DNA from: Myxococcaceae bacterium
GTDB lineage: Bacteria > Myxococcota > Myxococcia > Myxococcales > Myxococcaceae
Length of the DNA stretch: 64,000 bases
Reading direction: 5' to 3'
Assembly: GCA_019686135.1 (NCBI GenBank)
Contig: JADGHL010000004.1
Coordinates: forward strand, 1-64,000
The notes beneath the pieces are model-generated. The model was not told the origin of the DNA and did no database searches. It saw nothing but the letters and a program-made list of their open reading frames with translations. Of this stretch, positions 1 to 64,000 are shown in pieces; the stretch's first letter is position 1, and each line of letters begins with the position of its first letter. A program made the translations under genes and the position numbers.

Positions 1-995
1 GCGTCTTCCGACGTGCCCGCGTCTTCCGAGACGCCCGCGTCCTCGGTCATGCCCGCGTCCGTCCCCGCATCCGTGCCGGCATCCACGCCGGCATCCATCC
101 CGGCGTCGAACCCGCAGGCCACGTCGTCATCCGCCTTCCCGGTGCAGTCCTCGTCGATCTGGTTGTCGCAGACCTCCATCGCGCCCGGGCGGATGAGGTC
201 GTCGTCGTCGTTGCAGTCGGTCCCCACCATCGACGTATTCGGCGGCTGCATGCAGTCGGTGACTGAGTGGGCGGGGTCGCCGAAGCCGTCGAGGTCGTTG
301 TCCTGGTACCAGGTCATCTTCACGCCCTCGTCGACCTGGCCGTTGCAGTTGTTGTCGATGTCGTCGCACACCTCGGCGGCGTTGGGGTGCACGTTGGCGT
401 TGCCGTCGTTGCAGTCGCCGCCCACGGTGGCGCTGCCCGGCGGCGCGAAGCACGCGACGGTCCCGGGCCCGGTGCCGTAGCCGTCCGAGTCTCCGTCGGG
501 GAACCACTTCATCGTGCACACGGTGACGGTTTCGGTGTCACTGGCCGCCTTGTCGCCGGAGCTCAGCCCGTTGCCGTTGACCGAGTTGCCCCAGGCCGTG
601 AAGGTCACCTGGCCGGCGGTGGACGGCGCGGTCCAGTCCACTGTGAACGTGACGTTGCCGTTGCTGTCCTCCGACTTCGGCGAGGTGTGCGTGGCGGAGG
701 CGCCGGAGACCTGGACCTGCGGACCCGGGTTGCTCATGGTCCCGCTCGCCGCGGTGAGGTTGAAGCCCGCGAGCGTGCCGTTCGGTGTGGTGACGGTGAC
801 CGTGGCGGTGATGGTCTCGCCGCCCACCACTTCGGTCTTGGGCAGCTGCACCGTCACCGTGGGGTCGGTGCCGCCGGAGTGGCAGGCGTTACACCCGAAC
901 GGACCGAGGCCGAAGATGCCGGTGGGGTACGCCCACGCGCTGGAGGCGCAGAGTGCGGTGACGGCTGCGACGACGACGAAGAAACGCTTCGACAT
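1..995 (-). CDS. Secreted MopE-repeat protein with CXXCH motif, partial at window edge
   Basis: The gene runs off the left edge; the ATG is at 993-995. A signal peptide (about residues 1-22, ending ASSAWA) is followed by CNACHSGG, a single CXXCH motif in the context typical of choice-of-anchor V proteins. A beta-sandwich-like region follows (TVTVQLPKTEVVGGETITATVTV), then two MopE-type Asp/Cys-rich units with DSDGYGTG, DCNDGNANVHP and DIDNNCNG cores. The end is a low-complexity DAG repeat (DAGMDAGVDAGTDAG), probably a wall or membrane spacer. It is a paralogue of the gene at 1007-1876 and starts 12 nt downstream of it, so the two are very likely co-transcribed. An exported surface protein is clear. 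Heme binding through the single CXXCH is only a possibility, and the MopE unit is known as a copper-site-associated repeat. Confidence 0.85.
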   Translation of the reverse strand, partial: MSKRFFVVVAAVTALCASSAWAYPTGIFGLGPFGCNACHSGGTDPTVTVQLPKTEVVGGETITATVTVTTPNGTLAGFNLTAASGTMSNPGPQVQVSGASATHTSPKSEDSNGNVTFTVDWTAPSTAGQVTFTAWGNSVNGNGLSSGDKAASDTETVTVCTMKWFPDGDSDGYGTGPGTVACFAPPGSATVGGDCNDGNANVHPNAAEVCDDIDNNCNGQVDEGVKMTWYQDNDLDGFGDPAHSVTDCMQPPNTSMVGTDCNDDDDLIRPGAMEVCDNQIDEDCTGKADDDVACGFDAGMDAGVDAGTDAGTDAGMTEDAGVSEDAGTSED

Positions 996-1006
996 GGCCC
1001 TGGCTC

Positions 1007-1876
1007 CTATGCCTGCTGACGACGACGAGTGAGGAACAGCACCAACGCCGCCACCCCGAAGCTGATGAACGCACTGGAGGATCCGCTGCCCGCTCGGCAG
1101 CCGCAGCCGCCCGGCTCCGGAGAGTCGCCCCCGTTGTTGCCCGGTCCGCCCCCGTTCCCGCCGTCCGCGGTCGTGCCGGCGTCAGTGGCGCTGTCGCACC
1201 CGTCGGTCAACGAGCCATTGCAGTTGTCGTCGACCGTGTCGCCGCAGACCTCCATCACGTCCGGGTTCACGTTGGCGTTCGAGTCGTCGCAGTCCGCGGG
1301 ATCGACGGTCGTGCCGGGCGGCTGGGGACAGGTGGTGATCGGATCGCCCGTGCCGAATCCGTCACCGTCCGCATCCGTGTAGAAGGGCCCGGTGCACACG
1401 TTCACTTTGGCCGAGGTGTGCGCCCCGCGATCGCCGCTGTCCGCGTTGTTGTCGTTCGTGGCGTTCCCGAAGGCGTCGAAGGTCACTTCGCCCTGGGTGT
1501 TCGGCGCGGTCCAGTCCACGGTGAACACGAACTCGTCGTTCGCGTCGGGCTGCTTCGGCGTGGAGTGCGTGGCGCGTCCGCTGAGGATCTTCACGCCCGG
1601 CCCGGGGTTCTTCAGCGTCCCCTTCGAGACCTGAAGGAGGAACCCGCCGGTCCCGTTGTTCGCGTTGGAGACGGTGACGGTCGCGGTGATCGTCTCGCCG
1701 GGCTTCACGGCGGTCTTCGCCAGATCGACCGAGACGGTCGGCGTGCTTCCGCCGGAGTGACAGTCGTTGCAACCTCGCGACTGCGAGACCGAGACGATGC
1801 CGTTCCGGTTCGCCAGCGCGACAGCAGGGAGGGTGAGCGTGAAGAGGACGACGGCTACCGCACGAGAGGTCGGCAT
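1007..1876 (-). CDS. Secreted MopE-repeat protein with CXXCH motif and MYXO-CTERM-like tail
   Basis: The 289-residue protein is complete. It has a signal peptide (residues 1-22, ending AVALA), then CNDCHSGG (a CXXCH motif), an Ig-like beta region of about 110 residues, and one MopE-type unit (DADGDGFGTG, DCDDSNANVNP, DTVDDNCNG). A Gly/Asn-rich linker leads to CGCRAG, one hydrophobic helix and a basic tail TRRRQQA. That Cys-TM-Arg arrangement matches the MYXO-CTERM sorting signal known from myxobacteria, so the mature protein is probably processed and surface-anchored. It is the upstream partner of the paralogue at 1-995. Function is not known; the shared CXXCH suggests a metal or heme role but this is inference. 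Confidence 0.88.
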   Translation of the reverse strand: MPTSRAVAVVLFTLTLPAVALANRNGIVSVSQSRGCNDCHSGGSTPTVSVDLAKTAVKPGETITATVTVSNANNGTGGFLLQVSKGTLKNPGPGVKILSGRATHSTPKQPDANDEFVFTVDWTAPNTQGEVTFDAFGNATNDNNADSGDRGAHTSAKVNVCTGPFYTDADGDGFGTGDPITTCPQPPGTTVDPADCDDSNANVNPDVMEVCGDTVDDNCNGSLTDGCDSATDAGTTADGGNGGGPGNNGGDSPEPGGCGCRAGSGSSSAFISFGVAALVLFLTRRRQQA

Positions 1877-1976
1877 CAGGATGTCCCAGGCGCTGAAATG
1901 AGCCGGCCGCTCCGCCTGGAATCACCGATGTCTATTCCGGCTGTCGACGATTGAAAAGAACCGCAGCGTCGTGCGG

Positions 1977-2642
1977 TCAGTGCAGCATCTGGGGACCGCC
2001 GGACATGGGCTCCCCGTGCTCGTGCTTCTGCAGGCACGAGGCGATGTGCTGGACATATTCGCCCACTTCGCGCAGCCCGGAGAGCATCCACCGCGCGCCG
2101 ATGACCAGCGTGGGCACGCCCCGGACGCCGCGTTCGGAGGCGAGCCGGTGCTCTTCGAGGATCAGCTTCCGCGTCTGTGGCGACTTCCACGCGGCGAAGA
2201 ACCGGTTCATGTCCAGCCCCAGCGACGAGGCCAGCTCCAGGGTGATGTCCGGTCGGGTCACGTTGAGGCCCAGCTCCAGCGCCGCGCGCCGCATCGCCGC
2301 CGCGAGCTGATCGCGCTTCTCCCGTCCCTGCAGCCGTGCCGCCTCGAGCGCCGCGAGTGCGGGAATGCTGGAGCGGGGCGGATCGTTCGCCAGCCACAGC
2401 TCCTTCGAGAGCGCGCGGCCCTCCGGTTCCCTCCGGGCGCGCTCCAGTTCGGCCACCCACTCGTGCAGCTCCTTCTGGGTGGGGACCGAATCACGCAGCC
2501 GGAGCGCGTACGGGCGGTGGATCCACCGGACCGTGTCGCCAAAGACGCGCCGCACTTCGACGAGGCGCGCGTCGGCGACGTAGCACCACGCGCACAGCAC
2601 ATCTTGGTACACCACGATCTCGAGCGGCTTGGTCGGGCGCAT
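1977..2642 (-). CDS. DsbA-family (FrnE-like) thioredoxin-fold oxidoreductase
   Basis: This is a 221-residue protein without a signal peptide, so it is probably cytoplasmic. The N-terminal beta strand leads into CAWCY (CXXC at about residues 17-20), the redox pair of the DSBA-like thioredoxin domain. A helical insertion follows, and the cis-proline loop appears as GVRGVPTLVIG near residue 180. Length and architecture match FrnE/DsbA-like proteins, known as thiol oxidoreductases or disulfide isomerases. The C-terminus is His-rich (KHEHGEP). The gene stands alone between MopE-type genes and a RimK-type ligase. The exact substrate cannot be read from sequence. Confidence 0.88.
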   Translation of the reverse strand: MRPTKPLEIVVYQDVLCAWCYVADARLVEVRRVFGDTVRWIHRPYALRLRDSVPTQKELHEWVAELERARREPEGRALSKELWLANDPPRSSIPALAALEAARLQGREKRDQLAAAMRRAALELGLNVTRPDITLELASSLGLDMNRFFAAWKSPQTRKLILEEHRLASERGVRGVPTLVIGARWMLSGLREVGEYVQHIASCLQKHEHGEPMSGGPQMLH

Positions 2643-2768
2643 TGAGCGGGCGCCACTTTAGGGAGCGCGCTCCGCTGGAACAATCCCCCTCTCCTCGCGG
2701 AGAACGCGCCTGTCGCGAGTGAAAGCGCAACCTCGTGGAGCGGCCGAGCGCTCGCGATCGGGACGCGC

Positions 2769-3809
2769 TCAGAAGAGCATCGAGCGGCGTTGTTCGCTCG
2801 AACGCTGCTGCGCGGCGAAGGCCACCGCGTGCTCGATGATCGCGCCCGCGACGTCGATCCCGGTCGCCTGCTCCAGCCCCTCCCAGCCGGGGCTGGAGTT
2901 GATCTCCATGATCTTCGGCCCGTCCTTCGTCTCGAGCATGTCCACGCCGGCGAGCTCGAGGCCGATGACCTGCGCGGCCTTCACGGCCTCGGCGGCCCAG
3001 AGCGGGTCGAGCTTCACCGGCTTGCCGCTCCCGCCGCGGTGGATGTTGGACCGGAACTCGCCGCGGCGGGCGGTGCGCCGCATCGCGCCCAGCACGCGGT
3101 CGCCCAGCACCAGAGCGCGGATGTCGCGCCCCTTCGACTCCTTCACGAACTCCTGCAGCACGATGTCCTGATCGAGCGCGCTGAAGGTGTCGAGGATGCT
3201 CTGCACCTCGGCGAGCGACTGCGCGATCATCACGCCGACGCCCTGGGTGCCGCGGATGAGCTTGATGATCGCCGGCAGTCCGCCCACCTCCTCGATGAGC
3301 TGGGAGATGTTGTGCCGGTCGCGCGCCATCACCGTGCGCGGGACGTCAATGCCGCTCTGCGCGAGGAGCTGCAGGCAGCGGAGCTTGTCCCGGCTCCGGG
3401 CGATCGGCCCGGAGGCGTTGAGCACCGGCACGCCCATCATGTCGAAGTGGTTCACCACCGCCAGGCCGTAGGAGGTGATCGACGCGCCGATGCGGGGGAT
3501 GACCACGTCGATGCCCCGCACCTCCACGCCGCGGAAGAGCATCCGCGGCAGGTTCTTCTCCAACAGGAGGTTGCAGCGCAGTGTGTCCAGGACGATCGCC
3601 CGGTGGCCCCGCTCGCGCGCGGCGCGGACCAGCCCGGAAGTGGAGTGCAGCGAACGCTTGCGCGAGAGGATCGCGATCGTCCGCCCCACGTGCCGTGGCG
3701 CGCTCTTCTTCCGCGGGGGAGGTGCCGCCTCCTTTGGCGCGGGCTGAGCCGGACCCGGCCGCTTCCGTTTCGGGGTCGTCGCCTTCGTCTTCTTCGCCTT
3801 CGCCGCCAT
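2769..3809 (-). CDS. rimK: RimK-family ATP-grasp alpha-L-glutamate ligase
   Basis: The 346-residue protein begins with a Lys/Pro/Ala-rich, probably disordered stretch (residues 1-40). A pre-ATP-grasp domain and the ATP-grasp fold follow: VVIPRIGASITSYG, IKLIRGTQGVGV (phosphate loop), VLQEFVKESKGRDIRALV, and MEINSSPGWEGLE with the metal-binding Glu/Asn near the C-terminus. RimK enzymes add glutamate to the C-terminus of ribosomal protein S6 or make related peptide bonds. The core is the usual length, about 300 residues; only the basic leader is unusual. The gene precedes the DsbA-like gene on the same strand with a 126-nt gap. Membership of the family is firm, but the substrate is not. Confidence 0.9.
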   Translation of the reverse strand: MAAKAKKTKATTPKRKRPGPAQPAPKEAAPPPRKKSAPRHVGRTIAILSRKRSLHSTSGLVRAARERGHRAIVLDTLRCNLLLEKNLPRMLFRGVEVRGIDVVIPRIGASITSYGLAVVNHFDMMGVPVLNASGPIARSRDKLRCLQLLAQSGIDVPRTVMARDRHNISQLIEEVGGLPAIIKLIRGTQGVGVMIAQSLAEVQSILDTFSALDQDIVLQEFVKESKGRDIRALVLGDRVLGAMRRTARRGEFRSNIHRGGSGKPVKLDPLWAAEAVKAAQVIGLELAGVDMLETKDGPKIMEINSSPGWEGLEQATGIDVAGAIIEHAVAFAAQQRSSEQRRSMLF

Positions 3810-3850
3810 CGCCGGCGCGGCAAGCTAGCACGCTGCGCGGTGGGTGCCCG

Positions 3851-4276
3851 CTACTGCCGCAGGATGCTCTCCATCTTCTTCCCCTGGGCGAGCTCGTCGA
3901 TCAGCTTGTCGAGGTAGCGGATCTTCTGCATCAGCGGGTGTTCGATCTCCTCCACCCGCACGCCGCAGACGACGCCTTTGATCAACTTTGCGTTGGGGTT
4001 GAACTGGGGCGCCTTCGCGAAGAACGTCTCCAGATCGATCCCGAAGTCGATCGCCCGCTTCAGGCTCGCGCCCTTGTAGCCGGTGAGCCACGCAATCACC
4101 TGGTCGACCTCTTCCTTCGTCCGGCCCTTCTTCTCGGCCTTCTGAACGTAGAGCGGATAGAGGCTCGCGAACTTGATCGCGGAGACCCGCGCCTCCCTCT
4201 TCGCTGCCTGGTTCGCGGGCTTCGGCTTTGGCGCCGGACGGGTGGTCTTCTTCTTCGCCAGGGTCCTGGTGGGCAT
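3851..4276 (-). CDS. DUF2200 family protein
   Basis: The chosen ATG at 4274-4276 gives a 141-residue protein opening with a basic Lys/Pro/Ala leader. The open frame continues to a GTG at 4387, but that extension has no family similarity. The core ([20 protein letters not shown], then [17 protein letters not shown], then [20 protein letters not shown]) matches the DUF2200 family of small cytoplasmic proteins of unknown function. Family length is about 115 residues, so the domain is complete. It lies 41 nt upstream of the RimK-type gene on the same strand and may share its transcript. The start falls next to the divergent pseudogene at 4365. Confidence 0.85.
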
Positions 4277-4364
4277 GATGGGTGTTTCAGTCGGAGCCCC
4301 GCTTGCCGTCAAGCGCGGCGGAGTGCGCTCGGAGTCTGGCATGACGCTGGCTTCCCGGTCGTCC

Positions 4365-5504
4365 ATGCTCCTTCTTCCGCTCGCCACCGTGGCCGCGCTG
4401 ACACTCGCCGCGCCTCGGCTTCGGCTACCAGGCCTGCGACACCGGCGCCGTCGAGCTCCGCTGGACGCCGATCATGTCCGCGAGCTGCAGAGGGATCGGC
4501 GTATTGGGCGGCAGGCTCGCCGCCTAGCCCGGACCGGAGCCGCTCGTGCTTCAGGCCGAACCGCACCTTCCGGGCGGATTCACGCAGCTCACCATCGTTC
4601 CCACGGCGCGTGGCGCGTCGAGTATGGCGCGCGCTCCGAGTTCGGCGGCGCAAGGGGCGGCGTGCTCCGCGTGGCCGGCCGGTGGATGACGCTCGGGAAC
4701 GGCGCTGCCTTCAGCCCGTGTCTGTCGGGGAAGACGGAACGCCGCCGCAGCTTTTGGCCGGTGCGACCCGCGTGATGGGCTTTGGGACGGACGACCGCTT
4801 CGCGCGCCGCGTGACGCTGATTCAGCGCCGCACCGGCAGACGCTTCGATGCGCCGTGGGACACGCTCGCGCCGGTACCCCTGGGACGCGGAGGCGTGTGG
4901 CTGCTGTGGCATTGCCCGGTGCGGACGCGCGCCGACGGAAGCGCCGGGGATGTTCTGGAGCTCGTCCGTTGGCGGCCCGTCACCGGGGAGATGAAGACGA
5001 TCGCCGCGCTCCCACAGGCCACGCGCACGACGTGCGAGCAGGTCTCTGCCGCGACCAGCCTCAGCGTTCAGGTGGAGGTCGAGGGCGGGCTGAAGACGCG
5101 CGAGGGCACGTACACCCACGGCTTTGTCCAGGTCGAACGCATCACCAAGCAGGGCGTGCTGGTGCGCACCGCCGGCGATCGATGGATCCGCGTCGATGCG
5201 AACGGCCGGGTGATGCCCTCCGAGCCGCCGGAGGACGCCGGGCGCGTGACGCCTAAACCCGAAGCGACCGCCGGCTCGCCGCTGGTGCCGTTTGCGATCG
5301 CCGAAAGCGCGGTGCTCGCCGACGACCAGGCGTCCGGCCTCCGGAGTCGACGGCCGGCCCATCGACGGAGCACTTCCGGGCAGCGCGCCGATTGCGCTCC
5401 GGCCCGCGCTCTACGCCGGGTTCGCGCTGCACGACGGCTACCTCCGCTGGCCCAGGCAGCAGCCCCGGCCGATCCCGACGTCGGAGGATGCGGCGTCGCG
5501 CTGA
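4365..5504 (+). pseudogene. Decayed secreted-protein gene with several frame breaks
   Basis: A signal peptide ([16 protein letters not shown]) starts at ATG 4365, but sense then jumps between frames. [18 protein letters not shown] continues in the next frame until an in-frame TAG near 4527, and reading past it gives LVLQAEPHLPGGFTQLTIVP. A later part (GGVLRVAGRWMTLGNGAAF) is back in the first frame. The longest intact stretch, about 4740-5335, is in a third frame (GFGTDDRFARRVTLIQRRTG onward). The last part (GALPGSAPIALRPALYAGF) returns to the first frame and stops at 5504. At least four shifts plus a nonsense codon make this a genuine pseudogene of an exported protein of unrecognised family. 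Codon-third-position GC is retained within each segment, so the decay is recent or partly technical. Confidence 0.6.
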
Positions 5505-5520
5505 CGCCCATACTTTCCGC

Positions 5521-6106
5521 GTGGACGTCCCGATCGCCGACCTCGAGCCCGCCCAGCTCCGCCCGCTCGAGCGCGAGGAGTACGAGGCGCTCGTCTGCCG
5601 CGGCTTCTTCACGGATGAACGCATCGAGCTCCTCGGCGGGCTGCTCGTGGCGCGGGAACCTCAGAGCGCGTGGCATGCGGATGTCATCGACCGGCTGTCC
5701 GCGCACTTCGTGGAGAAGCTGGGGCGGCGGGCCCGGGTGCGCATCGAAAAGCCTCTGGCGGTGGTGGCGGATTCAGAGCCCGAGCCCGACCTTGCGCTGG
5801 TTCCGCCGCGTGACTACCGGACCGCGCATCCGTCGGCCGCGTGGCTCGTGGTGGAGGTCGCGGAGACGTCGATGACGCCGGACGAGCGCATCAAGGCGGC
5901 GGTGTACGTCCTCGGGCGCGGTGGACGAGTACTGGGTGGTCGATCTCCGCAGCCGCACGGTCCGCGTGTTCCGTGAACGTTCACCCGAGGGCGACGGCTG
6001 GCACGAGGTGACGACGATCCGCTCCGGGCGGCTGGCGCCGGTCGCCTTCCCCGACGCGTCGATCGATCCGACGGACCGCTTCAACGACACGGGCGCGCTC
6101 CGGTAG
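5521..6106 (+). pseudogene. Uma2-family (DUF820) nuclease-like gene, frameshifted
   Basis: From a GTG at 5521 one frame gives a Uma2/DUF820 PD-(D/E)XK-like domain. It contains LEREEYEALVCRGFFTDERI, ELLGGLLVARE, PEPDLALVPPRDY (the acidic active-site strand) and WLVVEVAETSMTPDERIKAAVY. Near 5910-5918 the frame breaks. The expected continuation (VDEYWVVDLRSRTVRVF, then a C-terminal strand ending at 6106) lies one frame over. One surplus base explains the change. The family is abundant in multicellular and cyanobacterial lineages and its cellular role is unsettled. The gene sits directly after another decayed gene. The break may be a real mutation or a read error, because everything else in the domain is preserved. 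Confidence 0.7.
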
Positions 6107-6215
6107 CCGCAGCGGGGGCGCTCGCGCGCCGGCCGGCCGGGGAGGCGCGCCAGGTGTCACCCGCGAATCGATCTTCGCCGCTGCCGAGCGCCCCGTAGTA
6201 TGTCCGTCCAAAGCG

Positions 6216-7670
<1,455 letters not shown>

Positions 7671-8022
7671 TAGGGCGCGTGCACTTCAACGCCGTGGTCG
7701 GAGAACGCGCGGAACGGATCGACGAAGTCCCGGGTTCACGCTCACTCTCCGGCCGCCAGGCGAGGCACTCGAGCGCCAGGGTCCTCGAGGAGGCGACGGA
7801 ACGACGCCGGAAGGGGACGCGGTGGACCCGGACGATCTTCGGCGCGGTTCGGCGGGCCTCACTCATGAGCGAAAGATGGCCGGTGGATCGTCCCGCCGCA
7901 CTCGTCGATTCCGTTCCAGGCCGCGCTGCTGTTTCTGCTCCCGGGCCCGGATGGGCTGAGCACCGTGCGCGGCTGCGTGCGGGACGCCTCGCGCGACACC
8001 TGCTGAGAGGGCGGGACGAGTC
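7671..8022. other. Non-coding stretch between activator gene and receptor stub
   Basis: I see no supported gene in these 350 bases. Reading frames are open only because of high GC, and none shows family-like composition. Just before the stub a plus-strand frame reads FLLPGPDGLSTVRGCVRD, but it has no start, ribosome site or recognisable relatives. The region may hold eroded upstream debris. Confidence 0.4.
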
Positions 8023-8154
8023 TCAGAAGAACAAACTGGCCGACACCTGGAAGTTCCTCGGTGCGCCCGGCGTGAAGTGCACGTCCTCGCAGCCGGCGAA
8101 GTATCCGTCCGCCACATCCGCGCGCGTGCCCGCAGGACAGTCTTGCGGGACCGT
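8023..8154 (-). pseudogene. C-terminal stub of a TonB-dependent outer-membrane receptor
   Basis: Forty-three codons on the minus strand end at a TGA (8023-8025) and read TVPQDCPAGTRADVADGYFA, then GCEDVHFTPGAPRNFQ and VSASLFF. The final GAPRNFQVSASLFF is the typical last beta-strand of TonB-dependent receptors, with the terminal Phe used for outer-membrane insertion. An in-frame TAG at 8155-8157 closes the frame upstream, and no barrel or plug domain remains. The stub directly follows an outer-membrane barrel gene and a YtkA-like lipoprotein gene on the same strand, so a receptor was probably once the last gene of that operon. Confidence 0.6.
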
Positions 8155-8173
8155 CTAGCGCTGGACTTGAAAG

Positions 8174-9070
8174 TCAGTCGAACGACCGGACCATCATCAG
8201 CGAGAAGCCAGCGGCGAGTTCGCGGTTGTGCCCGAGCCACGGCAGATCGCTCGTCACCGCCGCGTTCAGCCGCCATCCCTGAACCAGCTCGCGCGCGCCG
8301 GAGAGCGCCACCCGGGTCAACGCGCGTCCGGACCCTTTCGCGACGGCGCCGCCGATGCGGGTCTCCGCCGCGCGCGCAGTCGAGAGGACCAGCGCGAGCT
8401 CGCTCGCCTCATCCGGGGACCACCCGCCGGCCAGCATCGCAGTGAGCTCCGGGCCCGGCTGCACCTCCATGCCGTACACCCGGCGCGGGAGCGCCACAGC
8501 GCCCAGGAGGCGGCCGCTGAGCACGAACCTCCCGAACACCTCCTCGGCGCTCACGCCCGCCAGCGCCTGGACCGCGCCGGCGCCGGTGGCGTCGCTGCCC
8601 AGCGGCAGTCGCGCGGCTTCGAGCGCGCGCCCGGTGGGCAGGACGGTTCCGACCTCCACCGCGATGCCGGGGAGCCGGGACGATTCGCCCGGATGGATGA
8701 AGTCCCAGCGCCCGCTCAACGAGACGTCGCCCAGGCCTGCGCCCTGTTCGGCCGCTGCGAGCGCGCCGGCCCGCCGGAGGTTCTCCACCAATGGTACGGT
8801 CAACGAAAGCTGCGCCCGCCGAAACAGGCGCACCGTGCCGATCAGGCTCTGCTGCAGCTGGAGCGCCTGCGTCCCCTCCGGCGGCTGCACCCAGGCGCCG
8901 TCACGGCTGAGGCTGCCGACGCCCACACCGCCCTGAAGTTGCAGCGCGACGAGCCCGCGCTCGTGAAGCATCAACCGCGCAGGTTCGATCGCTCCACCGC
9001 CGACGCAGCACACCTGCCCCCAGCTCTGCGCGCACCACAGGAGCGCCGCCAGTGCCACGGGCGCTCTCAC
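8174..9070 (-). CDS. Predicted outer-membrane beta-barrel protein
   Basis: The start is taken as GTG 9068-9070 because it overlaps the stop of the upstream gene (GTGA). This gives 298 residues opening with a signal peptide (APVALAALLWCAQSWGQ). The mature part begins with a Cys pair (VCCVGGG) and then has alternating polar/hydrophobic strands such as GTVRLFRRAQLSLTVPLVE, IAVEVGTVLPTGR and FVLSGRLLGAVALP, as expected of a barrel of about 12 strands. It ends in a Phe-rich strand (AAGFSLMMVRSFD). It resembles transporter-type barrels found beside metal or redox lipoproteins, but I cannot assign a substrate. It is translationally coupled to the YtkA-like lipoprotein gene and may be controlled by RegBA upstream. 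Confidence 0.7.
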   Translation of the reverse strand: MRAPVALAALLWCAQSWGQVCCVGGGAIEPARLMLHERGLVALQLQGGVGVGSLSRDGAWVQPPEGTQALQLQQSLIGTVRLFRRAQLSLTVPLVENLRRAGALAAAEQGAGLGDVSLSGRWDFIHPGESSRLPGIAVEVGTVLPTGRALEAARLPLGSDATGAGAVQALAGVSAEEVFGRFVLSGRLLGAVALPRRVYGMEVQPGPELTAMLAGGWSPDEASELALVLSTARAAETRIGGAVAKGSGRALTRVALSGARELVQGWRLNAAVTSDLPWLGHNRELAAGFSLMMVRSFD

Positions 9071-9534
9071 GGGACCTCGACGTCCAGCACGAAGTGGTCG
9101 TCCACCCCGCCGCTCAAAATGATGCGCAGCTCCCAGCTCCCCGGCATGGGCAACGCCACGTTCGGCACGTCGTACAGGCCCTCGCCGCGTTCGATCACCT
9201 CCGGCAGAGACGGTCCGCCGTGGCCCATCGCCGGCATCCACGGCTCGACCTTGACGTCGAGGTTTGCCAGGGGCGTGCCGGAGAGATCCTCGAGCTTCAG
9301 CCGAAGCGTGTTGGGCCCGCGTTCGAGCGGCTGTGGATCAGACCAGACGGTGACCCGCGCGTGATCCAGGGCTCCCGTTGCCACCATCAGCGGTTCGTCG
9401 GGAAAGCTGGCGTCGCGGCCGCCGCCGGGCTCGCCGCCACCGCACGCGGACAGCACCACGATCGAGGCAATTGCCACGCCCCACGGCAGCGGCGGCACGG
9501 TCAGGCTGCGTTTCCAGAGCGTCAACGTGCGCAT
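9067..9534 (-). CDS. YtkA/FixH-like domain lipoprotein
   Basis: The 155-residue protein has a hydrophobic leader ending in the lipobox VLSAC, so it should be an exported lipoprotein. The mature domain has the YtkA-like pattern: strands around NTLRLKLEDLSGTPLANLDV, the conserved MPAMGHGG stretch, and a closing pattern of MPGSWELRI then FVLDVEV. YtkA/FixH-like domains are frequent in copper and cytochrome-oxidase maturation contexts; the Met/His stretch MPAMGHGG could bind metal. It is followed by a barrel gene with a 4-nt overlap and lies 66 nt downstream of the response regulator gene on the same strand. A four-gene transcription unit (regB, regA, this gene, barrel) is plausible. Confidence 0.82.
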   Translation of the reverse strand: MRTLTLWKRSLTVPPLPWGVAIASIVVLSACGGGEPGGGRDASFPDEPLMVATGALDHARVTVWSDPQPLERGPNTLRLKLEDLSGTPLANLDVKVEPWMPAMGHGGPSLPEVIERGEGLYDVPNVALPMPGSWELRIILSGGVDDHFVLDVEVP

Positions 9535-9569
9535 GCGGCCACTGTAGGGCCTGCCTTTCGGAAGTCACC

Positions 9570-9584
9570 GCGGCCTATTGTCGC
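9570..9584 (-). promoter_or_regulatory. Possible RegA/PrrA binding site upstream of the YtkA-like gene
   Basis: On the minus strand the sequence reads GCGAC-AATAG-GCCGC, matching the two half-sites GCGNC and GNCGC with a 5-base spacer described for PrrA/RegA. It lies in the 66-nt gap between regA and the YtkA-like gene, about 35 nt before that gene's ATG. In a genome this GC-rich such matches occur often by chance, so only the position adds weight. Confidence 0.3.
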
Positions 9585-9600
9585 AGGCCCTCACCGGCGC

Positions 9601-10149
9601 TCATTGTCGCGGCGGGTGCTTGAGCAGCTTGCGTTGCAGCGATCGGCGGTGAATCCCCAGGCGCCTCGCCGCCGCCGAGATGTTTCCGTCGCAGTCCTGC
9701 AGCACGCGCTGGATGTGCTCCCACTCCGCGCGCGCCAGCGACGGAGCATTCGGTTCCTGCGTAGTCAGCCGCGGTGCGCCTGCGGCGCGATCGGGCCTCG
9801 CCAGCGCCTCGAGGATCTCGTCCGCATCCGCCGGCTTGGGCAGGTACCAGGTGGCTCCCAGCGCCATCGCCTCCAGCGCCGTGGCGATGCTGCCGTACCC
9901 CGTGAGCACCACCACGCGCGTGGATGGATCCACCTCATGCAGCGCGCGGACCAGCTCCAGTCCGGAGCGCCCCGGCATCTTCAGGTCGACCACCGCCAGC
10001 TCGGGAGACTCGGCGTGCGCCGCCTCCAGCGCCGCGTCCACGTTGCCCGCGGTGCGCACGTCGAAGCCGCGATCGCGGAAGGCGCGGGCGAGGCGGTCGC
10101 GGAGCACCTCGTCGTCATCGACGAGCAAGAGCGAGGTCGGCGTGGTCAT
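9601..10149 (-). CDS. regA: RegA/PrrA/ActR-type redox response regulator
   Basis: The 182-residue protein starts at ATG 10147-10149, preceded by GGAGGG at good spacing. An alternative ATG lies four codons upstream. The receiver domain (residues 1-120) has the acidic pocket LLLVDDDEV, phospho-acceptor Asp55 in VVDLKMPG, and the conserved Lys in YLPKPADADE. The C-terminal Fis-type helix-turn-helix (about 145-180) reads VLQDCDGNISAAARRLGIHR and then RSLQRKLLK, which is the strongly conserved RegA recognition element. RegA homologues switch respiration, photosynthesis and CO2/N2 fixation genes according to redox state. It overlaps the end of the kinase gene by 35 nt, so the two are co-expressed. 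Confidence 0.92.
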   Translation of the reverse strand: MTTPTSLLLVDDDEVLRDRLARAFRDRGFDVRTAGNVDAALEAAHAESPELAVVDLKMPGRSGLELVRALHEVDPSTRVVVLTGYGSIATALEAMALGATWYLPKPADADEILEALARPDRAAGAPRLTTQEPNAPSLARAEWEHIQRVLQDCDGNISAAARRLGIHRRSLQRKLLKHPPRQ

Positions 10150-11413
10150 CGCGCCCTCCATCCTGGCGCACGCAGACGGCGGTTCCGGTGCGGCGAATTG
10201 CCGCAGCCGCGGGCAGGGTGAGCACCGCGGTGGTGCCACAGCCGGGCTTCGACTCGAACCCGATGCTCCCGCCCAGCTGTTCGAGGATCGCCCGGGTGAG
10301 GAAAATCCCCAGGCCCATCCCTTCGCCCGCCGCCTTGGTGGTGAAGAACGGCTCGCCCAGGCGCTCGAGCACCTCGTGGGCCATCCCCGCGCCGTCATCG
10401 CGCACCGTCACCCGGACCGTGTCTGCGTCCCGGAGCGCGTGCACCCGGACGACGCCCCCGCCGGCCTGCAGCGCGTTCTTGATGACCCCGCGGAGCGCCT
10501 GCGCCATCGGGCGACGGGGCACCTCCACGACCGTGTTCTCCGCCCACGACACCTGGACGCGGTCCCGCTCCACCAGCCCCTGGAGCGCCTCGTCCACCAA
10601 TGCGGCGATCGCAATCCGCTCGGGGGCTTCGCCGTGGCTCACGCCGCTGTCGAAGGCGAGCTGCGCGAGGATCGCCCGGCAGCGCTCCACCTCTCCGCGG
10701 ATCAGCGCCGCATCCGCGCGCGCCGGTTCGCCCGCGGCGCTCCGCTCCAGCTCGCGCGCGACCACCGCGATCGTCGCCAGCGGCGTGGAGAGCTCGTGCG
10801 CCGCGCCCGCCGCCAGCGTGGCGAAGCCGGTGACCCGGGCGTCACGCTCCCGTCGCGCGCGTTCGCGTTGCAGCTCCGCCTCGCGATCGGCGAGCGCGCG
10901 CGTGACCCGTTGCACGAAGTACACGATGAACGCCGCCGCGATCGCGAACGCCACCCACATCCCCCGGACGTGCAGGTGCATCTGCTCGAGGTGGTTCGCG
11001 CGCTGCGCCGGGAAAAGGAAGAGCGCGCCGAACGAGGCCAGCGCCAACGCGACCAGGCTCCAGGTCCACACCGGGCGCAGGACGATCGCCGCCAGCGCGA
11101 TGTGCACCAGGTAGAGGAAGCTGAAGGGGTTGAAGGTCCCGCCGCTGAGGTAGAGCAGGCCGGTGAGGACGAGGATGTCGAACCCCATCACCGCCAGAAC
11201 CGTCCGTTCGGACAAGGTGCGGCCTTTGCGGATCCCCACCGCCAGCAGCGCGTTGGTGCCCGCCTCCAGGCCGACGAGCGCGACCAGCCACGCCAGCGGG
11301 AGAGGGACGAAGAGGAGGTAGCGGGCGGACGCAATCACCGCGAGCTGCCCCAGCACCGCGCCCCACCGCAGGCGGAGCAACCAGGACGCGTCGATGCGGG
11401 CAACGTCACGCAT
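10115..11413 (-). CDS. regB: RegB/PrrB-type redox sensor histidine kinase
   Basis: Starting at ATG 11411-11413, the protein has 432 residues. About six membrane helices lie in residues 15-170. GGTFNPF at residues 91-97 is the conserved quinone-binding heptapeptide (GGXXNPF) of RegB. The H-box ATLAAGAAHELSTPLATIAV carries His206. A cysteine at about residue 245 in ERCRAIL is placed like the redox-active RegB cysteine. The ATPase domain has N (VIKNALQ), G1 (DDGAGM), F (EPFFTT) and G2 (GEGMGLGI) boxes. Function: phosphorylates RegA when the quinone pool or thiol state is reduced. Upstream codons back to 11551 show no conserved sequence. Confidence 0.92.
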   Translation of the reverse strand: MRDVARIDASWLLRLRWGAVLGQLAVIASARYLLFVPLPLAWLVALVGLEAGTNALLAVGIRKGRTLSERTVLAVMGFDILVLTGLLYLSGGTFNPFSFLYLVHIALAAIVLRPVWTWSLVALALASFGALFLFPAQRANHLEQMHLHVRGMWVAFAIAAAFIVYFVQRVTRALADREAELQRERARRERDARVTGFATLAAGAAHELSTPLATIAVVARELERSAAGEPARADAALIRGEVERCRAILAQLAFDSGVSHGEAPERIAIAALVDEALQGLVERDRVQVSWAENTVVEVPRRPMAQALRGVIKNALQAGGGVVRVHALRDADTVRVTVRDDGAGMAHEVLERLGEPFFTTKAAGEGMGLGIFLTRAILEQLGGSIGFESKPGCGTTAVLTLPAAAAIRRTGTAVCVRQDGGRDDHADLALARR

Positions 11414-11563
11414 TCTCGTCGCCCTATACCGAGCCGATCCCGTGGCCGCTACCGGTGCGGTCGGCTGCGACGCGGAGAATCCGGGCGACATGGCTGGACG
11501 CTGCCAGGACGACCGACCGGCGCCTGCGGTGTGTCGCCCCACCGCTTCCACCGGTACCGGACG

Positions 11564-11580
11564 TTGGCACCATACCTGCC
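11564..11580 (+). promoter_or_regulatory. Sigma-54 (-24/-12) promoter-like sequence
   Basis: TTGGCACCATACCTGCC has the invariant GG at 11566-11567 and GC at 11578-11579 separated by exactly 10 bases. The -24 half (TTGGCAC) is perfect and the -12 half is close (CTGC for TTGC). Transcription would start near 11590 on the plus strand. No plus-strand gene follows before the convergent peroxiredoxin, so the transcript would be a short RNA or antisense to that gene. Roughly one such match would be expected by chance every few hundred kilobases. Confidence 0.4.
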
Positions 11581-11672
11581 AGAAGGATTCACGCAGTCAG
11601 TCGTAGGAGGCGGACCTCACCCGGGGCTCGGAGGGTATGGGGCCGTGGCGCCGACGCTCTGAGGGGACGCGG

Positions 11673-11696
11673 CGCCTGCGCGGTTTCGCGCAGGCG
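11673..11696. terminator. Perfect 10-bp hairpin with 4-base loop
   Basis: Left arm CGCCTGCGCG (11673-11682) and right arm CGCGCAGGCG (11687-11696) pair perfectly around GTTT. There is no U-tract on either side, so it is not a textbook intrinsic terminator. It lies 18 nt beyond the stop of the minus-strand peroxiredoxin, and also downstream of the sigma-54-like site on the plus strand. It could end either transcript. Confidence 0.45.
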
Positions 11697-11713
11697 TCAC
11701 GCCGCCGACGAAG

Positions 11714-12151
11714 TCACAAGCGCGCGAGCGCCTCCTGAGGGAACCCCGCAGGGGACACCCTGGGGAACCACTCCTTCACCCTCCCATCGGGACCGATGAT
11801 CACGCCGATGCGTGCGGCGTACTCCTGCTTCGGGTCGGTCGCCGCGCCGTACGCGAGGCCGACCTTGCGGTCGGTGTCACACAGCAGCGGGAAGTTGAAG
11901 TGGAACTTCTGCGCGAAGGCCGCGTTCTCCTCTGCCGTGTCGAAGCTCGCTCCGAGGATGACCGCGTTCTTCTTCTCGTACTCCGTCTTGAGGTCGCGGA
12001 ACCCGCAACCCTCGGCCGTTCAACCCGGGGTGTCCGCCTTCGGGTAGAACCACAGCACCACCGTCTTGCCCCGGAAGTCGGAGAGCCGGACGGTCCGGCC
12101 CTCGTGGTCCTGGCAGCTGAACTCCGGCGCCACGTCACCTGGCTTGTGCAT
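11714..12151 (-). CDS. Selenocysteine-containing peroxiredoxin (BCP/PrxQ type), in-frame UGA
   Basis: Read with one in-frame TGA (12020-12022) as selenocysteine, this is a 145-residue atypical 2-Cys peroxiredoxin. It starts at ATG 12149-12151 and stops at TGA 11714-11716. The thioredoxin-like fold is complete: APEFSCQDHEGRTVRLSDF, VVLWFYPKADTPG-U-TAEGC, ILGASFDTAEENAAFAQKF, FPLLCDTDRKVGLAYGA, RIGVIIGPDGRVKEWFP. The UGA replaces residue 44, the peroxidatic cysteine of TPGC, and resolving Cys49 follows five residues later as in PrxQ. Such enzymes reduce hydroperoxides using thioredoxin. Both flanks stay in one frame with no other stop over 438 nt. A bacterial SECIS-like hairpin lies immediately downstream of the UGA. 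It diverges from an OsmC-type peroxidase gene, giving a peroxide-defence pair. The alternative is a nonsense mutation that happens to hit the catalytic codon, which I consider less likely. Confidence 0.85.
11990..12013 (-). promoter_or_regulatory. Predicted bacterial SECIS element after the peroxiredoxin UGA
   Basis: On the mRNA the UGA (12022-12020) is followed by 17 nt and then the apical loop GUU (12002-12000). The left arm GAGG-G-UUGCGG (12013-12003) pairs with CCGCGACCUC (11999-11990) through ten base pairs including one U-G, with a single bulged G at 12009. Known bacterial SECIS elements need a small loop with G in its first two positions, set 16-37 nt after the UGA. All three conditions are met. 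Free energy was judged by eye, not computed. Confidence 0.75.
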
Positions 12152-12359
12152 GGACTCCACTCCGCGGACGCGCGGACGGCGCCCCATGCGCCGCGCGCGA
12201 CGACCCGCCCGCCCCTCCGCCGTAGCACAGTTGGGCCCGTCGTGTGGGCGCGCGCCGTGCGATGGAGCGGTCGGGACCGCGTCGGGAACGTGCATCGGGC
12301 GACAGAGTGATCCGCGGTCGGAGGTCGACGTCGCGGCGCGTCGGGTAAGAGCCCGGGCC
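12152..12359. promoter_or_regulatory. Divergent promoter region, peroxiredoxin and OsmC genes
   Basis: This 208-nt gap separates the divergently read selenoprotein peroxiredoxin and OsmC-type genes, and both promoters must lie here. A GGAG stretch next to 12151 on the minus strand serves as the peroxiredoxin ribosome site. I found no clear OxyR or sigma-70 consensus; composition is as GC-rich as coding DNA. Confidence 0.4.
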
Positions 12360-12803
12360 ATGCAAAGCCGGGCCAGCGCGACATGGGAAGGCGATCTGAT
12401 GTCGGGCAAGGGGACGACCTCCTCCGGGAGCGGGGTCGTCCACGAAGCGAAGTTGAGCTGGAAGGCGCGCGCGGAGGCGGGCGCGGGCGACGGGACGACC
12501 ACGCCGGAAGAGCTGCTCGCTTCAGCCCATGCGAGCTGCTTCTGCATGGCGCTCAGCAACGTGCTGGCGCAGGCGGGAAAGCCGCCCACGCGCCTGGAGG
12601 CCACCTGCCTGGTCACCTTCGGCCCGAAGACCGGCGGCGGGTTCGAGGTGAAGTCCAGCGCGCTCGAGGTGCGGGGACAGGTGCCCGGGATCGACGAGGC
12701 CACCTTCCAGAAGGCGGCCGAGGAAGCGAAGAGCAACTGCCCCATCTCCGTTGCGCTGAAGAACAACGTCCAGCTCTCGGTGCGGGCGCAGCTCGCGTCG
12801 TAG
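12360..12803 (+). CDS. OsmC-family peroxiredoxin
   Basis: The 147-residue protein starts at ATG 12360; the open frame extends further left but without conserved sequence. Family features are the N-terminal ATWEGDLMSGKGT, the first redox cysteine in ASAHASCFCMALS, and the second in AKSNCPISVAL near the C-terminus. OsmC/Ohr proteins are homodimers that reduce organic hydroperoxides, usually with lipoyl or dihydrolipoamide partners. The VHEAKLSWKARAEAG pattern and length fit the OsmC rather than the Ohr branch. Its position back to back with a peroxiredoxin supports a peroxide-stress role. Confidence 0.9.
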   Translation: MQSRASATWEGDLMSGKGTTSSGSGVVHEAKLSWKARAEAGAGDGTTTPEELLASAHASCFCMALSNVLAQAGKPPTRLEATCLVTFGPKTGGGFEVKSSALEVRGQVPGIDEATFQKAAEEAKSNCPISVALKNNVQLSVRAQLAS

Positions 12804-12889
12804 CCTCAGGAACGCTGAGGCCTCCCCTCAGAAGACGCGATTGGAACGCGGACCCCTCGGACGCAATGAGTGCCGCCGAGGAGGTCTCG

Positions 12890-13396
12890 ATGAGCGAGTC
12901 GTTCGAAGTGGTGGTCCGCGTCGTGCTGACCGGAGTGGGTGCGACGGTGGCGATGGATTTGTGGGCGTTGCTGTTGCGGCAGTTCGGGGTTTCGTCGCTG
13001 AACTACGCTTTTCTGGGCCGGTGGCTGGGCCACCTTCCGCGCGGGCGCTGGGTGCACGAACGGATCGCCGCGGCCGAGCCGGTGCGGGGCGAGGGGGTGA
13101 TCGGCTGGAGCGCGCACTACGCGATCGGCATCACCTTCGCCGCGCTGCTCGTCGCCGTGTTCGGGGAGAGCTGGCTGCGCGCGCCAACGCCCGGGCCGGC
13201 GCTGTGCATCGGGCTGGCCACGCTGGTCGCGCCGCTGTTCGTGCTGCAGCCGGCGCTCGGGGCGGGCATCGCGTCGTCGAAGACGCCCACCCCGGTCCTG
13301 AATTGCTTCAAGAGCGCGGTCACGCACACGGTCTATGGCGTGGGGCTCTACCTCTCGGCGACGGCGATCGCCTCGTTGATGGGTCCAGGCGCCTGA
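12890..13396 (+). CDS. DUF2938 family membrane protein
   Basis: The ATG at 12890 is preceded by GGAGG six bases upstream, so it is preferred over the ATG at 12866. The 168-residue protein has four predicted membrane helices (VVLTGVGATVAMDLWALLLR; YAIGITFAALLVAVFG; LCIGLATLVAPLFVLQPALG; VYGVGLYLSATAIASL). Conserved family patches are HLPRGRWVHERI and HYAIGI near a helix start, as in DUF2938. Function is unknown. It follows the OsmC gene by 86 nt on the same strand, so co-transcription is possible but not shown. Confidence 0.8.
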   Translation: MSESFEVVVRVVLTGVGATVAMDLWALLLRQFGVSSLNYAFLGRWLGHLPRGRWVHERIAAAEPVRGEGVIGWSAHYAIGITFAALLVAVFGESWLRAPTPGPALCIGLATLVAPLFVLQPALGAGIASSKTPTPVLNCFKSAVTHTVYGVGLYLSATAIASLMGPGA

Positions 13397-13804
13397 GAAG
13401 CCTTCCGTGCCTCACGCGCACGGTTCGCCGTGCCGGCCCAGAAGTGGCCGTCTTCGGCACCTGGCTTCAACCGAGCCGGCCAGGGCCGGCCGCTCTCAGG
13501 ACGTGGCGCCACGCGCTCTCCGGTCGGCGACAGTCCCGCGCGCGGGCCTCGCGCGTCCTCGGCACGCAGGCGAGGACGGCCAGCGCGCGGTGCACGGGCC
13601 GTGGGCAACGCCGCAGCCAACGGACAGGCACGTCATCGCCACCGGGCGTTTCTCGACGCCGCGGTGCTAAACGCCGATATCGCGTGTGCGGGCAGCGGGC
13701 GGCTCGAATGTCCGCCAGTCGGCGAAGAGGAGCCGGTGACTCGGCCGTTGATTTCGCAGAAGACGTACCTCGGAGCCACGAGCAGCAGGTCGCTCGCGCG
13801 ATCG
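13397..13804. other. Intergenic region without recognised gene
   Basis: About 400 bases between DUF2938 and the convergent LysR gene. Long open frames exist on both strands but are continuations of shadows, with no start, ribosome site or family-like sequence. I saw no clear terminator; GC is somewhat uneven. Confidence 0.4.
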
Positions 13805-14689
13805 CTACGGCGTCTCCAGCCCGGAGCGGAACACGGACGTCGCAGCGGCGAGCAGCGGGTCGCCGGAACGGGACGCGAGGTGGGCGAAGAGGACGCGCAC
13901 CGGCGTGCGCGACTCGTGCAGCAGCTTCACCTCGCCGCGCGCGGCGGCCTCCTTCGCCGTGTCGGCGTGGAGGAGCCCGACGCCCGCGCCCCGGGCCACC
14001 ATGGTGCGTGTGAGGTCCTCGCGGTCGACGCGGAGGATCCGCTTCGGCCTGAACCCGTACGTCTCGAAGAGGTGCTCGGCGGTCTGGCCGCAGCAGGTGC
14101 TCGGATCGGGATAGATCCACGGGACCTCCGCGAGCGCCTTCCAGTCGATTCCTTCGCCGCCCGTCTCGAACCCGAAGGGCGCGACGACGTAGATGGTGAA
14201 GCTGGACACCTCAGTGACGGTCAGCGCCGGGTCGGGCGTGCCGGCGTCGTTGTAGAAGCCGCCGTCGAGGCGTCCGCCGCGCAGGCCCGAGAGGATGTCG
14301 TTCGACGTGGCGTGCTCCAGCACCACCTCGATCCCGGGAAAGCGTCCGGCGAGCGCGGTCAGCAGGCTGCCGATGATGTCGTTCTTCGAGTTGAGGACCG
14401 TCCCGATGCGGAGCGTGCCGGCGACGCGCCCCTTGAGCCGTGCGGCCTCGTCCATGAGCGCCTGGTGCGCGGCGAGCATCTGCTCGGCTCTGGCCAGCAG
14501 CCGCTCACCCTCCGGCGTCAGCGCCATGCCTCTGGGCGTGCGCTCGAAGAGCGTCAGTCCGAACGCCTCCTCGATCGCCTTGATGTGCGCGCTGACCGCC
14601 GGCTGACTCAGGTGCACGACCTCGGCGGCGCGCGTGATGCTGCCTGCTCGCGCGACCGCCACGAAGGTCTTGAGCTGATACACGTCCAT
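13805..14689 (-). CDS. LysR-family transcriptional regulator
   Basis: The start at ATG 14687-14689 gives 294 residues, the normal LysR length; the open frame runs on upstream but the helix-turn-helix begins here. The N-terminal winged helix reads MDVYQLKTFVAVARAGSITR, then AAEVVHLSQPAVSAHIKAIE and LFERTPRGMALTPEGERLL. The effector domain (about 90-290) starts GTLRIGTVLNSKNDIIG and contains a Cys pair (DPSTCCGQTAEHLF) that might respond to redox, which is inference. It is divergent from the lipoprotein gene at 14781, which is the natural candidate target, with a 91-nt shared promoter gap. Confidence 0.93.
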   Translation of the reverse strand: MDVYQLKTFVAVARAGSITRAAEVVHLSQPAVSAHIKAIEEAFGLTLFERTPRGMALTPEGERLLARAEQMLAAHQALMDEAARLKGRVAGTLRIGTVLNSKNDIIGSLLTALAGRFPGIEVVLEHATSNDILSGLRGGRLDGGFYNDAGTPDPALTVTEVSSFTIYVVAPFGFETGGEGIDWKALAEVPWIYPDPSTCCGQTAEHLFETYGFRPKRILRVDREDLTRTMVARGAGVGLLHADTAKEAAARGEVKLLHESRTPVRVLFAHLASRSGDPLLAAATSVFRSGLETP

Positions 14690-14780
14690 CCACCGCGTTC
14701 GTAACGCCGGGCGCCGATGGCTGCCACGACGGGGTGGGAGATCCGCCGTGCGGGTCGGCTGCCAATAGGGCACAGGACCC

Positions 14781-15956
14781 ATGATGAAAGCGCTCACACG
14801 CCCATTCCTCGCCGTTCTCGCCCTCCACCTTCTCGCGTGCGGTCCGAACGCGGTCGACCGTTCCGACGGCGGCGACGCCGGGGCCGACGCGGGTGCGCCA
14901 AACCCCTGCGACACGAAGCCGCACGACGACGACATCGTGACGTTCGCGGGGCAGCTGCTGAACGCGGACGGAACGCCGAAGGCGAACGTGGAGGTGGGCG
15001 CGTGGACCGGGAGCCTCGGGTGCTTCGATCCGCTGTGGCTCTTCTTCGGCGCCGACTCTCCGGACGTGACGGCCACCACCGACTCGGAGGGCCGGTTCAC
15101 GATGCAGCAGACCTGGCGCCAGACGAAGTCGATCTTCTACACGGACCTCTGCTTCACCATCTCGCTGCGCAACAAGGAGGCCTGGGGCGTCTTCCAGCAG
15201 ACCGGGCGCGCGCAGGTGGAGCTGTACCCGAAGCAGCTGCAGAATGACCTCCCGGTGCTGAAAGACTGGGATGAGGCCGCGACGGCGGATGTCTCCGGCG
15301 ACCCGGTGAGGCTGCACTGGAACGCGCTCGAGGCGACGCACCCGTACCCGGCCGCCGCCTACGACGTGCTGGTGCGCAGCGACGCGCAGACGGTCTGGTC
15401 CGCGCGCACCACGACGAACGAGCTGGCGCTGCCGCGCTACCTGCTCGAAGACTTCGGCGCGCTCGTGTTCGCTCCGCGCGCCTCCGCTTCCATCTCCGCG
15501 AGCTGCACCGCCTTCGAGGTCGGGCTCTCCGGCAAAGGCGCGTCGTTCAGCTCCCCACCGCCGATGTTGCCTCCCTCCCGCGGCGCGGCCTGCGCCACCG
15601 ATCGGGGGCCGATCGCCGATCCGTGCCCGTTCACCGACGGCAAGCTCGTCGCATCCGGCCTCGGCGGGATGGGAGCGACGCGGCTGGACATCCTGCTCTC
15701 CGACGCGCAGCCCCTCGGTCGGGTGGTGCTCCGCGGAATGTCGCTGACGACGCCAACCGAAGGAGAGGCGCCGGCGCTCGAGGTTCAGGCCAGCGAGGAC
15801 GGAACGACCTTCACGCCGGTCCTCACCGGCATCGCGTCGGACGGGACGGGCTATGTCGACCTCGCGTTCCCGCAGCCGGTCACCGCGAAGATGGTGCGCC
15901 TGCAGTGGACGAACGCCACGCTCACCGGCGGCGTCGAAGTGTCGCTCTGGCCGTAG
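14781..15956 (+). CDS. Predicted lipoprotein with C-terminal discoidin-like domain
   Basis: The 391-residue protein has a leader with lipobox LHLLACG, then an acidic Asp/Gly/Ala linker. A carboxypeptidase-regulatory-like beta domain follows (about 50-140; VTFAGQLLNADGTPKANVEV, TTDSEGRFTMQQTW). The last 150 residues (LVASGLGGMGATRLDILLSD, VVLRGMSLTTP, then MVRLQWTNATLTGGVEVSLW) resemble an F5/8 type C or discoidin-like sandwich, which often binds carbohydrate. Two adjacent ATG codons occur at the start. It lies divergent from the LysR regulator. The family is not one I can name, but export and beta-rich structure are well supported. Confidence 0.75.
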   Translation: MMKALTRPFLAVLALHLLACGPNAVDRSDGGDAGADAGAPNPCDTKPHDDDIVTFAGQLLNADGTPKANVEVGAWTGSLGCFDPLWLFFGADSPDVTATTDSEGRFTMQQTWRQTKSIFYTDLCFTISLRNKEAWGVFQQTGRAQVELYPKQLQNDLPVLKDWDEAATADVSGDPVRLHWNALEATHPYPAAAYDVLVRSDAQTVWSARTTTNELALPRYLLEDFGALVFAPRASASISASCTAFEVGLSGKGASFSSPPPMLPPSRGAACATDRGPIADPCPFTDGKLVASGLGGMGATRLDILLSDAQPLGRVVLRGMSLTTPTEGEAPALEVQASEDGTTFTPVLTGIASDGTGYVDLAFPQPVTAKMVRLQWTNATLTGGVEVSLWP

Positions 15957-16061
15957 CGCGAAACGCCGAGCGCGTCTCAGGAGAACTTGGCCAGGCAGGC
16001 GGTCCGCGAGCGCGGACCAGACTCTCCGTCGTCTTCCACGACCAGGACCCGTCTGGCGGCG

Positions 16062-19000
16062 TCAGTCGACAACGGTGGCTCCATCGCCCGCCTCGACCTC
16101 AGCGGGGCTGGGCCAGAGCGGAAGCTCGAACTCGAAGGTCGCGCCCGCGCCGGGCTCGCTCACCACGCCGATCTTCCCCTGGTGCGCCTCCACGATGCGC
16201 CGGGAGATGAACAGCCCCAGCCCCATCCCGCCGACGTTGGGCGACGCGCCGGCGCGCTCGAAGCGCTCGAAGAGCTTCTCCTGCTGTTCGGGCCTCAGCC
16301 CGGGGCCGTGGTCGCGCACGGCGATCCGCACGCGGTCGCCGAAGCGCCGCGAGGTCACGTGGATCGCGCTCTTCGGCGCGTACTTGAGCGCGTTATAGAT
16401 GAGGTTCGTAAGCACCTGCGCGACCCGGCGTTGGTCCCAGCGGGCGTATACGCTCGGTTCGGCGTCCACGCTGATCGTCGCCTCGGCCTGGGCGGCCTGC
16501 GCGGCGAGCCGGGTGACCACCTCGTCGATCAACGCGGAGACGTCCACGTCCTTCAGGTCGATCGCGAAGCGGCCGGTCCGGATGCGTGAGACATCGAGGA
16601 GATCCTCGATCAGCTCCTCCAGCGCGGTGCTCGCCCGGATCGCCCGGTCCCAAGCGCGGGCCGCCGCGTCGGGCGAGAGCGTCCTGCCGGACGCGACGTC
16701 GATCGCCCGGCGTGCCATCTGCAACTGCAGCTTCAGACTGGTCAGCGGAGTCTTGAGCTCGTGTGAGGCGATGGAGAGGAACTCGTCCCGCACCGCCAGC
16801 GCGTGCTCCAGCTCCTCAGTGCGCTCCGCCACGCGCGCCTCCAGGCTCTCGTTGAGACGACGGAGCGCCTCGTGCGCGCGCCGGCGCTCGGTGAGATCGC
16901 GCGTCACCTTGGTGAACCCGAGCACCTTCCCTGAAGGATCGCGCACGCAGGTGAGGACCACGTTCGCCCAGAAGCGCGACCCGTCCTTGCGCACGCGCCA
17001 GCCCTCGTCCTCGACGTGGCCCTCGCGCAGCGCGATCTCCATCTCCGCCTCCGGCCGCTTCGCGGCGAGCGCCTCGGGCGGATAGAAGATGGAGAAGTGC
17101 TGCCCGAGGATCTCTGACTCCTCGTAGCCCTTGAGGCGCCGCGCGCCCTCGTTCCAGCTGGAGACCTCCCCGCGCGGGTTGAGCATGAAGATCGCGTAGT
17201 CGCGCACGCTGGCGATCATCAGGCGGAAGCGCTGCTCGCTCGTCTCCAGCGCCTCCCGCGCCTGCCGCCGTTCGGTCAGATCGCGCGTCACCTTCGAGAA
17301 GCCGATCAGCTTCCCCGCGTGGTCGTTGATGCGGGTGATGACCACGTTCGCCCAGAAACGGCTGCCGTCCTTGCGCGTGCGCCAGGCCTCCGTCTCGTAG
17401 CGGCCTTCGACCCGCGCGTGCTCGAGCTCCAGGTCCGGCACGCCCGCGGCGAGCTCCTCCGGGAGGAAGAACTTCGAGTAGTGCTCGCCGAGGATCTCGG
17501 ACGTTTCGTATCCCTTCATCCGGCGGGCGCCTTCGTTCCAGCTCACCACGCGCCCCTCCGGGTCGAGCATGTAGATGGCGTAGTCCTTCACGCCCTCGAC
17601 CATCAGGCGGAAGCGATCCTCTCCGCGCGCGAGCTTCTCGTTGAGCGCGATGAGCTCCGCGTTGCGCGCCTGGAGCTCGTCGTTCATCGTGCTCAGCTCT
17701 TCGTTGGCGCTCTGCAGCTCCTCCTTCGCGGTGTCCAGCTCCTCGTTGGTGCTCTGGACCTCCTCGTTGGTCGCCTCCAACTCCTCGTTGGCCGAGGTGA
17801 GCTCCTCCTGAGAGGACTCGAACTCCTCCAACAGCGCCTGCTGGTATTCGCGCAGCGCCTCCAGCTCCTGCTTCAGCTCCTGCACGTACGCGTCGTCGCG
17901 TCCGGCGCGCGGCGAGCCGCGTGCGGTACTGCTCGTGGAGAGGGTCGCCGAACGCTGCGCGGTCTTCGCGTGTCCTGAGGCCGTCTCGAAGAGCACGAGG
18001 TACTGTCGCTCCCGCTCGGGGGCGAACGGGTTCAGCGGCGCGGCTTCGAGATTCACGGTGATGGAGCCGCTGGCCTCCTGGAGGACCAGCCGCTCCCTGC
18101 GGACCGGGCCGCCCTGCTTCTTCGCCGCCTCGATCAGCGGGCGCAGCGCAGGGAGCAGATCCGGGTGGGCCATCTTCAGCAGGTTGTGCGTGGGCTGGCC
18201 CGCGGCGGGCTCCAGGAACGGCGCGGTGCGTCCGCGGAACTGCAGCACCTCGAAGTGGTGGTTGATCACCACGCCCGGCGGACCGTAGCGGGAGAGCACG
18301 AGCTGATCCGCGTTGCGCTGGAATTCCAGGTCGCGGTGCGAATCGGGCGCGAAGCTGCGGGGGAGCGCCATCGTCCCGGTGGCGAAGCGGCGCGTGGCCA
18401 GGGAGATCGCCGGGCCCTCGATGGGCAGCTTCGAGTAGAGCTTGTGCTGCTGGTCGACCAGCGCGAACAGCTTCGAGGACGTGCCCGGGGTCTCGCAGCC
18501 ACCCAGCCAGAGGAAGCCGCCGGGCTTGAGCGCGAAGTGGAAGAGCGGGAGGACGCGCCGCTGCAGCGCCTGCCCGAAGTAGCTGAGCACGTTGCGGCAG
18601 GAGATCAGATCCAGCTTCGCGAACGGCGGGTTGCTGGTGAAGTCGTGCCGGGAGATGACGCAGCGATCGCGCAGCTCCTTGCGGATCCGGTAGCCGGCCT
18701 TCACCCGGTCGAAGAAGCGCTCCAGCCGCTCGGGGCTGAGGCCGGCCACCCCGGCGTCCGGGTAGGTCGCCCGTCTCGCCCGGGCGATCGCGGCCTCGCT
18801 GACGTCGGTGGCGAAGATCTGGAAACTCAGCGGGGACTGCACCCGTTCGAGGTGCTCGGTGAGCGCCATCCCGATCGAATAGGCCTCTTCGCCGGTCGAA
18901 CACCCGGGGACCCAGATCCGGATCGGCTCCGTCCGCGACGGATCCTTCAGGAGCGCAGGGAAGACCCGCTCGGCGAGCGCGGCGAACGCCTCCGGATCGC

Positions 19001-19973
19001 GGAAGAACTGCGTCACGTGGATGAAGAGATCATCGTGGAGCTCGGCGAGCGCGTCGGGGTGGGTGCGGAGGTGTTCGGCGTACTGCGCCAGCCCGTCGAA
19101 GCGCCCGAGCGACATCCGGCGGGTCACCCGCCGCTGGATGGTGGTGAGCTTGTATTGACCGAGGTCGACGCCGAAGCGGCCTTTGAGCAGGGCGAGGATG
19201 CGGCGGAAGGCGTCGTGGGCGGGCGCATCGTCCTCGCGCGACTCGAGCGGCGGCGCAGCCGTGACCGCGCGGTCGGCTGAAGGCGCGCGCGGCGGACCTC
19301 TCGAGCGCTGCGCGAGCGCGCCGAGCTCGCGAGAGATTCCGGAGGGGTCGAGCACGGCGTCCGGCAGGCCCATGGCGATCGCCGTGCGGGTCGCCTCGTC
19401 GAACACCGCCGAGCCCGGGTCCTGGACGATGGCCTTACCGCCGTGCTCCTTGATCGCGCGCAGGGCCTGCGCGCCGTCCTTGCCCGTCCCGGAGAGCAGC
19501 ACGCCGAGGGCATGGCGGCCCAGCTCCTCCGCGACGGAGCCGAAGACGTGCTTCACCGGCGAGAGGACGCCGTTGCCGCGGGCTCGCACGAAGCGGCCCT
19601 TGGCAATCTCCATCGGCCGGTCGTACGGCACGAAGTACGTGTGACCCGGTTCGAGCGGCTGACCCTCGCGGGGAACGATCATCCGCCGGGCGCGCGCCGC
19701 GGCGGCGAAGGGAGCTCTGCCGTTGACGCCACCGGGCACGTAGGGGACGACGATCATGCAGAGCGGAGAGTCCTCCGGCAGGTGCGACAGCACCCGGGCG
19801 AGGGAGGCGGCGTCCGCCGGCATGGCGCCGATGACGGCGACCGACAGGTCGAGCGAAGCGACCGGTGGAGCGGCGCCGATGGCCGGGTTCGGCAGACCGA
19901 CCGCACGACCTGCCTTCTTTCTGCCGTTGCGGGAACGCTCAGGCCCCTGATGCCGCGAACGAGGGTTCCTCAT
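16062..19973 (-). CDS. CheB-CheR-PAS-PAS-histidine kinase hybrid
   Basis: About 1303 residues from ATG 19971-19973. Order: CheB-like domain (about 43-215), CheR methyltransferase (about 255-525; HVTQFFRDPEAF, SAM motif VPGCSTGEEAYS, DLISCRNVLSYF), a linker, a heptad-rich coiled coil (about 690-775; SSQEELTSANEELEATNEE), two PAS/PAC domains (SWNEGARRMKGYE and SWNEGARRLKGYE), HisKA (SIASHELKTPLTSLK) and HATPase (DHGPGLRPEQ, GMGLGLFISRRI). The CheB domain lacks its nucleophile. IGASTGG of CheB is IGAMPAD here, and the QHM histidine is replaced by VPYVPGG, although the Asp in SGTGKDGA remains. Methylesterase activity is therefore unlikely. No receptor or response regulator is adjacent, so the partner is unknown. 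Confidence 0.93.
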   Translation of the reverse strand: MRNPRSRHQGPERSRNGRKKAGRAVGLPNPAIGAAPPVASLDLSVAVIGAMPADAASLARVLSHLPEDSPLCMIVVPYVPGGVNGRAPFAAAARARRMIVPREGQPLEPGHTYFVPYDRPMEIAKGRFVRARGNGVLSPVKHVFGSVAEELGRHALGVLLSGTGKDGAQALRAIKEHGGKAIVQDPGSAVFDEATRTAIAMGLPDAVLDPSGISRELGALAQRSRGPPRAPSADRAVTAAPPLESREDDAPAHDAFRRILALLKGRFGVDLGQYKLTTIQRRVTRRMSLGRFDGLAQYAEHLRTHPDALAELHDDLFIHVTQFFRDPEAFAALAERVFPALLKDPSRTEPIRIWVPGCSTGEEAYSIGMALTEHLERVQSPLSFQIFATDVSEAAIARARRATYPDAGVAGLSPERLERFFDRVKAGYRIRKELRDRCVISRHDFTSNPPFAKLDLISCRNVLSYFGQALQRRVLPLFHFALKPGGFLWLGGCETPGTSSKLFALVDQQHKLYSKLPIEGPAISLATRRFATGTMALPRSFAPDSHRDLEFQRNADQLVLSRYGPPGVVINHHFEVLQFRGRTAPFLEPAAGQPTHNLLKMAHPDLLPALRPLIEAAKKQGGPVRRERLVLQEASGSITVNLEAAPLNPFAPERERQYLVLFETASGHAKTAQRSATLSTSSTARGSPRAGRDDAYVQELKQELEALREYQQALLEEFESSQEELTSANEELEATNEEVQSTNEELDTAKEELQSANEELSTMNDELQARNAELIALNEKLARGEDRFRLMVEGVKDYAIYMLDPEGRVVSWNEGARRMKGYETSEILGEHYSKFFLPEELAAGVPDLELEHARVEGRYETEAWRTRKDGSRFWANVVITRINDHAGKLIGFSKVTRDLTERRQAREALETSEQRFRLMIASVRDYAIFMLNPRGEVSSWNEGARRLKGYEESEILGQHFSIFYPPEALAAKRPEAEMEIALREGHVEDEGWRVRKDGSRFWANVVLTCVRDPSGKVLGFTKVTRDLTERRRAHEALRRLNESLEARVAERTEELEHALAVRDEFLSIASHELKTPLTSLKLQLQMARRAIDVASGRTLSPDAAARAWDRAIRASTALEELIEDLLDVSRIRTGRFAIDLKDVDVSALIDEVVTRLAAQAAQAEATISVDAEPSVYARWDQRRVAQVLTNLIYNALKYAPKSAIHVTSRRFGDRVRIAVRDHGPGLRPEQQEKLFERFERAGASPNVGGMGLGLFISRRIVEAHQGKIGVVSEPGAGATFEFELPLWPSPAEVEAGDGATVVD

Positions 19974-20223
19974 CGGCGCACCGGGAAGGAGCCGAACGCC
20001 CGGCCGCAGGCGGAAGGACCGGCGATTCGATGTTCCGCTGCGAATGAGGTGGGCATCGGGTTCCAGGGTGGGCGGCCGGTCGTCGTCGCCAGCAAGCCTT
20101 AAGATCAACCCACGAGCCCCGCCGGAGTATTTGCGGCCGTTTCCGCCGGGATTCAGGAGCGCCTCCCGGCTCCGCCAGGGACGCCGCGGAACCGGAGCTC
20201 ACTCGACTGACATCGATCGCCGT

Positions 20224-20685
20224 TCAGAGCGCCCTCATTGTCTGGACGAAGTGGCGGAAGCTCGGCGACCGGTTCCGGTCCACGTCCATATGCGCAGCGA
20301 TCGCTCGCGCGGCTGCGATCTTGGCGAGTCCGCCGCTGAAGTATCCGACACGCTGAAGCACTCGCTCGAGTGCCTCCCACGTGCCTCCGGAAATTTTTTC
20401 GGGATCCCGATACGGCGCCTGAGCGGCCAGCGTCGAAGGGACTCCCGGATACGCGGCGGTCAGTGCGGGAATGTCACCGAAGAACCATGCCTCCAACTCT
20501 TCGATCGCGATGCAGGTGGCGACGGTGAACGCAGAAGGCGATGCCGACTTCGATTTGAGCCCGGCCGCCTTGCACATCGCTTCGAGCCTCTTCTTCAGGC
20601 GTTTGCAGTCATCATCGTCCCGGTCAACGAGCACGACGACGCGCAGGCCGGGCACGTGCCACTTGGAATAGCCCGCAGCAACTCC
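20224..20685 (-). pseudogene. DUF4276 protein, N-terminus lost at a deletion scar
   Basis: About 150 C-terminal residues of a DUF4276 protein remain: GYSKWHVPGLRVVVLVDRDD, IAIEELEAWFFGDIPALTAA, RDPEKISGGTWEALERVL and RSPSFRHFVQTM. The family has a TOPRIM-like acidic core (VDRDDDD and the EELEAW motif) and is often paired with AAA ATPase genes in putative defence loci. The family N-terminus, including the first acidic motif, is absent. Upstream of about 20685 the sequence instead belongs to the Mrr-type gene in another frame. No start codon with a ribosome site precedes the remaining part. Confidence 0.65.
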
Positions 20686-21385
20686 AGAGCGGCCCTGGCG
20701 GAACCTCCGGACGTCCAACGGTTCTGGACCAGCGCTTGGCCTGGATGAACACCAGGTCGAGACCGAGCCGATCCTCCTTGATGATGCCGTCGATTCCTTC
20801 GTCGCCGCTCTGACCGACGGCCTGACCTGCATCCTTGCGCGAGCCGCCGTAGCCCATCGCGACGAGGAGATCGACGACCAGCTTTTCGAAGAACTGCGGC
20901 GAACACGCCTTGATCCGTTCCAGCAGCTCGTCTGCGAGGCGGCGCCGCAGCTCCTGGTAGCTCTCCTCGAGCACCTCCTCCGGTGTCTCGGTGCTCTCGC
21001 TTATCGGCGTGGACGGGGTTGGCTCTCGGCCCGGGTCGCGGCGCGGCGACACGAACGCCAGGTACTCGGGGAACTGCTCGAGGAACTCCATATCGATGCG
21101 GTCCGGATGCGCCTGGAGAACCTCGCGTCCGCGCCGCGTGATCCGGAACCGTCCGCGGCCGTTCGGCTCCAACAGCCCGGCCTTCTGCAGGTAGGTGTTC
21201 GCCCAGCCCACGCGGTTGTGGATCCGACGCTGCCGTCCGCTCGGGAGGAGTTCGTTGCGCTCCGCTTCGGTGACGCTGAACTCCTTCGCGATGAACTCGA
21301 CCGCCTCGGCCAGCGTGTGGTCCTGCTCGTCGGCAGCGAGTTTCAGCACCGGCAACATCGCGCTCTGAAAGTCGGGAATGGGCAT
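20624..21385 (-). pseudogene. mrr: Mrr-type restriction endonuclease, truncated in its catalytic domain
   Basis: From ATG 21385 the protein has the Mrr N-terminal winged-helix domain (PDFQSAMLPVLKLAADEQDH through LEPNGRGRFRITRRGREVL) and then the nuclease domain. The latter shows FFEKLVVDLLVAMGYGG, SGDEGIDGIIKEDRLGLDLV and FIQAKRW, the D-x(n)-QxK active site for methylated-DNA cleavage. Directly after VGRPEV (about 20702) the usual EIQ-F-GAL and kGvFiTTS segment is missing. The frame runs out in meaningless Arg-rich sequence to 20624. The joint with the DUF4276 remnant lies between 20670 and 20702. The protein is probably non-functional. Confidence 0.75.
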
Positions 21386-21479
21386 GGGCTGGCGAAGATA
21401 CCCGCTTCGGCCTGAAGGACCATTGCGCGTAACCGGACGATGCCGAGCTTCCCGCCTCCTTCATCTCAAGGAGCGGAAC

Positions 21480-22631
21480 ATGCACGCGACCCTGCGCAGA
21501 GCAGTGGTGGTGGGAGCGATCGGCCTCATCTGCACGGCCTTCCCCACATCCGCGAACGGCAAGGGGACGATCTTCGTCGATGACGATCACCAGCAGTGCA
21601 AGCAGGCTCAGTTCACGTCGATTCAGGCGGCGGTGCTGGCGGCGCCGTCCGGGGGCCACATCCACGTCTGTCCCGGTCTGTATCCGGAGACGGTCACCGT
21701 CGACCGCCCGTTGCGCATCGAGGGTGCGGGTCCGGCGCCGGCGCAGCGCACGGGCGATCCGCTCACCGAAGCGGTGGTGCAGACCCCGGACCGCGGCTTC
21801 CACGTCCTTGCCAGCGACAGCGAGGTGACCGGGTTCACCGTCTTCGGCGACGCCAGCATGACCATCGGCATCGACGTCTCGCCGTTTGGCACGGGCAACA
21901 CGGTGCGCCGCAACTTCGTTCGCGGCCACGTCATCGGCGTGGAGCTCTCCGTCGGCGGCCCCGACCGCCGGCCGTCGCTGATCGCCGACAACCGCATCGA
22001 GGACTCCTCGTTCGGGATCGCCATCGACGACAACCTCGGGCCTGCGCCGGACGTGACGCCGGCGGAGCTCACCATCCGGCACAACACGCTGTCGAACGAC
22101 GCCACGGGCATACTCCTGCAGCGGATGCGCGGTGTGCAGGTGAAGGGCAACACGCTCACCGACTTCTCGCAGGGCATCGACGTGCGCCAGTCCACGGAGA
22201 TCTCCGTGCTGCAGAACGACCTGGAGACGGGCGGCTTCTCCGCCACCGGAATCTCCCTGCGCAACGACACCTTCGACACCGTCTTCGGGAACGAGGTGCG
22301 CGGCCGCTTCAACGGCCCCGCGGTCGCGGGCATCCACCTTGACGGCAGCCAGAATGACCTCGTCGCCAACAACCGGATCCGCCGCATGCGCGGTGACGGC
22401 GTGCTGCTCTCCACCACCAGCCACAACGTGGTGCTGCTCAACCGCAGCGACGAGAACGGCAATGACGGCATCCAGCTGCAGGACTCCCCGGAGAACCAGC
22501 TCCTCCTGAACGCGATGCACGACAACGCCGTCTTCGACGCCGCCGACGACAACCGCGACGACAACGTCTGGGAGCACAACCGCTGCGACACCGACTCGCC
22601 GCCCGGCACCATCTGCACCCGGGGACATTGA
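21480..22631 (+). CDS. Secreted right-handed parallel beta-helix protein
   Basis: The ATG at 21480 follows AAGGAG at proper spacing, giving 383 residues. A signal peptide (about 1-27, ending TSANG) precedes TIFVDDDHQQC and a CASH/NosD-type beta-helix. Repeated turns follow an N-x-I/L-x-x-N pattern: ADNRIEDSSFGIAID, RHNTLSNDATGILLQ, KGNTLTDFSQGIDV, LNRSDENGNDGIQLQ, NQLLLNAMHDNAV. Such helices bind or cleave polysaccharides, or act as passive surface proteins; no lyase motif is evident. The two Cys pairs near the ends may close the helix. A 14-bp palindrome overlaps its stop codon. Confidence 0.85.
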   Translation: MHATLRRAVVVGAIGLICTAFPTSANGKGTIFVDDDHQQCKQAQFTSIQAAVLAAPSGGHIHVCPGLYPETVTVDRPLRIEGAGPAPAQRTGDPLTEAVVQTPDRGFHVLASDSEVTGFTVFGDASMTIGIDVSPFGTGNTVRRNFVRGHVIGVELSVGGPDRRPSLIADNRIEDSSFGIAIDDNLGPAPDVTPAELTIRHNTLSNDATGILLQRMRGVQVKGNTLTDFSQGIDVRQSTEISVLQNDLETGGFSATGISLRNDTFDTVFGNEVRGRFNGPAVAGIHLDGSQNDLVANNRIRRMRGDGVLLSTTSHNVVLLNRSDENGNDGIQLQDSPENQLLLNAMHDNAVFDAADDNRDDNVWEHNRCDTDSPPGTICTRGH

Positions 22632-22642
22632 CCGCGCGGTCA
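22629..22642. repeat. Perfect 14-bp palindrome overlapping a stop codon
   Basis: TGACCGCGCGGTCA is fully self-complementary and contains the TGA of the beta-helix gene. It could be the foot of a terminator (T/C-rich sequence follows) or an operator for the operon starting at 22751. A second odd-centred palindrome, GTGTTGAACAC (22665-22675), lies 22 nt further on. Confidence 0.35.
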
Positions 22643-22664
22643 TCCTTTCCTTGCGGACAGCCAT

Positions 22665-22750
22665 GTGTTGAACACGGTGCACCCAGTGCCCCGGCGTACA
22701 CGCGTACACATTTCATCTAAAATGCGTGCGCTCCCACGCCGGAGGTGGCC
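22665..22750 (+). promoter_or_regulatory. Promoter and ribosome site of the 22.75-25.45 kb operon
   Basis: A TAAAAT hexamer (22718-22723) is a rare AT-rich island here and may be a -10 box. Two CGTACAC repeats eight bases apart lie where a -35 box or operator would be, and GTGTTGAACAC is just upstream. GGAGG (22741-22745) stands five bases before ATG 22751 and fixes that start. Confidence 0.4.
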
Positions 22751-23786
22751 ATGCAGATCGTCGCGCGAACTCTGGCAGCTGCCGTGGTCGGACTGCTCCT
22801 CGTCGCTGCCCCGGGTGGCGCGTTCGCGCGGACGCCGAAGCCGCCGAAGAACGGTCCCTCCCGACAGCAGGCCAGCTGCTACGAGAAGTGCAACGCCCCG
22901 GTGGTCCAGCGAGGGCGGGATGGTCATCACCTCCCGGCTGCAGGAGCTGCTCGGCGAGTGCGGCCCGGGCGACTTCACCTTCGCCACCGACACCGGCGAG
23001 GGCTACTTCGGCAAGAACGCCAACTACGGCTTCTACCAGAACGTCTCCGGCAAGTTTTCCTGGGCGGTGGATCGCGGCAGCAACTTCACCATCTTCATGC
23101 GCGGCCAGCCGCCGTGTCCGCCGGTGATGCCCATGGCGCGCGGCGTGAGCTCCACGCTCCGTTCCACCGACTCGAACGACGACACCGACCAGCACCAGTG
23201 GAGCCCGAGGTCCGGCGTCACCGACAACGAGCCGCCCAACCGGCGGCACGACCTGCTCGCCTGCGTGGGCGTCGACTGCCCGGGGATGTGGCCGATGTTC
23301 GTCGACTACAACGGCATCCGCGTGGTGCTGGCGGACGACAACTACGGCCAGCCCCGCCTGTTCGCCACGCTCCAGCGCGACTACGCGCGGCGCGGCCGCA
23401 GCCCGGATCCGTGGAACCTGCTCTTCCGGTTCCGCTTCCGGCCCACCGGCCCCGGCGAGCAGTACGACCCGCGCGGGATCGTCCTTCGGAGCGCGAACGG
23501 CGGCGGGCTGGACATTTCGAAGCAGACCGCCGTGTCCACCGCCATCACCTACTACCACCGCGGCAGCGACGTCGGCCTCTTCGGCGCGCACTGGCGCGAG
23601 CCGCCCAACTTCCTCAACCCGTTCTGGCGCGCCACCCTGGTCCCGAGCACCGTCGAGGGCTCGAGCATGATGTACGAGGGGGGCGGGGACGACGACATCC
23701 GCAAGGTGCTGCAGGGCGCCAACGTCGGCTGGGCGGCCGAGGCCCACGAGGCGCTGGCCCGCGCCGGCTTCCAGGGGTGGCAATGA
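22751..23786 (+). pseudogene. Exported protein gene with a single frame break near 22910
   Basis: The start at ATG 22751 has an ideal GGAGG and encodes a signal peptide (IVARTLAAAVVGLLLVAAPG, then GAFA) plus ASCYEKCNAPVVQ. The frame is then lost. Removing one base near 22910 joins it to a long, well-conserved frame (EGGMVITSRLQELLGECGPG onward) running to 23786, about 345 residues in all. The mature part has many Cys, Trp and Tyr residues and ends HEALARAGFQGWQ. I do not recognise the family. It is the first gene of an operon with a TadE-like pseudopilin, and its stop overlaps that gene's ATG. Either one base was gained by mutation or read error, or translation restarts at ATG 22920 without a signal peptide. 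Confidence 0.6.
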
Positions 23787-24760
23787 TGCGCACGCAGGCT
23801 CGGGGACAGTCCACCGTCGAGTTCGCGCTGGGAAGCCTGGCGTTGATCACCGTGCTCACCGTCGGCGTGCACCTCGCCGAGGTGGGCTACCTGGAGCTGA
23901 AGACCACCGAGGCCGCCAACGCCGCGATCTGGGACACCACCGCGAAGGAGCTGCACGAGTGGCCCGGCAATGTCAGCCCGGCGCGGGCCAGCATCACCAG
24001 CAGCGCCGCCGACGTGCAGGCCCGCTACCAGGACTTCGACGGACGGCAGTCGGCGATCGGCCAGCCTACGCTGACGAAGATGTTCACCACCGCCTCGAGG
24101 ATGCGGGTCACCTGCCAGAGCGGCCAAGCGCCGGCGTTCAGCCCCGCGTACCACACCTCCGGGGCGTACTCGGACAACGGAGGGATCGGCTGCACCGCGT
24201 CCGCGGAGCTCAACTCCATCAACGTCCCGCAGCAGTTCTACGACGACACGTTCTTCCGCGAGGCCAACGACACCGGCCGGCCGATCACGGCGTGCGCGAT
24301 GGGCCGCAACTGGAACGGCGCCGGATGCCGCGGACAGTTCGTGACGCTGCTCGACGACTGGGGCCTGTCCGGTAGGTCCGAATCGATGCCGTGCCCGATG
24401 TTCCAGGACGTGCCCGCGCCGTGCCTCAACCTTCCTTATTGGCAGATGGGCTTCAGCGTGTTCACGCGCAACGGGATGGGGATGGGCGTCGCCGGCAGCT
24501 CGCTGGCGATGAACACCGTGCAGCGGATGCCGTTCCCGTTCTTCTTCGGCGGCGAGAACTTCTACTGGATGAGCGCGATGGGCGAGGACAGCCTCCCGCC
24601 GTTCGTGCAGATCCCCCGGCTCGCCTCGATGGGCGACAAGACGTGGACCACCACCCCCGGCGGCGAACCCGGCTCCGGCACCTCCGGGCTGCCGTACGTG
24701 GGCAGCTTCATCCTGCGCACCGCGAAGGGGAACTGCTTCCTCGGGAAGGGCGGATGCTGA
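23783..24760 (+). CDS. TadE-like pseudopilin-type protein
   Basis: The 325-residue protein begins with a short basic leader and RGQSTVEFALGSLALITVLT, the G-x-x-x-VEFAL processing and hydrophobic pattern of TadE/TadG pseudopilins. The large exported C-terminal part has several Cys pairs (VTCQSGQ, IGCTASAEL, ITACAMGRNWNGAGCRG, MPCPMF, APCLNLPYW). Its start overlaps the preceding stop (ATGA) and its end overlaps the next start, so the three genes are translationally coupled. TadE proteins are minor components of Flp/Tad pili or secretion machines. No other tad gene is visible here, so the assembly machinery must be elsewhere. Confidence 0.78.
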   Translation: MMRTQARGQSTVEFALGSLALITVLTVGVHLAEVGYLELKTTEAANAAIWDTTAKELHEWPGNVSPARASITSSAADVQARYQDFDGRQSAIGQPTLTKMFTTASRMRVTCQSGQAPAFSPAYHTSGAYSDNGGIGCTASAELNSINVPQQFYDDTFFREANDTGRPITACAMGRNWNGAGCRGQFVTLLDDWGLSGRSESMPCPMFQDVPAPCLNLPYWQMGFSVFTRNGMGMGVAGSSLAMNTVQRMPFPFFFGGENFYWMSAMGEDSLPPFVQIPRLASMGDKTWTTTPGGEPGSGTSGLPYVGSFILRTAKGNCFLGKGGC

Positions 24761-25455
24761 GCGCGCGCGCAATAGGCCTGGCGTGCCTCATCCCCTTCGT
24801 CGCGCACGCCGAGTTCCGCTGGGACATCCCGGATCCGATCCAGGTCGTCGAGGTCCCGGAGATCGTCCGGGCCAACGGCCACGACGTCCGTCTGGCGGCG
24901 GCGGTGTCGAAGCGCCGGCCCCAGGAGGTGGCGCAGTTCTACATGGACCTGTTCCAGCGGGCGGGGCTGTACGTGGCCTGGCCCGAGAGCCAGCGGTCGT
25001 CGACCATCTACCCGCAGCTCACCGGGCTGGATACCGAGCACCTCGTCTCGTACACGGTCATCCTCCAGCCCAACGCGGATGGCACCACCACCATCGTCTT
25101 CGGCACGACCGATCTGTCGAAGCCCACGCTGGCGCAAAAGGACGACTTCCTGCCGCTGTTCCCCGGCGCGAAGGGCGCGTTCCGCACCAGCACCGAGGGG
25201 ATGCGGACCATCACCTACTCGGTGAGCGCGTCGGGTGACGAGGTGGCGGACTACTACCGCGAGGTGCTCGGGGCCGAAGGGTACGTGGAGAAGCCAGAGG
25301 GCACCTTCGTGCGGGACGACGTCCGGATCCGGCTGCTGACCGCCGCGAGCCCCGGGGGAACGCGTGTCCTGCTCACGCGGACGAACGGCGATCCGCTGGA
25401 CGAGCCCGGCGTGTCTGCCGTGGAGCCGGAGCCCGCTGATTCAGTCGAGCGGTGA
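24754..25455 (+). CDS. Exported protein of unknown function, third gene of TadE operon
   Basis: ATG 24754 overlaps the TadE-like stop codon. The 233-residue product has a short signal peptide (LSARAIGLACLIPFVAHA) followed by two similar alpha/beta repeats. The first covers about residues 25-115 (VSKRRPQEVAQFYMDLFQRA, then TVILQPNADGTTTIVFGT); the second covers 120-210 (SVSASGDEVADYYREVLGAE, then RIRLLTAASPGGTRVLLTR). The repeated pattern of a helix with AxFYxxLFQRAG followed by strands suggests an internal duplication. I cannot name the family. A GCCCGCGCGGGC palindrome (25459-25470) just after the stop may terminate the operon. Confidence 0.72.
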   Translation: MLSARAIGLACLIPFVAHAEFRWDIPDPIQVVEVPEIVRANGHDVRLAAAVSKRRPQEVAQFYMDLFQRAGLYVAWPESQRSSTIYPQLTGLDTEHLVSYTVILQPNADGTTTIVFGTTDLSKPTLAQKDDFLPLFPGAKGAFRTSTEGMRTITYSVSASGDEVADYYREVLGAEGYVEKPEGTFVRDDVRIRLLTAASPGGTRVLLTRTNGDPLDEPGVSAVEPEPADSVER

Positions 25456-25486
25456 CCGGCCCGCGCGGGCGGGCTAAACGAAGCGC

Positions 25487-26119
25487 ATGGCGAAACCGCA
25501 GAATGGAGAGGCGCTCGTCTGGTTTGCGGCGCTCCTACGTGGCATCAACCTCGGCAAGCGGCGGATCCCCATGCCCCGGCTGGCGAAGATGTTCGAAGAG
25601 GCGGGCGGGAGGGACGCGCGGACCTATGTCGCCAGCGGCAACGTCGTGTTCCGCGCGCCGCCGCGTGAAGGCGAGGCGATTGCGAAGAAGGTGGAGGCGG
25701 CCATTCGGGACGAGTTTGGCTTCGACGCGCCCATCGTCGTGCGGACGCACGAGGAGCTCGTGGCCGCCGCGCGCGCGAACCCGTGGGCGAAGCAGGCGGC
25801 CTCGGCCCCGAAGGCGGTGCACGTGGTCTTCCTTCCGAACGTCCCCGCCGCCGCGGACGTGAAGCGCCTCGACCCGGACCGGTCTCCCGGCGACCAGCTC
25901 GTGGTGAAGGGGCGCGAGGTGCACCTCTTCGTGCCGAAGGGCATGGCGGACACGCGGTTCACGCCCGCGTGGATGGACGCCACCTTGAAGATGGTGACCA
26001 CCGCGCGGAACTGGAACACGGTGCAGGCGCTGATCGAGCTGACCGCGCCCGCTACGTCAGACCGTCCAGCGGCCCGCCCGACGCCAGCGCCTCGTAGCCG
26101 AACGTTGTCACGTCGGTGA
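25487..26119 (+). CDS. DUF1697 family protein
   Basis: The 210-residue protein shows the DUF1697 pattern from the start: VWFAALLRGINLGKRRIPMP, TYVASGNVVFRAP, then VRTHEELVAAARANPWA, VHVVFLPNVP, LFVPKGMADTRFTPAWMDAT and TTARNWNTVQALIEL. The family consists of small cytoplasmic proteins of unknown biochemical role. The last 25 residues are Pro/Arg-rich and extend beyond the family, because the gene runs 68 nt into the convergent DUF1552 gene. A shorter ancestral end may have been extended. Confidence 0.9.
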   Translation: MAKPQNGEALVWFAALLRGINLGKRRIPMPRLAKMFEEAGGRDARTYVASGNVVFRAPPREGEAIAKKVEAAIRDEFGFDAPIVVRTHEELVAAARANPWAKQAASAPKAVHVVFLPNVPAAADVKRLDPDRSPGDQLVVKGREVHLFVPKGMADTRFTPAWMDATLKMVTTARNWNTVQALIELTAPATSDRPAARPTPAPRSRTLSRR

Positions 26120-27407
26120 AGCCCATGTAGTGGAAGCAGGACACCAGCATGTCGCTGAACGAGTGCTTCGCCGCGTTCTTCAGGTTGAGGTAGCGGCCGA
26201 GGCGGAAGTAGTTCTTCGAACCCGAGGCGAAGATCACCAGGTCGTCGTTCCGGGCGTGGGTGTCGCCCTGGCTGAGCTCGCTCCAGTGGACCACCAGGGT
26301 GTTGTCCCAGACCGTGCCGCCCGCTTCGGGGATTGCCTTCAGCTCGGTGTGCAGCTGCGTGGAGAGCTGGAAGAGGTTCTTCTTGATCGCCCGGATCTTC
26401 GCGAACGAGTCCTCGTCGCTGTTGTGCGAGATGGTGTGGTGTCCCTCGGTCATCCCGATGTCGCTGTAGACGCGATCGCTCGTGTTGCCCGACCAGTTGA
26501 ACTGCACCGACCGGGTCAGGTCGCACGCGAACGCCATGGCGATCATCTTGAAGAAGAGGAACCCCACCTCCTTGTAGCGGCTCGAGTCGTAGACGTTGAA
26601 CGAGCTGCCGAGGTCCAGCGGCGCGCAGGCGGGCAGGGTGTTCTGCAGCGAGGTCAAGCCGCGCTCCACCTCGCGCAGTGACTCCTCGTGCTGTTCGAGC
26701 CGGAGGCGATCCGCGGCGCTCACGCGGCTCTTCAGGGCGGAAAGCTCGTCCTTCATCAGGTCCAGCGAGGTCTGCCGCATCAACAGCTTCTTCTTCAGCA
26801 GATCCTGCTGGCCGGTGTTGAGGTTGCCGAAGATGCGCTGGTACGCCTTGAACGGGCTCGTCTCGGGCGGGATGGGCGCCTGGGTGCCCACCGGGCCCGC
26901 GTGGGAGTGCTGGTTCCAGATGTTGTTGAAGTTGTCCCCCACCCGGTAGACGAGGTGGCGGTACGGGACGGACGGGTTCTCCGCCTGGACGCGCTCGCCG
27001 ATCGCGTGGTCCGCGGAGGGGCCCATCACGTAGCCGATGGTCTCGTCGGTGCCGCCGATCGGGAAGCTCCCCGAACCGGACGGCCACGGCGCCAGCGCGG
27101 AGCCGCCCTGTTCGTGCGCGTCCGCCTGTTGCCCCTCCGGGAGCTTGTTGTGGAACTTGTTGAGCCCATCCAGCACCAGGAGCTCGTCCCGCCACGGCTC
27201 GAAGGGCGAGAGCATGTCGTCGAAGACGAAGCCGGTCTCGCTCTTCTTGATCATCCGCCGGGAGATCTGGTCGCCGTTGGCGGTGAAGCAGAAGACGATG
27301 CGCCTCGGCGGCGTGGCCGCCTGAGCAAAGGACTCGAGCCACGGCAGCGCCAGGGTGAACCCCGCGGCGCCGCGCAGCACGTTTCGTCGGGAGATCCGCA
27401 AGCTCAC
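26052..27407 (-). CDS. DUF1552 family protein with Tat signal
   Basis: GTG 27405-27407 overlaps the stop of the upstream DUF1592 gene (GTGA), giving 451 residues. The N-terminus ISRRNVLRGAAGFTLALPWL is a twin-arginine leader, so a folded, possibly cofactor-bearing protein is exported. The body matches DUF1552: FCFTANGDQISRRMIKKSET, LDGLNKFHNKLPEG, HEQGGSALAPW, then SVQFNWSGNTSDRVY, GMTEGHHTISHNSDED and VHWSELSQGDTHARNDDLVI. DUF1552 relates to the alkaline-phosphatase-like DUF1501 group and almost always accompanies a DUF1592/DUF1588 cytochrome-type partner in planctomycetes and myxobacteria. The function of the pair is unproven. Confidence 0.9.
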   Translation of the reverse strand: MSLRISRRNVLRGAAGFTLALPWLESFAQAATPPRRIVFCFTANGDQISRRMIKKSETGFVFDDMLSPFEPWRDELLVLDGLNKFHNKLPEGQQADAHEQGGSALAPWPSGSGSFPIGGTDETIGYVMGPSADHAIGERVQAENPSVPYRHLVYRVGDNFNNIWNQHSHAGPVGTQAPIPPETSPFKAYQRIFGNLNTGQQDLLKKKLLMRQTSLDLMKDELSALKSRVSAADRLRLEQHEESLREVERGLTSLQNTLPACAPLDLGSSFNVYDSSRYKEVGFLFFKMIAMAFACDLTRSVQFNWSGNTSDRVYSDIGMTEGHHTISHNSDEDSFAKIRAIKKNLFQLSTQLHTELKAIPEAGGTVWDNTLVVHWSELSQGDTHARNDDLVIFASGSKNYFRLGRYLNLKNAAKHSFSDMLVSCFHYMGFTDVTTFGYEALASGGPLDGLT

Positions 27408-29080
27408 TGCGCAGCCTCCGTCGCCCTGAAGAGGAAGTCGTCCGAGGTCACCACCCCGAGCACCAGCTCGCGGACGTCGAAGCCGGCGCCCTTGAAGCGT
27501 TCGAACGCCTGCTTCCGCGAGCATCCGTCGACCGGCGTCTCCTCGCGTCCGGCGACGTAGCGGAACATCTGGGTGGCGAAGCACTTGTGGACCTGATCGC
27601 TCTGGGCGAGCTTGAGCATCAGCTCCTCGGGGCCGGAGACCGGGCCGTTGGCGTCGGTGGTGCCGGTGAGCTCGCCGGCGAAGCTGAGCAGGTGGCCCGC
27701 CTCGTCCTCGGTGCGCAGCCGGCCCACCGCGTCCACGTTCTCGAAGATCTGCCCCACCGGGTCGAGCAGGCTGTGGCAGCCCGCGCAGGAGGGGTTGGTC
27801 CGGTGCTGCGCGAGCCGCTCCGACTGGGTGGCGGTCTGGTCCACGGGGCCGAGGTTGAGGTTCACGTTGTTGGGCGGCGCGGGGATGTTTTGGCACAGAA
27901 GCGCCGTGCGCAGCCGCAGCCCGCGCTTGACGATGCTCGTGCGGGTGGCCTTGTCGTGCGCGGTGAGCGGTCCGCCCTGCATCCACAGGCCGCGACGGCC
28001 CGGCGGCAGCGCGATCTTGATCCACTCGTTCGAGGTGGCGCCGGACAGGCCGTAGTGCGCCGCCAGCCTGTCGTTGGCGTAGGTGTAGTCGGCGGTGAGC
28101 AGCGTCTCCAGCCGGCCGTCGCCGTCGAAGACCACGCTCTTCACGAAGGTGTCGGTCTCCTGCCGGAAGAGGGCGGGCAGGTCTTCGGGAATGGACGCGT
28201 AGATCTCCGGATCGCGCGTGTAGCTGCCGAACTTGTCCAGGTCGAGCCACTCATCGAAGAAGTTCAGCAGCCGCTGCGCGCGCGGATCCGTCAGCATCCG
28301 CTTCGCCTCGCGCTCCACGTCCTCGCGGGTGTTGAGCCGGTTCTCCGCGGCGGCGGTCAAGAGCGCCTCGTCCGGCAGCGAGTGCCACAAGAAGAACGAC
28401 AGCCGCGACGCCAGCTCGTACGGCCGCACCGCGCGCACCGCCGGGTCCGACGGCTGGTCGATCTCCGGCCGGTAGAGGAACTGCGGTGCCTGCAGCGCGG
28501 TGGAGATGATCCACTGCAGGCCCGTCTTGAAGTCGTATGCGTCGCGGAGGGTGCGGAAGCCGGACAAGTACGCGTCGACCTCCGTCTGCTCGAGCGGCCG
28601 GCGGTAGGCGCGCGTGACGAAGGACCGGATGAAGGAAGTGGCGCAGGCCTCTTCGTCGGTGGGCGCGGCGGCGCAGGGGATGAGGTTGCTCAGATCAGAG
28701 GCGGTCACCGTCTCGGCGATGGTCTCCGCCGCTTCCATGTACTGCTGCGCGAGCACCGGCTTGACGTCGAGCAGCGTGGCGCTGTTGCTGAAGCCCAGGG
28801 AGATCGGATCCGCGACGAGGTTGGCGGCGGCAGACGCGGCGAGCGTCGGATCGCCGAAGAGGTCCTCGATGACGTACCGGTACTCCACGTGGGAGAGCCG
28901 CCGCATCGGCGCTATCCCCGGCGTGGGGGCCTCGCACTCCAGAGCCTCGAAGTCGCCGGCGGTGGGCGGAGGCCCGGGCGGTGCCGGATCCTCACCGGTC
29001 GGCTGAAACATCGCCGATCCGGTGCAACCGGCAAGGAGGAAGACTGCAGCAACCGTGAACAGTCGGCGCGTGGGGCGCAT
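27404..29080 (-). CDS. DUF1587/1592/1588/1585 multi-domain lipoprotein with CXXCH
   Basis: The start ATG 29078-29080 gives 558 residues with lipobox LLAGC after a short leader; the open frame continues upstream without similarity. Domains in order: DUF1587-like (RRLSHVEYRYVIEDLFGDP), DUF1595 (RSFVTRAYRRPLEQTEVDAY), DUF1592 (APQFLYRPE, YELASRLSFFLWHSLPDEAL), DUF1588 (GGPLTAHDKATRTSIVKRGL, then CAGCHSLLDPVGQIFENVDA with a CXXCH motif) and DUF1585 (CFATQMFRYVAGREE). The CXXCH could carry a c-type heme. Its last codons overlap the DUF1552 start, so the pair is translationally coupled. Confidence 0.9.
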   Translation of the reverse strand: MRPTRRLFTVAAVFLLAGCTGSAMFQPTGEDPAPPGPPPTAGDFEALECEAPTPGIAPMRRLSHVEYRYVIEDLFGDPTLAASAAANLVADPISLGFSNSATLLDVKPVLAQQYMEAAETIAETVTASDLSNLIPCAAAPTDEEACATSFIRSFVTRAYRRPLEQTEVDAYLSGFRTLRDAYDFKTGLQWIISTALQAPQFLYRPEIDQPSDPAVRAVRPYELASRLSFFLWHSLPDEALLTAAAENRLNTREDVEREAKRMLTDPRAQRLLNFFDEWLDLDKFGSYTRDPEIYASIPEDLPALFRQETDTFVKSVVFDGDGRLETLLTADYTYANDRLAAHYGLSGATSNEWIKIALPPGRRGLWMQGGPLTAHDKATRTSIVKRGLRLRTALLCQNIPAPPNNVNLNLGPVDQTATQSERLAQHRTNPSCAGCHSLLDPVGQIFENVDAVGRLRTEDEAGHLLSFAGELTGTTDANGPVSGPEELMLKLAQSDQVHKCFATQMFRYVAGREETPVDGCSRKQAFERFKGAGFDVRELVLGVVTSDDFLFRATEAAQ

Positions 29081-29460
29081 GGGGAGGTCCACGAGAGAGC
29101 ACTTCCCGTGCCCCCCAGCCAGGGAGATTTCCCGAGCAGTTTCAGCGCGCTTACATGCACCCCTCTCCCGGATCAGGACACCCCTGAGGGGGCGAGACCA
29201 CACCAGCTGAAACACCAGAACAGCGCCGGGCAGGAGGACGAACACCAGCGACCGACGACGATCTCTAAGCCGCGCTCCGCCTCTTCCGCGAGCACGAGCG
29301 CTGAAACGTGTGGGTCTCACACCGCACTTGAGCCCGAACTACTTACAAACAACTGAAATGTGATCAATCTGGACAGCCGCGAATAGCTCAAGGTTTCAAG
29401 AAGATTGTGGAAATTTGAACGAAAGTCTCCCCAAGATTCGGGGCGCTCGCCATACCCCCT
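29081..29460. promoter_or_regulatory. Divergent intergenic region, relatively AT-rich
   Basis: This 380-nt gap separates the DUF1592 lipoprotein (leftward) from the DUF2378 gene (rightward). Its right half, about 29335-29420, is markedly AT-richer than the genes around it (for example ACTTACAAACAACTGAAATG), the usual look of promoter DNA in such genomes. I could not fix -35/-10 boxes. Open frames here are non-coding. Confidence 0.4.
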
Positions 29461-30003
29461 ATGCCCGATCAACTCGAGTTCGCGCGCAGCATCGAAGGAA
29501 CGTTTCTCAAGGGCCTCGGCCCGGACCTCACCCCCGAAGTCAAGGACAAGCTCCGTGCGGCGGGGCTCGATCTCGACCGCACGCTGCTGCCGGCCTACCC
29601 GGCGGAGGAGTTCCACCGGTGGGTGCGGCTAGCGGCCGCCGAGGTCTTTCCGGACGTGCCGGAGGAAGAGGCCTGCCGCCACATCGGGTTCCGCACCATC
29701 GCCGGGCTCGAGGACACGGTGATCGGCCGCGCGCTCGCGGCGGGGCTGAAGCTGATGGGTCCGAAGCGCAGCCTGCAGCGGCTCGACCGGATCTTCCGCA
29801 ACAACAACAACTACCAGCAGGCCACGCTCACCGAGCTCGGCGAACGATCGGTTCGCGTCGGGCTCAGCAACGTCTTCGAGCTGCCCAGCTTCTACCAGGG
29901 CGTGTTCGAGGCGGCGATGAAGGTGACCGGCGCGAAGCAGCCGCGCGTCACCGTGGTCGACGCCACGCCGCCGGGCGTGGTGTTCCAGGTCGAGTGGGAC
30001 TGA
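29461..30003 (+). CDS. DUF2378 family protein (myxobacterial)
   Basis: The 180-residue cytoplasmic protein matches the DUF2378 family known almost only from myxobacteria: EGTFLKGLGPDLTPEVKDKL, LPAYPAEEFHRWVRLAAAEV, FRTIAGLEDTVIGRALAAG, and a C-terminal strand region PRVTVVDATPPGVVFQVEW. Family members are about 180-200 residues, so it is complete. Biochemical function is unknown. It precedes the oxoamine synthase fusion by 53 nt on the same strand and may be co-expressed with it. Confidence 0.9.
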   Translation: MPDQLEFARSIEGTFLKGLGPDLTPEVKDKLRAAGLDLDRTLLPAYPAEEFHRWVRLAAAEVFPDVPEEEACRHIGFRTIAGLEDTVIGRALAAGLKLMGPKRSLQRLDRIFRNNNNYQQATLTELGERSVRVGLSNVFELPSFYQGVFEAAMKVTGAKQPRVTVVDATPPGVVFQVEWD

Positions 30004-30056
30004 CACTCCCGACGTCCTCCGCAACTCCGCTCGCACACCATCGAAGGGGACCCGAC

Positions 30057-32567
30057 ATGGAGGCTTCCGAGTTTCTTGCGACCATCCACGAGGTGTTCAC
30101 CACCGGGCGCCAGAACGGCGCCATGTTCCAGGACGCCGAGGACCGGCCGGCGGACGGAAAGCACATCATCCTGGATGGCGAGGAGCTGCTGACCTTCGGG
30201 TCGTGCTGCTATCTCGGGCTCGAGACGGACCCGCGTCTGAAGGAGGGCGTCATCCGCGCGGTCGAGCGGTACGGGACGCAGTTCTCCACCTCGCGCGGCT
30301 ACGTCTCCACGCCGCTGTACTCGCAGGTCGAAGAACACCTCTCCGAGCTGTTTGGCGGACCGGCGCTCGCGCTGCCCACCACGACGCTGGGCCACATCGC
30401 GGCGATCCCGGTGCTGGTGAACGAGAAGGACGCCATCATCCTCGACCACCAGGTGCACGCCTCGGTGCAGACCGGCGCCACCCAGGCGCGGGCGGGTGGC
30501 GCGACGGTGGAGGTCATCCGCCACGGCGACGTGGGCAGCCTCGAGGAGCGCGCGGAGGCGCTCACCCGGACGAAGCGCCACGTCTGGCACATGATCGACG
30601 GCGTCTACAGCATGTTCGGCGATCTCCCCGACGTCGATCTGCTCACGCGCCTGCTCAACCGCTACGAGCAGTTCCACGTCTACGTGGACGACGCGCACGG
30701 GATGAGCGTGGACGGCAAGCACGGCCGCGGCGTGCACCTGGCCCGCATGCCGCACCACCCGCGGATGATTTTCGCCACCTCGCTCAACAAGGCGTTCGCC
30801 GCCGGCGGCGGGTGCATGGTGTTCCCCACCGACGAGCTGCGCCAGAAGGTCCGGATGTGCGGCGCCCCGCTGACGTTCGGCGGTCCGCTGCAGCCGCCGA
30901 TGCTCGGGGCGATCCTCGCGAGCGCGAAGATCCACCTCTCGTCGGAGATCGAAACGCTGAAGGCGGAGCTGCGCACCCGGGTGGAGTTCCTCAACAGGCA
31001 ACTGCTCCAGCGGGAGCTGCCGCTGCTGGCGCACAACCACGCGCCGATCTTCTTCTTGCGCACGGGTCCGCTTCGGCTGGCGTGGAACGTCGCGCGAAGG
31101 ATGCGCCGCCGCGGCATCTACGTGAACGTGGCCGCGTACCCGACCGTGCCGATGAAGCGCTCGGGCATCCGCCTCTCGGTCACTCGCCACCACAGCCTCG
31201 AGGACATAGAACGGCTGGTGAACGCGCTCGCCGAGGAGTGGCCCCTGGCGCTGAACGAGGAGGGGCTCACCCAGGACGAGGTCGACCGCAACTTCATCAA
31301 CGACTTCGAGGACGCGCAGAAGCGGCGGCTGCGCGAGCTGTTCGGCAAGGTGGAGGGCGGCAACGGCCGCAAGCCGGCGAGCGCGCGGACCCGCGGCCCC
31401 TGGGCGGTGCCGACCGGGCTGGAGCTGCAGCACGTGACGTCGATCGACGATCTCGACGCGGACGAGTGGGACCGGCTGCTCGGCGACCGCGGCACCTTCG
31501 CCGTCTCTGCGCTCAGGATGCTGGAGCGGACGTTCCGCGACCGCCCCGAGCCGGAGAACAACTGGCTCTTCCACTACTTCGTCGTCCGCCACGACGGCCG
31601 GCCGATCGCCGCCACCTTCTTCACCGAGGCGCTGTGGAAGGACGACATGCTGATGCGCAGCGAGGTCTCGCGCCGCGTGGAGGCGCACCGCCGGAGCGAT
31701 CCTTACTTCCTCACCTCGAAGATGCTGGCGATGGGGTCGTTGCTCTCCGAGGGCAACCACCTCTTCCTCGACCGCACCGGCCGCTGGAAGGAGGCGCTGG
31801 CCTGGATCCTCGACGAGGCGAGCCGCATCGTTCAGCAGCGCGAGCTCTCCGCACTGGTGGTGCGCGATCTGCCGGACGGCGATCCCGAGCTGGACGCGTT
31901 CCTGCTCGACGCCGGCCTCGTCAAGGTGCCGATGCTCACGTCCTTCGAGCTGGCGGTGGATCGCTGGAACACCGACCAGGAGTACCTGGCGCTCCTCGGC
32001 CGCAGCGCGCGGAAGGCGATGCGCGAGGAGGTGCTGGAGCGCGAACGGGACTGGCGGTTCCGGCTGCTCGGCGTCGGCTACGAACAGCCGACGCCGGAGG
32101 AGCTGGCGCACTTGCACCGGCTGTACCTGAACGTGAAGGCGCGCAAGGTGCGGTTGAACACGTTCGATCTGCCGGACACCGTGCTCAGGGAGATGTGCCG
32201 GACGCCGGGCTGGGAGATCGTGGCGCTGCACCTGCCGGTGGAGCGCGGTGGCCCCGCGGATGGGCGCGCGGTGGGCTTCGTCGCCGGGTTCAAGGGGACC
32301 GGGAAGCGCTACACCGGGATGGTGTGCGGGATCGACTACGACTACCAGAAGAAGCACGTCTACCGGCAGATCCTCTGGCAGACGATTCGCCGCGCGCGGT
32401 TCCACGGATGCACGTCGCTCGCGTTGGGCGTGGACGCCGACTTCGAGAAGCAGCGGCTCGGCGCGCGCGCCCAGGGGCAGTGCGTGTATCTTCAGGCGAC
32501 CGACCACTTCGGCGGCGCGGTGATGCAGCAGATCGTCCACGAGGAGGCGCTCAAGGCCTCCGCCTGA
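30057..32567 (+). CDS. Alpha-oxoamine synthase fused to GNAT/FemAB-like acyltransferase
   Basis: The 836-residue protein joins two enzymes. Residues 1-410 are a PLP-dependent alpha-oxoamine synthase of the serine palmitoyltransferase/KBL/BioF group: GSCCYLGLETDPRLKEG, STSRGYVSTPLYSQVEEHLS, HMIDGVYSMFGDLPD, VYVDDAHGMSVDGKHGRG, and the Schiff-base lysine in FATSLNKAFAAGGG. Residues 440-836 are an acyl-CoA N-acyltransferase-like region (FHYFVVRHDGRPIAATFFTE, LDRTGRWKEALAWILDEASR, FVAGFKGTGKRYTGMVCGID). The two steps, amino acid plus acyl-CoA condensation then N-acylation, are those of bacterial ceramide synthesis, where Spt and bCerS are usually separate proteins. The lipid product is inference; the fusion is directly visible in one uninterrupted frame. 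Confidence 0.88.
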   Translation: MEASEFLATIHEVFTTGRQNGAMFQDAEDRPADGKHIILDGEELLTFGSCCYLGLETDPRLKEGVIRAVERYGTQFSTSRGYVSTPLYSQVEEHLSELFGGPALALPTTTLGHIAAIPVLVNEKDAIILDHQVHASVQTGATQARAGGATVEVIRHGDVGSLEERAEALTRTKRHVWHMIDGVYSMFGDLPDVDLLTRLLNRYEQFHVYVDDAHGMSVDGKHGRGVHLARMPHHPRMIFATSLNKAFAAGGGCMVFPTDELRQKVRMCGAPLTFGGPLQPPMLGAILASAKIHLSSEIETLKAELRTRVEFLNRQLLQRELPLLAHNHAPIFFLRTGPLRLAWNVARRMRRRGIYVNVAAYPTVPMKRSGIRLSVTRHHSLEDIERLVNALAEEWPLALNEEGLTQDEVDRNFINDFEDAQKRRLRELFGKVEGGNGRKPASARTRGPWAVPTGLELQHVTSIDDLDADEWDRLLGDRGTFAVSALRMLERTFRDRPEPENNWLFHYFVVRHDGRPIAATFFTEALWKDDMLMRSEVSRRVEAHRRSDPYFLTSKMLAMGSLLSEGNHLFLDRTGRWKEALAWILDEASRIVQQRELSALVVRDLPDGDPELDAFLLDAGLVKVPMLTSFELAVDRWNTDQEYLALLGRSARKAMREEVLERERDWRFRLLGVGYEQPTPEELAHLHRLYLNVKARKVRLNTFDLPDTVLREMCRTPGWEIVALHLPVERGGPADGRAVGFVAGFKGTGKRYTGMVCGIDYDYQKKHVYRQILWQTIRRARFHGCTSLALGVDADFEKQRLGARAQGQCVYLQATDHFGGAVMQQIVHEEALKASA

Positions 32568-32809
32568 TCCCGGCCGGGAGGGCGCAGCGCTGACTCCAGA
32601 CGCGGGCACTGCAATTGTAGACACCCCGGATGCGGGCACCGTGATGTCATTGCCCGTCAGAGAATTCAGCAGGAGATGGTCCGTTTATGACGGGACGGAC
32701 AGGCCATCTTCCGGTGGGCGGAGGAGCGGGGTGGGCAGATCCTTCTCTTTGAGCGAAGCCTGACGGGTCCTGATTGGAGTGAATCCTCATCGATCCGCTC
32801 GTCGAACCT
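32568..32809. other. Intergenic region without recognised gene
   Basis: This stretch holds the short direct repeat GCGGGCACyGyrAT/GTGATG, seen as gacGCGGGCACtGCAAT and gaTGCGGGCACcGTGAT at 32599-32646. No gene start or family-like frame was found. Codon-like composition drops after 32640. Confidence 0.35.
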
Positions 32810-33489
32810 ATGTCTGGCGTCCGCGGGATGGGTTGGTCCTGGTCGAGGAGTGTCACTCGCCGGTCTCCACAAGCACGCCCCTTCCGGGGGCGGGCCAGCG
32901 TCTCCGGGCGAACCTGGATGCTGTTCCAGGGACTGCGCCTCAACGAATGCGGCGGGGAAATGCCGCTAAACGACATCGAGCCGGACGGGGGCATGGTTCG
33001 GCGCTGTCTCTTCTCCGGATCCGAGGAGTCGTATGCGAAGGCATTGCTCCCTCCTGAGGGATCGAACTTCAAAGACGGCGGGTGGGCGTTCTGGCCGCAC
33101 GAGATGCGCCTGTTGTATGAAGTTCCGCAGACGAAGCCTGATCCATTTCCTGTCAATGAATCCGGGAGACATGGATCACGGACGGTGGCCTGGTGACCCG
33201 CGTCGCCGACCTGAACTCCGAGCTCAACACGGTGGCGCGGGCCACTTCCGTCGACGGTGGTATCGTGGTCATCGGATCTCCGAAGCTCGATGCGGGCGTG
33301 GATTGGGGATGGCTCGTGGAGCTGCGGACGCAGGATGGAGCCGAGGTCGGACACGCGGTGGTTCCGCAGGGAATCGGTGAAGCACCCCAGGTCGTGGACC
33401 ACGCCGGTGTTCCGCACGCCTTCTACGTCGAAAGGGAAGCGGACGGACGTCTGGCGCTGATGGGGATGCGCCCCGAGTTCTCCAACTAA
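32810..33489 (+). pseudogene. Unrecognised ORF pair, probably one frameshifted gene
   Basis: Two adjoining frames look like one protein. The first (to about 33160) contains QGLRLNECGGEMPLNDIEPD, SGSEESYAKALLPPEGSNF and DGGWAFWPHEMRLLYEVPQT. The second (from about 33160 to 33489) continues TWITDGGLVTRVADLNSELN, TVARATSVDGGIVVIGSPKL and RPEFSN. A shift by one base near 33155-33175 would join them. The N-terminal part before 32920 is unconvincing, so the true start is not known. Composition is less GC-rich than neighbours, hinting at acquired DNA. No family recognised. Confidence 0.4.
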
Positions 33490-33519
33490 GGCGGCCGCAA
33501 ATCGGGTATTCGGGCCCGC

Positions 33520-34209
33520 ATGCGCGTCGTCGTCACTGGAACGAATCGGGGCATCGGTCTGGAGCTCGTGCGGCAGCTCGTGCAGCGCGGGGACACCGTG
33601 GAGGCCACCGCGAGGAATCCGGGCAGTGCGACGGAGCTGAAGGGGCTGCGCGATCGGGCGCCCGACTGTCTCCGGATTCACGCTCTGGACGTGAGCGACG
33701 ATCGAAGCGTGGAGGCCTTCGCGTCCGCACTCGGTGGCGAGGCCATCGACCTGCTCATCAACAACGCCGGCGTCGGCTCATTCGGTGACGGGTTGGAGGA
33801 CCTGGACACGCAGCAGGTGCTCCATACGTTCAACGTGAACGCGGTGGGGCCGCTTCGTGTCACCCGCGCGCTGTTGCCCAACCTCCGTCGCGGTCAGCGC
33901 AGGTGCATCGCGCACCTGACCTCCCGGATGGGATCGATCGCGGACAACGGCTCGGGAGGCTCCTACGCGTACCGGATGTCGAAGGCCGCGCTGAACATGG
34001 CGTCGCGGTCGATGGCCGTCGACCTCGCACCGGAGAGGATCATCTCGGTCGTCATCCACCCCGGTTGGGTACAGACCGACATGGGGGGCCCCGGCGCGAC
34101 CACGACACCCGAAGAGTCCGTTCGCGCCATGCTCCGCCTCATCGATGGGCTCCGGCAGGAGGACTCCGGGAAGTTCTTCCACACCAATGGACAGCTGCTG
34201 CCCTGGTGA
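33520..34209 (+). CDS. Short-chain dehydrogenase/reductase, C-factor-like
   Basis: The 229-residue classical SDR has the NAD(P) site VVVTGTNRGIGLELVRQL, NNAGVGSFGD, the catalytic Ser in HLTSRMGSIADN, and the YRMSK catalytic Tyr/Lys. The C-terminal segment VVIHPGWVQTDMGGPGATTT followed by a Ser/Val-rich tail is the pattern of the C-factor/sniffer branch of SDRs. Myxococcus CsgA p25 belongs to the same branch and has a similar length, but similarity at this level does not show a developmental role. It is a stand-alone gene upstream of ileS. Confidence 0.92.
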   Translation: MRVVVTGTNRGIGLELVRQLVQRGDTVEATARNPGSATELKGLRDRAPDCLRIHALDVSDDRSVEAFASALGGEAIDLLINNAGVGSFGDGLEDLDTQQVLHTFNVNAVGPLRVTRALLPNLRRGQRRCIAHLTSRMGSIADNGSGGSYAYRMSKAALNMASRSMAVDLAPERIISVVIHPGWVQTDMGGPGATTTPEESVRAMLRLIDGLRQEDSGKFFHTNGQLLPW

Positions 34210-34293
34210 GGCGGCGGCGCCGGGCAAAGCCCTCCGTCAGTTTCCCGCGCGTTCCCTTGTCGGTCCCTGAACCCCATGTTAGCGACGCGCGCC

Positions 34294-37230
34294 ATGGCTG
34301 AGACGGACGCAGGGAAGGAATACAAAGACACGCTCAACCTCCCGCGCACGGAGTTCCCAATGAAGGGGAACCTCGCGCAGCTCGAGCCGAAGATGCTCGC
34401 GTGGTGGGCGGAGAAGAAGACGTACGAGCGGCTCCTCGAGAAGACGGCGCAGGGCCCGAAGTTCGTCTTCCACGACGGCCCGCCCTACGCCAACGGCCAC
34501 CTGCACGCCGGCCATGCGCTCAACAAGGTTCTCAAGGACATCGTGGTGAAGTTCCGGAACCTGACCGGACGGCACACCGACTTCATCCCCGGGTGGGACT
34601 GCCACGGCCTGCCCATCGAACAGGCCGTCGAGAAGCGGCTCGCGTCGAAGAAGATCGACAAGCGCACGCTCAGCCGCGACCAGTTGCTCGAGGCCTGCCG
34701 CGCCTACGCGCTGGAGTTCGTCGACATCCAGCGCGAGGAGTTCAAGCGGATGGGCGTGTTCGGCCGCTGGGACCAGCCGTACCTCACGCTCGACTTCGCC
34801 TACGAGGCGCAGGAGATCCGCGAGCTGGCCACCTTCGCGCGCCGCGGCCTGCTCTACCGGCGCAAGAAGCCGGTGTACTGGTGCATCACCGACCAGACCG
34901 CGCTCGCCGAGGCCGAGGTCGAATACGAGGACCACGAGAGCCCGTCGGTCTACGTGGCGATGAACGCCACGGGCGACGGTGTGGCGAAGCTGCCGGAGGC
35001 GGTGAAGGGCCGTCAGGTCGCGTACGTCATCTGGACCACCACGCCGTGGACGCTGCCCGCCAACCTGGCGATCGCGGTGCACCCGGACTTCGAGTACGTG
35101 CTCTGGGACGCGCGCGGATCGTCGCTGGCGGCGGCGGGCGATCGCGTGCTGGTGGTCGCGAAGGAGATGCTGGCGCGCTTCCTCGAGGCGGTGGCGCCCG
35201 AGGAGCTGGCGGTGAAGTCCGCGCAGTTGGGGGAAGCGACCTTCGACGCGGCGACCTTCAAGGATCCGAAGCGGATCCTCGCCTACGTGAGCGGGCGCGA
35301 TCTCGAGCACCAGCAGTACCGCCACCCGTTCCTCGATCGCACCTCGCCGGTCATCCTCGGCGAGCACGTCACGCTCGAAGCGGGCACGGGCCTGGTGCAC
35401 ACCGCGCCGGGGCACGGCCAGGAGGACTACGAGGTTGGCCTCCGCTACGGGCTGGACGTCTACAACCCAGTGAACAACTCGGGACGCTACGACGACACCG
35501 TGGGCGCGGGGCTCGCCGGGATGAAGGTGTGGGACGCCAACCCGGTGATCGTCGACAAGCTGGTCGAGGTGAAGGCGCTGCTCAACCAGAAGGGCGAGAC
35601 GCTCAAGCACAGCTACCCGCATTGCTGGCGTTGCCGCAACCCGATCATCTTCGCCGGCACGTGGCAGTGGTTCATCGCGCTCGACAAGGAGATGGGGGAG
35701 GGGCGGAAGACGCTCCGGCAGACCGCGCTCCATGAAATCGATCACCGGGTGAAGTGGATCCCCGCCTGGGGGCGCGACCGCATCTACAACATGCTGGAGA
35801 ACCGCCCCGACTGGACCATCAGCCGCCAGCGCGCGTGGGGCGTGCCGATCCCCGTGGCGTTCTGCAAAGGCTGCGACGAGGCGATCGTCTCGCCGGAGCT
35901 GATGGAGAAGGTGGCGGACCGCGTGGAGAAGGAGGGCGCGGGCGTCTGGTACCGCGAGGACCTGAGCGCCTTCATGGGCGCGGACTTCCGGTGCCCGAAG
36001 TGCGGCAAGAAGGAGTTCCGCAAGGAGACCGACATCCTCGACGTGTGGTTCGACTCCGCGTGCTCGTTCAGCGCGGTGGCCGGCAAGCGGCCCGGGCTGG
36101 GGCTGCCGGTGGACCTCTACCTCGAAGGATCCGACCAGCACCGCGGCTGGTTCCACTCGACGCTGCTGGTGGGCGTGGGCACGCGCGACCGCGCGCCGTA
36201 CGAGGCGGTGCTCACCCACGGTTTCGTGGTCGACGGCGAAGGACGGAAGATGTCCAAGTCGCTCGGCAACACCGTCTCGCCGGAGCAGATGATCAAGCAG
36301 TACGGCGCCGAGGTGATGCGCCTGTGGGTCGCGTCCTCGGACTACCGGGACGACGTGCGCCTGAGCGATCAGATCCTCAAGGGCCTCGCCGAGGGCTATC
36401 GAAAGATCCGCAACACCATCCGCTACGCGCTGAGCAACCTGTACGACTTCGATCCTGCGAAGGACGCGGTCCCGGACGATCAGCTGCTGCCGCTGGATCG
36501 CTGGGCGAAGGCGCGCACGGCCGAGCTGGTGGCGCGCGTGCGCAAGGCGTACGAGGCCTACGAGTTCCACCTCGTCTACCACGCGGTGGTGGAGTTCTGC
36601 GGCGTGGACCTGAGCGCGATCTACTTCGACATCCTCAAGGATCGGCTCTACACGTCGAAGGCCACGTCGCTTGAGCGGCGCAGCGCCCAGACCGTGCTGA
36701 ACGGCATCGTGCGCGATCTGCTCCGGATGCTGGCGCCGGTGACCAGCTTCACCGCCGAGGAGGCGTGGCAGAACCTACCGGGAGCGAAGGAGGAGTCGGT
36801 GTTCTTCGCCGGCTTCCCCGAAGCGCCGATGACGGCGCCGGACGCCGTGCTGATGCAGACGTTCGAGAAGATCCTCGCGGTGCGTTCGGCGGTGCAGACG
36901 CTCCTCGAGGCGGCGCGGCGGGACAAGTTGATCGGCGCGTCGCTCGAGGCGCGGCTGGTGCTGCACGCCACCGGCGAGGCGAAGACTTTCCTGACGCAGC
37001 ACGCGAAGGATCTGCCCTCGTACTTCATCGTCAGCCAGGTGGAGCTCGTGGACGCGGCGCCGGCGGGCGCACAGCCGCTGTCGCTCAACGTGTTCGGCGG
37101 CGGCGCGACCGTGAGCGCGAAGGTGGAGAAGGCCCGCGGCGAGAAGTGCCCGCGCTGCTGGGCGTACAGCGAGGCGGTGGGGAAGACCGCGCCCGTCTGC
37201 GAGAAGTGCCAGGCGGCGCTCGCCTCGTAG
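34294..37230 (+). CDS. ileS: Isoleucyl-tRNA synthetase
   Basis: The protein is about 978 residues from ATG 34294; ATG 34276 would add six residues, and neither has a strong ribosome site. Class I signatures are PPYANGHLHAGHALNKVLKD (HIGH-type), the editing domain (VIWTTTPWTLPANLAIAVHP, HTAPGHGQEDYEVG) and GRKMSKSLGN (KMSKS). The anticodon-binding domain begins around YRKIRNTIRYALSNLYDF. The C-terminal zinc finger CPRCWAYSEAVG with CEKCQ is complete, as in the bacterial IleS type that is sensitive to mupirocin. It charges tRNA-Ile and edits valine. No T-box leader was seen. Confidence 0.97.
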   Translation: MAETDAGKEYKDTLNLPRTEFPMKGNLAQLEPKMLAWWAEKKTYERLLEKTAQGPKFVFHDGPPYANGHLHAGHALNKVLKDIVVKFRNLTGRHTDFIPGWDCHGLPIEQAVEKRLASKKIDKRTLSRDQLLEACRAYALEFVDIQREEFKRMGVFGRWDQPYLTLDFAYEAQEIRELATFARRGLLYRRKKPVYWCITDQTALAEAEVEYEDHESPSVYVAMNATGDGVAKLPEAVKGRQVAYVIWTTTPWTLPANLAIAVHPDFEYVLWDARGSSLAAAGDRVLVVAKEMLARFLEAVAPEELAVKSAQLGEATFDAATFKDPKRILAYVSGRDLEHQQYRHPFLDRTSPVILGEHVTLEAGTGLVHTAPGHGQEDYEVGLRYGLDVYNPVNNSGRYDDTVGAGLAGMKVWDANPVIVDKLVEVKALLNQKGETLKHSYPHCWRCRNPIIFAGTWQWFIALDKEMGEGRKTLRQTALHEIDHRVKWIPAWGRDRIYNMLENRPDWTISRQRAWGVPIPVAFCKGCDEAIVSPELMEKVADRVEKEGAGVWYREDLSAFMGADFRCPKCGKKEFRKETDILDVWFDSACSFSAVAGKRPGLGLPVDLYLEGSDQHRGWFHSTLLVGVGTRDRAPYEAVLTHGFVVDGEGRKMSKSLGNTVSPEQMIKQYGAEVMRLWVASSDYRDDVRLSDQILKGLAEGYRKIRNTIRYALSNLYDFDPAKDAVPDDQLLPLDRWAKARTAELVARVRKAYEAYEFHLVYHAVVEFCGVDLSAIYFDILKDRLYTSKATSLERRSAQTVLNGIVRDLLRMLAPVTSFTAEEAWQNLPGAKEESVFFAGFPEAPMTAPDAVLMQTFEKILAVRSAVQTLLEAARRDKLIGASLEARLVLHATGEAKTFLTQHAKDLPSYFIVSQVELVDAAPAGAQPLSLNVFGGGATVSAKVEKARGEKCPRCWAYSEAVGKTAPVCEKCQAALAS

Positions 37231-37235
37231 GTGTC

Positions 37236-37500
37236 TTACGGCATCAACACCGGAATCACCGACCGCCCGAGCCTCCGATCGTGGCGAAAATCGGAGTCGA
37301 CAGTCAGGACCGTCGCTCGCGCGTCCAGCTCGGCCATTTCGCACCAGAGACGCGTCAGCGACCTGCCGCACCCGCGAAGATGACGCGGATGGGTCGAGAG
37401 CTCCTCAGGCCCACTGAATCGACCCCAGAAGTCCCGCGCCAGCTCGCGCTCGAGCGCCTCTCGAACGACGGTAGACAACAGATACCCGCCGCCTGCGCGC
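37236..37500 (-). pseudogene. PIN-domain toxin remnant, frameshifted
   Basis: The last 80 codons in one frame end MAELDARATVLTVDSDFRHD then RRLGRSVIPVLMP, the closing acidic motif (TVDSDF) and strand of VapC-like PIN nucleases. The preceding conserved helix, VADASLV, is present but in the neighbouring frame just upstream (about 37345-37365). Further upstream only weak similarity remains (STHPRHL). No first acidic motif (DTS/DTG) and no antitoxin gene can be identified. It is a dead fragment downstream of ileS. Confidence 0.5.
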
Positions 37501-37689
37501 CACGGCGCTGAGCCGGGCGCTCAGCGAGGGAGACCGGGGCGTGACCTGGTCCTTGGCGCAATCGAAATGCCGCCGGGCAGGACGCCCGAGTCGCCCAGTT
37601 GCATGACGCTCGCGTCGATTCATCTGCCCGTTGCCGCCGGCCGTGTGGGTCATTATCCTACATATTAGGCATTCATCAGGGGGACGGCC

Positions 37690-38802
37690 ATGCAGCACGA
37701 CTGGAAAGAAGCGCGGGCGCCGGATCTTCTCTTCGAGGAAGAGCAGCGCGCGCGGGTTGCCGAGATCGCACCGCTGCTCGAGCACCCCGAGCAGATCACC
37801 GCGCGCACGCCGTTGCACCGGATCACCGTCTTTCTCACCTATCGCTGCAACCTCGCCTGCCCCTACTGCAAGACGATCGCCCGCAGCGCGGCGGAGCTGG
37901 ACGCGCGGCCGCACAGGCGCCTTACGTACGACCTCGCGTCGTTCGAAGCGCTGCTCGATGCGCATCGGGAAACGCCGCTGCGGCATCTGCACTTCACCGG
38001 CGGCGAGGCGACCCTGGTTCCCCAGCTCGCCGCGATGATCCGGCGGGCGAAGGCGCGTGGAGTCGGCGCGGTGAGCCTGACCTCCAACGGCACGCTGGCC
38101 CCGCGCCTTTACGTGGACCTCGTGAAGTCGGGCCTCACCGAGCTGCGCATCTCCATCGACGCCGGAGATCCCGCGCTCGGCGAGGCGATGACCGGAAGGC
38201 CCGGTGCGTTCGATGCGGTCATGCGGACGTTGCATGCGCTCGCGGCCGAACGCGCACGCGGGCTTCGCTTCGCCTGGATCCTCAACACGGTGGTGAGCGA
38301 AAAGAACCGCGCCCGCCTTCCGGAGATCCTCGGCTCGTTGCTGCGCTTCGAGCCCGACGACATCAAGCTGATCACCTCCGTCGATCTGCGCGGGCGGCTG
38401 GGCGACTTCCCGGAGGCGCAGGCCGTGCGGCAGGAACTGGAGCGGATGGTCGCCGCGCTGCCGCCGGAGGCGATGCCGCTGCTACGGCGCAAGCTGCAGA
38501 CCGTCTTCGCACCGGACGCCATTGGCCTGGATCGGGTACGGGCTGCTCCCGCGCGCTCGTGGCGCTGCTACATCCCGCTCACCGAACGCACCGTCGATCG
38601 CGCCCACTACTATCCGTGCTCGGTCTACCTCCGCGAGGGCGGTGCGCCGCTGGGGCCGATCGACGATCCACCCCACGTTCAGCGGGAGCGCTCCGCGCGC
38701 TTCGTGCGTGAGTCCAACTGCCTGAGCGATCCCATCTGCCGCCGCTACTGCCTGAACTGCACGCGCGCCTTCAATGAGCGCGCAAACGAGGCGCGAGGTT
38801 GA
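37690..38802 (+). CDS. Radical SAM enzyme with C-terminal cysteine cluster
   Basis: The 370-residue protein carries the cluster motif CNLACPYC (CX3CX2C, about residues 56-63) preceded by ITVFLTYR, the GGE motif in HLHFTGGEATLVPQLAAMIR, and the barrel strands VSLTSNGTLAPRLY and ELRISIDAGDPALGEAM. The C-terminal 80 residues contain spaced Cys residues (WRCYIPL, YYPCSVYLREG, CLSDPICRRYCLNC) like a SPASM/twitch region for auxiliary Fe-S clusters. Such enzymes modify peptides or proteins. An AT-rich element (about 37650-37675) precedes it, likely its promoter. The stop overlaps the TTG of the next gene, so both act together. No precursor peptide was recognised. Confidence 0.88.
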   Translation: MQHDWKEARAPDLLFEEEQRARVAEIAPLLEHPEQITARTPLHRITVFLTYRCNLACPYCKTIARSAAELDARPHRRLTYDLASFEALLDAHRETPLRHLHFTGGEATLVPQLAAMIRRAKARGVGAVSLTSNGTLAPRLYVDLVKSGLTELRISIDAGDPALGEAMTGRPGAFDAVMRTLHALAAERARGLRFAWILNTVVSEKNRARLPEILGSLLRFEPDDIKLITSVDLRGRLGDFPEAQAVRQELERMVAALPPEAMPLLRRKLQTVFAPDAIGLDRVRAAPARSWRCYIPLTERTVDRAHYYPCSVYLREGGAPLGPIDDPPHVQRERSARFVRESNCLSDPICRRYCLNCTRAFNERANEARG

Positions 38803-39332
38803 GGCAGCCGACCGCAGAGATCGCGCTGGAGCTCCCGGAACCCGGGCCACAGGTGTTGGAGACGCTCGCGGAGCGGCTTGCGGCGGTTCGGGTGCGCGCG
38901 CTGGCCCGGCCCGAACCGGAGCACGCGTATCTGGTGATCACACCCCTCGGGACGGCCGGGCGGGACGGGTTGGAGCGGGCGCTGCGCCTGCTCGGCGTCG
39001 CCATCCTGAACCGGCGCGCGATCCGGGACTGGGCGAGAACCTCCTCGGCGATCTACATCCGTCACCCCTCGCAGCTGCGCCGCGGCGCGCTGTTCGAGGC
39101 CGCCTGGCGTTCTCTCTTTCCCGACAACCGCGCGGAAGCGTGGGCCTTCGACCCCCGGCTGCACGCCCTGGTGATGCAACACAAGCGGTGCCTGCGCGCG
39201 CGACTCGGAGAGCTGGCAGTCTCCTTCGGACCCCGCGCTAAGGATCGCGGCACGCTCCACGCGCTTCACGTGGGCGATCATCAGGACATCGCCAAAGACG
39301 CGCGGGTGATCGAAGCCATCACGTGCGGCTGA
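38799..39332 (+). CDS. Unrecognised protein coupled to the radical SAM enzyme
   Basis: The start TTG overlaps the radical SAM stop (TTGA), giving 177 residues. Sequence features: an alpha/beta start (EHAYLVITPLGTAGRDGLER), LLGVAILNRRAIRDWARTSS, FEAAWRSLFPDNRAEAWAFD, then HALVMQHKRCLRARLGEL and LHALHVGDHQDIAKDARVIE. Aromatic and acidic residues cluster in WRSLFPDN and AEAWAF, and a H-x6-KRCLRAR basic helix follows. No signal peptide or membrane segment is present. It is not a family I can name. The tight coupling suggests substrate, chaperone or recognition partner of the enzyme. Confidence 0.7.
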   Translation: MRQPTAEIALELPEPGPQVLETLAERLAAVRVRALARPEPEHAYLVITPLGTAGRDGLERALRLLGVAILNRRAIRDWARTSSAIYIRHPSQLRRGALFEAAWRSLFPDNRAEAWAFDPRLHALVMQHKRCLRARLGELAVSFGPRAKDRGTLHALHVGDHQDIAKDARVIEAITCG

Positions 39333-39761
39333 GCGTCACTGACAATCCGGTGCGGCGTTATACGAGAATGAAAGCGTCTGGCCGCGCCGGGGCTCGTGGC
39401 CGATGGCGAATGCACGCACTCGCTCACAGGGTCGAACGTCCAGACGATTTCGCCTGCCTCGGTGCTCGCGGGAACGAGCACGTCATCGATCCGCACTTCC
39501 AGAGGGAGCCGCACGTCGACCGGAACGTCGAAGCAGTACTTCCCACCCGGGTCGATGTCCCACCACCTGTACAGCTGACGCTCTGCGCATGCGAATGCGG
39601 AAGGGGCCAGCGGACGACGACACCGCAGGTCGTCGCGAAGGTCGACGAGCTCTGGGGCTGGGCGGCCTGGGAGGAGCGGGACGAGGTTGGCGGACGATTG
39701 GGTGAACTGGGAGATTCTGGGGCTCCGCGTGCCGTCCCTTTCGCCGGCGCAGTGAGCGCTG
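39333..39761 (-). other. Possible minus-strand gene fragment; otherwise empty
   Basis: A minus-strand frame (39281-39778) includes a stretch with coding-like character: RQLYRWWDIDPGGKYCFDVP, then LEVRIDDVLVPASTEAGEIV and WTFDPVSECVH. It lacks a proper start, overlaps the plus-strand gene at its end, and has low-quality flanks. It may be the tail of a secreted protein gene whose front has been lost. I find no plus-strand gene. Confidence 0.3.
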
Positions 39762-40253
39762 CTACTGGAACACCGCAAGCAACCGGTGCCCCATCGTTGG
39801 GCGCAGGTGTTTGCGCAGGTGCTTCCCGCTCAGGTGCTTGCCGTGGAGCACGCCCTTCAGCGAGACGTCACCCGGCCCTGACAGAAGCAGCCCCGCGGCG
39901 ATCGCCATCAGCGCGGAGTTGAACTCGAAGCCGCTCTTCGCCATGGAGAAGCCCTTCGGCAGGTGGACCTTGCTCACCGCCACCGCCTGCGTCACCAGCA
40001 CACCGAGTGCCGCCAGCCGCGTGCCGATCCCGAGGATCGACAGCGCGCCGGCGATCAACTCGGTCAGTCCGGTCGCCATCGCCAGGGGCTTCGCCGGCTT
40101 CAGCCCGAGCTGCTCGAACATGTTTCCGGCGTGCTCCAGCCCCTTCGGCGTCAGCTTCTGGGTGCCGTGGTAAATCATCGACGAACCGAGCGCGATCCGC
40201 GGCGGCAGCAGGGAAATGCCGCCCTCTCCTTCGATCTTCTCCAGCATCCCCAT
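39762..40253 (-). CDS. DoxX-family membrane protein
   Basis: The 163-residue protein has four membrane helices typical of DoxX. Recognisable segments are LPPRIALGSSMIYHGTQKL, a helix around PLAMATGLTELIAGALSILG, TRLAALGVLVTQAVAVSKVH and FNSALMAIAAGLLLSGPGDV. The C-terminus is His/Lys-rich (LHGKHLSGKHLRKHLRP), which is unusual and may bind metal or anionic lipid. DoxX proteins associate with quinone oxidoreductases or act in membrane redox stress. It precedes a gap of 185 nt and then the envelope operon on the same strand. Confidence 0.85.
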   Translation of the reverse strand: MGMLEKIEGEGGISLLPPRIALGSSMIYHGTQKLTPKGLEHAGNMFEQLGLKPAKPLAMATGLTELIAGALSILGIGTRLAALGVLVTQAVAVSKVHLPKGFSMAKSGFEFNSALMAIAAGLLLSGPGDVSLKGVLHGKHLSGKHLRKHLRPTMGHRLLAVFQ

Positions 40254-40438
40254 CAGGTCCCCTCCCGGTCGTTGCCGAGGTTCTCCCGCGAAAGCTCGGC
40301 ACGGCGCGGCGGCGCGGGAAGCCGGGAGGGGGATGCTGGCGCTCGGTTGGCCGGCCTCCGCCGGAAGACGCGGCGGCCCGGCCGAGGCGGGTGCCTGCCG
40401 GGCCGACCTTTCGCCGTCGCGCGGGGCTCAGTGCCGCG

Positions 40439-41596
40439 TCACGCCCGGTTCGTACGGGGGATCGACGTGCCGCCCTCGCGGTTCTCCTCGCGCTTCTCCT
40501 CCAGCGTGCCGCCCTCGGACACCTCGGCGGCGGAGTAGGTGCCCAGCCCGCTCTCGAGCCCCGAGGCGTCGTGCTCGCCGTAGTGGACGTCGTCCTCTTC
40601 CGCCTCCGGGTAGACGGCGGTGGACTCGCTGCCCGCCGCGTAGGAAGGCGACCGCCGTGGCTCCTCCTCGTTCGCCGGCGGGTTCTGTTGCTGGGCGTGC
40701 TCGCCGCTCAGCGACTGCCGCACGTTCTCCTTGATGTTCTTCGCGGTGGCCACCGCCTCGTCCTTCATCGACGCCAGCCCCTCCTTCACCTCGCCCTTGG
40801 CGGGGCGGAACATCATCCGCTCCTTCTCGGTGACCGGGACCAGCGCGCCGAAGAGGGCGCCCACCGCGAAGGCACCCAGCGCCCAGAGCGCCTCGTACTC
40901 GCGGGCGTTCTGCGCCACCTGGCCCTCGCGTTCGCGCAGCCGCTCCTTCGAGACCGCGTGCCGCAGCTCCGGCAACCGTTCGCGCGCCTCGTGCGCCTTC
41001 TCCTTCACCGTGTCGACCGCGCCGCGCGCCTTCTGCTGCGCAGCGCCGCCCAGTTCCGAAGCGCGGCCCTTCAGCCCGCCCAGCTTCTCGCGAGCCTTGT
41101 CTCGCAGGCCCTCCTCCTCCTTCCCGAGGTGGACTTCCCCTTCGAAGCCGACGCGGCCGATCTCTCCCTCCGAGCGCGCGTGGTAGGCGCCGCCCTCGCC
41201 GACGATGTCCGTCTTCACTCCGCCGCCCTGCGGCGGATGGGTGGCGGTGTACTCGTCGTACGGGCGGCCCTCCGCCAGATGTCGTTCGTCCCAGCCCGAC
41301 GCGCGGCCATCTCCGCGCGCGCGCTTCGTCACTTCCCCGATGACCCTGCCGGCGATCGCGCCCGCCGCGCCGCCGATCAGCCCGAGCGCCCACGGGCTGT
41401 CGAGAATCCTGTCCTTCATCTCCTGCGTCCTTTCCCGCGCCTTCACTCTCGCGCGCACCGTCACCTCGTCCGCGATCTCCCGGGCGCGCGCTTTCACGTA
41501 CGGACCCGAGGCGCGCCGCGACAGCTCCTCCGCGAGCTCGCTCAGGCGTTCGCGTGCCTGTGCGACTTCACGCTCTGCATCGTGTCTCTCGCCCAT
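40439..41596 (-). CDS. Large ElaB/DUF3618-like membrane-associated protein
   Basis: ATG 41594-41596 is preceded by AAAGGAGG, giving 385 residues. A charged helical start (AQARERLSELAEELSRRASG) leads to a short glycine-rich membrane segment (PWALGLIGGAAGAIAGRVIG), then a long Lys/Glu/Ala helical region, and a second membrane segment (ALWALGAFAVGALFGALVPV). The acidic C-terminal tail is Glu/Gly-rich. The first half resembles DUF3618/DUF883-type proteins that tether to membranes. It forms an operon with a holin-type protein and a small anchor protein, a set often found in bacterial stress loci. The long acidic/basic alternation suggests a scaffold; function unknown. Confidence 0.7.
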   Translation of the reverse strand: MGERHDAEREVAQARERLSELAEELSRRASGPYVKARAREIADEVTVRARVKARERTQEMKDRILDSPWALGLIGGAAGAIAGRVIGEVTKRARGDGRASGWDERHLAEGRPYDEYTATHPPQGGGVKTDIVGEGGAYHARSEGEIGRVGFEGEVHLGKEEEGLRDKAREKLGGLKGRASELGGAAQQKARGAVDTVKEKAHEARERLPELRHAVSKERLREREGQVAQNAREYEALWALGAFAVGALFGALVPVTEKERMMFRPAKGEVKEGLASMKDEAVATAKNIKENVRQSLSGEHAQQQNPPANEEEPRRSPSYAAGSESTAVYPEAEEDDVHYGEHDASGLESGLGTYSAAEVSEGGTLEEKREENREGGTSIPRTNRA

Positions 41597-41994
41597 TTTC
41601 TGTCCTCCTTTAGGCTCTGCACCGGGCGCTTCGGCTCCAGCGTCTCCACCCGCTTCTTTCCGTAGAACAGCGCAATGCCGCCGGCGGCGGCGAAGATCGC
41701 GCACACGATCAGCGCCGACAGCCACAGCGGCATCAGCCCCCAGCCGACGGCGATCAGGAAAGCCGCGAAGGCCAGCAGCGCCGTGTGGACGAGTACGCCG
41801 CCCGCTCCGAACGCCGCTCCGGCGCGCCCCGCCTTCTTCGCTTCCTCCCGCACCTCCGCCTTCGCCAGCCGGATCTCCTCCCGGAGGAGGATCTGCGCGT
41901 TGGCGAGGACATCCTTCACCAGGTCTCCGGTCGGCATGGCGCGCAGATCGCCGTCGCCGCGCGGGGACTCCCTGCTCTCGTATCGACGTTCCAT
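41542..41994 (-). CDS. Phage holin superfamily / YqjE-like membrane protein
   Basis: The 150-residue protein starts at ATG 41992-41994. An amphipathic helix with many Glu/Lys (LVKDVLANAQILLREEIRLA) precedes two membrane helices (AAFGAGGVLVHTALLAFAAF; LPLWLSALIVCAIFAAAGGI-like) and a basic tail, the pattern of the putative actinobacterial holin-X/YqjE group. The name reflects fold similarity and not a phage origin. Its 3' end overlaps the next gene by 55 nt, indicating translational coupling in a three-gene operon. Confidence 0.8.
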   Translation of the reverse strand: MERRYESRESPRGDGDLRAMPTGDLVKDVLANAQILLREEIRLAKAEVREEAKKAGRAGAAFGAGGVLVHTALLAFAAFLIAVGWGLMPLWLSALIVCAIFAAAGGIALFYGKKRVETLEPKRPVQSLKEDRKWARDTMQSVKSHRHANA

Positions 41995-42002
41995 GGCTGC
42001 AC

Positions 42003-42320
42003 CTAGCTCCGGAGGAATCGGGCGCCGATGAACCCGAGCGTGAACGCGCCGGCGAGCATCACGGCCGGCCGCTCCTTCACCTCGCGTACTGCCCCGTCCA
42101 CCAGGTCCTCGGTGGACTTGCCTTCGATCACCTCGTGCGCCTTGCGCACGTAGCGGGCGACCTGCTGAGCCACCTTTGCCTCGGGACCCTGCATGTCCTC
42201 GCCCGCGTGAGCGACCGAGTCGGCGAGCTTCTCGAGGCCGGAAGACAGAAAGGACTTCTGCGCATCCACCTTTTCGTAGACCTTGCGGCGCGCCGTCCCC
42301 TTGATGCCCTGGGTTTCCAT
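42003..42320 (-). CDS. Small membrane-anchored protein, first gene of envelope operon
   Basis: The 105-residue protein starts METQGIKGTARRKVYEKVDA, has a mostly helical, charged body (ADSVAHAGEDMQGPEAKVAQ), and ends with a single membrane helix (PAVMLAGAFTLGFIGARFLR). It resembles the tail-anchored YqjD/ElaB type by architecture rather than by firm similarity. It lies nine nt upstream of the YqjE-like gene. A GGAG stretch precedes its ATG. Confidence 0.65.
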   Translation of the reverse strand: METQGIKGTARRKVYEKVDAQKSFLSSGLEKLADSVAHAGEDMQGPEAKVAQQVARYVRKAHEVIEGKSTEDLVDGAVREVKERPAVMLAGAFTLGFIGARFLRS

Positions 42321-42483
42321 CGGCTCCTCCGTGCGTGGAGTGTGTGGAACTCAAGGTAGGCACGCCGCGACCGCGCCAGAGGACGGCATTGCCCGGCACG
42401 TCAGCCCGAACGCTCTGCATGGCAGCGCGGCGAGCGTCCGCGCGATTGCAGCCATGGCCCCGGCGCGGTAGACGCGCGGTCGC

Positions 42484-43110
42484 ATGTCGACGTCCCGGAA
42501 GACGATCGTCCTTTTCGCGGTCGCGTCCTTCGCGTTCGTGGCGGATCAAGGGACGAAGCACCTGGCAGTGGCGCACCTGACCACCGCGCTCGAGGGCCGC
42601 GAGGGCATCGGCGATCGCTTCGTGGGCTTCCTCACCGAGACGAACCTCGAGGGTCGGCGCGCTCGCGGGGACGCGGTCGTGATCGACGGCTACTGGGATC
42701 ACCGCTACGTGCAGAACCCCGGGGCCGCCTGGGGCCTGTTCTCGTCGCTGCCGGAACAGATCCGCACCGGCTTCTTCCTCGCCATCACCCTGGTGGCCAT
42801 CGTCGCCATCGTCTGGATGTATCGCCGCCTCGACGTCGACCGGTGGTGGATGCAGAGCGCGCTCGCGCTGGTGCTGGGCGGCGCGGTGGGGAACTTCGTC
42901 GACCGCGCGCTGCGCGGCTATGTCATCGACTTCATCGACTGGCACTGGCGCAACGTGCCCGGGATGCACTGGCCCACCTTCAACGTGGCGGACGCGGCGA
43001 TCTCGATCGGCGTGGCGATGATGCTGCTCGACGCTGCGTTCGGTCGCAGGAAGAGGAACCGCGCGAAGGAGCCGGCCGCCGTGCCGCTCGAGGACGCGCT
43101 CCGCGCGTGA
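42484..43110 (+). CDS. lspA: Lipoprotein signal peptidase II, first copy
   Basis: The 208-residue aspartic protease has four membrane helices. Motifs: VADQGTKHLAVAHL, NPGAAWGLFSSLPE, GGAVGNFVDRALRGYVIDFI (first catalytic Asp) and WPTFNVADAAISIGVAMM (second catalytic Asp). It cleaves signal peptides from diacylglyceryl prolipoproteins. An insert of about 45 residues between helix 1 and the NPG motif makes it longer than E. coli LspA (164 residues). A second copy follows 135 nt downstream. Confidence 0.93.
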   Translation: MSTSRKTIVLFAVASFAFVADQGTKHLAVAHLTTALEGREGIGDRFVGFLTETNLEGRRARGDAVVIDGYWDHRYVQNPGAAWGLFSSLPEQIRTGFFLAITLVAIVAIVWMYRRLDVDRWWMQSALALVLGGAVGNFVDRALRGYVIDFIDWHWRNVPGMHWPTFNVADAAISIGVAMMLLDAAFGRRKRNRAKEPAAVPLEDALRA

Positions 43111-43245
43111 TTGCGCCACTGGACCGCGCGCCCATCCGGTAGCGTGACTTCGACGGCGTCACCGACGTCGCCAACGGCGAGTCTGCGTCCTGCTGCCTCG
43201 AATGGATGAAGTACTGACCTGGGCACAATCCGCTATAAGCCGCGC

Positions 43246-43842
43246 GTGCCTCGTCGCTATCTCCTCTTCATCGTCCTCAGCGTCGGCGTCGTCCTGCTGG
43301 ACCAGTGGACCAAGTACTTCGCAGTCGACGCGCTCACCGTCCGTTTCGACGGGAAGGAGAGCGCCGGCGCCGAGCTGAAAGCGCTCTACGCCGCACCCCC
43401 GCCGGAGGGACTGGGCGGCTATCACTTCACGCCGCGAGGAAAGGTGGAGGTGATTCCCGGGCTGCTCCGCTTTCGCTATGCGGAGAACCCCGGCGCCGCG
43501 TGGGGGCTGTTCCGCGGCCTGCCGCCGGGCATCCGCGGACCGCTGTTCCATGTCATCAGCATCGGCGCGGTCATCCTCATCGTCTGGTACTTCCGGAAGC
43601 TCAGCGGTGCGCGGAGCGAGGCATGGGCGATCGTCGGCCTGCCGCTGGTCCTGGCCGGCGCCGTGGGGAACTACATTGACCGGATCGCCCGGGCGTTCGT
43701 CATCGACTTCATCGAAGCGCACTGGTTCGACAAGGCGTACTGGCCGTCCTTCAACGTCGCGGACATGGCGATCTGCGTCGGTGTCGCGTGCCTGGTCATC
43801 GACGCGTTCGTGCGGCGCGAGAAGAAGCCGAAGGCCGCATAG
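43246..43842 (+). CDS. lspA: Lipoprotein signal peptidase II, second copy
   Basis: The GTG start gives 198 residues with four membrane helices. Motifs: LLDQWTKYFAVDAL, ENPGAAWGLFRGLPPG, AGAVGNYIDRIARAFVIDFI and WPSFNVADMAICVGVACL carry both catalytic aspartates. Like its neighbour it has an insert of about 50 residues after helix 1, here containing YAAPPPEGLGGYHFTPRGK. The shared insert shows the two arose by tandem duplication in this lineage. Divergence suggests they may serve different lipoprotein sets. Confidence 0.93.
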   Translation: MPRRYLLFIVLSVGVVLLDQWTKYFAVDALTVRFDGKESAGAELKALYAAPPPEGLGGYHFTPRGKVEVIPGLLRFRYAENPGAAWGLFRGLPPGIRGPLFHVISIGAVILIVWYFRKLSGARSEAWAIVGLPLVLAGAVGNYIDRIARAFVIDFIEAHWFDKAYWPSFNVADMAICVGVACLVIDAFVRREKKPKAA

Positions 43843-43860
43843 AAGGCGGCAGACCGAACC

Positions 43861-44130
43861 TCACCGCTTCAGCAGATACAACCACGGCAGCATCGTCGGC
43901 CGCTCCGCCTCTCCCGACTCCTGCTCCTCCGGCGGCGGCGTCTTCTCCTCCTTCGGGTTCTGCGCCGCCTTCGAGGCTTGCTCCTCCTGTTCGGCGCGGA
44001 TGAACACCACCGGCGGCGCCGCGCGCAGCCCGAGTGCGAAGGCGAGCACGCCCACGGCGATCATCGCCCACAGCCAGCGCCGCGCCCGGCGCAGCTCCTC
44101 GGGCGAGGTGTTCACCTCAGTAGCGGCCAC
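43861..44130 (-). CDS. Small single-pass membrane protein
   Basis: The 89-residue protein has an N-terminal basic stretch (EELRRARRWLW), one membrane helix (AMIAVGVLAFALGLRAAPPV), then a Glu/Lys/Pro-rich segment. Its first codons overlap the last 14 nt of the ClC gene, so it is the second gene of that unit. Family unknown; it may be an accessory of the channel. Confidence 0.6.
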   Translation of the reverse strand: MAATEVNTSPEELRRARRWLWAMIAVGVLAFALGLRAAPPVVFIRAEQEEQASKAAQNPKEEKTPPPEEQESGEAERPTMLPWLYLLKR

Positions 44131-45868
44131 GACGCATCACCTCCCGCTTGTTCACCGTTCCCAGCAGAAGCCCGCGCTTGTCCACCACCGGAAGCTCCTC
44201 CTCAGGGACCTCTGCGAAGATCCGCGCCACCTCCGCCAGGGACATGTCGGGCCGCAGCCTCGGTGTGGATTGCATGAGATCGCTCGCGCGAGCGCGGTCG
44301 AGCACGGAGTGCTCGGGGAGGTGGCCCTTGAGCTGGTCGAGGGTAATCACCCCGAGCAGCCGATTCTCCTCATCGACGACCCAGAGGTCCGCACCCGCGG
44401 GCGCCTCGAGCAGCTGCAGCGCCACCTCCTCGAAGCTGGCCACAGGCAGCGTCTTCGCGCGCGCCGGCCGGGTGAGATCGCGCACGTGCGCGGAGTGCAG
44501 CCAGTGCGCGTTGATCGGCTCGGGCAGCTCCACGTTCCGGCGCTGCAGCACCGCGGAGTAGAGCGACTCGCGCTCGAGCGCGCGGCTGACGAACGCGGAG
44601 ATCGCCGAGGTCAGCATCAGCGGGAGGATCAGCGCGTAGTTGCCGGTGAGCTCGAAGATGATGAGCACCGCGGAGACCGCGGCGTGCGTGGTGCCGGCGA
44701 GCGTCCCGGCCATCGCGAGGAGCGCGAACGCGCCCGGTGGCACCGGCGCGCCGAAGTGCTGCGCCAGCTTCCCGAACGCGCCGCCGAGGAGCGCGCCGAA
44801 GAACAGCGACGGCGTGAACAGCCCGCCGGGGATCCCCGCGCCGGATGCGCCGGCGGTGGCGACCATCTTCATCAAGGGCAGCACCAGCAAGAGCGTCAGC
44901 GGGAGCTTCCCCAGCAGCGCCCCGTTCACCGAGTCGTAGCCGTTGCCGAGCAGCTCGGGGAACCAGATCGCCGCTCCGCCGATCGCCAACATCGTCACCA
45001 CCGGCAGCGCGGTACGGCGCAGCTCGCTGCCCTGTTCGAGCACCAGCCCGAACGCGTTGATGGTCCGGATGTAGACGGCGGAGGCGATTCCCACCAGCGG
45101 CCCCAGAAGGAGCGCCAGCGTCATCTCCTTCGGTCCGGACAGCTGATAGGCGGGGATGAGGTAGCTGGGGTGATCGCCGACGAGGATCCGCGAGACGAGC
45201 GTCGCGGTGACGCAGGCCACGACGATGGGGCCGAAGAGGTCCAGCGCGAAGCTCCCGAGCAGCACCTCGAGCCCGAACAGCGCGCCGCCGATCGGCACGT
45301 TGTACGCGGCGGCGATGCCCGCGGACGCGCCGCAGGCGACCAGCAGGCGGATCTTGTCGCCGGGGAGATCCAGCCAGCGCCCCAGCGAAGACGCGGTGGC
45401 GGCGCCGGTCTGCAGCAGCGCGCCCTCGCGGCCCAACGGCGCGCCGAGCCCGACGGCGATGATCGACACCACGCCGCGGAACAGCGTCCACGGCAGCGCC
45501 AGGCGGCCGGAGCGGATCCAGATCGACTCGATGATGGAGGCGGTGCCGTGGCCACGCAGCGGTCGGCGGGTGGCCAGCGCCGCCGCGGTGACCATCACTC
45601 CCGCGAGCGCGGGGACCATCCATCGGCGCAGCCCGGTCGCTGCGCTGGTGGCGGCGAGGAAGGACTCGCCGTGCCCCTGCCAGGCCACCGCCTGCACCAG
45701 CCTCAGGAGCTGGACCAGCAGAGCGGCGCTGATCCCGCCGATGGCGCCGACGACGAGGACGAGGATCCAGAAGCGGCGGGCGCCCCGCGGAAGCGATCGC
45801 AGGAAGAAGAGCGTGGGCGAGGTGAGCGGCTCGGCGGTGTGCGAACCGGGATGGGTGCCGACCTTCAC
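44117..45868 (-). CDS. ClC-family chloride channel/transporter with CBS domains
   Basis: The 583-residue protein has the ClC membrane domain (about 1-430) and two CBS domains (about 450-583). Filter elements: RGHGTASIIES, GAPLGREGALLQTGAATASS with the gating Glu in GREGA, and GAGIPGGLFTPSLFFGALLG. The CBS pair is seen as LWVVDEENRLLGVITLDQLK and LPVVDKRGLLLGTVNKREVM. Such proteins exchange Cl- for H+ or leak Cl-, with CBS domains sensing adenine nucleotides or ionic strength. It diverges from lgt with a 178-nt gap. Confidence 0.94.
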   Translation of the reverse strand: MKVGTHPGSHTAEPLTSPTLFFLRSLPRGARRFWILVLVVGAIGGISAALLVQLLRLVQAVAWQGHGESFLAATSAATGLRRWMVPALAGVMVTAAALATRRPLRGHGTASIIESIWIRSGRLALPWTLFRGVVSIIAVGLGAPLGREGALLQTGAATASSLGRWLDLPGDKIRLLVACGASAGIAAAYNVPIGGALFGLEVLLGSFALDLFGPIVVACVTATLVSRILVGDHPSYLIPAYQLSGPKEMTLALLLGPLVGIASAVYIRTINAFGLVLEQGSELRRTALPVVTMLAIGGAAIWFPELLGNGYDSVNGALLGKLPLTLLLVLPLMKMVATAGASGAGIPGGLFTPSLFFGALLGGAFGKLAQHFGAPVPPGAFALLAMAGTLAGTTHAAVSAVLIIFELTGNYALILPLMLTSAISAFVSRALERESLYSAVLQRRNVELPEPINAHWLHSAHVRDLTRPARAKTLPVASFEEVALQLLEAPAGADLWVVDEENRLLGVITLDQLKGHLPEHSVLDRARASDLMQSTPRLRPDMSLAEVARIFAEVPEEELPVVDKRGLLLGTVNKREVMRRGRY

Positions 45869-46046
45869 ACCCGCTCAACAGGCCACTGTGCCCGCCTGTT
45901 CGCTGCGGCTGCCTCCCTGCCGGGCAACCTGGGACGGATCGCCCCGGTGTCTGCCCGGAGAGAGCCGTGCGCCGCCGCACCCTGCGTGGTAGAGGAGGTC
46001 GCTCAGGCTCTGCAGAGCCCCACCTGGAACACGGAGCGCGTCCCGG

Positions 46047-47336
46047 ATGCTGCCTGTCCTCGTCCAGTTCAACTTCAACACTCCCGGCTCGCAGATGGTG
46101 CTGTACCTGATCGCGCTCGGGCTGGTGATTTACGCGGCGTGGGCGGGTTGGCGCGGAGCGCACGGTCCGGTCGATCCGAAGACCGGCGAATTCACCGCGC
46201 CCACGCAGCAGAATCGGATCGCCCGCGCGGCGATCTTCGGGGTGATCGGCGCGGCGCTGGCGAAGTTCGGCCTCTACTACGCCTTGCCCGCCTCGGCGTT
46301 CCTGGGCGGCAAGGGCGAGGGCGTCCCCATCCACACCTACGGCGTGATGATCGCCACCGGGTTCATCCTCGCGGTGGTGCTGGCCGGCGCGCTGGCGAAG
46401 CAGGAATGGCGCGGCGAGGAGGGCCTACGCAAGCGCGACCAGGTCATGGATCTCGCGTTCTGGGTGCTGCTCTCCGGGCTCGCCGGGTCGCGGATCCTCT
46501 TCGTCATCGTGAACTGGAAACAGTACGCCGAAAACCCGGGCGACCTCTTCTCGCTGGGCGGCGGGCTGGTCTTCTACGGCGGCCTCATCGGCGCGACGAT
46601 CGCCGGCTACGTCTACACCCGGGTGTACAAGATCGAGTTCTTCCGGCTGGCGGACCTCGCCATGCCCACCGTGTCGCTGGGGCAGTGCTTCGGGCGGCTC
46701 GGCTGCTTCAGCGCAGGCTGCTGCTGGGGGGATGTGACGAAGGAGGGGTTCCTCTTCGGCGCGAAGTTCCCTGGCGCGGGGCTGGCGAAGAACCTCTTCG
46801 GTCAGCTCTCCGGCGTCTCCAGCCTCGCCGCGGACAGCATGTCGAAGGACACGCGGTGGGTGAACCCGGCCACCGGGCAGATCTTCCACAGCCACACCCC
46901 CGGCGACGGGCTGGTGCAGATCTCCCAGTGGGTCCACGAGCACGGCCACACGCTCCCGGTGCACCCGACGCAGATCTACGAGTCGATCGGCCAGTTCTCG
47001 CTGATGCTGATCCTCTTGTTCATGCGGCGCTACCGCCGCTTCCACGGGCAGATCTTCGCGCTGTGGCTGATGTGCTACGCGGTGCTGCGCACCACGGTGG
47101 AGCTGTTCCGCGGCGACGTGGAGCGCGGCACGCTGCACGGGCTGCTCGAGTCGCTCCACTTGGATGCGCTTGCGTCCGCCGTGCCGCTGGAGGCCTGGTA
47201 CAACATCTCCACCAGCCAGTTCATCTCGATCTGCATGTTCACGCTGGGCGCGACGATCCTCTACCGGAAGGTGCGCGCGGTGACCGCGTCGAGCTCCACC
47301 GGTGGCGGCGTGACCACGGCTCCGGCCGCGGCGTAG
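46047..47336 (+). CDS. lgt: Prolipoprotein diacylglyceryl transferase
   Basis: This 429-residue enzyme moves diacylglycerol from phosphatidylglycerol to the lipobox cysteine, the step before LspA. Motifs: IHTYGVMIATGFILAVVLAG, GSRILFVIVNWKQY, YGGLIGATIAGY, the Lgt signature LGQCFGRLGCFSAGCCWG, and HPTQIYESIGQF. The protein is well over 100 residues longer than the usual 270-300. The extra sequence is an N-terminal membrane segment plus loop (1-90) and a loop after GCCWG. Together with two lspA genes 2-4 kb away it forms a lipoprotein-processing cluster, split by the ClC unit on the other strand. Confidence 0.95.
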   Translation: MLPVLVQFNFNTPGSQMVLYLIALGLVIYAAWAGWRGAHGPVDPKTGEFTAPTQQNRIARAAIFGVIGAALAKFGLYYALPASAFLGGKGEGVPIHTYGVMIATGFILAVVLAGALAKQEWRGEEGLRKRDQVMDLAFWVLLSGLAGSRILFVIVNWKQYAENPGDLFSLGGGLVFYGGLIGATIAGYVYTRVYKIEFFRLADLAMPTVSLGQCFGRLGCFSAGCCWGDVTKEGFLFGAKFPGAGLAKNLFGQLSGVSSLAADSMSKDTRWVNPATGQIFHSHTPGDGLVQISQWVHEHGHTLPVHPTQIYESIGQFSLMLILLFMRRYRRFHGQIFALWLMCYAVLRTTVELFRGDVERGTLHGLLESLHLDALASAVPLEAWYNISTSQFISICMFTLGATILYRKVRAVTASSSTGGGVTTAPAAA

Positions 47337-47527
47337 AAAATGCGGTTACCAGGCGACCCAACCCCATCCATCGGGTGATCAACCTCATGGTGCGCTCCAG
47401 GCCGCGGGAGGGTGGCGAGGATCCCACGATGGCCGGCTGGTTGCACGACGGGCCGGCCCGCACCCTCCGCTGGTGGGACCACCGAGAGGGTTGAGGTCTT
47501 CGCGCGCATCCGCACAATGCGCCCCCG

Positions 47528-48370
47528 GTGACCCCAGCGCTCTTCTCCCTCACGGTGTTCGGGTTCTCGCTCTTCGCGGGGACCGTCGGTTCGTTGCTGG
47601 GGATCGGCGGCGGGCTGCTGATCGTCCCGTTCCTCACCCTCGCGCTCGGGGTGGACATCCGCTACGCGATCGGTGCGTCGATCGTCTCGGTCATCGCCAC
47701 CTCCAGCGGCGCGGCCGCCGGCTATGTGCGCGAGCGGCTCACCAACATCCGCGTGGCGATGTTCCTGGAGGTGGCCACCACCGCCGGGGCGATCACCGGC
47801 GCGTTCACCGCGGCGCTCGTGGGTGGGAAGTGGTTGTTCCTGCTCTTCGGGACGATCATCGCGTACTCCGCGGTGTCGATGCTCCTGAAGATGCTCCCGC
47901 GCGCGAAGCCGATGCGCGGCATGCCCCCGGACCGGCTCTCCGACGTGCTCGGGCTGCACGGCAGCTACTACGACGAGGCCGAGGGCGGTGAAGTCTCCTA
48001 CAAGGTCACCCGTGCGCCGCTGGGGTTTGCGTTGATGTACTGCGCAGGGGTCTCCAGTGGGCTTCTGGGCATCGGCTCCGGCGCGCTCAAGGTCCCCGCG
48101 CTCGACCTGGGGATGCGGCTGCCGATCAAGGTCTCCACCGCCACCAGCAACTTCATGATCGGCGTCACCGCCGCAGCGAGCGCCGGTGTCTACTTCGCGC
48201 GCGGGGACATTGATCCGTTCGTCGCCGCGCCGGTCGCCGCGGGAGTGGTGATGGGCGCGTTCTTCGGATCGAAGCTGCTCAAACACATCCGGGCGTCGGT
48301 GATCCGCGTGATGTTCGTCGCCGTGCTGTTGTGGATCTCCTGGCAGATGTTCTCGAAGGGGCTGGCATGA
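47528..48370 (+). CDS. TSUP (TauE/SafE, DUF81) family permease
   Basis: The GTG start gives 280 residues with about eight membrane helices. Two family repeats start GSLLGIGGGLLIVPFLTLAL and SSGLLGIGSGALKVPALDLG, both with the conserved G-x-G-G/GSG motif before a Pro. TSUP proteins export sulfite, sulfonates or related anions. The gene overlaps the following DUF1634 gene by 4 nt; this pairing is common and supports joint function. Confidence 0.92.
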   Translation: MTPALFSLTVFGFSLFAGTVGSLLGIGGGLLIVPFLTLALGVDIRYAIGASIVSVIATSSGAAAGYVRERLTNIRVAMFLEVATTAGAITGAFTAALVGGKWLFLLFGTIIAYSAVSMLLKMLPRAKPMRGMPPDRLSDVLGLHGSYYDEAEGGEVSYKVTRAPLGFALMYCAGVSSGLLGIGSGALKVPALDLGMRLPIKVSTATSNFMIGVTAAASAGVYFARGDIDPFVAAPVAAGVVMGAFFGSKLLKHIRASVIRVMFVAVLLWISWQMFSKGLA

Positions 48371-48792
48371 ATCCTGACCCTCCAGTGCAGGCCCCGTCCG
48401 TTGCCGCCGGCGTCCGCGGGATCGGACTGGAGATCGTCATCAGCGAGCTGCTCCGGTGGGGCGTGATCGCCAGCACCAGCCTCATCGTCGTCGGCATGGC
48501 GGTTACGTTCCTCCGCCACCCGGACTACTTTCAGTCCACCGAGGCGCTGCAACGCCTGACCTCGCCGGACCGCGCGCCGCACTCGCTCGAGGACGTGCTG
48601 ACCGGCCTCCGCGACGTCCGGGGCACGGCAATCGAAATGGTGGGGTTGCTCAGCCTCATCGCCCTTCCGGTGGCCCGGGTGGCCTTCTCCCTGGTCGTGT
48701 TCGCCACCCGGAAGGACCGCCGCTTCGTCTGGCTCTCGGGGATGGTGCTTGGGCTGTTGACCCTGTCCTTCCTCCTCGGACGCGCCGAATAG
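48367..48792 (+). CDS. DUF1634 family membrane protein
   Basis: ATG 48367 overlaps the TSUP stop (ATGA). The 141-residue product has three membrane helices (VISELLRWGVIASTSLIVVG; MVGLLSLIALPVARVAFSLV; WLSGMVLGLLTLSFLLG). The DUF1634 family usually sits beside TSUP permeases and probably forms a complex or regulates transport. The conserved R at the end of helix 2 and RRFVW are present. Confidence 0.9.
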   Translation: MNPDPPVQAPSVAAGVRGIGLEIVISELLRWGVIASTSLIVVGMAVTFLRHPDYFQSTEALQRLTSPDRAPHSLEDVLTGLRDVRGTAIEMVGLLSLIALPVARVAFSLVVFATRKDRRFVWLSGMVLGLLTLSFLLGRAE

Positions 48793-48851
48793 GCCGGCAC
48801 CGGGCCGTGGTTGATCACCGCACCCAACGGTAGGACACTTCCTGCGCCCCG

Positions 48852-49928
48852 ATGCCCGAGCTGAACGAGTCCACGAAAACCGCCGACTCCGCCGCGGTCA
48901 TCGCCGAGTGTGACGCCGTCGACGGGGAGATCGCCGCGCTGAAGGCCGCCTACGAGCAGTTCTTCCTGGGGCTCGAGAAGCGGCCGCCCACCGACAAGCA
49001 CCAGGCCCTCGGCAGACGGATCCAGAAGCTCCGCAACATGTGGATCCGCCAGACCGCCGCGAAGTTCCGCGTGCAGTCGGTGACGCAGAAGTGGTCGACG
49101 TACGAGCGGCTGTGGTCGAAGACGATGCAGGCGATCGAGAACGGCACCTACGTGCGCGATCTCGCCCGCCTCAAGCGCAAGCAGAACGCTGCCGGCGCGC
49201 CGAAGAAGAAGGAGAAGCGGGACGCGCTGGACGATCTGGAGATCGACGAGGCGTTCGAGGAGCTCTCCGGCGGGAACCTCGACGAGGCGATCGCCCAGGC
49301 GTCCGCGGCCGCGGAGGCGTCGGTGGCGAACCGCAGGCCGGCGGTCCAGCCTGCGGAGCCGGCGGTGGCTCCGGCCATCCCCCCGCTGGTCGCGCCTCCG
49401 GTGGCGTCGGTGGAGCCGCCCCAGAGCCGGCCCGCGGCCGCTGCCGCGACGACCTTTGCGCCGAAGATCGCGCCGGTCGCTCCCTCCATCCCGCCGGTCA
49501 CGCCGGCCATCGCCCCGGTGGTCCCGCCGGTGCCCGCGGCACGCGCGGCGCCTGCGCCCGGCGCAGTGGCGCGCCCGCCGTCATCACCTCCTGCTGCGCG
49601 CGCGCCGGCGAACCACAACCCCACGCTCCGGCCGGCCTCGGTTCCATCCTCCTCCGCCGCCGCACGCTCTGGCCCGTACGCTCCACCGACCGTGGCGGGC
49701 GCGTCCCAGCTCTCCGATGACAAGCTGCGCGCGGTCTACGACGCTTTCATCAAGGCCAAGCGCCGCTGCAACGAGGACACCTCGTCGATGACCTTCGAAC
49801 AGGTCGCCTCCAGCCTCCGCCGGCAGGTCCCGGAGCTCATGAAGCAGCACAACGCGAAGGCGGTGGAGTTCAAGGTCGTCATCAAGGACGGCAAGGCGGT
49901 GCTGCGCGCGGTGCCGAAAGACGGATGA
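48852..49928 (+). CDS. MXAN_5187-type protein with Pro/Ala-rich linker
   Basis: The 358-residue cytoplasmic protein has a helical N-terminal domain (ECDAVDGEIAALKAAYEQFF, RRIQKLRNMWIRQTAAKFRV), a long Pro/Ala/Val linker (about residues 155-285), and a C-terminal helical domain (DDKLRAVYDAFIKAKRRCNE, then ASSLRRQVPELMKQHNAKAV, EFKVVIKDGKAVLRAVPK). The C-terminal domain is the MXAN_5187 type known from myxobacteria. The linker composition varies strongly between homologues. It overlaps the next gene by 4 nt. Function unknown. Confidence 0.85.
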   Translation: MPELNESTKTADSAAVIAECDAVDGEIAALKAAYEQFFLGLEKRPPTDKHQALGRRIQKLRNMWIRQTAAKFRVQSVTQKWSTYERLWSKTMQAIENGTYVRDLARLKRKQNAAGAPKKKEKRDALDDLEIDEAFEELSGGNLDEAIAQASAAAEASVANRRPAVQPAEPAVAPAIPPLVAPPVASVEPPQSRPAAAAATTFAPKIAPVAPSIPPVTPAIAPVVPPVPAARAAPAPGAVARPPSSPPAARAPANHNPTLRPASVPSSSAAARSGPYAPPTVAGASQLSDDKLRAVYDAFIKAKRRCNEDTSSMTFEQVASSLRRQVPELMKQHNAKAVEFKVVIKDGKAVLRAVPKDG

Positions 49929-50431
49929 ACCAGGACCTCGAAGCGCTCAAGGCGCGGGTGTCGAAGCTGGCGCTGATGATCTTCGACATCGACGGCACCC
50001 TCACCGACGGGCGGATTTTCTGGGTCCCCAACTCCGGGTGGACGCAGATGTACAGCGTGCGCGACGGGATGGGGATCAAACGGCTGCAGGAGGCGGGGAT
50101 CGAGGTGGCGGCGATCTCCGGCGGCGACTCGCTCTCCGCGCAGATGCGGATGCAGTCGCTGGGCATCAAGCACGTGCACTTCGGCAGCCAGGACAAGGTG
50201 GCCCACTTCGAGAAGCTGCTGCAGCTCCTCAGAGTGACGCCGGAAGTGTGCGGCTACATGGCCGACGAGGTGGTGGATCTCCCGCTGTTGCGTGCAGTGG
50301 GCTTCTCCGCGGCGCCCCCGGAGGCTCCGGACGAGGTGCGTGCGGCCGTCCATTATGTGGCGTCGCGGCCGGCGGGGAACGGCGCCGCGCGCGAGGTGTG
50401 CGAGTTCGTCCTCCGGAATCGGATGTCGTAA
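49925..50431 (+). CDS. kdsC: KdsC-type HAD phosphatase (3-deoxy-manno-octulosonate 8-P phosphatase)
   Basis: The 168-residue class III HAD hydrolase has the nucleophile motif MIFDIDGTLTDGRIFW, VRDGMGIKRLQEAGIEVAAI followed by SGGDS, and KVAHFEKLL with ADEVVDLPLLRAVG as the metal-binding end. Length matches KdsC, which makes Kdo for lipopolysaccharide. Related phosphatases of the sialic acid path share this pattern. It is translationally coupled to the preceding MXAN_5187-type gene (ATGA). Confidence 0.88.
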   Translation: MNQDLEALKARVSKLALMIFDIDGTLTDGRIFWVPNSGWTQMYSVRDGMGIKRLQEAGIEVAAISGGDSLSAQMRMQSLGIKHVHFGSQDKVAHFEKLLQLLRVTPEVCGYMADEVVDLPLLRAVGFSAAPPEAPDEVRAAVHYVASRPAGNGAAREVCEFVLRNRMS

Positions 50432-50533
50432 AGCGGGCGCGCGCAGCCTTCGTTCACTGTCCGAAGCGGCGACTGCGGGCTCAGGTTGTGGGCCCCCTGC
50501 CCGGTCCCTAGCTTCCCGAATCGTCGTTTCCGG

Positions 50534-50947
50534 GTGAGGTGGCGCGTGGCGGGGTTCTGGTGGCTGGCAGGGGTGTCGATTGCGGGCGTGCTGCTCGCGA
50601 CGAGCGGGTGCTTCGAGCCGCCGCCCGAGGCGAAGGCGCGGCTCGCCCGGGTCAAGGCGCAGAGTGAGGAGTTGGAAGCCTCACTCGATGTCATCGAAGA
50701 CCGGTTGATTTTCGGCCAGTCGCTCGTCCACCAATGGCAGGAATTGGGACGGCGCCACCGGCAGGTTTCGGCGATCGCCTGTGAGAACCTCGCCCAGCAC
50801 GTGGCGGGAATGGAGCACCACTTCGAATTGCAGGACGAAAGGGCGGCGCGGCTTCGGCGCATCCGGTTGCAGGCGCGCGCGCGTCACTCCACCACCACGG
50901 TGTCGGCGGTGCCCACGCGGGCGCGGAAGCCGCACCGGGCGGATTGA
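50534..50947 (+). CDS. Small predicted lipoprotein with coiled helix
   Basis: The GTG at 50534 gives 137 residues and places the lipobox LLATSGC after a basic, hydrophobic leader (VRWRVAGFWWLAGVSIAGVL). The mature part is mostly helical and charged: ARLARVKAQSEELEASLDVI, EHHFELQDERAARLRRIRLQ. No family recognised. It lies between kdsC and a small Cys-rich lipoprotein gene. An upstream ATG at 50486 would push the lipobox too far in. Confidence 0.6.
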   Translation: MRWRVAGFWWLAGVSIAGVLLATSGCFEPPPEAKARLARVKAQSEELEASLDVIEDRLIFGQSLVHQWQELGRRHRQVSAIACENLAQHVAGMEHHFELQDERAARLRRIRLQARARHSTTTVSAVPTRARKPHRAD

Positions 50948-51015
50948 GACCCGGCGGCCGGGCAGGCAGGCGCAGCGAAGAGGCGCCCGAAAACGTGCGT
51001 GCTAGAACGCGCGCC

Positions 51016-51273
51016 ATGTCTCCGAGGTGGTTCGTTCCGCTCCTGTCCGCGCCGCTGTGGGTGGCCTGCTACCCGACGACCTTCGTCTGCGGCGAACACC
51101 CGGAGCCGCTCACCCGCGATGGGGGTGAAATCGCCTGCACGCGCGCGGAGGACTGCCCGCGCCTCGCCACCGAACAGCTCTGCACGACGACGCGCCCGGT
51201 GGTGGAGGCGCCCTGCGTGGCGTGTGACGAGCTGCGCTGCGTGCGCCACGTCGCGGAGGACTGCCGGGAATGA
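51016..51273 (+). CDS. Small cysteine-rich lipoprotein
   Basis: This 85-residue product has a short leader with a possible lipobox (LWVAC) and eight further Cys residues (FVCGEH, IACTRAEDCPRLATEQLC, APCVACDELRC, AEDC) that likely form disulfides outside the cytoplasm. Its stop overlaps the next gene's ATG. Family unknown. Confidence 0.65.
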   Translation: MSPRWFVPLLSAPLWVACYPTTFVCGEHPEPLTRDGGEIACTRAEDCPRLATEQLCTTTRPVVEAPCVACDELRCVRHVAEDCRE

Positions 51274-52202
51274 GACCTCCGTCCGGATGGCTGGTCCTCG
51301 CGGCGACGCTCGGGGTGGCGGCCCTGAGCGGGTGCGAGGACGCGCAGGACCACATCAACCGCGCCCGGTCGCTCACCTGGGAGAAGAAGCCGGAGGCCGC
51401 CCTCAAGCAGTACCGGCTGGCGCTGGACATCATCGAACGTGACGAGTCCGCCGAGGCCCGCGTCCTCCAGGCGCGCGCGCTCAAGGGCGCCGCGGACGTC
51501 TACTACCTCGAGCTCCGCGACTTCCGGCGCGCCGTCGAGGTGTACGAAGAGCTCATCCGCGAGTGCCCGGAGGCGCCCGAGTCGCTGGACGCGCGGATCC
51601 AGCTGGCGGCGATCCTCCACAACCACTTCCACAACGCGCGCGGGGCCATCTCGGCCCTCACCGGGGCCATCGAACGCAACGCGCCCCAGAGCGCGGAGCT
51701 CGAGTACGAGGTGGCCAAGCTCTACTTCGAATTGAGCGACTACCAGCAGGCCACGCTCGAGGCGCAGAAGGTGGAGCACCAGTACGAGACCTCGCCCTGG
51801 GTCGACGACGCGATGTTCCTCGAGGCCCAGGCGCTGGGGATGATGGAGGGCCGCAGCGCGGATGCCTTCCGGGCGATGGAGCGGTTGGTGGGGAAGTTCC
51901 CGGACTCGGAGCTCGTCCCGTTCGCGCTCTACGAGATGGGCAAGCTGAAAACGGAGGCGGGGCAGCGCGAGGCGGCGATCGACCTGTGGGTCCGCGCGCT
52001 GGAGAGGCACCCGGACCCGCAGATGGTGCAGCGGAGCATCGACCGGGTCCGCAAGCAGATCATCGAACGCACGCCCGCGGGCGTGGGACGCGCCGCCTAC
52101 GCCTTCGACCATGTGGCGGATTCGCGGCCGCCTTTGCCTCACCGCACCTCGCTGGAGGCGATGGGCGCCCGGCCGGACGAGGCCGGCAGCGAGAGCGATT
52201 GA
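51270..52202 (+). CDS. TPR-repeat lipoprotein
   Basis: The 310-residue protein has lipobox VAALSGC and a mature domain of at least five TPR-like helix pairs: [80 protein letters not shown] and [20 protein letters not shown]. It resembles BamD-like or Tol-associated outer membrane lipoproteins in overall form. The start overlaps the stop of the Cys-rich lipoprotein gene (ATGA), so these envelope genes are coupled. A role in assembling an outer-membrane complex is inference. Confidence 0.85.
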
Positions 52203-52261
52203 CGACGAACCGTTCCGAAGGCGATTGCGAGCGCGACGGGCTGCGCCCAAAGTCCGCGGCC

Positions 52262-53551
52262 ATGAACACCGAACGTTCGAAGAGGCTGTTCGACCGCGCG
52301 AAGGCGCTCATGCCCGGCGGCGTCAACTCGCCGGTGCGCGCGTTCCGCGGCGTGGGCGGTGAACCGCTCTTCTTCAAGAGTGGCGAGGGCGCGTGGCTCA
52401 CCGACGTGGATGGGAACCGCTACGTGGACTACGTGGGCTCGTGGGGCCCGCTCATCTTCGGGCACGCGTTCCCGCCCATCGTCGACGCGGTGACCGCCGC
52501 CGCGCGCAGCGGGACCTCGTTCGGTGCGCCGCACCCCGGCGAGGTCACGCTGGCGGAGCTCATCTCCCGGCGCATGCCCTCGGTGGAGAAGGTGCGCCTC
52601 GTATCCAGCGGCACCGAGGCCACCACCGCGGCCATCCGTCTGGCGCGCGGCGCGACGAAGCGGGACGTCATCCTCAAGTTCGAGGGCTGCTACCACGGCG
52701 CCGGCGACAGCTTCCTGGTCAAGGCGGGCAGCGGCGTGGAGACGCTCGGGCTGCCCGACTCGCCCGGCGTCCCCGCGGCGCTGGCCCGCCTCACGCTCAC
52801 CGCGCCGTTCAATGACCTCGGCGCGGTGGAGCGCATCTTCGCGGAGCGGGGCGGGGAGATCGCCGCGGTCATCGTCGAGCCCGTGGTGGGGAACATGGGC
52901 GTGTTGATTCCCCGGCCGGGCTTCCTCGAGGGCCTGCGGGCGCTCTGCACGAAGCACGGGGCCATCTTCATCCTCGACGAGGTGATGACCGGGTTCCGCG
53001 TCGCCCGCGGTGGCGCGCAGGAGCGGTATGGAATCCGCCCGGACCTCACCACCCTGGGCAAGGTCATCGGCGGCGGGCTGCCGGTGGGCGCCTACGGAGG
53101 CCGGCGCGAGCTGATGTCGCTGATCGCTCCGGAGGGGCCCATTTACCAGGCGGGCACGCTCTCCGGGAACCCGCTCGCGGTGGCCGCGGGGATCGCCTGC
53201 CTCGAGGCGCTCGGATCGCCCGGCGCGTACGAGAAGCTGGAGGAGACGTCGCGGCAGCTGTGCGATGGGATCGAGGCGGAGGCCAAGTCCGCGGGCGTGC
53301 CGCTCACCGTGAACCGCGTGGGCAGCATGTGGACCGCGTTCTTCACGCCGCACGGCGAGCCGGTCTTCGACTACGCGTCCGCGAAGCAGGCGGACACGGC
53401 CCGGTTCGGGAGGTTCTTCCATGCGCTCCTGGAGGAGGGTGTGTATCTCGCGCCCTCGCAGTTCGAGGCGTGCTTCGTCTCACTGGCGCACGGACCGCGC
53501 GAGGTCGACCACACGCTGGCGGCGGTGAAGAAGGCGCTGCGCCGGCTGTGA
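52262..53551 (+). CDS. hemL: Glutamate-1-semialdehyde 2,1-aminomutase
   Basis: The 429-residue PLP enzyme converts glutamate-1-semialdehyde to 5-aminolevulinate in the C5 heme pathway. Signatures: [100 protein letters not shown], and the cofactor lysine in [21 protein letters not shown] 52262 matches the usual N-terminus. It is 60 nt downstream of the TPR gene and 38 nt upstream of the broken flavoprotein. Confidence 0.96.
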
Positions 53552-53589
53552 GGCGGTGCTAAGGCGGACGACGGGGAGGGGCACACCGC

Positions 53590-54600
53590 TTGAGAATCGC
53601 CGTGGTCGGCGCGGGCATCTCTGGCCTGATGGCCGCGCGCCTGCTCGACCCGACCGACGAGGTGACGGTGTTCGAGGCGGCCCCGAAGGTGGGCGGCCAC
53701 GTGGAGACGGTAGACGTGCCGCGTGCCGGTGGGACAGTGGCGGTGGACGCCGGCTTCATCGTCTTCTGCGAGCCGCACTACGCGCACTTCGCCCGGCTGT
53801 TGACGGAGCTGGGCGTGCCCAGCCGCCCCACCGACATGAGCTTCAGCGTCCGGGACGAAAAAAACCCGGCGTGGAGCTGGCGCTGCCCGGCCTGGCGCGC
53901 CTCTTCGCCCAGCGCAAAAATCTGCTCCGGCCCGGACACTTCGCCTTCGCGCGGGACCTGTTCCGGTTCTGCCAGCGCGCCGCGCGCCTCGTCGAGGAGG
54001 CGGGAGACTGCACGGTGGCGGAGCTGCTCGCCTCCCAGCGTATCCACCCGGAGCTCGGCGAGCGGTATCTGGTCCCGCTCGCGTGCGCGCTGTGGTCGGC
54101 GCCGCCGGCGGTGGTGCGGCGGTTCTCGGCGCGGCACGTCGTCCGCGCCCCTGTATGGGCGTCAGCCTCATACGGCGGATCCGTGATGACGTGGCGTTCT
54201 GTGAGGCCACTACGCCCACTCCTCGGCTTCCTCCACAGCCACGGGATGCTCCGCCTCTTCAGCCGCCCGGTGTGGCGCACCGTCGTGGGCGGGTCCCGCC
54301 TCTACGTGGACGCGCTGCTCCGCCGGCTGCGCGCCACCATTCGCACGGGCACGCCGATCGACGCGGTGACCCGCTCGGCGCCCGGCGTGGGCGTGCGGCC
54401 ACGAGGCGGAACCCCGGAGGAGTTCGACGCGGCCATCCTCGCGGTGCACGGCGACGAGGCGCTGCGGCTCCTCGGCGATCCGACCGACGCAGAGCGCGAG
54501 GTGCTGGGCGCGTTCCGCTATCAGGCGAACGAGGTGATCCTCCACACCGACACCGCGCTCCTGCCCCGCAGCCCGCGCGCGTGGGCCTCGTGGAACTACC
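53590..54600 (+). pseudogene. Amine-oxidase-like FAD flavoprotein, frame switch and lost C-terminus
   Basis: From TTG 53590 the frame opens with the FAD site RIAVVGAGISGLMAARLLDP and VFEAAPKVGGHVETV, and VAVDAGFIVFCEPHYAHF follows. At an A7 run (53858-53864) sense passes to the -1 frame: GVELALPGLARLFAQRKN, HVVRAPVWASASYGGSVMTW, FDAAILAVHGDEALRLLGDP, ending SPRAWASWNYR at about 54600. Homologues continue about 80 residues further, but here a cyclase fragment begins. So there is a frame switch, exactly at a slippery heptamer, and a truncation. Without frameshifting only about 95 residues of sense would be made. It resembles the NAD/FAD oxidoreductase often found with cyclopropane-lipid genes. 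Confidence 0.75.
53859..53865 (+). promoter_or_regulatory. A AAA AAC slippery heptamer at the frame switch
   Basis: Read in the upstream frame the codons are GAA AAA AAC, so the heptamer A AAA AAC is in the phase required for tandem -1 slippage. After slippage the next codon is CCC (53865), which is the first codon of the downstream frame. GC-rich sequence able to pair (GCGCTG at 53880-53885 with CAGCGC at 53910-53915) follows. An A8 original would also restore the frame, so simple loss of one A is an alternative. Confidence 0.45.
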
Positions 54601-54843
54601 GGGCCGTGCATCGCGGTGAGGCTGGACAGCAACATCGACTACTTCGGCGGGACGGTGAACATCGCCGCCAAGCTGCAGGGGTGGGCGGACGCAGGGCAGG
54701 TGACCTTCTCGCGGAACGTGATGGCCCAGCCCGGCGTGGAGGCTCTGCTGGCGCGGATGGGTGCGCAGCCCAGGCCCATCCGCGTGGAGCTGGCCGCGCT
54801 CGACCAGCCGATTGAAGCGTTCCAGTGGGACGTCTCCTGCTGA
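54601..54843 (+). pseudogene. C-terminal stub of a class III nucleotide cyclase domain
   Basis: Directly after the flavoprotein break another frame reads GPCIAVRLDSNIDYFGG and TVNIAAKLQGWADAGQVTFS, the NxDYFGxxVNxAA motif of class III adenylate/guanylate cyclases, and continues to a stop at 54843. The metal-binding aspartates and the first half of the domain are missing. It therefore cannot be an active cyclase. The junction at 54600/54601 marks a deletion that removed the end of one gene and the front of the other. Confidence 0.65.
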
Positions 54844-54951
54844 CGTACAAGTGCACCACCGCCGGCACGTCAGGGACGTCGTCGGTGCGCGCGTCGTGGC
54901 ACGGCTTGCATACTCCCTCGACAGCGTGCGCCGTCGAAGCGTCGCCCGTGC

Positions 54952-55758
54952 TCAGCGGCTCTGCGTGCCGTGCCGTGCCTGCCGCGGCGTCTGTCGCGCG
55001 AACGCGTTCACCGACGCGTAGCCCGCGAACAGCTCGCCGGTGAGGCGCGGGCCGCCGGTCCCGTCCGGGCGGCGCAGGTAGTCGTTGATCGTCCTGCCGG
55101 CGAGGGTCCGCTGGTGGCGGTGGTGGAGGTTCATCCGCATCCGGTTCACGCCCTGGCCGGAGCGGTGGATGAAGGTCACCGTGCCGTCGCGGTCCACCTT
55201 CTCCACGGTGGCCACGTGGGTGAGTCCGTCGTTCCGCTGGCCGTCTCCGTTCCGGTCCCAGGTGTCGCGGAAGAAGATCAGATCGCCGGGTCGAGGGCCG
55301 GAGCGCTTGAGCGCCTTCAACCGGAAGGCGCGCCGCCACATGGTGGTGACCGCGTTGTCGCCGTGCAGGCCGTCGACGCCCATCGGATCCAGCCCGCCGC
55401 GCTCATAGGCGAGCCGCACCAGCCCGGAGCAGTCGTCCGGCACGCGCCGAGAGACTTGCCGCAGCGACTTGAGCCCCACCCACCTCGCCGCAATCCGGGC
55501 GATCGCCCGCCCCACCTTCGTTCCCGGCAACCGGCTGTGTTTCGCCGAGGCGGGGGCGATCTCCGCGGTGGCGGGCACGTCGGCGACGTCCTCCGTTTCG
55601 TCCTCGGGGAGCGCCTCGAGGGGAGTCGCGTCGATCGCCGCCTCGCCGAGGTCGGTCTCCGTCGTCGGATCCGTCCCCGGTGAGGCGATCGCGGCCTCGC
55701 CCGTGGTGGCGCAGGCCGGCACCAGCAGGGCCACGGTGACGATCGCGATCCTCCCCAT
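54952..55758 (-). CDS. NlpC/P60-type peptidase lipoprotein
   Basis: ATG 55756-55758 gives about 268 residues with lipobox VPAC. After an acidic Thr/Glu/Asp-rich linker the NlpC/P60-like domain shows the catalytic Cys in RVPDDCSGLVRLAYERGG, GPRPGDLIFF, and the catalytic His in GLTHVATVEKVDRDGTVTF. It should be a cell-wall amidase or endopeptidase anchored to the outer membrane. A third polar residue (His in FIHRSG) is present. It is divergent from the kinase gene at 55906, leaving 147 nt for promoters. Confidence 0.85.
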   Translation of the reverse strand: MGRIAIVTVALLVPACATTGEAAIASPGTDPTTETDLGEAAIDATPLEALPEDETEDVADVPATAEIAPASAKHSRLPGTKVGRAIARIAARWVGLKSLRQVSRRVPDDCSGLVRLAYERGGLDPMGVDGLHGDNAVTTMWRRAFRLKALKRSGPRPGDLIFFRDTWDRNGDGQRNDGLTHVATVEKVDRDGTVTFIHRSGQGVNRMRMNLHHRHQRTLAGRTINDYLRRPDGTGGPRLTGELFAGYASVNAFARQTPRQARHGTQSR

Positions 55759-55905
55759 ACGCACCCCAAGCTACGCACGATGCCAACGGGGAATTCAGCA
55801 CACAGGAGTCCACCCCGGTCCGGGCATTGCGCTGCGGCTGCGCGCGTGCACCGGGACCGAAAAGGGGCAGGTGGGTGCAGGTCCGCTAGACTCACCCTGC
55901 CCGCC

Positions 55906-57312
55906 GTGCAGGACGAGAACGCTGCTCCCATTCCCTTCGGGCAGTACCAGCTCCTGCGCCGGATCGGCGCGGGAGGGATGGGCGAGGTGTTCCTCGCGCG
56001 GGACGACGCGGTCGTGCCTCCGCGCGCGTGCGTGGTGAAGAAGGTGCTCCCGCACCTCGCGCAGAACCGCCAGTTCGTGGGGCGCTTCCTCGACGAGTCG
56101 AAGGTGGTGGTGAACCTCCGCCACCCGAACATCGCCCGCGTCTACGCGATGGGCGAGGTGGACGGGCACTACTACCTGGCCATGGAGTACGTGCAGGGCA
56201 AGACGGTCTCCCGCTTCATGCACCGGCTCCGCCAGCGCAAAGAGGAGATGCCGATCGGCCTCATCCTCCTCATCGGCGAGCGGATGTGTCAGGGCCTGGC
56301 CTACGCGCACGACGCCACCGACGCGCACGGCAACCCGCTGCACTTAGTGCACCGCGATCTCTCCCCGGCGAACGTCTGCGTCAGCTACCGCGGGGAGGTG
56401 AAGATCATCGACTTCGGCGCGGCGCAGTCCACGCTGAAGGAGGAGCAGACCGCGCCGCGCGTGGTCATCGGCAACCTCGCGTACATGTCGCCCGAGCAGG
56501 CGAAGAAGCAGCTCGTGGACCGCCGCGCGGACGTGTACTCGACCGGCGCGGTGCTCTGGGAGCTTCTGGCGTGGAAGCCGCTGCCGCAGAAGGGCGATCC
56601 GATCGAACGCTGGCGCCGCGCGGCCAACCCGGTGTGGGATCCGCCGTCGCGCCACCGCCCGTCCGTGCCGCCGGAAGTGGACGCGGTGGTGCTCAAGGCG
56701 CTCTCGCGCGAGGCGAAGGACCGCTACCCGGATGCGCTCGCGTTCGGCGCCGAGCTGGCGAAGCTGCGCGCCCGTTTCGCGCCGGGGGCGAACGACGCGG
56801 CGCTCGCGGAGCTTCTGGCGCGCGTGTTCGGCGAGGAAAAGGCCCTCGAGGACGCGGCGCTCGCGGAGATCACCGCCCGCTCGCCGATCTCCGATGATCC
56901 GACGGACCCCGCCGTCTCCGGCGCGCGCGCGCAGACCCGGGTGGAGATGCTGCTGCCGCCCACCGCGCTCGCCTTCGAGCACGCGGCGCTCTCCGCGCCG
57001 GCGGACTACGCGCCGCAGGACGAGCCGGTCACCGAACCGGGCGCCGGGCCGGACTTTTCGCGCCCGCCGAGCGAGCCGGTCAACGAGGCGCGCGCCGCCT
57101 TCGGGTTCTCGTTCCCCTCCGACGCGCACCGTTCGCTGGAGCCGGCCTGGGTGCGGGAGATCGAAGGAATCAGTTCGGGCGAGCAGGCCGTCCCCGCGAG
57201 GCCGCCGCCTGTGACGATCGGCGGGATTTCTCCGTGGCTGCTGTACACCGCCGCGTTCCTCGGCGCGCTCGGCGTGGGCTTTCTGGGCGTGTGGCTGCTG
57301 GCACGCCTCTGA
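55906..57312 (+). CDS. Hanks-type Ser/Thr protein kinase with C-terminal membrane helix
   Basis: GTG 55906 starts the domain region VQDENAAPIPFGQYQLLRRI; the open frame upstream is not conserved. Kinase motifs: glycine loop GAGGMGEVFLA, Lys in CVVKKVLPH, HRDLSPANVCVSY (catalytic loop), IDFGAAQST (DFG), and YMSPEQAKKQLVDRRADVYS. The kinase domain spans about 1-285. A linker rich in Pro/Ala/Asp follows, and one membrane helix (SPWLLYTAAFLGALGVGFLG) ends the 468 residues, so the kinase faces the cytoplasm. It heads an operon of MopE- and PEGA-type genes. Kinases of this type pair with FHA proteins such as the one at 6216. Confidence 0.94.
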   Translation: MQDENAAPIPFGQYQLLRRIGAGGMGEVFLARDDAVVPPRACVVKKVLPHLAQNRQFVGRFLDESKVVVNLRHPNIARVYAMGEVDGHYYLAMEYVQGKTVSRFMHRLRQRKEEMPIGLILLIGERMCQGLAYAHDATDAHGNPLHLVHRDLSPANVCVSYRGEVKIIDFGAAQSTLKEEQTAPRVVIGNLAYMSPEQAKKQLVDRRADVYSTGAVLWELLAWKPLPQKGDPIERWRRAANPVWDPPSRHRPSVPPEVDAVVLKALSREAKDRYPDALAFGAELAKLRARFAPGANDAALAELLARVFGEEKALEDAALAEITARSPISDDPTDPAVSGARAQTRVEMLLPPTALAFEHAALSAPADYAPQDEPVTEPGAGPDFSRPPSEPVNEARAAFGFSFPSDAHRSLEPAWVREIEGISSGEQAVPARPPPVTIGGISPWLLYTAAFLGALGVGFLGVWLLARL

Positions 57313-57339
57313 GGGGCGCTGGAGTAGACTTCCGGGCGC

Positions 57340-58293
57340 TTGCGCTCCCCCGCTTCACGCCGCATCACGCCCGCCTTCGCGTGGGTCCTGACGGTGCTTG
57401 CGGCAGCGCCGTGTGTCGCGCACGCGGGCGGCCGGCCCTCGGCGGTCGTGGTGCTGCTCGACGCGGCGACCGCGGAGATGCGCGCGTCCTCCGGTCATGA
57501 GCTGGACGCCCTCAAGTCGCTCACCGCGGGCAGCGAGGCCGCGACGCTGGGGTGCGCGCTCGAGTACTACGGCGACCCGGCGAAGGCGCGGCTGGATTGC
57601 CACGACGCGGTGCCCGCGGGCTGGGTGGGCAACGCGCTCGACCGCGACGACGGGCGCGCCAACGTCTGGCCGGGCGCGCCCGAGGTGTGCGACGGAGTGG
57701 ACAACGACTGCGACGGCGCGAAGGACAACGTCCCTGTCTGCGGCCCGAGGGTGGATCAGGCGGAGATCGCCGGCACGTGGGGCGGGGCGGACAACACGCT
57801 CGGCGCGTCCGCGGCTACGGTGAGCGGCTGCATCGCCCCGTCGGTGCACGCGGTGGCCACGACGCCGAGGGCGGACACCGCCAACAAGGTGGTGGGCGCG
57901 GCGGACGACGCCCTGGACTCGGCCACCGGAAAGGACTTCCTCCTTTATTACCCGATGCTGCGGAACGCCGGGTGGGAGCTGCGTGGGCAGCACTGGCACC
58001 TGGAGGTGGCCGGCGTGGCGCCGGCGTGGAGAACCACCTTCCGCCAGCCGGTCCTCCTCTTCCGTTCCGCCTCCGGACCGTGGGCGCGCTATGAGCCGAA
58101 CCCCGGCGTGCTCGATTCCGGCTTCGTGGCGCTGGACGTGACCATCCCCGCGACCTATGCGCCGACCGGCGGCTTCAGCTACGCCCCGGGGTTCAGCTGG
58201 CAGAACGTGGACTGGATCGAAGTGCACGCCGCGCCGGCCGGGGCGAGCACCAGCTCGTTGTTCGTGGACGACTTCCGCTTCCTCACACCGTGA
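57340..58293 (+). CDS. Secreted protein with a MopE-type unit
   Basis: The TTG start gives about 317 residues with a signal peptide ending CVAHAGG. An N-terminal region (VVLLDAATAEMRASSGHELD) leads to one MopE-type unit (LDRDDGRANVWPGAPEVCDG followed by VDNDCDGAKDN), then a beta-rich C-terminal domain (WELRGQHWHLEVAGVAPAWR, FVALDVTIPATYAPTGG, IEVHAAPAGASTSSLFVDDF). The stop overlaps the GTG of the next gene. The calcium-type Asp spacing and Cys pair suggest a metal-stabilised extracellular module. Exact role unknown. Confidence 0.78.
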   Translation: MRSPASRRITPAFAWVLTVLAAAPCVAHAGGRPSAVVVLLDAATAEMRASSGHELDALKSLTAGSEAATLGCALEYYGDPAKARLDCHDAVPAGWVGNALDRDDGRANVWPGAPEVCDGVDNDCDGAKDNVPVCGPRVDQAEIAGTWGGADNTLGASAATVSGCIAPSVHAVATTPRADTANKVVGAADDALDSATGKDFLLYYPMLRNAGWELRGQHWHLEVAGVAPAWRTTFRQPVLLFRSASGPWARYEPNPGVLDSGFVALDVTIPATYAPTGGFSYAPGFSWQNVDWIEVHAAPAGASTSSLFVDDFRFLTP

Positions 58294-59246
58294 ACGCACT
58301 CCTCGTCACCGCGGCCCTGTTGGCCGCCACCCCCTCGCCCGAGGCCGTCGAGCGCGCCTCGACGATGCGGGTCCTCGTGTGGGCTCCGGAGCTCGCCCCC
58401 CGCCAGCAGCAGGCGCTCGCCGGGGCCGCGCAGAAGGTGCTTGCCGAGCTCACCGCCTTCGACGTCTCCGCTCCGCAGCTTCTGAAGGCGCCGTGTGAGG
58501 GCGCGGCGTGCCTGGGGCGTCAGACCTCCGCCGAGGCGCCGTTCGTCATCGCGCTCTCCGCTGCCGTGCCCAGCCTGGTGCTGGAGCTCCGCGGCGAGCT
58601 CTACGACGCGGGCACCGGCGCGCGGGTGCGAAAGACCGTCCGCGGCGGGAACCCGGACGCGCCGCAGGAGGCCGTGCGCACGCTGCTCGATGCGCTGCTT
58701 CCGAAGTGGGCGCGCAAGGGGCAGGCGTCGATCGCCGTGCGCGCGCCGAACGAGGCGGTGGTCAAGGTCGACGGGCGCCGGGTGGCGCTCACGCCGCTGG
58801 GTGACGCGGTGGGCGTGCCCGCGGGCGTGCACGACATCGACGTGGTGTTCCCGAACGGGGACGCGGTGCTGTTCCGCCGGAAGCTGGAGGAGGGCGCCCG
58901 GTTCACGGCGCAGGTCGATCCCTCCGGCGCGCTGGCGGAGCTGCAACTGGCCGACACCGTCCGCCGTCCGCCTGCGCTTCGTTACGTGTCCTACGGGCTG
59001 TTCGGCGCCGGCGCGGTGGCGATCGCCGGGTCCCTCATCGCCGGCGGGCTGGCGCGGGGCACGGCGCATCAGCTGCGCGGGTGCGATCCGGCGGACCGCT
59101 CCTGCCTGAGAATCGACGAGGCGAACGCGCTGCACGCGCGCGCCGAACGCTACGCCCAGACGGGGAACGTGCTGCTCGTCGGCGGGGCCGTGCTGGGGGC
59201 CGCGGGCATCGGCGTCTTCGCGTTCGACGTGGCCGGAGGCCGATGA
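58290..59246 (+). CDS. Exported PEGA-domain protein with C-terminal membrane helices
   Basis: The GTG overlaps the preceding stop (GTGA). The 318-residue product has a short leader (NALLVTAALLAATPSP), an alpha/beta domain (MRVLVWAPELAPRQQQALAG, KVLAELTAFDVSAPQLLKAP), and a PEGA-type motif (RAPNEAVVKVDGRRVALTPL with PAGVHDIDVVFPNG). Two membrane helices close it (YGLFGAGAVAIAGSLIAGGL; TGNVLLVGGAVLGAAGIGVF). PEGA domains are common in myxobacterial surface and kinase-linked proteins. It lies in the kinase/MopE operon. Confidence 0.8.
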   Translation: MNALLVTAALLAATPSPEAVERASTMRVLVWAPELAPRQQQALAGAAQKVLAELTAFDVSAPQLLKAPCEGAACLGRQTSAEAPFVIALSAAVPSLVLELRGELYDAGTGARVRKTVRGGNPDAPQEAVRTLLDALLPKWARKGQASIAVRAPNEAVVKVDGRRVALTPLGDAVGVPAGVHDIDVVFPNGDAVLFRRKLEEGARFTAQVDPSGALAELQLADTVRRPPALRYVSYGLFGAGAVAIAGSLIAGGLARGTAHQLRGCDPADRSCLRIDEANALHARAERYAQTGNVLLVGGAVLGAAGIGVFAFDVAGGR

Positions 59247-59250
59247 CGTG

Positions 59251-60665
<1,415 letters not shown>

Positions 60666-60669
<4 letters not shown>

Positions 60670-62033
60670 GGACCCGGCGTGCCGTCCTCCTGGCCTGTGC
60701 GCTCGCCGTCACGCTGGCGTGCTACCGCGCGCCCGACGCCTCTGGACCGTACCAGTGCCTCGAGGACCAAAGCTGCGGCGAAGGGATGGTCTGCGACGAC
60801 GGGCTGTGCTGCGTGCCCGGCGGGGCGCCCGCGTGCCGCACCCGCGTGCCCGAATCGGGGATCTGCCCCGACGGGAGCAAGCCGACGCTCTGGTCGTTGG
60901 ATCGCGACGGGGACGGCCTGGGCGATCCCTCCACCACGAAGCCTGCGTGCGCCCAGCCGTACGCCACACCGCCCGGCGCCGAAGGCGCGAAGTGGGTCCC
61001 CTTCGCCGGCGACTGTGACGACCGCGATCCCGGCGCCTTCCCGGGCGCGCCCGAGCTGTGCGACGGCCGGGACAACGACTGCGACGGCGTGCCCGACGAC
61101 GGGCTGCCGCAGCGCAGCTTCTACGTGGACGCGGACGGCGATGGCGCGGGCGACGAGAACGGCGAGCCGCTCGCTCTGTGCGCGGCGCGCCCGGGCACGG
61201 TGGACAACGCGTCCGACTGCAACGACGGCGATGCGCAGGTACGTCCCGGCGCGCCCGAGCGCTGCAACGACGAGGACGACGACTGCAACGGGCTCAAGGA
61301 CGACGAAGTCCCCGGGCTCGGGGAGGCGTGCACCGATGGCGCGCGGATCGGCGTCTGCCAGGCCGGCAAGACCGCCTGCGACGCCGGGCAGGTGGTGTGC
61401 TCGCAAGTTGTGTTCGCGGATGTGGAGACGTGCAACGGCCTGGACGACGACTGCAACGGCGTCGGGGACGACAGCCCCGGTTGCGGCGGACCCGCGGACC
61501 TGCTCTCCGGGGTGGGCGTGTCCTACGGCGCGCGCAAGCTCACCAACGCGCCATTGGCAGAGGTGAACGGTTGCATGAGCACCGCTCAGGGGACGCCGGC
61601 CGTCTTCAACTCCGGAACCTGGCTGGTGACCGACCCGGTGTCCCAGGTCGCCTGGGTGGCTGCCTCCGGCGGGACGGCGTGGGACCTGCGCAAGCCCGGG
61701 CTCAACCTCCGGCTGGGGATGGGGATGTCGGTCATCACCTTCAACGGCCCGCCGGTGTTCAGCGACACGCTCCAGCCGGTGGTGCTGCTGTGCAACGGGG
61801 ACACGCTCGTCGCGAAGTACCAGCCCACCGGGGTGAAGCTCCCGAACTCGGCCACTCCCTTCGAGGACGTCATCCCGCTTGCCACCGGAGGGAACGGCTG
61901 GACGCTGGTCACGCCCAACCCGGACCTGTCGCAGGTCAAACGGGTGGAGCTGGTGATGGAGCCGCGGGACGGGCCGAAGAGCGTCAACATCCGCGTGTTT
62001 GTGACGAAGCTGGGTTTCGAAACGGCCCCATGA
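60666..62033 (+). CDS. MopE-repeat lipoprotein, paralogue of the previous gene
   Basis: GTG 60666 overlaps the preceding stop and starts 455 residues. Lipobox VTLAC is followed by YQCLEDQSCGEGMVCDDG and LCCVPGG, the same Cys knot as its neighbour. MopE-type units then follow (DRDGDGLGDPS with CDGRDNDCDGVPDDG; DADGDGAGDENGE with CNDEDDDCNGLKDDE; CNGLDDDCNGVGDDS). The C-terminal beta domain ends VFVTKLGFETAP, matching IKFQKLGFEVLP of the neighbour. Tandem duplication is evident. It is the last gene of the kinase-MopE-PEGA-MopE-MopE unit. Confidence 0.86.
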
Positions 62034-62139
62034 GGCTGCCCGACCGCTCCGCGCCCGCGACGCTTCGATCGGCGTTGCCTCACCTCTGACTGCGTGCTAC
62101 GCGGCGCGCGGTTTTCAACAGTCCGGCAGGAGGCGGTCG

Positions 62140-62400
62140 ATGGCGGAAGAACGGCCGGACAAGAAGGGCGACGGGTCGGAGTTGAGTGACACCGCGCGCG
62201 CGATGCAGGGCGCCATGCCCTGGGTCGGGGCGGTGTGGAAGTTCGTCGGTGGGACGGCGGTCGGCGTCATCGCCGGGTACTTCCTGGACAGGTGGTTGGG
62301 GACGACCCCATGGCTGTTGCTGGGGTTGGCGCTGCTGGGGACGGGCGTGGGCTTCTACGGCTTCATCCACGACGTGACGAAGCTGGGGAAGAAGCGATGA
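62140..62400 (+). CDS. atpZ: AtpZ/AtpI-type ATP synthase accessory protein
   Basis: The 86-residue protein has two membrane helices ([40 protein letters not shown]) separated by a short GTTP turn, the hairpin of AtpZ-type proteins encoded at the head of atp operons. The charged N-terminal tail is rich in Asp/Lys. Its stop overlaps the next ATG. AtpZ/AtpI help assemble the c-ring and import Mg or Ca. Confidence 0.88.
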
Positions 62401-62783
62401 CCGCGAAGGTGCTCGCGCTGCACGGCGGGCTCTTCGCGGGGGTGGCGGTCGGAGCGGTGGTGCTGGCGTTGCTGTGGCCGGCCCAGGCGGCGGCGCAGAG
62501 GACGGCGGCGGTCGGCGCGGCGATGTGCGCGGGGAGCGGCGCTCTGGCGCTGCTCTTCAAGCGCCGGGCGAGGTCACTCAACGCGGCGCTCCTGGTGGTG
62601 GTGCTGGTGTTCGGGGTGAGGGCGGCGCTGGTGACGGCGGGCGCGCTGTTGGCGCAGCGGCTGGGCGGCGGGGCCATGCCGTTCGTGTGGGGGTTTTTCG
62701 GGACGTACTTCCCGCTGCAGTGGATCGAGGTCAGCTACCTCGTGCAGGCGGCGAAGCAGACGAGGTCGCAGGCGGAGCGATGA
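62397..62783 (+). CDS. atpI: AtpI-like ATP synthase subunit I
   Basis: ATG 62397 overlaps the AtpZ stop (ATGA). The 128-residue protein has four membrane helices ([80 protein letters not shown]), in the AtpI/AtpR position between atpZ and atpB. Sequence conservation in this family is low, so position weighs most. Its stop overlaps the atpB start. Confidence 0.75.
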
Positions 62784-63913
62784 TGAAGGTCAAGAGGATC
62801 ATCCTGGGTGCGTGGGTCGCGGCGCTGGCGGTGTCCGGCGGCGTGGCGTTCGCGCAGCACGGCGGCGGCGAGCACGGGACGGAGGCGGCGCCCGCCGCGC
62901 ACGAGGAGAAGCAGGACGTCTCCGGCTTCATCTTCCACCACGTGGCGGACGCCAACGAGTTCGAGCTCGAGATCCCGCTCAACCACCACGCCAACAAGGT
63001 CCTCCACTTCCCGCAGATCTGGATCCCCATCAAATCCGGCGCGGTGTGCCCGGCAAACTCGGGCTTCCAAATCACCGGCGCGAACGAGGGCGGCGGCCAT
63101 CACGAAGCGCACCGCCCCGGCCTGTCCGAGGGCTGCCTCGATCTCTCCCCCACCAAGCACGTGATGATGCTGGTGCTCGCGTCGATCGTGCTGGTGCTGC
63201 TGTTCGTGCTCGGCACGCACAAGGACAAGAACCAGCTCGTCCCGAAGGGCCGCCTCGCCAACGCGCTGGAGATGCTGGTGGTGTTCGCGCGGGACGAGAT
63301 CGCCATCAAGAACATCGGCAAGGAGGAGGGCCCGCGGTACGTGCCCTACATCCTCTCGGTGTTCTTCTTCATCCTGTTCGTGAACCTGTGGGGCCTCGTG
63401 CCGGAGATGGCCACCGCCACCGGCAACATCGGCGTCACCGCGGCGCTGGCCGCCATCACCTTCGTACTCACGCAGATCGCGTCGATCCGGTCCGCAGGCG
63501 TGGTGGGCTTCCTCAAGCACCTCACCGGCGGCGTGCACTGGCTGTTGTGGCCGATCATGGTCCCGGTGGAGATCCTCGGCCTGTTCACCAAGCCCTTCGC
63601 GTTGACGATGCGTCTGTTCGCCAACATGGTCGCCGGGCACGTGGTGATCTTCTTCCTGCTGGGCCTGATCTTCATCATGGGCTCGGTCGCGTGGGCGGGG
63701 ATCGCGGTGCCCTTCGCGCTGGCCATCTACATGCTGGAGATCTTCGTCGCCTTCCTGCAGGCGTACATCTTCGCGCTGCTCTCCGCGCTCTTCATCGGGA
63801 TGGGCGTGGCGATGGGCCACCACGATCACGGCGACGCCCACGAGCACGGCCACGCGCCGGAAGGCGCGCACAGCCACGACCACGGCGCCGCCCACCAGCT
63901 TTCGGGCGGGTAG
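62780..63913 (+). CDS. atpB: F0 ATP synthase subunit a
   Basis: Two ATG codons (62780, 62783) open a 377-residue protein. It has an N-terminal signal-like helix ([20 protein letters not shown]), a His-rich periplasmic stretch, and the subunit a core: [40 protein letters not shown] with the essential Arg in MRLFANM, and [20 protein letters not shown]. The C-terminus is strongly His-rich ([20 protein letters not shown]). The long N-terminal extension (about 110 residues before the first core helix) occurs in some deltaproteobacterial AtpB. It conducts protons against the c-ring. A hairpin with 7-bp stem (63904-63910 with 63915-63921) encloses its stop codon. Confidence 0.94.
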
Positions 63914-63930
63914 TCCCGCCCCAAAAGGAC

Positions 63931-63953
63931 CCGCCGGTCACAGTGGCCGGCGG
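63931..63953 (+). promoter_or_regulatory. Hairpin overlapping the next gene's ribosome site
   Basis: CCGCCGGTCA (63931-63940) pairs with TGGCCGGCGG (63944-63953) through ten pairs, one of them T-G, around a CAG loop. The last two paired bases are the first two of GGAGG (63952-63956), the Shine-Dalgarno of the ATG at 63964. The hairpin may protect or tune translation of the next atp gene, for which high expression is usual. This is based on pairing alone. Confidence 0.45.
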
Positions 63954-63963
63954 AGGTAGTCAG

Positions 63964-64000
63964 ATGGGCTTTTCGACCCCCCCGACAAGCGGGTCCGCAT
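63964..64000 (+). CDS. Start of the next gene, cut by the window edge
   Basis: ATG 63964 stands seven bases after GGAGG and begins MGFSTPPTSGSA before the window ends. Position right after atpB predicts subunit c (atpE), but twelve residues are too few to test this. Confidence 0.4.
   Translation, partial: MGFSTPPTSGSA

Follow-up and report, generated by a model that had tools for sequence, protein, structure and literature searches.

Formation of an alpha-aminoketone by an alpha-oxoamine synthase (AOS) and its N-acylation are steps usually divided between two enzymes. A familiar pair is Spt, an AOS, and bCerS (CC_1154 type), a GNAT-type protein of ∼390 amino acids that acts on the AOS product. 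GNAT-class and AOS domains do occur in one chain in the saxitoxin synthase SxtA; as SxtA is described, its domain order is different from that of the protein reported here, it carries extra domains, and its GNAT-like domain acts on an acyl-ACP starter. In the sphingolipid-forming system PfSgaAB a non-canonical AOS serves a sphingolipid product, its partner being a polyketide synthase and not a GNAT (PMC12134224). Alb29, the AOS of the albogrisin pathway of Streptomyces albogriseolus (PDB 8I7U, 8XHA), is a stand-alone enzyme without an acyltransferase domain, which forms aminoketones from L-glutamate and acyl-CoAs (PMC11906848). The members of the PRK07505 subfamily (NF005697) that we met are likewise stand-alone, and the model for this subfamily is titled 'hypothetical protein'. 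In the openly licensed literature we found no published description of an AOS–GNAT or SPT–acyltransferase fusion, and this domain combination is apparently undescribed so far.

The window, that is the whole 64,000-nucleotide stretch of DNA that was analysed, contains such a fusion as a single frame on the forward strand, in a 5.5 Mb Myxococcota assembly in which the gene is single-copy. The features discussed below are as follows.

29461–30003, forward strand: DUF2378 gene, 180 amino acids, with a predicted H-NOX fold lacking the heme-ligating His (family match, model, orthologues beside fusions)
30043–30050, forward strand: ribosome-binding-like GAAGGGGA before the fusion start (sequence)
30057–32567, forward strand: AOS–FemAB-like GNAT fusion gene, 836 amino acids (frame, Pfam, full-length orthologues)
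30057–31256, forward strand: N-terminal AOS domain, residues 1–400, PRK07505/Alb29-type (Aminotran_1_2, NF005697 at 257 bits, fold, tree)
30789–30791, forward strand: codon of Lys245, the predicted PLP Schiff-base lysine, in the motif TSLNK (alignment with SPT, BioF and Alb29)
31257–31409, forward strand: inter-domain linker, residues 401–451 (AlphaFold2 pLDDT)
31410–32564, forward strand: C-terminal FemAB-like/Acetyltransf_6 acyltransferase domain, residues 452–836 (Pfam; homologous stand-alone GNATs encoded next to an AOS)

The coding score of the frame ranks among the highest in the window, as given by a simple gene-caller trained on the compared loci, and the GAAGGGGA motif ends 6 bases upstream of its ATG; a scan of the locus for promoters and terminators gave nothing above chance level. 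The preliminary description had read the frame as a PLP domain joined to a GNAT-like domain, and this was borne out, with both domains above their Pfam cut-offs: Aminotran_1_2 matches residues 48–391 with 84 bits (cut-off 19.7), and Acetyltransf_6 (PF13480) matches residues 655–797 with 40.3 bits (gathering cut-off 22). The full-length AlphaFold2 model is of moderate confidence (mean pLDDT 68), and residues 415–448 of the linker, where pLDDT falls below 50, are probably flexible.

Full-length orthologues were found in six further genomes among 195 Myxococcota, at 54% (G155), 52% (G070), 49% (G099), 48% (G100), 46% (G101) and 43% (G157) identity. The locus L004 was not counted as a further genome, its contig having the same length (131799 bases) as G070:C21. 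Because the fused frame recurs in all six without stops, the fusion is real and is neither an artefact nor a chance juxtaposition; the same frame in seven genomes rules out an assembly chimera. It is nevertheless rare and patchy in Myxococcota. The two halves can exist separately, since an additional genome, G041, carries the AOS half alone as a 399-amino-acid gene of 46% identity. None of the plasmid records covers 80% of the fusion query. A different AOS fusion was seen on a Streptomyces plasmid (L140:1034-5071), where a protein of 1345 amino acids is annotated as SDR oxidoreductase plus PLP aminotransferase.

The AOS half combines fold type I with the PLP lysine, the Asp and His contacts to PLP, the stacking His and the carboxylate-binding Arg that mark this family, and H134, D211, H214, K245 (in TSLNK) and R372 are in register in the alignment. 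The preliminary description took these residues as the complete key set of serine palmitoyltransferase; they are indeed present, but they are common to the whole AOS family and hence do not point to SPT. A fold search with the whole fusion model, in which only the AOS half was covered, gave Z 35 to the AOS structures ThAOS and Alb29, a comparison that identifies the AOS fold without resolving its subfamilies.

Profiles and phylogeny were more discriminating. The top NCBIfam profile for the AOS half is PRK07505, with 256.9 bits (under its curated cut-off of 342), followed at a distance by BioF with 167 bits. None of the SPT equivalog profiles was passed (139.8, 133.6 and 95.7 bits against cut-offs of 500, 640 and 670 respectively), nor was NF005526, the profile for CqsA/LqsA-type autoinducer synthases (79.9 bits against 428). 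In a tree of 29 AOS sequences (LG+C20+F+G4), a branch with 100/100 support separates the fusions, the G041 gene and PRK07505/Alb29 from SPT, BioF, KBL, ALAS and ThAOS, the fusions forming their own sister group beside PRK07505/Alb29. Constraining fusions and SPTs to one clade made the tree 89 log units worse (p-AU 4.7e-90). The SPT-like placement suggested earlier was thus not upheld: the PLP domain lies outside SPT, and equally outside KBL, BioF and ALAS. BioF was also rejected as the identity of the fusion, the BioF of this genome being encoded in a bioF-bioA-bioD-like cluster on contig C95.

The nearest relative of known activity is Alb29, which shares with the fusions the AOS fold, the side of the 100/100 branch and the motifs SYLGL(D/E) and TSLNK, while being only ∼23–28% identical. 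In ThAOS amino-acid choice is tied to the residue that precedes the conserved Arg (PMC11906848). In the fusions this gate residue is Ser or Thr, and it does not settle the amino-acid substrate, because Ser/Thr at this position is common to SPT, AONS and ALAS. Separately, PRK07505-type AOS genes were observed in a conserved, peptide-like cluster together with an ATP-grasp-like gene, a gene for a 460-amino-acid protein and a lantibiotic-dehydratase-N-like gene (L042:8922-15922, L043:2056-9728, L044:493-10193).

The C-terminal half would adopt a GNAT-type fold, as judged from its Pfam similarity to the FemAB-like/Acetyltransf_6 group; a profile search of solved structures with this domain returned nothing significant. 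In being GNAT-type, and in its length of ∼390 residues, it resembles bCerS, and the preliminary description had likened the two. Sequence relation is, however, undetectable by profile: comparison with 27 bCerS-type sequences, a reference set chosen by synteny and not from the Caulobacter sequence itself, gave an hhalign probability of 0.6%. The domain is homologous along its whole length to stand-alone myxobacterial GNATs recovered by a search of the phylum (hhalign 99.8%, E 8e-30), which differ in being separate genes and are 22–28% identical to it. In 8 of the 13 loci examined, such a relative and an AOS gene are ∼2.5 kb apart and flank a gene for a fatty-acid hydroxylase. The strongest argument that the C-terminal domain would N-acylate AOS products is that its closest relatives adjoin AOS genes. 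The AOS partners of these relatives fall on the SPT/BioF/KBL side of the tree, which means that this GNAT family came to be paired with AOS enzymes repeatedly or that the pairs were reshuffled. To our knowledge no stand-alone protein of the family has been assayed for activity.

These myxobacterial clusters merit a description of their own. An AOS, a fatty-acid hydroxylase and one or two FemAB-like GNATs are encoded together at L074:4204-10209 and also in L070, L071, L072, L076, L077, L078 and L082; the hydroxylase is fused to a FemAB-like domain in L070–L072, and a formyltransferase-like gene is present in some of the clusters. They are candidates for an unusual lipid pathway.

We favour, with a probability of roughly 0.55, the view that the fusion gene encodes a two-step enzyme making an N-acyl-alpha-aminoketone. 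In the first step the PLP domain, to judge by its fold, clade and residues, would join an L-amino acid to an acyl thioester in a decarboxylative condensation that yields an alpha-aminoketone. In the second, the C-terminal FemAB-like GNAT domain would move a second acyl group to the new amine; transfer of an aminoacyl group instead is a less likely variant. The fusion would in this way couple the two reactions, and might hand the reactive aminoketone onward before its dimerization or loss. Consecutive AOS and acyltransferase steps with channelling had been proposed from the start; the two-domain arrangement agrees with this and channelling is possible, but the identification of the intermediate as ketosphinganine and of the product as ceramide has not stood.

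Some FemAB-type GNATs are aminoacyl transferases that depend on tRNA. The fusion could accordingly be imagined as a tRNA-dependent, non-lipid natural-product enzyme, in which the FemAB-like domain adds an amino acid to the aminoketone to give a peptidyl-ketone. The Pfam similarity of the C-terminal domain is consistent with this, as are a Streptomyces cluster in which a distant homologue adjoins an ATP-grasp gene and the presence of PRK07505-type AOS genes in peptide-like clusters. The company kept by the closest relatives of the domain, a fatty-acid hydroxylase and an AOS, looks instead like lipid synthesis, and we regard the tRNA-dependent route as very unlikely.

The preliminary description had read the gene as a candidate one-protein ceramide pathway, in which an SPT domain and a ceramide synthase domain deliver 3-keto-ceramide to a CerR reductase. 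The combination of AOS chemistry and N-acylation within one chain would suit such a pathway, as would the gate residue shared with SPT. Apart from the tree, the profile scores and the C-terminal domain, what counts against it is the content of the genome. The search for a CerR-type reductase that had been advised did yield a CerR-like epimerase gene, away from the fusion on contig C62, where an SPT-type AOS, a GNAT, an NAD-dependent epimerase-like reductase and a second GNAT are encoded in one run on one strand. The C62 AOS scores 521 bits with the SPT profile SerpalmtaseCFB (under its cut-off of 640), far above the fusion, and its best PDB match is the Sphingobacterium SPT (408 bits). On a Roseomonas plasmid a GNAT of the C62 type lies beside LptF/LptG, lipid-kinase and nucleotidyltransferase genes, an arrangement resembling the Caulobacter CC_1161–CC_1152 region, and on a Streptomyces plasmid AOS, GNAT and epimerase genes are consecutive. 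On this synteny we take the C62 GNAT family to be of bCerS type, and synteny and profiles together suggest that the C62 run is a separate spt-bCerS-cerR-like operon.

Of 193 Myxococcota, 143 have genes of this bCerS type, and all genomes with a fusion are among them (the match in G157 is weak); the fusion itself occurs in seven genomes. Because of the separate C62 operon and the presence of the bCerS-type family in every fusion genome, the fusion is most likely an extra enzyme and not the ceramide pathway of the cell. No CerR-type reductase was recognized among the fusion neighbours examined, part of which were annotated; co-location of CerR with the other pathway genes is, on the other hand, not required in all sphingolipid producers. 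A fusion of SPT with bCerS is rejected by the tree, the profiles and the C62 operon. To the ceramide reading we give little credence; it keeps a small probability, since SPT activity has been demonstrated for at least one AOS, PfSgaB, that does not belong to the canonical pathway (PMC12134224). AOS–GNAT pairs should not be named ceramide synthases on motifs alone.

Returning to the two-step N-acyl-alpha-aminoketone enzyme, its neighbours may bear on the use of the product. The co-oriented DUF2378 gene (166 bits, Pfam) ends 53 bases before the fusion and probably shares its transcript. DUF2378 genes adjoin the fusion in three genomes (G000, G070 and G155), and the homologues closest to that of the window are themselves fusion-adjacent, at 59% identity in G070 (among 17 matches) and 47% in G155 (among 12). 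This agrees with the earlier proposal of a lineage-specific partner and places the fusion in a small module together with a protein family specific to myxobacteria. No DUF2378 was found in G157 or G041.

The model of the DUF2378 protein (pLDDT 93) superimposes on the H-NOX structure 1U4H with Z 14.9 and 2.8 Å over 166 residues, the next fold being that of TRAPP subunits (Z 10.7). The window protein has no His past residue 74 to act as proximal heme ligand, and the 12 sequences compared contain neither a conserved His nor the YxSxR motif. DUF2378 is thus predicted to have an H-NOX-like fold without heme features, a likeness that does not establish function. Speculatively, the protein may bind the product or intermediate of the fusion as a carrier or sensor, and other DUF2378 copies might be small-molecule-binding proteins too. 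With the predicted fold, this large orphan family gains a hypothesis that can be tested.

A sensor beside a synthase recalls CqsA/CqsS and LqsA/LqsS, and the fusion might be a signal synthase whose diffusible aminoketone or acyl-aminoketone is sensed by DUF2378 or by a neighbouring kinase. The predicted fold of DUF2378 is of a ligand-pocket type, and exposure to the quinolone signal HHQ raised the expression of a DUF2378 gene in two myxobacteria (PMC9257966). Co-oriented PAS hybrid histidine kinase genes lie directly before the fusion in G157 (∼40 bases) and after it in G099, G100 and G101, and a PAS-containing hybrid kinase is encoded nearby in G155. This adjacency is only suggestive because kinases are abundant in myxobacteria; moreover, the fusion-adjacent kinases are only ∼26–37% identical between lineages, no kinase gene is directly beside the fusion of the window, and the CqsA-type profile is far from being passed. 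We consider a signal synthase rather unlikely. The more specific idea, that N-acyl-alpha-aminoketones are a new class of myxobacterial signal bound by the heme-less H-NOX-fold DUF2378 or by an operon-encoded hybrid kinase, is an improbable one; if it held, the numerous DUF2378 proteins, described as exclusive to myxobacteria, would constitute a family of small-molecule receptors.

A further neighbour is a secreted protein of ∼400 amino acids, with a signal-peptide-like start and no Pfam match, which in G070 precedes DUF2378 and the fusion on one strand. Of 189 Myxococcota genomes only three were found to carry its gene (G070, G155 and G041), and in each it lies beside an AOS of the fusion type (L004:6071-7285, L034:6884-8035, L039:10843-11811); a profile search of solved structures with the protein gave nothing significant. 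Elsewhere in the window, at 42484–43842, two similar short genes resembling signal peptidase II (lspA) lie in tandem, with an ileS-like gene ∼5 kb upstream of them.
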